NCBI RefSeq assembly: GCF_000003605.2
Contig: NW_003138320.1
Span: 996,302-1,060,301 of the forward strand
Length of the DNA: 64,000 nucleotides
Direction: 5' to 3'
Source: Saccoglossus kowalevskii
Taxonomy: Eukaryota > Hemichordata > Enteropneusta > Harrimaniidae
In this document: positions 1 through 64,000 of the stretch, one piece after another
How positions within the stretch are numbered: position 1 is the first letter of the stretch
Layout of the letters: every line of letters begins with the position of its first letter
Program-made: the position numbers and the translations under genes
Notes under the pieces: model-generated
What the model was told of the DNA's origin: nothing
Database searches by the model: none
The model's input: the letters and a program-made list of their open reading frames with translations, nothing else

Positions 1-65
1 CAGAGCAGCACCAGTGCAGCGAACGACAATTTGTTATGCGCAGTATTGTTGCGCAGTAGTTTCAG

Positions 66-210
66 TGACGTCATCATGTGATATACTCATGTAAAATCCA
101 CTTGGCGGGCAATATACCATGTAATATCCATTTTTATTCCATGTCATGTGACCGAGTCTCAACCAATCATAGCATGCGTAACAGCAGTGAGATGTGATAA
201 TTAAATATAA
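66..210 (+). promoter_or_regulatory. promoter-like cluster (CRE, CCAAT, TATA-like)
   Basis: A perfect CRE palindrome TGACGTCA lies at 66-73, a CCAAT box at 163-167 and an AT-rich TATA-like stretch at about 201-210, in the order and spacing of a metazoan core promoter. It could drive the gene whose exons start at 1207. No transcription start can be seen, and short motifs of this kind occur by chance, so this is an inference. Confidence 0.25.
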
Positions 211-990
211 ACCCTGAGATGTACATGTATGAACAGAACACAGGTTTAGCCCACTGATCGGAATATTTGCAATGAATACAGCCTATGTGGACAGATATTG
301 AAAAAATTATCCCATGTATGCATCTCAGAAGAAAGATTTATAACTAAAATATTGTATGTGACATAGAAAAAAAAACAATGGATGCCAGAAAGAATTCAAA
401 TAACAAAATGCAGTTAAGTACATTTTGCATATAGAGCATTGGATTAGACAAAATCAATGGCACATCAAAAGAATTTGAATGACAATTGCTGTAAGATAGG
501 AATCATTGGTCGGAAAGATACTGGAAATTCCTCTGTACAATAAAATGAGAAAGGGTCATGTTAAACCCACCTTAGCATGGCAACACAATGACTGATACTG
601 ATACCTGTGTATTCTTGTGTTTCCAATTTCATGGCATACATGCAGCAGACATGCTTTTCTGTTCTTCAGTGTCTTAACTAATTGTATTTTATCATCCCTA
701 TCCTCGTGGGCGGAGCTACGTCACAAGTCATTCCACCACTGTACATGCATTTCTATGGGCTCTGTGCGCGCTGCTGTGGAACGTCGGTCGAGCCAGTGAT
801 AATTTGAGAAAACAACACAAACTCAACTTTAAAGTAATCCTGAACAACCAAATTTATATATGTTACACACGCAGAGCTAATCTTGTTACACTATTCAGGG
901 GAGTCTCAACAACCATCGCAAAGTACCGTTTCTGCGTGTTTTTACTTTTGTTTTCACCGCGAGGGTTGCCAGGCGGTAGATAATGCCCGG

Positions 991-1024
991 ATGTCCGCCC
1001 CCAAGAATAAGAACATTTTTTTGA
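991..1024 (+). CDS. candidate first coding exon of the unrecognised gene
   Basis: An ATG at 991 opens MSAPKNKNIFL and reaches a GTGTGC donor at 1025 after 34 nt, leaving phase 1, which is the phase needed to join the acceptor at 1206/1207. The stretch is more GC-rich than its surroundings, as 5' exons often are. The donor is mediocre and the true first exon may lie elsewhere or before the window. Confidence 0.2.
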
Positions 1025-1206
1025 GTGTGCTTTTGCTTTTATAGTAGATAAAATATTTTCAGTTCAGTTTGTTTGTAAATTTGTTTGTTGATGAGAAGAC
1101 ATTAAATACTGCATGCAGCATCATTGTTGTTGTAATCCACTTTTCATTCAAATCTTTTTACCTAGAATTTATACTGTAATGTTTCAATGTTTTTTCCTTA
1201 TTTTAG

Positions 1207-16450
<15,244 letters not shown>

Positions 16451-19400
16451 CAAAATGTGTATTAAACTGGCACTACATGACCCCAGTGATCTGACTTGCA
16501 ACTTTTTTGTTTTTTATTTGAATCAAAATGTGAGAAAAACCTAGTACATGCATGAACTTTGAAATTAGTTTATTTGGAAACTGAAAACCACCTCAATGTA
16601 GAAATGACAATCTCAGTCGTTTTTCAAATCTTGTGGTCATTAAATCTTGCCACTTTGAAAACCCATTTACCATGGCAAATTAAGACCGTTTGTTACAAAA
16701 GTATAAAGAAATTATGTTGAGCACATCTCTTTACAACGAGAAAAAATAAATACATAAAAATAATACTATACATGATGAATTTCACAGTTGAAAATGTTAA
16801 AATGATGCTTTCATATAAACACACGGTAATGATGTAGTGCTACATATATATTGCTTTGGTTATCCGTCCAAAAATACTCCACTTTTTTTTGGTGAACATG
16901 TACACACAAATATTTATAATTCCTTGATAATTATTTATTATCTATCGCTGTCTGGACAGGATATCATGTTTCTTCAACTTCAAATGGCACTCACTTCTGG
17001 GCATGACTATATGTCTAATCCAGATGGTGAAACTGCAGTATAAAAAGACCCTTACAGTTTTTGTGATACAGTTGATATTAGACATCCCAATTCCTCCAAA
17101 AATTGTTATGATTATTACCACCTTACATTGACAGTTAAGCATGACATCTAAAATATGTGAGATTATGTTTGTACAAGTACAGCACTCGTCTCCTTGCAAA
17201 GGTTGTATGTGCCCACAGTTGTGGTTACTTGTATATTATAAAAGTAAAAACAAATGAATACAGCACCTGTATTATATTTTAAGAATCCCCATGACATACG
17301 TCTGGGAGGATTGTTTACAGATATGTATATAACATTTTGCAAACAATTAGTATGTCATTGAACTGTAATATCTAAAAAGTTTTATTTCCATCATTTTCCT
17401 TTTTATCATTAAACGTTGAATAATGTTGAATGAGATTATTGTATATTCCTTGTAACTATATATTGTCATATAAAATATATTTGAAAATTATAAAATTGTA
17501 TTTTAATATTGTTGTTAGAGAGAGAGAGAGAGAGAGGCCCTGTTCACACATGTTATAAATATAAATGTGACTTTAATGATTAAAACTCTGGTGGACTTTT
17601 TAGATATGTTATTTGAGGTATTGGATCTGAGTAATAAACTGTCAAATTGGTTTGTCAAAGAAATTATACCTGATATAATTTATTTTTATTCTGTCTTACA
17701 ATTATAAATTACAAACATACAGTGTGACTTTAATTCTAGAAGATTTTTCTCATTGCTGACCATTTTGTTAAATGTGTGTGATTGTCTAGTCACTGTTGTG
17801 ATGAAATTGAACCTTTTTCTCTGATAGTCCCAGGAAAGGTGAAGTTTGTTGTTGAAAGATCCTGCCTTGGTTCATTCTGTGATACTCTGTTTTACTTATT
17901 CACCCATAACATTTTAACACACAATGCTGACAATAAATCACACGTTGTGATTTTCCAGTGTGAATAATTATAATTAAATGCTGCTCATAAAAAATATGGC
18001 TGTTCAATTGTTACCTCTAAATAGTGCTTGTTGTTGAATAGCAATGAACCATATGGTTGAGTAGTAATTTGTTCTATTTTTGCATTATTTGGAGTTTAAA
18101 ATGGTGTGATATTGGAAAAGAGAAATGTCATCAGCTCCTATTGATTATATTATTATATATTAATTTAATCCAAGATTATTTCTTATGGAAGTGTCAATCA
18201 AATCTGGGACAAATCAGTCATACTTTGATGCAAGATATTTGTGACAGCTTTCAGTTTCCAGAAAATATGTGGAATTATGGGAATGCTCATACACAAGTCT
18301 GGACCACATACTAGTACGAATAAAACTAGTAACTCGATTTTGCTTTCCATTGCTCTGTTATTTGTGATGTCAGTGCAACAGGAAAATATAATTGATTATT
18401 GTCCTGTGACGTCATATATGGTTATGTGTACTTGCCATATGTGTTGTAATGAAGGCGTTTATTCAAGGGTAATCAACGTACAGATAGCTGTTATAATACA
18501 ATTATCAAGTGCATCATGACAAAGACTAGATCTAGATCAAGAAAAGGGAACTCACCTGACTCAATTTCAATGAAAAAAATGTTGTGGTTTAAGAGTAAAC
18601 GTGAATGAATGAATACTATATAATATATGTCTTTTATTGAACGTTATTTGTGTAGCTGAATGTGATTTATATAATTAATCTATACAAGGAATATTTTCAC
18701 ATAAATTTTGGAGTACATAACGTTTTAGTGGATATTGATTGACAGCCGTTAGCAAACAGTACGGTCAATATTGCATAAAAGTGGTTATTATGCAAATTAG
18801 CAAATCTAAGCACCCGACAAAGTAATCATTCACCGTACATTTTAAATACCCGTTTACCCTTTCCCCTAAACTAGTGTCTGAATTTGTTTATATATTAAAC
18901 AATATGAATTGAACGTAAAGCCATTTATGTTAGTGCCATTTATACAAAACTTCAGGATATCCAATTTTCTATCAAAACGACGGTCAATACGAACTATTCC
19001 CGATCTAGATTTTATCTTTGTGAAACAATCTTTTCAATTACACCAGTTAGCAAAGAATCGAATAAAAATGTTAATGCTATTATATTGTTGATGATTATTA
19101 AGCAAAAGTCGTGTTTTTTGTTTATGAATAACAACAATTAGTTGAATTTTTGATAAACTATCATATTCAGATTTCTCTATACATATATACTATATCATGA
19201 CACGTCTTAAATGTCATCTTTACCATATATTCCAGTCATTTAAAAAGTTTGGTTAAAATCCACAATTCTTCCGAGTTCATGTCAGATAGCACGCACGAAA
19301 TGCGTTTTTCTGAAGGTTAGCGTGACCTAAGCATAATATAGAACAAACAAGAATAGTATATCACAATTGCTGTCATACGTGACCCTCGCTTGTCAGCATA

Positions 19401-20111
19401 TTTTGTTTACTGCAAAATATTGTGTTTTATGCTTTCACAAGCGTGTTATGGAAACGGTTAATTTTGTGTCGTTAGTGTTTTCTCTCGCGGGTTTTATGAC
19501 AGGTGTTAAATGGACCGTATGGTGCGTGGTGTTAGATTATATAGAAGATGTATTGTATAACGAGTACACTCGTAAATAATCAACTTTTATGTAATATGTT
19601 ACTTTTGCAATAGACCCTCTAAAAGGGGGAGGGTCTATGATTTTGCATAGTAAATACACGTGTATGTTTTGTGCTCATATACCTTGCATTGAAACGCATT
19701 CTATACATATCTGGTGAAGTTGAACATTACACGAATTTGCACCAACAACATGTAGCGAAGCATATAAAAAATATCTACAAATGATTTCCGCTGTTTTTTG
19801 TGATTCCGACGTAGAATAACAAAGAAGAAAAAACATGCATATCACTAGCAATTGTCATTTACTTATTCGACGGACATATTTTTTGTTGTTGATTTGTTTG
19901 TAATATATTTTATTCTAGATTGATCACGCATCGGAATAAATAACACTGTTTTGTTTTCAATTTGTTTCATTCTTACGATTACTGTGTAATTTACGGGTAT
20001 TTGCTCGAACCTTGCTAAAGGGTGTTATTTATTACTCGGGTACAATAACTGTTTTTGCCGCGTCATGTATCACCATGGTAACACACACCATGGGTGGATT
20101 GGTGGATGTTC
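16451..20111. other. intergenic region
   Basis: Downstream of the TAA at 16448-16450 are several AATAAA motifs, the nearest cluster around 16745, but no single site can be chosen. A (GA)n microsatellite spans 17517-17536. A perfect 10-bp hairpin lies at 19610-19638. No gene is supported; small ORFs here are AT-rich and lack domains. Confidence 0.5.
17517..17536. repeat. (AG)10 microsatellite
   Basis: Uninterrupted dinucleotide repeat in the 3' flank of the first gene. Confidence 0.95.
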
Positions 20112-20118
20112 TATAAAG
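20112..20118 (+). promoter_or_regulatory. TATA box of protease 1
   Basis: TATAAAG lies about 100 bp before a strong GTAAGT donor (20214). With a start about 30 bp downstream, it would produce a short non-coding exon. A second TATAAA at 20185 is too close to the donor to serve. Confidence 0.5.
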
Positions 20119-20144
20119 TAAGACCACAGCAACTGCATAATTAC

Positions 20145-20213
20145 ATATCACCTATGAATCACAACTGCTCTTTATATTCGAACTTATAAAGTGAACCAGG
20201 AGACCTCTGTTAG
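20145..20213 (+). other. likely non-coding first exon of protease 1
   Basis: It runs from the expected start about 30 bp after the TATA box to the donor TTAG|GTAAGT. It would join the acceptor TTTTGTACAG (ending 22182), 12 nt upstream of the protease ATG at 22195. The 5' end is estimated, not seen. Confidence 0.45.
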
Positions 20214-20299
20214 GTAAGTGGTGATCTATTAAATTTACTCGTAGGAATTCTCGTTATGTTTTAATAATTATGAAAGTTATTTTATTATATTTTTTATTT

Positions 20300-20328
20300 T
20301 ATTATATATTATATATTATATATTATAT
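20300..20328. repeat. TATATTA simple repeat
   Basis: Tandem ATTATAT units in the 5' intron of protease 1. Confidence 0.8.
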
Positions 20329-22194
20329 GCGTTATAAAAGGTTTTAATATACATGAGGTTACGTTTGGAGACATCCGTCTTGATCTAGTACCGGATAGAA
20401 TGAAGTATATGATTAGTTGGATTTTCACACTTTCTAAACATTACCCCAGTAATCGGGGTCGTATTAGATGTGACGTTGGAGAAACTAGAATCGTAATTGT
20501 CATACAGCTTCGATAGTCTTATTATCACAACCTCCTAGTTACCTCTAAACTTGTCATCTCTCACAAACTCATATAATGTTGCTTTTTCCGTAGTTTTGAA
20601 AATCATATTCTGTCACAACCTTTCCAACAAAGTACTCGAATTGTGATTGCAATATAAAAACACTGTTTATTGATATTTGATATTATATCAAGACAAACAT
20701 AATATGCAGAATTTGAAAATTTGAGTTATATTCAAATATATCTTCATTGTATAAATTGATTAAGACGTTTAGCAAATTGGAAAGTATAGCATAAAGTCGT
20801 ACAAATGCATCAACATTTTGACTGGCAAATCGCAAGTTAAATGATGATTGTTATCATATATTCAAAGAATAACCAAGCCCAGGGTCGAGTATAGCACGTG
20901 AGTTTGACTAGTTTGAAGTGTACTGATTAAAATCTCGTGGTATACTCGCATCTGGTATGGTTATTTCTATTACATTATACCAACTTCATTTTAAAGGTAA
21001 TTCTGAGACACGGAAATATTTTTTAAAGCATCAAAAAACATGTTCAAATGTGATACAGCTTCTGAAACGTGGTACTCGCATGTGATAAAATAAAAATGGG
21101 CCCTGGAACTAGCATGCATTGGTTATAAAACACCAAGCGGTGGCGCAAATTCGCAATCTCATTTCGGCGTTGCGAGGTTTATTCGTTTAGTTTCTTGTTA
21201 GGGGTAACGTTTGTTATATTTAAAATAATTTCGTTAATAACAAAAATATAGACGCCAACTGTCGGCGTTTGCCCGATTGCGTTTAGAGAATTGACATAAC
21301 GTCTCGGTTCACGAACCAGTCCCTGCAGACGCCAATCATGTTTTGCATCGTTTGTGTAATTCTGAAAAAAATTCATGCTTCTTTTTTGTTCCCCAAAATA
21401 CACGAAGGTCGCATTTTTATCCGCTACGTTCGACCACTTTTTAACAAGGAAACCCGTTGTATATCGTCTGTTTAACCATGGCTTGAAAATTTAAAAACAC
21501 AATTTCTTGCTAATGGTATAATATTTACGCCATAAAAGGGCGTCGCTCCGCGTTCTGTTAGATATGGGACCCATAGCGACGCATAACACACGTTGTCTGC
21601 TCAAGTGAAATTTGAACACACGCAGTGTACAACCAACGCCATTGTATACGTATTAAGCCGAAACAAAAAATTAACATTAATATAAATATTATCATCATAT
21701 GTTCAATAATGTCAAGTTGGTTTTGCAACCATGTCAGAAATAATATAAATTGAATAAAACGAACAAAAAAAAAACATATGGATCCAATAACGAAATTAAT
21801 TCCCTCTTTTAAAATGGCAAAAACGTCGCGTGTTGACAGTGAAGAATACCACCGTATTTCAATTATAATAAATTCAGGCAGTACTGATTAATAGGAACAG
21901 AAGTTCATTGGCGACGAAGCAACAACAATGATTTATTCAAAACTCAGACGGTTGTGCTCTGTCTGCTCAAATTAGCACAATGTTCAGACAAATTGCACAC
22001 ATTCTATTATCTATTCACAAATCAGGTATTGAATTATATCTCTAACAAGTTTGTTTAAGTATTAGATTCGCATAGTATTTAAAGTATAGTAAAATGTTTG
22101 TTTGTTTGTTGGCGTTTTCGGGACACCAGTACATCAAAAGACATCAAAAGTAATAAATATATAATTATTGACTTTTGTACAGATTAATTAAAAC

Positions 22195-25100
22195 ATGAAT
22201 TCAAAGATCTTGTATGCTGTGGTTGTGGTTGGAATCGCTTGGTTTGAAGCTTCTGGACAACTCGTTCCAGTAAGTATGTTTATTATTAAATTATATTACC
22301 AAATATAGAAAACCAAAAACCCCAAAACAATTTGTTACGTTTATGATAATGAATAACAGAGCACCAGAAAAAATCAATATATCAAGAAATTATGGTTAAC
22401 TTTTGAGTAGTTTATTTCAAATAAATATATTTGATGTTGCATTTTCTTTGGAAATATATTCCATGGTTTACTAAATGGTGAAAATTGCTGTTTTTACAGC
22501 GAACCGAGCATAATTTGTGCAATGCAATGAAAAGCGCAATTACGCATGCACACTGTCGTTTCCATTGTTTCATCGAATGAATATTGCCATGTTTGGTGCG
22601 TTTAAAAGTTACTATAAATTATACACTACTGTTTAAATAAAAGATGCATTATCGAACAAACCTTTCTAAATATCCATATCGCTTCTGTAAAGGAAACCCT
22701 TTAGATCGGAATACATGAGATAATCCGGTACATTGGTGTCATTTAGTTTGGCCTACAACAACATTTGTATTTCACGTTTCATTGCTCAATAATTAATTTC
22801 TCGTGTATATTTCTAACTTATAATCAGCTTATCTTCTTTTGTTTTAGGTTCCGAGAATAGACGGTAAGAACATTATATACTGAATGTATAAAACACAAAT
22901 GCATTACAGCGCAGTCCTTACAACGTGCACGAGTCTACACGTATCTTGTAACCTTGTATACTACAAATCATAAACTATTTACATTACTGTTTGGCATACA
23001 TTGACTACATTACTGGTTAATGTCTGATTATAGATCGTCCGACATTGTAAGGTATTATGACAAATATGTAATAGGTAACATTGGTGCATGTGCTGCTCTG
23101 GTGTTTTGCGTTCTGACATTTTTTTGACAGTTAACATACCTCGAAAATTGTTGACGGCCTTGCGCCCACTAGCTCAAAAATGCAAGTTGTTCAATTGAAA
23201 CACCAGTTTCTTTACACATTATTAGTAGTATATGCCAGTGTGCATAATGTTTTTCTTTAAACTGACCTGCCAAAAAGATGCACATCCCTGAAATTTATAT
23301 TTATATTTCTAGACTGGGTTGAATTATTTGATTGCACTGTGCAGACAGTAGACGGAGTTCGGAGATTCGACAATTTCGCCGACAAAACAATACAGCCTCC
23401 AAATATAATCTTTGATCCAGTTTGAAACCTGTTTACATCTAAGTAACATAGGTTTATTGAAATGGATACACGTGTCACAGTGTACCAGAGATTTCAACTT
23501 GGACGATTTTGTGGTTTGTCGGACAATACTATAAATACTGTATATTATTAATGCCCACCAATTATTTGATTTTGGTTTCACCGACAAAATTGTTGAGTCA
23601 ACATAGACGATAAAGTTTAAAATTTAATTGTTGAGCCTTTGTTGTGTAATAGTTCTTTTAATTCATTTCATTGTTGGTCAGATGTCCACAGAGTAGCTCG
23701 GGTTGTGAACGGGCAACCGGCATCACCAAATTCATATCCATGGCAAGCATCGCTGTTGTTGACTGTCAATGGTAACGGCGTGTTGTTCTGTGGAGGAATA
23801 TTAGTTGCCATAGATTACGTGTTAACAGCCGCACATTGTGTTGACGGGTATGTATGCTCCATTTATAATATGAGGTTACTACGAGGATACCTCAAAGTAT
23901 GCACGAAGACAGTACAGCGGCAGTATCGACCGACGTGCTGCGGATTTATTTATCTGATCATTAGATCAAGGGCAGGGCACATTCGGACTATGATACTATA
24001 TTTAAATAATGAACTTCTTTCAATTATGTTCCTTAAAAGGAATTCAATACATCACCACATTCCACACCTACATACACAAGGAGATGGCACTATGTTTTGA
24101 TACATTGCAACATTGATATTTATTTCCGACCATTTTGAACCAAATCTGAAAAGTCAAATGACGTGCATCAAGGTCTCATTATATAACAAAAACCGGCCAT
24201 GCTCGTTTTTGATGCATTTTTTGGACTTGGAATGGCTGCTATTCGACCATCGGACCATGAAACAAATGCACGTACATATGTCCGTTGTCTGGTGCGTACA
24301 GACACATGCTCGGAGTTAATATTTACCAGTAATTATTATTGTTTGTTTAAAAATTAATAAATGATCATATTCATCTAACCTTTTCTCAGTCCCCACTGCT
24401 TAGCATTGCTGTTTTGTGTACACCGACTTACCTCCAATGATTCATTCGTTCGTTCGTTCATTCATTCATTCATTCATTCATTCATTCATTCATTCATTCA
24501 TTCATTCATTCGTTCGTTCGTTCGTCCATTCATTCATTCATTCATTTTAATTATTCAATCATTATTCGCCTTTTTATTTGTGCAATATTTTACACAATAG
24601 TATTGTACATTGTGTATTATTCTATTCCTAGTTACACATCGAGCAATCACTTCTTTAATAAACAAAATGCGTTGTACCACGCTATTTCCTTTTAGAATAA
24701 CAGCGAAGAGAGTGAAAGTTGGTCTTGGTGACCATATATTTAACGAGGAGGAAGGAACGGAGCAAATCATCAGTGTATCGCGCATAACTATAAGCTCGTC
24801 TTACGATGCTGATACGTTCGACAGTGACTATGCTCTTGTGAAGCTGAAAACTGGCGCCACGCTAAATAATTACGTGCAGATAGCAAACTTAGGAAACGTA
24901 TATAAAGCAGATGGAGACTGCGTGGTGACGGGATGGGGAACTTCCGATCCGAATCGTATGTATTGCATCCCAAGGGCTTTGTTATAAGATTAATTATTCT
25001 GAGAGGGAAGATATATGTCATCGCAATAGATCATTTTCCGTTCTCTGCGAGATCACGCGTTATGGGTGAAATAGAACGCAAAAAAACATGATAAGCAAGG

Positions 25101-26933
25101 GTCATGGCGTCGCAGTGGCGTCAAAACGTCGCGCGGGATTCAACAAACGCGAAAGTATTTTGGAGATATTTCCACGTCTCATAATGTGCTTTAATTTTTA
25201 AGAAGTAAGAATATCTCAAAGTCATATTCTTTTCTGAATAATCGGCATTTTAACATTCAAATTCAAAATCAAATATTTCGGTTTTTGCTGCAGACGTCCA
25301 CGCCTTTCACACAATATGCGAGATCTCACAGTTGAACTGAAGATTACCCATTAATTTATTTATTTATTGGTTTCAAAGTTGTTACGTAATATTACAGCAA
25401 TACAATTTTGAAAATAGTAGTCGTACCTCAAGGAAGTTGTTATAGTGTGCGATCAGCTGAATACGCGCCATATATGTACTAGTACATTGATTGACACAAT
25501 CCAGTGCCAATCTAAAGGACGATCATAGAAACCGTAATTCTGAGATGAAATGTTATATATCAATTCGTAATACAATCAGTAGTTTTAGAGACTGACTGTA
25601 AAATAGAATAGCAACTTTATTGACAAAAGAATTTAGATAAGCGACCCTTTTTTATACACACATTCATTGAGAGATAGCTTTTGGGAATTGCAATAGTGTT
25701 CTGTTTAGACAAGATTCTGTTTAGACAAGATTCTGATTAGACAAGATTACTTAGTCATGATATCAGTTACGTGAATTTTAATTTTATCTAATCTGAGTCG
25801 AAGAGTGTATAAATGACCGTTTTTTTTTGTAATACATCTTCTCAGTGTCGTCCATGACGCCTGTCCTACAGGAAGCAACAGTTGACGTCATGTCTAATGC
25901 TGACTGCGCCGACATTTGGCAACATGTCAGCCCTATTACAGATAACATGATGTGTGCTGGATCTACTACATCCGGGTCATGTACGGTGAGTACAATTTAA
26001 TATGACCAGGATGTGAAATTACGCGGTGATTCTAGATTGGCAATTATAGTAACTATCAGGGAAAAAAAACTAATTCATGACGTAACACTCACGTAATTGA
26101 TCTGAAGGTAAATATGTATATTGTGGTAATTTGGGGATCGAACAGGTTTAAATTGTCAATCGACGCAAATTCATAAACGTAAGAATACTGAGCATCTGGG
26201 CGTTATATTTTTTTTTTTACATATTTTAGTGATTCTTTGTCGTTTTACAACATTAGCACTTCCCTTCATTGGTAAAACCAGAATTAATTAATTAATGAAG
26301 TAAATGTTATATGCAATTAATTCAAATGATGTCATTTCCACCTTCAAGAATAAAAAAAATGGCATTTCATAGGTGGTTCCGAAGTTGGTAAATGACATCA
26401 CTACTTTATTCGTCATGTAATTAAATATTCGTAAAGCGTTTAATTCGTACAAATAGGTAAACACGAACAGCGACAAGTGGTTTTATAAACTGTTCTGGCG
26501 TTGACATTATTTTCCAGGGGCTTTATTAAGGCAGGAATTTCGCCACGTCAAAGAAATACAGCAGCGTTTTAACGGCTCTTTATTGTCTGTGCCTGTTGTG
26601 TACATTTCACCTGTGTTCCACTCTTAGTAGCGTTGTATCCCTACGCCATTCTCGAAATTCCGAAGTTCATTATATTTTTCTTTGTATTTCCAGGGTGATA
26701 GCGGCGGGCCATTGATGTGTCTTGAAAACGGTAACTGGGTCGTACATGGCATTGTTAGCTGGGGTGCCAGTGCATGTGGAATTGACGGGGTACCGGATGT
26801 CTATACTCGTATCAGTGCAGTTTATAAAAATATTATGTCGATTACTAGCAAGGCTAGTAATAACAATGGAAACGGAAAAGGGCACAAGGGTAAACGTAGT
26901 CTAATTATCAGAAATATATTTGGTGGAGCCTAA
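22195..26933 (+). CDS. secreted S1A serine protease 1 (chymotrypsin fold)
   Basis: Coding exons: 22195-22269, 22848-22863 (a 16-nt microexon), 23682-23847, 24696-24955, 25846-25985 and 26694-26933 (TAA); phases 0,1,2,1,0; 298 aa. Residues 1-20 are a signal peptide. A short propeptide ends at Arg37, followed by VVNG as the new N-terminus. The triad is His82 (TAAHC), Asp130 (DYAL) and Ser222 (GDSGGP). Cysteines pair as C67-C83, C161-C228, C193-C209 and C218-C247; there is no 1-122 bridge. The S1 pocket has Gly216 (chymotrypsin 189), Ser217 (190) and Asp254 (226), as in crab collagenase rather than trypsin or chymotrypsin. The tail after the catalytic domain is [13 protein letters not shown] followed by [11 protein letters not shown]. 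Introns hold MITEs and an ATTC repeat. Likely a secreted digestive or defence protease; substrate inferred only. Confidence 0.92.
23867..23962 (+). mobile_element. family A element, one arm only
   Basis: Starts 20 nt after the exon 3 donor of protease 1 with GAGGTTACTACGAGGATACC and continues like the copy at 36945-37070 (inverted) through TATCGACCGACG. A matching right arm is not seen, so it is partial. It also keeps an ORF open across the donor, which is an artefact rather than coding. Confidence 0.65.
24441..24546. repeat. ATTC/GTTC tetranucleotide microsatellite
   Basis: About 26 units of TTCA with blocks of TTCG at both ends, in intron 3 of protease 1. Confidence 0.95.
25026..25352. mobile_element. 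MITE family C, copy 1
   Basis: About 325 bp with terminal inverted repeats of about 45 nt (left ATCATTTTCCGTTCTCTGCG; right complementary, near GATCTCACAGTTGAACTGAA). Internal block CGAAAGTATTTTGGAGATAT is shared with the copies at 34737 and 40739. It lies in intron 4 of protease 1, 70 nt after the donor. Confidence 0.75.
25700..25747. repeat. 16-bp tandem repeat x3
   Basis: Three units of TCTGTTTAGACAAGAT, the third with one change, in intron 4 of protease 1. Confidence 0.9.
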
Positions 26934-27503
26934 TTACGCACCAGCCTGAGGGCGTACTAGTATGCATTAGTATGTTATAAGTTTTTAGTCATTATGAGGC
27001 GTAACGGAAAAGCACGTCAACAAATATGTTGATTAAACAAAAAGGATATACTTTGTATTTGTTCTATAAATCCGTAATTGGACGAGCCTAAATTAAACTA
27101 AATCTGAACTTGAATCCGTGCCTAGGCATCCACGATACTGCTAATTCATTGACTGGTGTGATTAGTGTCATTCCGTATTTATTTATATTCTAAATGACGT
27201 AATCTATAATATCACCCATTTTGTGGGTCTTTAAATATATAATTTAGTAATTATTATTATATATCATATATTATATTATGTTATGTTATTTTTAAATATT
27301 CGGTTTTTACTTTTATTCGTTCATAATTTATTTTCAATGCATTCGTTATACCACATCATTATAATTATAGTTGTTTATGGAACATGTGTAATACTACCGT
27401 AAAACGTTAAGTTAACAAGGTGGAAGCACGTTCACATTTTAATTTGCAGTGCAGTGCTCTGTGTTTAAATGGCTGCCACATAGATTGATGTTATAAGGGC
27501 TAC

Positions 27504-27509
27504 AATAAA
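27504..27509 (+). terminator. candidate poly(A) signal of protease 1
   Basis: AATAAA about 570 bp after the stop codon. No closer canonical hexamer is seen, though a variant could be used. Confidence 0.35.
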
Positions 27510-29298
27510 CATATAATAATATATTGACTGTAATTATCTTTACCCGAAAATGCTGTTATTGTAGCACTAATCTGAATATTTCCTGAATACGCATTTGATT
27601 GAGGGTCGGAATATGTTTTTCGTTTTCACATCTCTGTAATTTAAGCCTTAACTCTCCGCATTTCCTTCTTTGGAGTCATTGTGAGAGTCAATCAACTATT
27701 TTGTCTTTTATTAACGTCAAAATGGGTGGGTGGTGAAGTACGAATCGTACATTTTTATCTTTCAGTTCACTTATTGATATTCCAGTTCACGTATAGATTG
27801 TAATGTTTCTTTGATTTGAAGCTCCGAGATTATAAATAATTTATTCTAATATTTAGTATATCTTCCAAGATAACACCTAACTATCTAAATAAACTGTCTT
27901 GTTTAAGTTACAAAATTGACGTCTTCCTAACACTTCCATGAAGGAGTAACAATGACAATCTACAAACAATTATGGTGTTTCCCTGTGCTGCCTAGTTGGC
28001 GTGTAACGTGAAATATGATTAATCGTTATTTATACAAATAACTTTATAGTAACCATGTAAAATGTTGTAATTGTAATAAAAATAATTTCTGTAAGCCCAT
28101 GACTATTGCTATGCATATTTGATGAGTGTGTTGTTGTGATGATGTTTGTCGCAACCATGACAACCACATCAATCAACCTGTTGAAATGTGAGGTGATGAG
28201 GATTGTTATTTCCAACTCATTAAATTTGACCCATAACATTCCAACCGAAGTTTCTCTGTAACAGTAACTACATTTAAATTAGCACAATACGTCCTACTTG
28301 TTTAATTCGTCCAAAACATACCAAACGATGTCTCGTTATAACTACAATATGGTTACAATAATTTATACTCGCTTGAAGGCAGCCGAAGTACAAAGTCATG
28401 TCCAAGACTCTTAACTCACCACCTTCTAATTTTCATTCTAGAAATGTCTATCTATTCAATCTTGAAGAATTTCTCCAAGTATTTGACGAGTATCTACCTC
28501 TGGAACAGATAAGTTATGTTTACAAATAAAAGGCAAATGAAACACTATTTTGGGGTTGAAACAAGTCTCGTGGTTCTCGCGATCTCAGCGAGATTTTGGT
28601 GGCCATTCGCGATTAAAGGTCTATTGGAACAAACACTGTGCAATAAAGTGTATGCGCTCATATTTCTCAGCTCAAATCGTTTCCCATTCCATCAGTATGT
28701 AATAAAACATTCATGTGGAGATTCTTTCCACGTAACTACCACCGTGTAAAACAGTTCCCGGGAATATCAACAGCTTTCATATAATAATAATTTTGAGAGT
28801 GGAAACATGCGTTCTCATTTTCTCGATCATTGCGTTTTAACTTCAGATGACTGGAGTCCGATCTCTGTCAGTGTAGGGGTTTGGGTTTTCGTGTAAAAAA
28901 AACACTAAATAAGTTCGATGTATGCATTTTCATGACTGGCCGCCTAATTGTTTGACCAGACTGATTATCAGCTGCTTAACGACAAGTCCGTCTGTCTGAG
29001 AAGATTTATGTACGACCTTTTCACTTTCTTCTTTGTACAGCCAAATTTAGCTCAAATAAAAAATTCAATTGTAGTACCAATCACAATGGATTTGGTTCTT
29101 TGTGAATATTTAACCAAGTTCACTTAATTCTTTAATGTTACAGACTTTGATCAAAAATTTGTGAAATGAAATACACTTTGCAATGTTGTATGCACATCCA
29201 GTAGCGAAAAAAAAAACATGGCGGCCCATGTATTTGGAAGATTGGACATGAATAACGAGAATTTGTAGAACAATAGAAAGAGGGGGGCAAGGGTTATT
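27510..29298. other. intergenic, no gene recognised
   Basis: AT-rich DNA without supported coding sequence; short ORFs here lack domains and splice context. Confidence 0.5.
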
Positions 29299-29615
29299 TT
29301 CGTTCAACGTAATTGCAATATTTTTTTTTTCGTACAACGTAAATAGAAAAAATAAATTCCGTAATTCTGTAATCACAGGCTAGACGTACAACGTAATCAA
29401 TCAAATATTTTTTTCGTACACTGTAAAAATGTGTCATTTTTCTCGGTACGTACAAGAATTTACATCCAAATAAAAAAAGTCGTAAAGAATAATCCAGGGA
29501 AATTACATTTTCGAAACTCTAAAACGACTAGATGACCCATTCACCGCAAAATTCAATTTTTCACTGTAAACTGTAAAAACGTCCCGTTTTTCCTTGTAAA
29601 TAGTAAAAAGTCCTT
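29299..29615. repeat. interspersed CGTACAACGTAA motif array
   Basis: Loosely spaced copies of CGTNCAACGTAA and the related CNCTGTAAA motif occur at 29301, 29331, 29385, 29415 and about 29564-29600, each separated by T-rich runs. It immediately precedes the LINE remnant. It could be a decayed element end or satellite-like tract. Confidence 0.5.
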
Positions 29616-31096
29616 TTTATTTCCCGTGAAACTGTACCAGCTAACCTCCCTTGACCCCCTCTAGATAGATGTCTGGAAGTCACTGTCTCATTACTTTGGA
29701 TGAAATCAGGAAAAATGATACTAAACTGAAATGTGACAAAGCACCAGGCTCAGATCTTATCTCTGCTCATTTTTTGTAAATAACTCAAGACATTTTGTTA
29801 TTTATTTGTTACTATTTCCGCATACTTCAGTATGATATTTCTAGGAATGATGCACAGGGCTTGTATTATCTATTTTTTGTTGTTGAAAACATGAATAACG
29901 ACAACCCAGTAAACTGCCACGGAAATATTTAACACTATTAGTAATATGTATACAAGTATAGCGGCAAGCAGCAACAATTGGATTGCAGCATACATGCTGT
30001 AGAAAACGTGTTGCTAATGGTTACTATGAACACATCCATTTGTCGATAAAATGAGATTATTTCATTTTCCAAGTATCAGTAAAGAAATAGTTGCAATATA
30101 AAATTAGATTTAGGCCTAGTTGACGAGGTCACGTGATCACGTTAGTTTATCCAAAAGTGCCATTATCCATGCGCACAATGTCCAGTTATGAGTAAAAGCG
30201 TAATAGTAATAGTAATAGAAAGAACTCACATTTAGACAAAAAATCTTCGTAAACTAAATTAAACTAAATTAAACTAAATGGGTGATTCCTGAGATTTTTA
30301 TATACAAATTCAGTGAAATCATACAATAGAAAAAATGTTTTAGGGGAAATGTATTGCAATATACGACAACACTTCAGATGAATACAAGATCTTCAAATAT
30401 TTGCCAGATTTATATTTCAGTTCTCGAGATATATCTAACTAATTACTAGTGAGACTACAATTAATTTTAAAAATACTAGATGAATCGCTCATCCTTTAGG
30501 AGAATTTCATCTCTTTGTTCCAACCGTGACGACAGTGTGTGCCAAAATCCAAGAATTCCATAAAACTACTTGAACTGATGATATGTCTCCTTAAGACTGT
30601 GCATCAATAAAAACACATTCAGAAATCTAGATCTTGTCGTTTTTGATTTACGATGGTAGGTACAAAAAAACGAAGAGAAAAATTACACAAAAAATTAGCG
30701 TAGAAACAATGGCTTGCTGGTCAGCGCATGTACAATGTGAGGGCGCTGGTTCTATACTAAGAAGTAGATTAAGCAAAAATTAAAATAAAATAGTAGATGA
30801 ACAAAGTGGCTTCCAGAAAAGGACGAGTACGCTAGATAGTGTTTTCAGTTTGAATTCAATAATTCGGAATACGTCTATGGTTTAACCCGTCTTTTCTATT
30901 GTGCCTTCATTAGTTATCAAAAGTGTTTCGATGGAGTCTCCAATGCTCGCTATTTTATAAACTAAATATGAAACAAGAAGATTTTATTTGAAATCTTTGT
31001 ATTCAATGTTTGGTCACATGTGTCACATTTGATAAGGCTCAGTCACTACTCCGTTGTCATTTTGTTTCAATATAAATTATATTGGAAATACTTTAA

Positions 31097-31517
31097 GGGA
31101 CGACGTCAAAAGATCGATGTCGGATAAAAAACTTAATTTCTTTAATTTTTTTCCAACCCCCCCCTACCCCCCACTGAAACTTAATTGATAAATATTGGTC
31201 ATGGCNNNNNNNNNNNNNNNNNNNNNNNNNNNNNNNNNNNNNNNNNNNNNNNNNNGTTAGACTACATTAACCATTAAATACAAATTGATAATCGGACAGT
31301 AGTATTGCATAGCAGTTGGTTGTCGGGTGGGTGTAAACAATTTTACAAATGCACCTCATTTGACGCAGATTTACACTCGAACCAAACCATTTTTCTGTTT
31401 TTTTCCCTTTTCGGTTATTTCTGTCCATGATTGGATAGGTCAAAAGGTCAAAAACCGCCACCCCCAAACTAAAGGAAATAAGTTTTTTATCCGACATCGA
31501 TCTTTTGACGTCGTCAC
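31097..31517. mobile_element. TTAA-flanked MITE (piggyBac-type), contains assembly gap
   Basis: Terminal inverted repeats of about 40 nt (left GACGACGTCAAAAGATCGAT; right end its complement) are flanked by TTAA at 31093-31096 and 31518-31521. TTAA duplication is the hallmark of piggyBac superfamily insertion. No transposase is present; ORFs inside are short. It sits within the LINE remnant and is therefore younger. Confidence 0.8.
31206..31255. other. assembly gap (50 N)
   Basis: Run of N; true length unknown. It lies inside the MITE, whose palindromic arms may have hindered assembly. Confidence 0.99.
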
Positions 31518-31750
31518 TTAATAGGCAGTTTATCGGACTGTCTTGAAATTGTTGATGATCTTGATCTTTTCAATATCACACATATTCATTATTGCTATTT
31601 CAACCCTAACAGTCAGCCCAATCAGAGAGCAACGTCTTTATTGACAGGTTGGGGATTGTTACTTGTGATGATGTCATAAAAGTTGAACGGTTCGTTACAG
31701 ACTTTATAAAAATACACTTAATGAGCTGTTTCGAATGCATCAAATTCCGG

Positions 31751-34557
31751 GATACAGGGGGACGATTGTGAAGACATCAAGTTTGTGTAGAAACAAGTCG
31801 TTTTTGAATTAAACTTAAACAAAATTAATATTCGAATATACTAGTTATCATAATGAAAAGAATAACGCTTGCCAGACAACATGTGTTAAATGTATATGTA
31901 TATGTATGGAGTGAACACATTTCGTAAATGGCAAAAGAATTGTTTACACAGTTCTACACAAAACTTGAATCAAAAATCAACTACGTGCTGTATATTTACA
32001 TTTGTTAAGAAAATGCCTGAATCATCCATCCCCGCCATACCGCATAGCAATGGCTATGCTTAGAATGTCACTGCCTTCAAATTGAAAAGGATCGGGCGAG
32101 CGTATCCAATGACGTATACATTATATTACTATTTTCGCGTATGAGAGAATACGACGTATTTCAAATGCAAAGTCTGCGTGAACACATCTAACGTATACAA
32201 ATTATGTATCCACGATCCCCTGTGATGGAGGGACTGTGATGTATCCAAACTCATAGTAGCTGATAAAATTAGGAAGTAGGGTAAGTGAATAACAACGAAT
32301 ATACGACAGGGTACTATGGTAATCTAAGTAAACATGTATTGCGTGCGTGACTCAAACCCACGCACACGTTATGTGACGGCTTGTCTTCACTTTGGCCACC
32401 CAGGATCCCCCAAAGACGCTTAATAACCAAGCTCCGTGAAACCCGTCCAGGTTGACCCACTTATCATAGCGTGGTCAGGAATTGACGCAAAGCTTTTCTG
32501 ATTTGCCTGTACAGATGGCGAGACATCTAAAAACTAACGGTACATCACTTATTGTTAACCAATCACGTACTGGGAGGTTGTTGCTATTGTCTTGATTCCG
32601 TATTTCAACGTTCTACAAAATCAATCATATTCACGTCTACCTACAACCATTGACTGACGTCATAATTTATAATTTCCGTTCTTTCCAATAATACCAGGAG
32701 TTGATTCAAGGATAATTTGTCATCGTTGTCATGGATATGCACGGCTGTCATCAAAAATTCCCATATGTACACATAATTAATTTGATGAATAAATAATTGG
32801 ATCTCGTAGCATTAAAACAGTTCTTGCTTTACGGACAATCCTTAATCCGCTGTATATCGTCGTTGTTACAGGCCTCTCTCTCTGTAAAGTAAGTTTTTTT
32901 TTTATTCACTATGTGTTTTTTGATGCGGTTCAGGAGATTCCTAGAAGTTATGCTGACAATTCGCAGCATTTGTAAATTCGTATTTGTCATTCGGGAAACT
33001 AAGTGTGTTACTTTCATGCGAATAATTTTAAAAATAACTTTAGTGTATTTAATATGGGTGGTGCGGCAGCTTCGAATTTCGTGTAAACAGTGTATTCTAT
33101 AAACGTCGGACACGACGCGCTGTGACGAACACGGCACTTCAAAAGTTACATCGCAGTTGTCCCAGTGAGCAACGTAGTCATGTGTCTCATGTTGTCAGCT
33201 CAGAGTGTCCTGTTGTATATTATCAGTAGAAGACATTCTGGAGTGTTGTTTTATAATTGTCACATATTTTTTTTATTTGTTTACATATTATCCAACTTTT
33301 CGTTTTTTACCCAGTATGACATAAAATTCAAAATTTTTGTCTTGAAAAAATTGTCTTGAAAATACAAAAATGGACATTTTGGAACAATTTCCATAGGAAT
33401 ATTATGTTAAAAAATTAATTACTGAAAAACTGAATTGATAATGTTCGTCGGAATTTTCAAATAATTTCTCGAGAACCCATTTTATAACTACATATACTTT
33501 CTCCATCCTACGAAACCGAAACGAACTAAATGTTGGAATATGATGTGACAGCATAGAAACCAAAGATAAATAATCCTATAATCGCCATTTTCATCGATAC
33601 ATTCATGTTTGGAGCGAAAAGTAGTTCGGAGACCATTTCATCTGGGTTACATTAACAACAACGTGAAGCAAGACCATATTGTGAAATCTGATCATTTGTT
33701 TAATTGGCAACAAACTACCTTATGGCGCTGAGATTATTTTAATTAAACCGGTCCCAGTTTGTAACTTAAAGCATATCCATTCTCTTGTGCCCAAGCTTTT
33801 TGAATATGTTCCTCTGTATTTCTGTGAACACGAGTGAACATCGGGACCAAACTGTATACTATGTATCGCGCACTACCAATCAACATAGGAGTACATAAAC
33901 GGGTTGTTTCACGATATAGGACGAAAAACGTAACACCTAGGATAAAGCGATAATGTAACCACGTCTTCAAATATGTAAATGAGTAAAAATAATATGTCGA
34001 GATTTGGTCCTACACGCATCGTTCCCATGGGACACCGCGACTCGGATCAGGCATAATATAAATATAATATTCTAATTTATTATATTACACATAAAATAAT
34101 ACTGAACGGGGTAATAATATTAACAGTACAGCAATGCGACCAATGACGTAATAGATATATTAACCTCGAATACTTGAATCTAAGCAACTAAATATTTATG
34201 GTAACTATGGATATATTGATGTTTGATCGTGCTGTCTGCGTTGTTGTCAAATAACGACGTCAAAACAATAGTGTAATTAATAATACAGTGGGGATAGAAA
34301 CAACAACACGACGCAATGCAACGCAACGCAATGTATTGTATCAAAGTTGGAAACATTGGTCTAAAACCATCAAATAGTGTTCGTAGTTATTAAGATGTTT
34401 AAAAAAATGATGTGGTGGTACGCCTTTTTCTACTTTTTTTTAATTTCACTTTATTTCACTCATGTCGCTACGAGCACCTGACCACTCTAAAAAAATATGT
34501 GTTTTTGTTTGACCTTAGGTGGAATATCACGTTCAATATTGACATTTATTTCCCTGT
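31751..34557. other. intergenic / upstream region of protease 2
   Basis: No coding sequence is supported. The acceptor CCCTGTAG ending 34560, just before the protease 2 ATG, implies a non-coding upstream exon in or before this stretch. A GTAAGT donor at 32281 is one candidate, without further support. Confidence 0.4.
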
Positions 34558-34568
34558 AGATTCGTGTA

Positions 34569-37500
34569 ATGGATATATTTTACATATTCACCTTGTGTAT
34601 CAGTGCGCAGTTTATTGAAGTTTACGGACAGTTAAACCCAGTAAGTATTCAATGTTAAACTCATACATACTCAAAATATGTAAATCTACGTTTTAGCTTT
34701 TTTGAGAGAGAGGGGTGGTGGGGTTACAACTAATAATATAGACCATTTTCCGTTCACAACGAGATTCCGCGTTATGCGTGAAATCGAACGTAAAAACAGG
34801 ACAAACAAAGGTGATAGCTTCGTAGTGGTCTCAAACATCTCGCGAAAGTATTTTGGGGGATATTTCCATTCTTAATAATGTGCTGTACACATTTGATGAT
34901 GGTCAATTTCGATGAAGTAATGGTATTCAAACGCAATATTTTCTTAAAGAAATTCGAGTTCAAAATCAAATCGTTCGATTTTTGCGGCAGACATTCGGCG
35001 GGCGTCTTTCACGCAATTCGCGAGATCTCGCAGTTGTACGGAAAATCACCTATTGAGGGAAAATGAACGACTATACATAGGGTGAAATAGGCTTTGTAGG
35101 CTCGTTCGAAATTCGCGTCAACGTCAAATTTGTTTAAAGTGACACAGTGCACGTTTCTACGAGTTCACTGTGCAATGGATACTGGGATGATTGTCCTAGT
35201 TGTCTGATAACAACCGACTACGAACAAGGATAACAAAATAGCGAATAAATATGACGTAATCTGACAAAGCATATGTTAATGGCATAGTCCCCGTCAGCTG
35301 AATTAACTTACGTCTTGCCTTTGTATCTACTTTGTTCAATATATATATATATTTACATAGCCGCCAGTTGGCCTTTTTGAATCAAATCACTAAGCACGCC
35401 TAGGGGCACCAATAATCCAGTGAGTTGACATGAGTTATGTCAAAGCCAAGTTTGAACGAAATCAGCACAGGCACGCATGGGAAATGGTTGATAAATCGTT
35501 TAAATGTTGTTTTCGTGTTTTGGGGACAACAGTAGCTGTCAATCTGTAAACAAACAATCAAAAGGGAAGGTAAATCGACGGGCACATGTCGGCCATTATG
35601 ACTTGTCTTTTTACAAATTTCCAACAAAATTTATCCAGGCATGTCCGATTCATTAACGCACTCACGGAAACATATAAGCCTTCATTCCGAAGTACTGATA
35701 CATTACTATAGAAAAAATGGCCCGCCATTTGAACGGCAGTATCATCTAATATAGCATTGTTATGTATGTATTGATTGAGTGTATGAACTAATTAATATTC
35801 ATACCAGCCTGTTATTAAAGTGAAAACATTTCTGAAATTTAAATATTGACATTTCAGCTTGAAAGATAATTAGATATGTTACCTGTGGTAAAATTGCTTA
35901 GCAAGAAGCGACTCTTCGATGCCATGTTGTGTTACCAACTTAGACACTGTCTGCTTCAATTTGGAGAAGAATAAGAGACGGTCAACTTAATTTCGCCAGC
36001 AAAAGTCATTCTCGTCTTAATTTCCATCCACACCGTGATTGGCCGCTCTGCAGCCATGACCATACCTGCTTGACGAATCTACCTTTTCAGCAACACACTG
36101 GCACTTTCAGACCGACTGTTTTAAAATTATGGCAAATGACACAATGGCCTGCCTCTTATTACTGAAGAAATCACCAGCTTTGCCGCTATCGCAGATGGCA
36201 GTGTTAATTACTTGGTCGGTGTGAATACATCATCATCTAACTGCATAGCATATCGTAATATTATCACTTTTTTCTTACTCTCCTTAGACACCAAGAAAAG
36301 ATGCGGAAGGTAAAACATAACATTGTTATTTATAACCATTTGTGACGTGTTATTACATAGCTAGGACAAACTCACCGGAGGTCTACTTCGGCCACGTCAA
36401 TAAAAGCGCCATCTTTACCGAATTTCTGGATCCACCATTGATTGGTGTTTCAGTTACCCCACTTTTCCTGATTTGTAGAACAATATGTACATTTTGTTTT
36501 AATATAAAAATGCATGGCTTCAAAACTTCATATGTTATTATTTGTATCTCTCTATAATAAAGTGTTAATAATATAGATCTTGTGTATTTATTGTTAAACA
36601 TGTTGAGATAATTGTTGTTTTATCGTATTGTAACAATGCATTATGATTTATAACCGTAAAATAAATACGTTTTTTTTTCCAGCATATAGAAATATTCGTT
36701 CAGTGAAATAATATTATATCGTCATCGCTGTACACACCAATGGCGCATGCGCATTCCCCATATTTGTTCGAGCGAATACAACTATAGTTGATAAATTATA
36801 TTATTATACATCTGTTACCGTAACGCCATAAGTTACAGCATGCCGTAATTTTGCGGTATTTTACGGGGTATTTTCATTCTACCATATAAGGAAATGCGAT
36901 TTCCAAATATGGAATGATTACGCGCGTAAGTGTCCTCTAATAATAAAATATATGGACTCAGACAGTACGCCTCGCATCGACCTCCGCTGCGCGTCGGTCG
37001 ATACTCCAGCTGTACTGTCTTCGTGCATACTTTGAGGTATTCTCGTAATAACGTCATATTATTCAAATCAAAATACAATAACAAAAAACATTATTTGAAC
37101 TTCCAAAAAAATACAAAGCTTACCCGTGGTCATTTGCATCACTACCGTTGTCACGTGACAATTATATATTTTCTCTATAATACTATACCAGAGTACCTGT
37201 GTGAATGCATATATTTTGTATTCTATGCAAGCTATGACGGTTAAATATCCTACCGTCAACTAATTGTTCAGAAACTGATATTTTAAAAAAAGGTCATCAA
37301 ATCTATCAGTGTCCGAAATAATATACAATTTGGAAACAAACTTAATTTGTAGAAATTTACGCTGCAGCTCGGTGTATCTCAATTGGGAAAATGCTAGTTC
37401 AAGGGCCCATTATATTTTACCCCGGACGCGTCTAGAACTGGCTGTTGAAGTTTGGTTTGGTTTCCCTATTTTGATCATTGTGTCGTTGTTTTCATCGCTA

Positions 37501-40500
37501 AAAAATACGGGGAAATAAATGCTTATATAATATTATAACAATGACCCTGGTTGAAATCGGGTACACTATTCAGTATTGAAAAACTCAACGTACGTTTCGA
37601 CGGTTTTATGTGTAAACGAAACGTTCTTAGCGAAGTGATGTCTACGCTCTGGAAAAGCCAAAATTGCAAAGTAACAATGAGAATTATATAGTGATTCCTA
37701 CACAATGTACGAAAAGCGTTCGCGTTTAATAGAACGCCTTCGCGTCAATAAAATTAGTATAGTGTCAATTGTATAATAATGAGCATTACACAGTGCTGGC
37801 TCCGTATATTCAGTCGGCATACCTTAATTTCAAAACTGGGGCACCCTTAATTTCAAATCCCACTTACCCCTTCCCTCTGAAAGTGTTTCTTGTGAATACG
37901 CCATTTATCTTCGTAAATGTGACATACTTCTTGGATTCTAGCATCGGGGCAATTTAATCTGTTTATAAAAGTAAGCAGCATGTTTATGAAGATAATTACA
38001 CTTCGCGTTTCATTTCAGTTGATCTAAGCACCCGTATCGTAGGAGGACAAGAAGCAGCCCCCCATGCGTATCCATGGCAAGCGTATTTGATAAAACGTTT
38101 GCAAGGCAACTGGCGTTTCACTTGTGGTGGAATGCTTATCGACAGGGAATTTGTACTGACTGCCGCCCATTGCATAGAAGGGTAAGTGTCCTGCAAACTT
38201 TGATTTCCGCAATAAGTTCAATTTATTTCCTGTTTAACATTAGAGTTGTTTGAATTTATCTCGTATAACAGAATAACTACAAGGATTGTGTGAACAATTT
38301 TGTGATACGAAAGTTGAATTAAATGGGTCAATAAACCTCGGTGTGTTTTCAAGGCATACTGTTGATTGTATTGTATGAATTTTGTCTCGTAAACAGCAAA
38401 CTAATTACTCTCTGAAACCGTGATTATATTATGAATAGCTTCTAATTCAAAAATAAATGCAAGACATTTAAAAAACGGGACATTGTCTTGTAAACTTAAT
38501 TCAATAAATTAGTGGATATCCCATGGTAACGGAAAAATGATGCTTCGTTATATCTCTATATTCAAGCCACACAGTCATTTATGAAACGATACACACAAAC
38601 ACACACAAATATTTCTAATAAATTGTTCACAGACTGAACGCGGATAGATATACATAGTTTCCGAACTACTTTCCTCACTAGGATTAGATACTCATGAAAG
38701 ATTTCGTCACGGTTCTGTTACACACGACAAACACAATCATGTACACTTACAAGATGAGTGATTATTTATGTTACAAATTATTTAGAATTTATTGAGAGTA
38801 CTATTTATTTGTTTTCGTTTTTACATTGGTTCTCATGGAAACTGTCACACTGTTTAAACAAAATGTTGCGATAAATTATATGAGTGTGTTTAAACAATTC
38901 GATTTTGATAAGACAATATTGTCCAATTTTTCATAAAACAAAACTTTTGTTTTAATAGAAGCAAACATAACTATTGGTTCGATGCAAAACTGACAAACTC
39001 TAATGCGCATGCGCAGATTTACCTATACGTACATATTATCAAAAAACTTGTCTTTGCAGAATTGCGTCTAACGAAAACTGCCATAATTATAACTTTTCAT
39101 CAAAATCATTCAAACAAGCCCAAAATTCTTAAAGTTATCGATATAACCAGACTTGTATGTATGTATACCGTAGAGTCTCGAAGCGTAACCTCCAAGTGGT
39201 GCTCGGTGATCACGATATTACAGTTACTGAGGGCACGGAGAGGTTTCACGAGATCAAAAGCATACTGATTAATCCTGACTATGATCCTTACACATTCGAC
39301 GGAGACTTCGCTCTTCTGCGACTCAAGAATGCGGCTACTCTCAACAGTTACGTGGACGTGGTGACTCTGGCTGACACATTCAATGACTCCGGGGAGTGTG
39401 TGATTACTGGTTGGGGTAACGCCATCAAAGATGGTGAGTTATTAATTTTCAATGCACGAGATGCATGTTGTTTTTATTAGACTAGACGTCGTCTATTATC
39501 GTGAGATTTTGACAAATCTACAAATACTAGACTAGTGAATCGGTCTGGAGCATGGAACTATAAACCATTTTTATAGTTCCATGGTCTGGAGGGTTGTGTC
39601 TTACGTACGAGTCAGTCTGCGCATGCGAGTTCCCATGGTAATGTACTGAAGTCATGAAGACAGCGAATCAGTGATTAGAATTTTGTGCCGTCTATGTATT
39701 TACGTTGGCCATTCGTGGGTGCAGACCATTCTTGAGTGCTCTGGGAAGGGCACACTGGGATTCTAGGCTAGGTTCTTATGGTCACCCCATTTGAAAACGT
39801 ATTGAACTTATGTAGAAAACTGTGGTGCATCTCAAATGGGAATAATAATTTGGGGATGATGTGGGAATAAAAAACATTTCTGTCATCTACCAGACATAAT
39901 CAAACACACGCCCATAAACCTTAACAAAAGTTTCCAAAGGTTTTGACCTTCCCACGGAGCCGTGACAGTGAGACGCTCATCCAGGATACAGATCGAGTAT
40001 ATACTCCGCCGTAACAACTTCTACAAGTTCAGGTCTACGGTTTAAACTGAACATACTGAACTGCCTCTATAGAGTGAATGTGGTAAATGTAGGCACGTAC
40101 CATGCAACTACTTTTAGCTAAGTTTCTACATTTGATTTAGTTTCTGCATATAATAGCGTTCACAAGAATGTGATTTAGAAACATAATCTTCGATGGGCGA
40201 TAATAGGGAGTCTCCAGAGCTGTAACAATTGTTCTCACAATTCACCATTCAGTCGCGCCCTCTACAATGTAACGATTATGTGACGTCAATGCGTGCAAGA
40301 GGGACATCCCTCCCAGCGTCGATATTGTTTTGATCTGCTGTCGTCTGCCAACAAAACATACTGCCTACATATTTACTATATTGGCGAACTAAATAACATA
40401 GTTGTATATCAAAATGACGTTGCTCACACCTATTACGTCATTTTGACGTCACAGAAGTGCTTCGCCACCAGGGGGTGTGACTTTGTTATTTTGTTTGTTC

Positions 40501-43500
40501 TTTTCAAACGTTTGGCTGCAGAGAATCACGTTAGGTAATATGTGAAGTACGGTCTATGTTTTTTGACAGGTCCACAGTTTACAGTCCTACAAGAGGCGGC
40601 CGTCACTATAGTTCCTGTGAGTACATGTGAAAGCATATGGAACTCGTTCAATCCGATTACTGATACAATGATGTGCGCAGGAAATGGTGCGCAAGGTTCT
40701 TGCGAGGTAAGCATGTACAGTGTCTTCAAAGATGTCCGTGGACCATTTTGGGTTCACTGCGAGATCCCGCGTTATGTGTGAAATAAAGTAAAAACAGGAC
40801 AAACCAACGTCATAGCCTCACATAGTAGCGTCCGTCGAAAAATCGTATGGGATTCGAAAAAATAATGCGAACGTATTTTGGGGGATATTTCCACGCTCAA
40901 TAATAAGCTATACAATTTTGACGAAGGTAAATTTTAATAAAGTAAGTTTATCTTAACGCAATATTCGATCCGCGCATTACGCGAGATCGGAAGTCTGAGT
41001 GAGCGGGAAGTAACCTATTGGTATTCTGCCGATAAGCACATTTCATCAGAAACTAAGAATTATGTTCGCTGTGCAATATAACAGGATTTTGTAGTGCTTT
41101 TTAAAGTTTTGTATTGTGTTAGTACTGTAGCATACCACTGTTAGGATTTTCGCAATGAACGCTGGGAGTGAAAGTGTATATTTTGTCAAACAGTTACTAT
41201 TATGCTCTCGTGAATGTCTTGCAAAATATGTTTCTATGGTGAAACTATTTTTTCATATATATAAAAAAATGTTTCGGTATTGTTATTAACATTGATTAGA
41301 ATTTTTTTAATAAAGTACGTTAATGGTATTTTTCTGATACATTCAATACATTGGACATTGGACCTGATCCAAATTCGTGCTCGCGAGTTACCGGTGTCGG
41401 CGCTGACATCTGCCGTTTCTTGGAGTTTAAGTTGTTCGCATTAGTGTCCATACGTTAAATGAACGAGTTTAATCAATTTTTATAATTTAATATGCAATTA
41501 TAGATGGAAAATATCACAATTATATTCATACTTTAATATACAATACTATATCATTTGGAAAATATTGATAATGAGAGATGTTCTGAAGATGTTTATATAT
41601 CATGTGACCTGATAATCATTGTCACAATCACACTGTTTTTAGGAATTTGTGCCCTTCAGGCAAAATGTACATATTTTATTACGTAACAAAACACTTCGCG
41701 ATAGGCGTCTTTTGTGGTATTATTTACGGGAAGTATTTGTTCACAATTTTGTAAACTGGCCTAGCAATTCCCATCACCCATTAGACAATGTCACAGCATT
41801 TCGGCTGTTTTTCAACAAATCTAAATCACTCTCGATAATTTTGATAATTTGAAGTTTTGGTAATTTTAAAGGGTATAAACGTACATTCACAAAAATACCC
41901 ATAAAATAGGAAAATTTAGTATATAGCTTTGACAAAAAAGCATTATTTTTCATAATAATGCATTTTTTCGATCTGTGTAACTACATGTGGAAATCCTAAT
42001 GAGATTCAAAGTTTAGTTGACAACTGTCGGTTTTGCAATATTAGGGTTTATCAACTTGTCCATGGAGGCTGCATTTTTTTTATATAAATATTGTATTCAC
42101 TGACATTTAGCAAAAGATTCACAGTTCTGTATCTTTTTCTTACTGATTTGACAACACTGTGTAGTGTAGATGTTTTTTTTTTTGTCGATTGCAGTCAGTT
42201 GTTTGTTTTGTGTTCTTGGAATGTACACAAATCAACAACGGTTAAATAAGTATATTATTTCCACTTAGAAAGCTAAAAGTCAGTTGTCCGAGCCGCAGAA
42301 CTAAAACATTCTGTCAGCCGTCGCCGTTCACAGAAGCGATATGATTTTACACATCGAAATTCAGAATCGCAAGTGTAGACATATTGCATAGAAATGAACA
42401 CTAAATACATCTATCCCAACCAGCAATCGAATCATCAATCTTCATGAGTGATGTAACTGGTATTTCCATCTAATGTATTTGCTTCTATTCCCACTATCAT
42501 AAAACGCTCAAGTGAATGTTGTCAAATTCGTATGTGTGCGTTGCTACAATAAAAAAACAGGAAATACATTCTGGGCTATTACCATTGTCAACTTGAATTT
42601 TTTAAGAGTAGAGGACTATTTATACTGGGGACGCGCCAGTAAGAAATTGTTAAAATTGTCCTATTGGCATACCAAAATTGAAACAGAAAATATTCTGTAT
42701 TCACTAAAAAAAACTTATGTTACGTTTTTATACTTACAACGAACTCGAAACAAAAGAAACAGTCCGATCCAAACAACCTGCGTCCTAGAAAATCGGGTCT
42801 TACCGCCCTTGCGTTTCCGAGCAAAAATACGTCGATGCCAAAAACGACCGATTTTCGCCAAATCTTCTATGATTTTTTGATAATATCATTAATTCAGTAA
42901 AAAACAAAATTGGCGATGTAAATCACTCTCGGCGATAATAGCCAAGGGACTGGATTTTCAAAAACATATTTCATATACAAGGTATATCAAAAGCAAAGTA
43001 TCAAAAGCATAATAATCTCATTTGCATAATTAATATTCATGAGCAATGAAAAACTCTTTTCAAACTGTGCTAAAATGATTTCTTATAGCTAACATTTCCA
43101 ACTACCATGTTTTGCACAGTTTCACTAAAAGGGCGAGTTTTTCATTGCTCATTAATATTAATTCATGCAAATGAAACGATTATTTCAGCCAATCGTGTCA
43201 TGCAACTCCCCCTGGATACGCGTTACTTATCATTATAGCTAATTTGCATATATATGATCTACAAGTTCCTTTCGGTTAACGCAGTTTATGTTAAAGTCAT
43301 CCGGTTACGTTATTCAGTTTAATAAATAGTTTTACATGTTTGGTTAATTAAATGAAATATACCAGTAGATGATTTGCGCTAGAAAAGAAAAATCTTTCAA
43401 AAATGTCAAAACATTGGATTATAAATAAATGACTAACTTTATAAAGTGACTAAAAGCATTGTGTTCTATGACTGTTAAACGCGGAGAATCGAATTCGCTC

Positions 43501-44436
43501 AAGACTGAAACATTTTAGAAATATTCACCGAAAATCAGATAAACGAAATTGTTTAGAAAATCCATTTGAGTGCAATTAGTGTTTAAAACGGGGAGTCGTC
43601 ACCTGCGCATGCGTCAGAATGCCAGAGCGTGTCATTGTTAACAAACAAGCGTCCTCCCGTAAGCTATTGCGTTTTTAGCGTGTGTTGTTATCGTCGCTTG
43701 GGACTCAATTTCCGCGCGTGCGCAGGTGACGACCCTCCCGCTTTAATATTTCGTTCCCAGCTAGTAGGTACGTAAACAAACCGATGTTTTTCCACAGTTT
43801 TAGTGTATCACGTGTGACATTACCTTGCACAACGCAGTCCCCGATAAAACTGTTAGCGATTCCACAGTAGTTAGACATTAATAATTAATATTAATAAATA
43901 AGTTCATTCAGCCATTTTCAGACTTGTAAACAAGTCTACCCATACACAGTATTGAGTACATTGTATTTAGGCAATGTTTAGACGAAGTATGTATACAATT
44001 TACAGATAAATATGTAGATGTTGACGATGACGATTGCGTTTACGTCTAGAAATTGACATGAACCATTGCCATTGCATATATAAGGGAGTTCATATGTGAA
44101 ACGGAAAGCTCAACTCAAATCCCAGTAGTACCTTCTATTATATTACATTTTCCATACTGGTCAAAACGTAAAACATTTTTTTTTATCTTGTAGGGCGATA
44201 GCGGTGGTCCAATGGTTTGTTTTGAAAATGGTGTCTGGGTGGCGCATGGCATTACGAGCTGGGGCACAGAACAATGTGGAGTAGACGGTATCCCGGATGT
44301 TTACGCTCGAATCAGTAGTATACACGCGCAAATCATGTCGATCATTTCTGGTGGTGGTGGTGGCGGTGGTGGCGGTAACGGTAATGGCGGGAATGGTAAT
44401 GGTAATGGTAATGGTAATGGCAAAGGCAAAGGTTAA
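34569..44436 (+). CDS. secreted S1A serine protease 2, paralogue of protease 1
   Basis: Coding exons: 34569-34640, 36288-36309 (22-nt microexon), 38019-38181, 39174-39433, 40570-40706 and 44194-44436 (TAA); phases 0,1,2,1,0; 298 aa. Signal peptide at residues 1-20, activation site Arg37|IVGG, triad His82 (TAAHC), Asp130 (DFALLRL) and Ser221 (GDSGGP). Cysteines pair as C67-C83, C161-C227, C192-C208 and C217-C246. The S1 pocket has Gly215 (189), Ser216 (190) and Asp253 (226), as in protease 1. The tail is nine Gly residues, then alternating Asn-Gly, then KGKG. Exon 4 is 260 nt in both genes. Introns are up to 3.5 kb and carry at least five MITE-like insertions. An adjacent tandem duplicate, probably secreted with similar specificity. 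Confidence 0.93.
34737..35055. mobile_element. MITE family C, copy 2
   Basis: About 320 bp with left end GACCATTTTCCGTTCACAAC and complementary right end near GTACGGAAAATCACCTA. The best preserved of the three copies, in intron 1 of protease 2. Confidence 0.8.
36810..37072 (-). mobile_element. composite MITE (segment B + family A arm), inverted
   Basis: Reverse complement of the arrangement near 14695-15062: the family A arm (GTTATTACGAGAATACCTCA, read on the minus strand) is followed by the GC-rich centre and then segment B. It lies in intron 2 of protease 2. It lacks about 155 bp present in the 14.7-kb copy, including the second palindrome arm. Confidence 0.7.
39551..39583. repeat. perfect 14-bp stem hairpin
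   Basis: CATGGAACTATAAA and TTTATAGTTCCATG are exactly complementary with a 5-nt loop. GGTCTGGAG repeats directly on both sides. In intron 4 of protease 2. Confidence 0.9.
40739..41022. mobile_element. MITE family C, copy 3
   Basis: Left end GACCATTTTGGGTTCACTGC, shared internal block GTATTTTGGGGGATATTTCC, right end near AAGTAACCTATT. It begins about 33 nt after the exon 5 donor of protease 2. Confidence 0.75.
43009..43184. mobile_element. foldback MITE, about 175 bp
   Basis: The left arm (TTTGCATAATTAATATTCAT, then GAGCAATGAAAAACTC) is complementary to the right arm (GAGTTTTTCATTGCTC, then ATTAATATTAATTCATGC). An inner pair, AAACTGTGC and GCACAGTTT, extends the stem. In intron 5 of protease 2. 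Confidence 0.75.
43583..43747. mobile_element. inverted-repeat element with GTCGTCACCTGCGCA ends
   Basis: GTCGTCACCTGCGCATGCG at about 43596 is matched in reverse complement by GCGTGCGCAGGTGACGAC at about 43716; AAAACGGG/CCCGCTTTAA extends the arms outward. In intron 5 of protease 2. Confidence 0.6.
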
Positions 44437-44541
44437 CCCGCTACTTGATCAACAGTCTAAATCCTATCACTTACGTTATCTCGCGAGATATACACCTATG
44501 TAATCTTGCGAGATTTCATCTACATGTAACGCACTGTGTGC

Positions 44542-44547
44542 AATAAA
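44542..44547 (+). terminator. poly(A) signal of protease 2
   Basis: AATAAA 106 bp after the stop codon, followed by a T-rich stretch, the expected layout for cleavage and polyadenylation. Confidence 0.7.
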
Positions 44548-47500
44548 CAATTTTCTTCCAAAATATTCCAGTCTTTTCTCATAAAATAAAAAAAAATGTT
44601 TCATACATGTTTCATGAAAGATTGCTTGGGAATGTGACAAATGAATATGACAGTGAGTAAAGAAATACAAACTAATTGATTTATGTCCAATGTGAAATCA
44701 AAATAAGTTATTGCGCCCTCACTGATATACGAGTTTAATTGGCATCGGTAATGGGAAAGTAAAAATACCATCGAGCTGGGGGTCTTTATGTAGTAGTATA
44801 CGAGTTTACGTGACAACGCGGACAGCTCGCAAGTTGTGTATCTTTCACCAGCGTAGTTATTTTCACGAAAACAATGTGAAAGTGAAATGTCCCTACCTTT
44901 TTTTATTGTTTAATATTCCTGTATGTTGATAAATAAAATGGACTGAAATTTGTTATTTACTGTGAATGCTGTTCTTGTCACAACCATCTGAGTAATCGTT
45001 TAGTGAAACAATGCAACACGCATGCGCAGCGGCTATTATGGTACGTACAATAACAGTCAGTGCACATGCGTATTAGTGTTTTTTTTCACTCACCGTCCAA
45101 CAAATTCTGTGCATGCTACAAAAAAATATTAATAATTTACAATAAATCATGATCTAATTCGGTCATCAACATTCAGTATCAAACAACAATATTACAAAAA
45201 TATGTTTTCGCCCATATTGCATCTTAACTATTAGTCAATATCACAAAAAGTTGAGAAGATAAATGTTTATCATTTATTAAATGATTCTTTTGAATACATA
45301 CATTACATTCATTTTAATTTGAGACGGCCATACATCCTCTCGAACAGAAAGCAAACATTTCCCTTTTCTACCGTATGTGGCACGCTTCACTGGTAGTGTA
45401 CGCGTAATTGCAAAAAAATAATGTGTGTGATGGCCGTCAATTCAGCAGTGAATGTAAGATGCGCTCAATACGTGAACGCCCTGGTGGTTCCTAGCCTAGT
45501 AAAATAGTGACTGTGCCATGGAATGTGTCAATGTAAATTGCCAATTAAATTTACTAAAACTAAATTTCGATAATTATGATATGGCTAAGATATTACGCTT
45601 TACCCATAATCCTTTGCTGGAGAATCAACATGGTGGACTACATAACACCGATAAAAAGTTAAATATCTAGAGAATGAAAAAAAAAGGATATAAAACTGTA
45701 AATTGAGTTCTGCTGAATTTTCTCTGAGAGCATTATCTTTGCTCGGATTTCCCTTTTAATGATTCTAGCTCTTCTAGAATCGATTATTATAACCTCAGAC
45801 AACCAGTAATATTGGTTATCCGAGTTTTAACACACGATTTAGATGATAAAAACTAAATATTAGTGTCAGACATTGGTCGTCGCAAAACCAGTTGAAGAAT
45901 TTCTTACGAAGGCAGACGATTCGAATATTCTTTGAAAGCCACAGAATGATTCAAGTTGATCAGTGAATATCTGCGTCCTGATTGGTTGAAAATGTAGGTC
46001 GTATAGGATTGCGTGAGAATTTATTTTGAACGAACTTATAGACCAACAGATAATCAAAACATACAGCGTACTTATGACAGTGTGGTCACATTAGGGTTGC
46101 CGATGCATTTGACTGGTAAGTGTTTATGGGTAAATCTGGCTACGGTATTATGCCGATTAAACTGGGTGGGTGATGTACTAGTATAAGGTACATTGCGCTT
46201 GGGAAAGAGGATATTCCAACTACTATATGCACAGGGCCTTAACGCCCTCGACCGAATAATTGCATGTGTCCCGTTTTTTTTTTATTTAGAAATTCCATTT
46301 TCCCTGGAACTGTAAAAAAATCAAATTATCGGCAATGAATCGTATTCTCCCATCCCAGTTGTTTACACACTCGCGATCGAAAATTAATTCGTCTCAACTC
46401 TTCAACTCTTATGTACCGATGAGGTGTACTTTGACCTGTACCTGCAATGTGAACTTAAACGTGTGTCAGCACTGACAACGTCGTGTGTTAAATGAGGGGG
46501 TGAAAAATATAATAAATATACCGACGTCCAACCCAGTGAAAAGTTCTTCAATCAGTCTAACAACATTGCCTTTTTTGACACAAATTAAATTGGCTTAAAT
46601 TGACGTTGATATTGTTTTAAAATATTTACTGTAAAATGAATGTGTTTTTTTTTGAAATTTGTGTTTACTATGTCAAAGCAATCACCGGTATTGTCCGCTA
46701 TCAATTTAAGTCCAGTATAAACTCATTGTAAATTGACCTCTAAGGGATACTTCAGGACATTGAGTGGGCGATTGTAGAATTTAAAGAAAAATATATGCAC
46801 ATAATAATTTTTTGAAAAAAGTAAATTCCACAGGGAAGATCACAAAACAAACATGTATTTATATAACAAATAATCCACAAGAAAAAAGCAAAAACAAATT
46901 ACAACATCACTATGAAGAAAATTAGCTCAAAAATAGATGACAAAATAATCTGCAACTAAATCTACCGCCAAGAGTTTCTAATGGTCAACTCCAAAAATTA
47001 AAGTCTTTCCGAAAAACTTTCCTTCTTTTGATGGGCGGTGGCTGGAAACTCGTTTAAAATTTTCAAAAACGCAAGTGGATAACGCGCTAATACATCATTT
47101 CTACAGATCGCACCATCTAATGGTAGGCTCTGTTTTGACGTCATTATGGCGTAATGGATAAAACCAAAGTCGTTCAAGTCGACAATCTGACAATGTAGCC
47201 ATAGTTTGCTGCACCCAAACACTATCTTGAGAGATAAGGAATCTGCCATCGTGGTCATTCATTCATTCACTAACTCACTCACTCACTCACTCAGTGGTCA
47301 GGCGTATCATAATTAATGGATTTTTTAAAGAACAATCATTGGTAAAATTGGTGTTTGGTACTACACTGGCCACGGGCAAGTAGTACTATGAAGAGGTCAT
47401 GAGAAAAAACACTGGGAGTCAAGTGTCTATCTCTCATGTGATTTTAAATAACTACTAGTATAACATATTTTGGAAACTTATATAGCAGAGTGTCGCAATT

Positions 47501-49145
47501 TCTTTTGTTCTATTGATGCATAGGTTTCATTGCTTTTTCGCATTGTGAATGATAATAAACACATTTTCCCACACATTTTTTTCTACTTCAACAGAATTTC
47601 AAAACTGAAACAAACGATCTAAACTGTAAACGCTACGATCACCATAGTCTTGTCAGCTGACAGCATTGCAATGCAATTGACAACCCCTTCAGTGACGAAA
47701 TACGCAAACATAATATCCTCGGTTAATTAAAATAATATCCTCGAAATTACACCAAATTTGGCAACAAGATGTTGCTTTTAATCATCGCGAGAAAATCATG
47801 CACTCTGTGCTGCCATCTTGGTTACCTCGATCGGCACCCATTCGCCAATGGTTTGCGATATCCAATTCTAAGGTACTATAAATGAGGTATTTCCAGGGGC
47901 CAGCGATCGTCTCATTTTATCGAGCTTTTCGCCTGCAGCTGGATAAAACCTGCTTCGATTTACCATAGTTTTCTTTTTAATGCGACTTAATTTGGAATTT
48001 GTTTTCTGTCGTATATAATTTGTGTCACCGGCGATTGAGTAGTTAAAGGGCGGTGGTCGTCGCCCCTGTTCGATCTGGGACTTGTGAAATACATCGTTGG
48101 TTAACATAAAATTCGAACATGCGCAGGTCGACGACCACAGCCCTTCATTACTGAAAATACTAGTAACTGTGTTTTGGCAAATCGAAATAGACAGGCATGA
48201 CGTTGCGTTGTGATACTTGGTATTGTCTCATTGTATTCGAATTTCAAAACGCCGTATTTCAAGTTGTATTGCTAACGAAAGCGGGTTACTATTCGATCAA
48301 TGCATTTTATTGTTTTAATAAAATGAGACACTTTTAAACGAAGCAATTTGAGCACCATTGGTTTAATTTCAATCGACACGTGCAGATGACAGTGTCCAAG
48401 CGTCATGGGATATTCATTCTATGTATTGTCATCTTTGTCATCAAATGAAATTTTCAATTTTTTTGAATATGAAAACTTTAAATACAAACATACAGACGAC
48501 TACAGATCAAAACAATATGAACGATTAGTTGTACCATTTATGTAGCAGTGACTCTTCATCTCTAGGGGGCGCTATTTATGAAACGGTATTCTTGAAATCT
48601 TTGTGATTATATTATTGGCGAAATCATGTTCACTTCAGAACAATACATTCGTAAACAATGTAAACAAATATCTGCTGCTTTATTTAAAAATCTGAATGCA
48701 AAATATTGCTGCACTGTAAAGTAAATTAGGCTCTGGTATTCACCAGTGGGTTCCCCGCCCTTTCCTCAGCGCGAGAAAGATCCGCAGACTTCTACGATGA
48801 AGTTGGAAAGTGTGAAGTCAGTCTGTGGTCGAGAATATCACGTCTGAAATTTCTTTAGAAATAATTTCCAACGGACGCAATTTATGTATGAAGCAATCAG
48901 TAGCACCCTGGGCTATATCCAGCCAAACTGGACTGATCACACAACGCGATCATTTCTAGGTATTCACTCCGCGAAGCCATTTTAGACGAAAGTCAATGTC
49001 ATCGTAAATTATCGTAAATTATCACAACGTGCCAATCACGCCGTGTTTCGATCGTGAGACCACGGTTACTACGGTTAGTAACCGTGATGAGACCTAATGG
49101 CGTTCACGAAGAATGGCGAGTACTTGGTCGACCAGTGTCTGCATA
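44548..49145. other. intergenic, no firm gene
   Basis: AT-rich DNA with an (ACTC)n tract at about 47262-47293 and a small inverted repeat at 48043-48149 (GTGGTCGTCG arms). A minus-strand ORF at 46998-47249 starts in good context (ACGATGGCA; MADSLSLKIVFGC) but has no recognisable domain. A 10-bp hairpin (CACGGTTACT / AGTAACCGTG) lies at 49061-49088. Confidence 0.45.
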
Positions 49146-49150
49146 TTACG

Positions 49151-49291
49151 CAGGGGTGGATACAAGATTTTTTTTATGGGAGGGAGGGTCCAAACTTTAA
49201 AATCGCCAGACTAAGTTAATGATTTTTTTATATTATACAAAAACAAATTGAATAAATTTTTAATCGAACCACCCCCCTAGATCCGCCACTG
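49151..49291. mobile_element. short MITE with CAGNGGNGGAT ends (hAT-like)
   Basis: The left end CAGGGGTGGATAC and the reverse complement of the right end CAGTGGCGGATCTAGGGG form short inverted repeats. TTACG is duplicated at 49146-49150 and 49292-49296. The end sequence resembles hAT-type MITEs common in marine invertebrates, but a 5-bp duplication is not the usual 8 bp, so the superfamily is uncertain. Confidence 0.65.
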
Positions 49292-49379
49292 TTACGTATG
49301 TAGTCGAGACAGGCGCTTGCTGACATTTTGATGATGGTTAGATCAATAAATTCCTGATTATTTTAGTTACTGCGATAGG

Positions 49380-51500
49380 TAGTAACTACATCATTGTCCT
49401 CCCACGAAGGAAATGGTTCAGGTCCGTGCAACCTTATCATCTTGACTTGAAGATACGTACGTTAAAGGTCGGTGGTTGTCGTGCAGCGCGTCTTCGAATT
49501 TCATGTAACCAAACAATGTATTTAACATGTGGTGTGTACGTCGCGATGAGTCCATATCGAACAGGACGCTGATTCTACTTCGGCAGTGACTCGTCGCACG
49601 CAATACGTGACCGTCCCAATGTTTTTTTAATTACATTTTTGGTGAGTCAATTAACCGTTCCAAAAATCCACCAGACCACGAGGCACGCTTAGGAATAATG
49701 TCCATTTCATGTGGTGAACTGCCATCATCGTAATATCGGGACTGCCAATTGATGTCTTTATTACACAAGCAGCGGAAAGATCCCAAACGCGTTATCAGAT
49801 AATAATCTACTCGGAAGCGAACAGCGGCCAGTAAATTCGTTAATAAATGATTGCAATGACATACCAGGTACGTGTTATAGGGGTTGTGCACAGGTGATAG
49901 CGCATGTAAAGAAACATGTGTATCTTTTGCTACGTATTTCTTCCATTGATTTTGTATATAAATGTCCCGTAAAATCGATACCTGTTATAGCAAAGGGTGG
50001 TGTAATATAATAACGATTTTTAAAGACTTTGTTACACACTCATGAATCATAATTTTACGTGTTTGTGTATCCAGTAATGTTTGCTCGAAAAAAAATGTGG
50101 GGGGCGCAACCCCTTCAAAATCAAGCCCCCTCAAAATGCAGGAAATAGCGTTTCAGAGGGTCTAGATTTCAAAATTGTTAAGAGGGTGCATGCCTCGGAC
50201 TTCCTAGTAAAGTCGTGCCTTTGGCGCATAGTTTGGTGACAGATCTCGCCCTCCATGCAACATTTCGTGCCGCCGCCCCTGGGTATTCCGTAGTAAAACC
50301 CATGTGTGGGTTGTGTCTGTAACTACCACGACACAGGACGTCTTCGTTATCTGTGAACAAGTTCAATTGTTGAACAACGGGGCAGGTTAATGATTGTTTA
50401 GTTGGAGTAAAGGTACGACGTCTCCGTCGGGGCATTGTTATATCAGTGACCCATTTCTACTGACGGCTTTAATGATTTGTTATTTTGGAGGCAATGGAAT
50501 GCTGGTATAGTTTGATTACCACTTCAAATTGCCTACAAATTGAAGTATGTCTAACAATTTATTTTAGTAGCGTCACTCTGCATTCGAATCAACGATTTCC
50601 AGAACTTGAATGAATGCATGGTCAATGCAAGGAATTAGCTAAGCAGTTGATTTGTCATGGGATGCAGCATGTGGTTAGCTATGATACATATATGTATCAG
50701 GTGCGATACTACGGTTCATTGTCCCATCATTCGTCCATTGGTCTATGCATGTCATCGTATTTTGCAATAAGTTCTGAGGTGAGTTGACGACTAATACACA
50801 TTGTGTGGCGTGTCGACACATCGTAGTTAAATGGTAATAGTGGTATGGTCTTCTTTCTAAGATAATTTGGTAGTGTATTTACCTTGGTCAATTGAGAAAT
50901 AGTAGTCACGTTTCCAAAGTTGTCTTCTATTCCAATAAGTCCGAATTCCCACGCGTTTTCGATATTAGCTTCGTTCTTAGGGTGAATATCAGGAATTATG
51001 TTTCTGGTTTTGCGTTTGACACCAGGAACACATTAGATGCTTTGAAATATTATTGTTTGTGGCTATGACTTATAAAATACGAATGTTATAGTGTCCATGG
51101 CTCAGATCACACCAGTCGGACCAGATAATAAGTCGCAAATGTTTGATGAATCTGTGATTGAACCAGTCATTCCCGAAATTACTTATGACCAATATAAGTC
51201 TGTCTCAAAACAGTATGTATGATCGATGATATCGAGTGTGCAAATGCTCTAATTGGTGTACTTCCGGCGAATTATGATTATTTAAACATCGCTTCAAATG
51301 ATACCCGGAAAGTTCATGAAAACCTAAATTAGTGAACATCTTTGCATTACAGGTCTTCTTCCCAAACATAGATAGTTTAACGTGTTCTTTACTCATAATG
51401 TTCACAGAGATTTCAAAAATGATTGACTGGTTTGCACGTTCATCTAACAGGGCAACATCATTGATTGGTGTGTGACTACATTATACGACACTAGTGCTGT
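49380..51500 (-). mobile_element. broken BEL/Pao-type LTR retroelement fossil
   Basis: On the minus strand, separated stretches recall parts of a BEL/Pao polyprotein in the right order: a protease-like region near 51300-51500, a pre-integrase region near 50300-50450, and integrase-region segments between about 49420 and 49900 (for example a SWSGGFLERL-like and a RPLTYVSS-like word). A reverse transcriptase region is not recognised and no LTR pair was found. It is clearly broken, with many breaks, and looks old. Confidence 0.55.
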
Positions 51501-51559
51501 CTCCAACAAGACCGGGTCGCTTTGCATTTTCCCTTGAGTTACTTAATTTTGGAAAAGGC

Positions 51560-52045
51560 AAAGTTAGGGGACGATTTTTCATTTAAATCTAAAAAAACTA
51601 ATACAATTTTCAGGGGGGGTGGTCTAATCAATTAGATTGTGATAGAGATTCGGATATAGTTGCCATGGAAACAACAATTTCGGGAATTATTTTCTATTTA
51701 TAACTCGAAACGATTTCCATGAAATTTTCAGGGGAGGTTGTCTTTGATGCAAATATCAATCAACTAAACATTGGTAGAGATGTAGATCGGTTTCCATGGA
51801 AACAACATTTTCGGGAATGAGTTTTCGTTGATAAATAATTCTCAGTAAATTTTCAGAAGAGGTTTTCCTGGGAACAAGTACCAATCGATTATATTTCACA
51901 AAAGCTGTGGATCTGGTTGCCAGGGAAATAGCAATTTCGGGAACGATCAAATATTTATAACATAAGAGTTATAGATTTTCAGAAGGGGCACCAATAAGTA
52001 AATGGTTGATTGGGATCCGAATCTCGTTGTCATAGAAATATGTAT
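51560..52045. repeat. diverged tandem array with X-box-like sites
   Basis: About four units of 110-130 bp, each with an ATTTTCAGRRGRGG block (51606, 51724, 51854, 51974) and a palindromic GTTNCCATGGAAAC-like block at 51659, 51790, 51916 and 52026. The last two are degraded. GTTTCCATGGAAAC at 51790 is a perfect palindrome matching the RFX X-box half-site arrangement. Confidence 0.7.
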
Positions 52046-52269
52046 TTTTAACATTGCCATCCTCTGATTCCATTAGTGAACAAACCTACACAAAAAAATA
52101 AAAAAAATAGGTAACTTCATCCTCGAGATTGCTATTGACCAGATATCAAAGTGTCAATCCTAAAATGTGAAATAAATGAGCTATTAAACCACTATCGAAC
52201 GATATTCTTAAATATGAACAGTCTTACCCCATTGATGCTTTATAAATATCGTTTTTAGCAATAATAATT

Positions 52270-53770
52270 TTCAGAAACATTGACCAGTATAACTGTGTTC
52301 AATTTTAAATCAGGAAATAAAGCCAATTACCTAGACAATGTGTTCATTTTTAAAGCCATTATACATAAATACAAGTATCATATTGACTATGCTTACGATG
52401 CAACAACGACTACAAACAAATCGAAAAGGCCAAAAAAGCTGTACGCATGTTTTGATAGCGTATGGCATGCTTTTGAAATTATTGAAATCAGGCATTAATG
52501 GCAATATCTATAACATTGTGAAAGACGTGTTTGGTAAGGTTAAGCAAACTGTAAAGTAAAGGTGAAAGGTGGTCTAACAATTGGTCAAACAATGCTGTAA
52601 TTCAATATATTTATAAACGGTTTATCAAACATTGTCGATCCTGTCACTTGTAGTCCATCGACATTAATAAATAATAAAACAAGCTTCCTAATGTACGCTG
52701 ATGACATCATCATCTGGTTTACAAAACTGTTTACATAATCTCGCATCATACATAAAAATGGGGTACCTTAAGGTCAACGTTGAGAAAACAAACATCGTCT
52801 GATTGAAGAATTAATTTTCCACAATTTTAATTTTTCCACAACCTAACCTAAATCTGAAAACGCGGCTGTCCCTTTTTGATAAATTAGTCTGTCCTCTATA
52901 TTAGTTTATGACAGTGAAGTCTGGGGAGATGAAAGCTCATATCAATCAAATCTTGGCAGATTTATTATAAAAAATGCACCCGAATGGTAATATACGGCGA
53001 ACTAGGTCGATACCCACTCGATGAGTTTTATTAGCTAAATTTTATAACCGTGTCACGAATTTTAAAGGTGCATTTGTTAAAAAACTCAATACAAAATAGT
53101 GTAGCACAATAGAATCTCAATAAACATACTACAAAATATGCAATTCTGATCTGATGTAATAATAATAATAACTAATGAATTCAATAAATAAATATTCAAC
53201 CTGCAATAGAAAGAAGAAATTTAACAGACAGAACTATACAGAGAATTTAAAAATCAATCTTGTATGGAAATCCTTACATTATCAAACTTAATAATAAGTT
53301 ATAACTTCGTGAATGTCTTACTAGATTTCACCTGACATACCAGACCAAAAACACGAGAAAAATGAATATGAATAGTATGTTTGATGAATGAAGTGGGGGA
53401 TGAAGAACACTTCATAACGTCTTCTTCACTATATAGTTTCATGGGAAGGTCATACTAGAATCGACTAACACACATATAAACAACGTTATGAACTTAAATA
53501 ATTGTAAGAAGTTTCTAATCGCAATGAAAAGCAAAACCTCTAAGGTCCATATACTAGTATATATCACAAACTTTCTTAAAAACCGACAACATCACCAACT
53601 TAGTTTTTTTTTGTTTGTCTTTTTGCTTATCACAGTGTTATTTCTTGTATTCTGTTTTTTAGTAATTCTTGTTGTTAGTGTATTGTTCAAGCTGTGATTT
53701 TTGTTAGTGAATTATATTAGTGTTATAGTTTACTATGTAAGAATTGTATTTTTTCCGATGACTTTTTTTA
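52270..53770 (+). mobile_element. LINE (non-LTR) reverse transcriptase remnant, 3' part
   Basis: Conserved words occur in order on the + strand. FDSVWH is at 52451-52468. GINGNIYNIVKDVFGKVKQ starts at about 52490. The catalytic YADD is at 52693-52704. SEVWG is at 52913-52927, YGELGRYPL at 52993-53019 and NEVGDEEHF at about 53387-53413. Frames change several times and stops interrupt, so it is dead. The 5' half with the endonuclease is missing. The C-terminal words are shared with non-LTR elements of many aquatic animals. Confidence 0.8.
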
Positions 53771-53780
53771 ATAAGTTGTT

Positions 53781-54386
53781 GTGTATCAGTTTACACTGGG
53801 ATCATCGTGCCATCATACACCTACCTCTTCTTCCCTTCTACTATACCAGACTTCTATACTATACGCCACAGTTACTATAACTTCATCGGCCGTATTTACC
53901 AGTACTTGTATGCACCACCACATAACTAGTCTGGTTCAAACATCTCTAACCCAAATCTCGTTACGGACATCATGTATTTCTGTTGATGATTCACAAGGCA
54001 ATAAGAGATGTCATTATGTCTGGGTTTTGAAATACAACGCTTTGTCACGGAATAATAGTACGTCAAGAGAGTTAAATCGTGGTGAATCATTGAACTGCAA
54101 AACATGTTTGAAACCGTTGGGCATATTTTGTTTTATGGATATGAGTATATCCCATAAATTTCAGGCGGAATTATTGCAGTATTTATTTGGACAAGGTCCG
54201 ACAATTAATCTGTCAAGTAACTCGAAAAATTCGGCATCTGGTTTGAGATACCTATTTGGACTTTATGTGGACTTTGTGCGGTTAATAAATACATTAATTG
54301 ACGTTTATTTGCATCCTGTAATCAATCACTCATTTGCCACAATTTTGCCTTTTCGAGTTATACGAGAAGTCGGTGGTGATTATTGA
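53781..54386 (+). other. 201-codon open frame, no recognised domain
   Basis: One of the longest frames in the window, starting at the end of the LINE remnant. It is Ser/Thr-rich at first, has isolated CKTC-type cysteines, and no signal peptide or known motif. It could be an unrelated gene fragment, element sequence or chance. Confidence 0.15.
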
Positions 54387-55078
54387 GTGATAAATCAGAG
54401 TTAATGTTCGAGTTAGTAGGACTTCTAGTTATAAACAACACCCCCCTTTCGAGTTATATTTTTTTGGCCCGACCACGCCCACTTTTACCCCATTTTTAGG
54501 ACGAACAAAATCATTGTAAATCAAAATTCATGAGTTAGTAACTCGAAGCCACTGTGTAGCCTTATGCTAGGTGCTTCAAGGTGGTCGAATTCATTGAGAT
54601 TCTATCAAGATCGAGTAAAATAAATCATGCACTTAAATCGCTATCACCTTCACTGAAACTCCACAATTGGCGATAAACAAAAATAGTATCCCTGCTTGAT
54701 TGTTGTTCCGTGAGCAATGGCCAGGAGAGAGAAATGTATCACAGTCTTCGCTACTCTGGTACAATAACAGAAATTTATAGTTCCTGCGAATATCGTTGTC
54801 AGCACCTTTACGTGAAGAGTTTACACACTTAAAATATTTAGTGACGTCACACTGCACGCCTTATCAGATTGCCACTATGGCGAAGTTCGCTATAAAGCTC
54901 TGTGTTGCCACGGATTATTTTCTGACCAAGATAGAATCATACCTACTTTTGAAAATGTTCAAAATACGAGGAGACCGTTGTTCTACGTTGGCTTAGTCCG
55001 GATCGAAAGTTCAATAGTTCACCGTGACGTTGAAAGGAGCACCCCTGGGATGGGTTCATCTGACGGTATCACTATACG

Positions 55079-55117
55079 ATGTCTGCGGCAACGATCAACG
55101 ACATAAAACACCGATTG
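55079..55117 (+). CDS. candidate first coding exon (MSAATINDIKHRL)
   Basis: A short ATG-initiated segment in GC-richer DNA ends exactly at a GTAAGC donor (55118) in phase 0. An acceptor with a strong pyrimidine tract (TCTCTCTTTCAG ending 57702) opens in the same phase with GKRLLKN, but what follows is not clearly protein-like. No gene is established. Confidence 0.2.
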
Positions 55118-55486
55118 GTAAGCGGTTCATTTCCTGTCTGCATAGATTTCAGTGAACTACGATTATTTGATGCAACAGACAATGTGTTGCCAGACCCCAA
55201 ATTACTATTGCGCAATCACGTAAGCCCCAATCCCTCATCTAGACTATGCATGTATAAACATAAGGTCAAATCTATGTACGAAGACATTACCTCATTTACT
55301 GTCGACTTATTGCTCTGCATGCTACAATTATTTAATATATTGCCGGTACTGTCGCGGAGCTTTGCGTATTCCCCAACGACATTTATCGAGGTACGGTTAC
55401 TATAGTAACTATGTTGGGTGGTACTAGCCAAAAGGATTAGGGACATCGTAATAATAAATAATTACACTATGCATACCGACGTAAAC

Positions 55487-55726
55487 CTTGTTCACACGTG
55501 CTGAGAAACGCAGGGTAACCCCGGTCTACCTTTTACTCGGCGCTCGCACCTTATTGACACGTGTCTCATAATCACGGTTAAACACGGAACTCATGATCGA
55601 GAACTGAGTCCTGATAAACTAACCCAGGTCGGGGCCGGGCTAACCTGTTCACAAGTGTTTTTGTAACAGCGTGGGTTATAATTAACCCCGGGGTGAGCCC
55701 CCGCTTTGCTACACGTGTGAACACGG
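55487..55726. mobile_element. MITE with GTTCACACGTG terminal inverted repeats
   Basis: Left CCTTGTTCACACGTG at 55486-55500 and right CACGTGTGAACACGG at about 55712-55726 are inverted. GGGTAACCCCGG and ACCCCGGGGTGAGCCC extend the pairing inward. Distinctly GC-rich against its surroundings. The target duplication is not clear. Confidence 0.65.
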
Positions 55727-56279
55727 TAATTGACAATGTACATTGTGTACATTTGCGTTTGCCAAGTAACAGTTAGAACTTACGAATGACAGGCACAGAA
55801 AGAAACACATTGTATCAGTTTTCAAAGCCTTCGAAAACATGGCACCCAAATATTTGACCTCAAACGCAGCATCATCAAAAACGTGACAACTTTAATTCTA
55901 GAGAATAATAATTGAAAGAATCACCGGTTATTTTTTTTTTTTCAAAATTCGCGAAGTTCGTGGATTTTATACCAACTTCCCTCACTCTCGGAGTTACCGA
56001 AGTAAGACATTTTGTGTTAGTTTTATTGTAGTTTATTGCTATCATTTATTTATTTCATTTTTTTTATTCATAGCTAAGCTAAGACATATTTGAATGTATC
56101 ATTTTGTAGATTAAATCAGAACAGTGGTTTTACTGTCCCTGTTTGTTGTAAGTTGGCTGGTACCAGACATTTACTACATTGTATTGAGTGTGACTGACAA
56201 TCATATGACAGATATAGTACAAACAAAATCCAGTAAATTTGAGCATTTTTGTGTAATGAGTTGAATGAGATCGGTCAAG

Positions 56280-56815
56280 GAATGTAAGAGATATGGCCCT
56301 GGAACACTATTCGTTAAATCAAAATGGCCGCCAGTCAGCCATTTTGAATTTGGTCTGAGAAAACAACGATACGTATCAATGTCTCGTAATGTTTAATGTC
56401 ACGTACCTACTAAATGTGAATGAAATATGTAATACACGATGAAGTCCCTGTTCGCGATCAAGAACTGTAGAAATGCTTATTTTGATGATTTTAGCACTAA
56501 AATTACCACCATTCGACCATGTTGAATTGGATCGTGTGATTATGTATATGATGTATATGTCAGAGATGTGGCCCTGGAGCAGGATTTGTTAAAACAAAAT
56601 GGCCAATTGTCGGCCATTTTCAATCCGACCCGCATGACTGAGATCCAGTTCCGGAATGACAGATATGTGGGTGAAGTTTGAATGCAATCAGCTCATCCAT
56701 GCCTGAGATACAGGTGCGGACGGATGAACAGACCGTGACGGACGCGCGAAGATGAGATTATAAGTCCCCGTTTTCGTATGCCCGAACGGGGAACTAAAAG
56801 TTACTTCTACTCCGA
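56280..56815. repeat. direct-repeat element with GGCCGCC/GGCCATTTT blocks
   Basis: Two diverged units of about 285 bp: GGCCCTGGAACACTATTCGT at 56295 and GGCCCTGGAGCAGGATTTGT at 56580, each followed by AAAATGGCC and GGCCATTTT blocks. The second unit ends in a GC-rich tail (GGTGCGGACGGATGAACAGA, later CCCGTTTTCGTATGCCCGAA), the style of a dispersed invertebrate repeat. Confidence 0.55.
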
Positions 56816-56978
56816 TTCAATACAATGTGTAACACCACTATTCCATAATACACTGCCTTAAATTTAGGTATATAAGTACATATGTTTCGCCATTGTTGTG
56901 AATGGTGTGAACCGCTTCCCTGCTCAAATCGCGATTTGTGAGACTTGAAGAACGCTCCAGCAGAATGTGGTTATGGAG

Positions 56979-57522
56979 CACAGTCAGCTGGCTGGCGCAC
57001 ATCTGATATAATAAAATAAATGCGATATTTACTATATGGGGGCCGCCATCTTGAATGACGCATAAAACTAAATAAAAGACAAGTTGTGAAACGCGTTTTT
57101 CAGATTCCTACAAATCAGGAAATCAGGACAAAAATACAAATCTTTCACAAAAATACGGTCCGTTGGGGTTATATTAAGCCAACCGATAACAAAATTCGGC
57201 CGAATTCGTCGTTTTTGTGTGGAAAAATCCCTTGCATACGAACACCTAATTACGCGAAGAACCTAGAACACTAAGTCGGGGTATTTGAAACCGAAATTGT
57301 CATCTAAGCGTTAGGCCGTCGCTGATTGGCTACTGTGCTGGAATGCCAATTTTTAGTTTCAAATACCCCGGCTTAGTGTTCTATGTTAGATTTGTAGGAA
57401 TCTGAAAAACGCGTTTCACAACTTGTCTCTTATTTAGTTTTATGCGTCATTCAAGATGGCGGCCCCATATAGTAAATATCGTATTTATTTTATTATCACG
57501 TGTGCGCCAGCTGACTGTGGTC
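56979..57522. mobile_element. nested foldback element
   Basis: Outer arms of about 135 nt (56979-57115 and 57388-57522) are almost perfect inverted copies (e.g. CGCCATCTTGAATGACGCAT). Inside them, a second inverted pair lies at 57263-57291 and 57356-57385 (CACTAAGTCGGGGTATTTGA and its complement). No ORF of note. The close arm identity suggests a recent insertion. Confidence 0.85.
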
Positions 57523-57778
57523 GGGACATGGTCAATTGAATTGCCAATAACTTGCGTGTCGGACTATACCATTTAGGTGTGGGGGAGGTGGCTGCGGGAA
57601 TGGGTGGTTGAGTGTTCAAAGAAGGGGAGGAGCTAGCTTGCGTTAATCACTGCTGTTCACACTTACTCAAGTACTAATCATTTACTTTTATCTCTCTTTC
57701 AGGGCAAACGCTTGCTAAAAAATATGTTTATTGAGACAAATAATGTGTGTGATTATGTGTCATTTTTTTACGGTATAT

Positions 57779-57814
57779 CCCTTCTTGGATTATGTTTTGG
57801 CCCTGAAAAGGGCC
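57779..57814 (-). promoter_or_regulatory. histone-type pre-mRNA 3' processing signal
   Basis: On the minus strand, GGCCCTTTTCAGGGCC (57814-57799) matches the replication-dependent histone mRNA stem-loop: a six-base-pair stem and a TTTC loop. About ten nucleotides downstream is the purine-rich CCAAGAAGGG (57788-57779), like the U7-binding histone downstream element. A and C residues flank the stem as usual. No histone coding sequence is seen in the few hundred bases upstream on the minus strand, so the signal is orphan. Confidence 0.6.
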
Positions 57815-60800
57815 GTTTTGTTTGGTGTTTTTTTTGTTTAAATGCCTTACCGAAATGGTTTTAATTTAGAATGCCGTACCGAAATGGTTTTAGTTTAGAA
57901 CGCCGTTCCATGTGTCAGATTAGTTTCGTTCTGTTTATTTAACCATGATTTAACTAACGATTTTGTATTTTTCAGTTCAAAATATTTAAGTCAACAGTGT
58001 TAATTTATTAAGTTATGGAAATGTATTCACAGTGACGTCACCATATCTCGATTGTAATTATGTTGCCTTTTTATGTAATAAAACATTAAGTTATTTTTTT
58101 TCACAAAAATCCGTGTAGCTTCTTCATTTTAAAACATGGACTATTGTTGCTCTGTACAGCATCGTGTTGATGAATGATATGAATTGTGATTTATTATTTA
58201 TGAAACGTGACAGTGGAATCACCCAATTAACAACAATGTAAATACAGTGAAGCCTCTTCATTTTAAAACTGCGTATCATAAAACGCCCGGTGACCAGACA
58301 AAATATCCACCCTTCTCCCAACTTCGGTCAGTGTGTTTATTTCAAACACCGTGTTTGACGAAGTCATTTCTAGTACCTTATAGGTCACGCTACTTCTAGT
58401 GATTCTGTTACGTATATGAGTGAAAGTGACGCTGTTCATAGCGTCGTTGGTGTTTGAAAACAACTATTTGGTTTGAGAGATTTTACATATTACTAATGAC
58501 GTACGACTGCATATCACCTACACGCAGTACGTGTTTACTATAATTAGACATAGTCTTTACCTTGCCGTTTATTCGGTGTTATTTGCTTACTTTACTTCCT
58601 ATGTCGACAGCAACTATGGGTTACATATGTTTGTAGCTTTGTACGACATTGCTTCCACACACTCTACGCCATTTTGACGACAGAGTGAGCTTGTTGCCAG
58701 AGGGCGTGATTTGCATTACATCACACTCATGTCGACATGAGAGATATTTTCTCATTGTTGCGTAGACGCCAGAGCACTTGGTGTGATCATTTCTTGCTAT
58801 GCTGTGTTTCAAAACAGTAAAAGTTATACACATAATAAATATATAAATCTGCACACATGGGTTCATTCATAAGGTGAATGGTGAATGGTTTCGCTGTCCT
58901 TTGTATTTCCATGTAATCACACACGTGGTGTTAATTTCTAACGAAAACCACCACGTTTCAAGCTTTAAATACTAGTATTCAAATTTAATCTGCCCTCACC
59001 CCTTTCTTGTCTGGTGCGTCACTCAGTTACCTCCATGCTCAGATTGTCGCTCATCCAGACGCATATGCTTAGCGAGCTTCCGGTATTCACTATGGCTACC
59101 TGCGTGTAAACACGTTTAACAAATACATGTACATATGTGCAATGTTTTTGTTGTTTTTTTCTATACTTAATTACACTCAATCATTCTGACACAAAAAATA
59201 CTTAAATAGCGAATGTGAGCTAGTTACCGTCATTTCTCCTTACTAAGAAATTTGTTCTATGTTTCGACAAGTGCAAAACTCGGAGTCGAAATCATGGTGG
59301 CGCTGTCGCATTCTTATGACATTGACCAATACTACGGGGGTAGGTGGCAAATCAGAGTTGGCCATAATGGTACACTGTCTTGTGCCGAGACATAATCCAG
59401 CAAATAAAACGGAAAACTATGCTACATATGAGCAATCATTGTGGAAGTATCCGACCTTATGGTTTTGTAAACACTTTTAATAATCTTTACAAAGCTACAC
59501 ATAACTAGGGGTGGTTTTCCCGGGTTGTGTTTTGTCCCACACTTGTGTCTGGCACATAAATCGGGTTGTCACTCACACATACGCATATGCCGACCTTCCA
59601 GCATTTACAGTGGATGAGGTAGAGTTATAATGACAGTTTTATTAATTGACTTGCAGCTGATTCAAAAACACGTGTCCAGTGGCATTGTATACTTATTCGC
59701 ACATCAGAAGCCATTATTACGGGTCTCAAAAGATGCAACTATGGAGTGTATAGTGAGAGTGAGAGAATTACGTCCGACGCACGTCCTTGTTTCAGGCCAA
59801 CAATTAAAGGACGCTTTAGTTAGGGACTAGTTAGTTAGCGTCAAATTGGAGTTGACCTTGGGAAAAAAAGAAAGAATAAATTATTCAAAAACAAATATTT
59901 CAAAATAAGCGGCGATTTGTACTTCCACACGGTATCTGTAAGGTCATATGTAATTACACCATACTCCAACCTGAGTCCCATTTGTGAATATTTTACACAG
60001 TCCAAATTCAATAATTATTTGTGGAGTAAGTCGCCAATTCGAATTGGTTGTGTAGCGATATTTTTTTCCTGAGTTGCGCCCTCTTTCGATGCTTGGTTTA
60101 CGTTATTTTCAACGATAGAGGGCTCTAGCATAAATCGGCGAGATTTTGTTGGCCTGTGCACATTATATAGAGTGACTGTGGCTTGTGTCACAGTTCATAA
60201 TGCGTATAGGAGTTTTGATATTATTGTAATGTGGTACACACACTTATCACGGTTAGTTCACAAGATTTGTCGTGTGACACCGTCGCCTGGTTCAATCTCG
60301 GACCACTAAAGAACAGACTAGCGAGACAGTGCTAAATGTACACAGTAGTATTAGAAGTATGCAACACTATTTCTATGTTTATTCTCCATGTTTCTGTAAT
60401 TGTAAAAAAAAACGAGAACAGAGATAATTAAAATGTGTGCTTCCTTAAAATATACTGAATATTAAATGACTTCAATCACTTAGTTGCGTGAGCATATCAA
60501 GTCCACAAAAACTACGATGCGTTCACACACAGTCCCTCTATGATAGAGGGTGTGGTTCACACAAAGGAACACTGTCGACACCAACACCGTCATTCGACCT
60601 TTATAGAAAAAGTTCGAGAAATTCTTGGAAAAGTCGAAATATCACTATAAATTTGCTCATTATGTATTATTAAATATCGTAGAAGAAAGTAGGAAATATT
60701 AAAAATGTCGCCCTCGTCCAAAAAATGACCGATTTGAACAAAAAAGACGAAAGTTCAAAACTCACAGATTTCATTTCCGCTTAGATCTGAAAGTTTGCGT

Positions 60801-62176
60801 GTTCGTCGGCACTACGAAAACACGAGAAACAAGTAAATGCAAGTGCGTTCAGAAATCGTCAGGTAAACGTGTGTCAAAAAACCACCAGCACGAATCCTAT
60901 CCAGGCACTTGTAATCCCGAATTCACACTTACAACAATAAGCGTTGCTGATCTGTTCTTTAGTGGTCTACGGTTCAGTCCCTCTATCCCCGGTCTGGAAA
61001 TGACTAGCGTTCTTTTGTCTCGAACCGTGTTGCCGGTGAACAAACCGCTCACATACGGGCCGAGGGAGTCGTGAAGACAGATAGATTACGATACCGTCAG
61101 AATATTCATTAAAATCGGCAAATTCACCGTCATGGAAAGCGATACCTCATTGTATGACTTAACTTTGACCTCAAATTAAGACAACTACAACGTAAACAAA
61201 ATTAGCACTATGAAATTTTGGGGGTTTTAACCCTGATAAGTATCAAAACCAGCCTACCAACTCACAAACATTCAGTTCCTACCATGTACACATTAATATC
61301 GGGAATTGTGTTCATCCTCTAGTTTTAATAGGGAAAAAACAACGTGTGATATTTCTGATTCTTGGGGGCTCATAATAATTCAAGTAAATTATACAACATC
61401 TACTGACTTTATTCGATACACCAGTAAAAAACAATGCTTCAATTTTTGTATATAAATGATTTTATTAAACACAGAATAGCGTACATTGTCATTTCAAAAC
61501 GTCTCCATTTGCATTTACGATCGAAAAGAGCATCCATAAAAATCGCAAAAATTTAACATTCATAAAATGCGGTGTGATAAAATTTTTATTGTTATGTTTC
61601 GATCATAAAATGTCAAAATCGAAGACAAATATTGGTTTCGCGCCATGAAGAAGGGTAGATAAAATAGAGTTCATTTCAATTACTCCAAAAGTTAAACACG
61701 AACAATTTTTTGGTAAACTAAAGGTATGAAATTTTGTTGCGAAAATGTGCCGCTGCTGGTAAAATAGATAAATTAAAAACTGCTCACCGGCTAAAATATG
61801 ACCTTATACAGATACCCTGATTAAAAAACTGTGTGAAAAAGCTCGAATTCTGGAATAAACAACTAAAAAAACACATAGCAATGACGATGTCAAAAATGAC
61901 TGTGTATTGATCACGTGACAATGCTTTGCGCATGCCCGCAACCCACCTTAGCCAGGGAAGAAGACCAATTCACATCTAGTACAATGACCGTTTCCAGACC
62001 AGGACTGTGGTTCAACATATGTTTATTTTCCCGTTTCGGATACCATATTATAACAATTGTGTCACACCTATTGTTTCGGGCGTCCGAACAGCTAAAGATG
62101 ACGTGCCTTTAGACGTGCCGAAGGTTACACAGCCGAGTTCGAGTTCATTGATAGTGTCATTTGAGTCTGCCTTACA
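57815..62176. other. intergenic, no gene recognised
   Basis: Contains a duplicated ACCGAAATGGTTTTA motif at about 57848-57895 and a TTCAAACACC / GGTGTTTGAA inverted pair at about 58340-58457. A GC-richer + strand open stretch at 62007-62180 overlaps the end of the RAG1-N-like gene. None is convincing as a gene. Confidence 0.4.
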
Positions 62177-63190
62177 TCATCGAGGTAAAACAAAAGAATC
62201 TGACATTTGGTTCCCAAGCTGCTCACCAGTGTTGGAAATGGAAGCCTGGATTTCTTCTGTCAGACTAGAAATTTTTCTCTTCAGACTTTTTCTTTCACGC
62301 TGTAGATTATCTGCCTTCTCTTGAAGTGCCTTGCTGGATAGACGATCATTGCGAGTAAATATACTAGTGGATGTAACCGTTTCCGATATATCTCTGGATG
62401 TCATTGATGCGAGGTCTCTTTTATATACCCGACAAACACTGCACTTGTTGGAAGTAGCAGAAACGAACAACTGACACTTGACATGCCTTACAGTTGTAAA
62501 TGTAAAATGAGATTTTTCTTCATACGCAGACAACCCTCCTTTGGAATTAGAAAATGTGGCAAGTCCTCCTCCTATTGAGCGAGCTCTGCATAGACTCTCA
62601 AAGCCAGGGTTTCCAACACAGACAACATACTGGTCAACGAAGGAAAGTAATTGACGACATGCATTTGTGTCAAGCCTTGCAGGAAATGTTTCAAATAAGA
62701 GACCTTCTGTTAAACTCTTACCATGTACTTCAACACTCCACTCCCCATTTACATGTATTTCAACACGCTTGGCCACTTGGCGAAAGTCCTCATTTAGCTG
62801 AATGCAGATTACTTTTCCTTTCGCAACTTTTACAGTAAATTGACAGGCCTTAGCAGACTTAACAACGGACTCTATAACATCTTGCTTCTCATTTCCAGCA
62901 GGAGTGAAACACACTTTGCATGCAAGTGAATGAGAATGAAATGTTAGAGTTTCGAGACACAACTCCTTCTTTGTCTTTTTTTTCTTCCATCTCACCAACT
63001 TGATTCGACATGTTCCGCATATAAAAGGAGGATGTACATTGCCATCATCTTCGCTCACATTAATATGCAGGGCATGCTGAATGTCTTTTGAGAATTTATC
63101 TTTGTTCACAGGTTGACGATCAGCTGGAATAGCATTGCTCCCACCACACAGTCGACATAATTTTCTTAAATTTTGTAAATGAAATTCCAT
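62177..63190 (-). CDS. RAG1 N-terminal-like zinc-binding protein, 337 aa
   Basis: Intact minus-strand ORF. I choose ATG 63190 (MEFHLQNL) because a splice-acceptor-like TTGTGTTACAG lies 3 nt upstream; an in-frame ATG 57 nt earlier sits in that intron-like tract. Residues 12-94 hold C12-x2-C15 (CRLCGG), H53-P-x3-C58-x2-C61 and H85-x-H87-x3-C91-x2-C94. Vertebrate RAG1 (from memory) has CRICG, HPTEFCHNC and HPHTPSCDIC with the same spacing inside each cluster, preceded by a similar [LF]-x-I-[ND]-V-x2-D pattern. A Lys-rich block at 69-75 could bind nucleic acid or importin. Residues 178-260 form a Cys-containing region (CVGNPGFESLC, later CSVC), and 284-316 look like a coiled coil. No RAG1 core or RING is present. 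It may be transposon-derived. A good GTGAGC donor at 62226-62221 suggests a longer spliced form. Confidence 0.8.
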   Translation of the reverse strand: MEFHLQNLRKLCRLCGGSNAIPADRQPVNKDKFSKDIQHALHINVSEDDGNVHPPFICGTCRIKLVRWKKKKTKKELCLETLTFHSHSLACKVCFTPAGNEKQDVIESVVKSAKACQFTVKVAKGKVICIQLNEDFRQVAKRVEIHVNGEWSVEVHGKSLTEGLLFETFPARLDTNACRQLLSFVDQYVVCVGNPGFESLCRARSIGGGLATFSNSKGGLSAYEEKSHFTFTTVRHVKCQLFVSATSNKCSVCRVYKRDLASMTSRDISETVTSTSIFTRNDRLSSKALQEKADNLQRERKSLKRKISSLTEEIQASISNTGEQLGNQMSDSFVLPR

Positions 63191-64000
63191 TGTCTGTAAC
63201 ACAATATATATATAAATAATTAACATGAAAACAAAATGATAAACCATCTTTTACTTGCGATTTTAAATTGATAAATTGTGGAGGTCATAACATTTTTCCC
63301 CATGAATAATCCACTACCACAGAAAAATTGAACAATTTAATTTATTCCATGCATGTATGTATTTATTAGCACATGGAGGTACCTCCATGATTAGCAAGAT
63401 TTCTATAAATTAGGACATGTCAATTTATAAAACAAATAACTAGCCAATTACATCTTTTTGCCTCCATGCCAATTTAAAACTATATTTAAAATTTAAAGGT
63501 AAAAATAATAAAATGCAGTCAGAACATTTTCCTGAAAATGCTGATCGACACAAAGCGAAAGGCAGTGGAAGGAAACCTTTATGAGCCAGGCCTCATGATT
63601 TTCTGCCAAAGTCTGCGTTTAAAATTTCTTTCCATATTTATTTTATTCTGGACCAAAAACGGAGTGGATTTCTTTGTCGTATTTAGGGCATCGTCAAAAT
63701 GTGTGTGTAACCTCAGATTAGTATGAGGTGTAACTGAGTTACTGAGTAGATTTTTTTACAAACCTATTTTGTCGAACTGAAAGTTACAATGCAGATTTGA
63801 AACGAAAATCGTATAATTTCTTAGCAGCCTACAAAGCGGGCAAAATACCACCGCCTGGAAATACAATTTAAAATAACAGCGCGATTATTTTATAGTATGC
63901 CCTTTGAAACAACAGGCATTTATTTTCACGAACAACTTTAACGAAACGATTGCTCGAAAAATAGAAAATGCAGCTAATAATATATTAACATTTAAATATG
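63191..64000. other. 5' flank of the RAG1-N-like gene
   Basis: AT-rich, no coding sequence recognised. An upstream non-coding exon for the minus-strand gene may lie here or beyond the window, implied by the acceptor-like site at 63194-63204. Confidence 0.35.

Follow-up and report, generated by a model that had tools for sequence, protein, structure and literature searches.

An intact reading frame of Saccoglossus kowalevskii with a RAG1-type zinc module, placed by its paralogs as the truncated N-terminal half of a P-superfamily transposase

The open reading frame P0001 was analyzed within a window of 64,000 nucleotides (the whole stretch of S. kowalevskii DNA under study). Comparison with its paralogs places P0001 in a P-superfamily transposase lineage that is headed by a RAG1-type zinc module in place of the THAP domain. 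Within this lineage P0001 corresponds to the N-terminal half of the transposase, cut just before the catalytic domain. It is fairly probable that this truncated half acts as a dimeric, sequence-specific repressor or as a host DNA-binding gene.

P0001 encodes 337 amino acids without an internal stop. Counted from stop to stop, its frame spans 357 codons, more than any other in the window; the maximum in 100 mononucleotide shuffles was 201. The ATG sits three bases after a splice-acceptor-like TTACAG. An acceptor-like AG was also seen by eye shortly upstream of an ATG in four paralogs (L009, L012, L013 and L017), which makes the start of P0001 plausible. A DNA search of the animal's own genome, a 572-Mb assembly of 4830 contigs, with the ORF and 800 bases upstream gave one candidate, which on scoring was P0001 itself; no second DNA copy was found there. 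The features of the reading frame are as follows.

62177..63190, minus strand: intact 337-aa ORF P0001, probably one coding exon, without a second DNA copy in its own genome
63194..63215, minus strand: splice-acceptor-like stretch directly 5' of the ATG (from the sequence)
62900..63190, minus strand: RAG1-type N-terminal zinc module, residues 1-97 (Pfam RAG1_imp_bd; hhalign to a RAG1 fragment)
63146..63157, minus strand: cluster 1, C12-x2-C15, kept in L009, L010, L012 and L013
63008..63034, minus strand: cluster 2, H53-P-x3-C58-x2-C61 (sequence and paralog alignment)
62909..62938, minus strand: cluster 3, H85-x-H87-x3-C91-x2-C94 (sequence, paralog and RAG1 comparison)
62432..62485, minus strand: second Cys/His group in the middle region, H236-x2-C239-x10-C250-x2-C253 (sequence and paralog alignment)
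62237..62338, minus strand: probable coiled coil, residues about 285-318 (sequence; aligned in paralogs)
62177..62194, minus strand: truncation point, where family homology ends at F333, followed by four more residues and the stop (paralog comparison)

The cysteine positions of the middle region recur in most of the paralog rows that cover them and the histidine in about half, as judged by eye. For residues 285-318 the Pfam matches were weak and bZIP-like; the sequence makes a coiled coil likely there, as had been proposed in the preliminary description of this DNA. That description had also reported three Cys/His clusters, internally spaced as in RAG1, in an intact minus-strand ORF of this length, and both observations were confirmed.

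A relationship between residues 1-101 and the N-terminal zinc region of RAG1 is supported by several sequence comparisons. The full three-cluster pattern arose in none of 300,000 shuffles of these residues. Smith-Waterman alignment of P0001 with a mouse RAG1 fragment gave a score of 78, which was reached by none of 5000 shuffles and by 2 of 5000 when Cys and His were held fixed. The profile search of the N-terminal piece that the preliminary description had suggested did return Pfam RAG1_imp_bd above its cut-off and ahead of zf-AD (29.2 bits for residues 1-101, cut-off 23.3, E 9.1e-7). P0001 passes this cut-off only as the cut piece; the whole protein scored 19.4 bits, under the cut-off and behind zf-AD at 22 bits. 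When an alignment joining P0001 to two paralog zinc pieces was compared with the mouse fragment by hhalign, all three clusters were covered over 91 columns (probability 82.5, E 9.8e-6); because the alignment contains P0001, this result is not independent of the Pfam match. Two paralog zinc pieces matched RAG1_imp_bd in the register of P0001 (E 0.0075 and 0.0021), both under the cut-off, and the paralog zinc pieces scored 15.4-18.1 bits against the required 23.3. A genome-wide RAG1_imp_bd search returned no match from six candidates; it was run without a positive control, and even P0001 fell below its search threshold.

Among solved structures, the best phmmer match for residues 1-101 was the RAG1 chain 21wb, with an E-value of only 0.016. 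A PDB profile search with the three zinc pieces listed 2yt9 (E 0.034), RAG1 21wb (E 0.05) and zif268-type fingers from 0.12. A phmmer match to the antifreeze repeat protein 4p99 (E 2.4e-8) was rejected, since it adds up four weak repeats that were not significant singly. NCBIfam gave nothing of note. Relatives were also absent from viral contigs (searched with a two-row alignment as well), prokaryotic genome contigs and phages, a result of little weight since these collections are viral and prokaryotic.

P0001 shares with the RAG1 region (the central non-core domain, RAG1_imp_bd or 'Chapa domain') the three Cys/His clusters, their order and their internal spacing, whereas its loop between clusters 1 and 2 is shorter and the RING finger and catalytic core were not found. 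In cluster 3, H87, C91 and C94 are common to P0001, L009, L010, L012 and RAG1; H85 is common to P0001 and RAG1 and differs in the three paralogs. The histidine of cluster 2 is retained in L012 and L013 and is replaced by Tyr in L009, L010 and L017 and by Leu in L011. Pfam gave no RING match for P0001 or its two pieces and P0001 showed no match to a Transib-type catalytic core, in agreement with the earlier statement that both are missing. A search of the genome for the RAG1 core, PF12940, run without a positive control, gave no match. The available portion of PMC3124419 describes binding of two zinc ions and a preference for double-stranded DNA by the central non-core domain of RAG1.

The paralogs link this zinc module to a transposase. 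More copies in the genome, which the preliminary description had suggested looking for, were indeed found: P0001 as query gave 15 matches including itself, the other 14 lying at 12 loci, six of them with the zinc module. The best was 38% identical, and the nearest relative is at this identity too distant for dN/dS. A 610-aa ORF at L008 matched PF21787, TNP-like_RNaseH_N, with an E-value of 1.1e-27, as did a 308-aa ORF at L003 (E 2.3e-19). When the L008 ORF was compared with solved structures at E-values up to 0.1, only the P-element transposase 6p5a was retrieved (E 0.0048). The zinc module occurs outside the window at L009, L010, L011, L012, L013 and L017, with L012 and L017 weak or partial, and in four of these six loci (L009-L012) it is followed on the same strand by PF21787, which starts 1.1-1.3 kb past the start of the module match. 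Further 3' transposase exons were found in L009, L010 and L012. No catalytic part was present within the fetched stretches of L013 (221 N) and L017 (3493 N), nor within those of the truncated L016 and of L019 (2326 N). Since the paralogs join the zinc module to a P-type catalytic domain, the direct ancestor of P0001 was, by this comparison, a P-type transposase.

Genome-wide, PF21787 gave 13 matches, counted as 12 places, and the zinc module was found at four of the 12. A FastTree of the 13 catalytic pieces separated L014, L027, L029, L030 and L031 from the rest with a support of 1.000. The four zinc-bearing copies fall in the other part of the tree together with L015, L018, L020 and L028, in which no convincing zinc module was found. 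A short basic stretch, by eye neither THAP nor the zinc module, stands at the start of L014 (2583-2792), L027, L031 and the truncated L016. Genome-wide THAP matches numbered 70, and none lay close to the 13 catalytic-domain matches; on the three contigs that carry both, the distances were about 177 kb, 252 kb and 2.1 Mb. P0001 gave no THAP match. The paralogs of P0001 resemble the P-superfamily transposases and THAP9 in that a TNP-like RNase H domain comes after a coiled-coil stretch. They differ from the P element and THAP9 in that the RAG1-type module takes the place of THAP at those four places, and P0001 differs further in having no catalytic domain. The preliminary description had called P0001 stand-alone, which is true of this locus but not of a family in which four of six zinc-bearing paralogs lead into the P-type domain. 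Likewise, its claim of kinship to the RAG1 N-terminal module was supported for the zinc region and not supported for a free-standing module.

One copy of the P-type family, L014, has well-defined ends: perfect 30-base inverted repeats (1614-1643 and 9526-9555) frame its transposase gene over a total length of about 7.9 kb, and no clear 8-bp target duplication was seen there.

The break in P0001 falls just where the paralogs go on. At L009, L010 and L014, the frame or the alignment continues past the truncation point and no intron is present there. The TNP-like RNase H domain is absent from P0001, and tblastn of the whole window with paralog exons found no catalytic remnant (best hit outside P0001, E 0.79). 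Pfam likewise gave no transposase match for eight of the 106 listed downstream minus-strand pieces. Nothing convincing was found in the way of terminal inverted repeats around P0001. Two repeats lie downstream.

60975..62008, no strand assigned: non-coding, MITE-like interspersed repeat that begins about 170 bp past the P0001 stop
60301..60967, no strand assigned: second short repeat, bearing inverted ends of 22 nt (from the sequence)

The MITE-like repeat measures about 1.03 kb in the window and 1.15 kb in the copy L035. It has a 26-base terminal repeat, the terminal sequence on the 62008 side being shortened in the window copy. When a 3-kb DNA query was used, 74 other matches were obtained, all inside this repeat (40 of 145 candidates scored). 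Its end aligned with an end of the P-type locus L016 with a score of 35, the best of 2000 shuffles reaching 27, and more weakly with the end of L014 (score 19). Because its ends resemble those of L016 and L014, the repeat may be a non-autonomous P-type element. Its closeness to P0001 may be due to chance.

The favored reading of P0001, a truncated transposase half that works as a dimeric repressor or host DNA-binding gene, follows the logic of the KP and 66-kDa repressors of P elements and of P-derived neogenes. The zinc module would take the part that THAP plays in P elements and bind specific DNA, and the coiled coil would pair two P0001 molecules. Because the catalytic domain is missing, the dimeric product would repress related elements in a sequence-specific manner, or else P0001 would be a host DNA-binding gene, a domesticated neogene derived from such an element. 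The available portion of PMC7776569 describes two P-element repressors: a 66-kDa protein that retains THAP but is missing its C-terminal third, and the KP protein of 207 aa. P0001 may have a KP-type layout, as it carries a zinc module and no catalytic domain, with a dimerization stretch predicted from the sequence. It differs from the KP and 66-kDa repressors in its zinc domain, and a repressor role is proposed for it by analogy.

The possibility was considered that P0001 is a functionless decaying fragment, which has lost its catalytic half and has not yet gathered a stop. This reading is possible, if on the unlikely side. Frame changes, stops or gaps interrupt every one of the six paralog loci with the zinc module, and the catalytic part is missing from the fetched stretches of L013, L016 and L019 as well (with the runs of N given above for L013 and L019). 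Repeats lie close downstream of P0001, as decay would also have it. However, there is no close sister copy that would mark a recent movement, yet all 337 codons are intact, and every Cys and His of the clusters is retained. P0001 is intact and without a second DNA copy; its six zinc-bearing relatives are, without exception, broken or incomplete. An intact P0001 could also be a recently stranded piece.

A second alternative concerns the zinc module itself. P0001 might be a relative of the ZAD (zf-AD) transcription factors that resembles RAG1 only through a shared ancestral fold, which appears improbable. In its favor, zf-AD matches residues 11-68 with 25.6 bits in the piece (cut-off 28), and with the whole protein its 22 bits place it ahead of RAG1_imp_bd. 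The RAG1 fragment, too, has a zf-AD match (18.8 bits, E 0.002), in a register identical to that of P0001, and the L003 piece scores zf-AD (E 0.00038) above RAG1_imp_bd. However, RAG1_imp_bd outscores zf-AD for residues 1-101 and is the sole profile over its cut-off there, and the zf-AD match ends ahead of cluster 3. Moreover, a Grauzone ZAD fragment had no RAG1_imp_bd match and reached a probability of only 6 when aligned by hhalign with the zinc alignment. The preliminary description had allowed that another zinc family might score clearly better, with no RAG1 likeness; this was not so for residues 1-101, and zf-AD leads for the whole protein and for one paralog piece. Since zf-AD matches the RAG1 fragment in the same register, clusters 1 and 2 may represent a fold common to ZAD and RAG1, with cluster 3 as the RAG1-like part. 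The zinc module of the P0001 family might also link the zinc domains of ZAD and RAG1.

A third alternative, that P0001 serves as the first coding exon in a full-length gene, with catalytic exons diverged beyond recognition or located outside the window, is highly improbable. The acceptor-like site 5' of the ATG and a donor-like GTGAGC within the 3' end of P0001 would suit such an exon, but no catalytic match occurs in the 62 kb downstream within the window, and L009, L010 and L014 run through the truncation point without an intron.

That P0001 is a stand-alone precursor of the RAG1 N-terminus, of the N-RAG-TP type, can be given hardly any credence: its RAG1 similarity by Pfam and hhalign and the description of N-RAG-TP as entirely RAG1 N-terminal-like sequence (PMC8355894, available portion) would fit, but in the paralogs this N-terminal half leads into a P-type catalytic domain, so that the stand-alone state looks derived here. 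P0001 is accordingly no stand-alone ancestor of the RAG1 N-terminus, and its zinc module is a relative.

Similar modules have been described in other mobile elements. N-RAG-TP is made of RAG1 N-terminal-like sequence according to second-hand accounts in the available portions of PMC8355894 and PMC2996935. Like P0001, N-RAG-TP of Aplysia is a RAG1 N-terminal-like protein of an invertebrate mobile element (PMC8355894, available portion), a comparison made by description only. N-RAG-TP may already contain a P-type transposase. The three N-terminal zinc motifs are retained in many protostome RAG1-like proteins (PMC7204232, available portion). The available portion of Kapitonov and Koonin (2015, PMC4411706) states that the RING finger and Chapa domain are present in no known transposable elements beyond the Transib superfamily, Chapaev included. 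A link between the RAG1 N-terminus and P-type transposases was not mentioned in the titles and abstract beginnings among the matches listed, which is no proof of its being unpublished. Nor did it appear in the available portions of the P-element and THAP papers PMC7776569 and PMC10027918 or of the RAG-like papers PMC9885083 and PMC8289069.

The copies in this genome set a RAG1-type module before another transposase superfamily on one strand. We tentatively propose, with somewhat more doubt than confidence, that the zinc module of the RAG1 N-terminus has served animal transposases as a mobile, exchangeable DNA-binding head: in Transib-derived RAG1 and Chapaev, as published, and here in the P superfamily, where it stands in place of THAP. 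On this proposal the present locus would be a repressor kept by the host, and P-type elements would be a candidate donor of the RAG1 N-terminus. Alternatively, this lineage and RAG1 may each have obtained the module from a third source. Should other animals show the arrangement too, the RAG1 N-terminus would have a source wider than Transib and Chapaev, and the original job of the module, perhaps binding element ends like THAP, would become testable.

Elsewhere in the window, trypsin-like serine protease exons with AAHC and GDSGGP motifs were recognized by eye on the plus strand at 23621-26930 and 37958-44433; they probably belong to two genes, one with a Gly/Asn-rich tail. A short interspersed repeat is present at three places (36801-37067, 23861-23944 and 14686-15067), parts of which are 90-94% identical. 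A foldback repeat at 56976-57522 has arms about 91% identical over 141 bases. Finally, a 102-base stretch at 58521-58622 recurs with about 98% identity at many places in the genome and is probably a young repeat; a weaker copy lies at 32248-32345.
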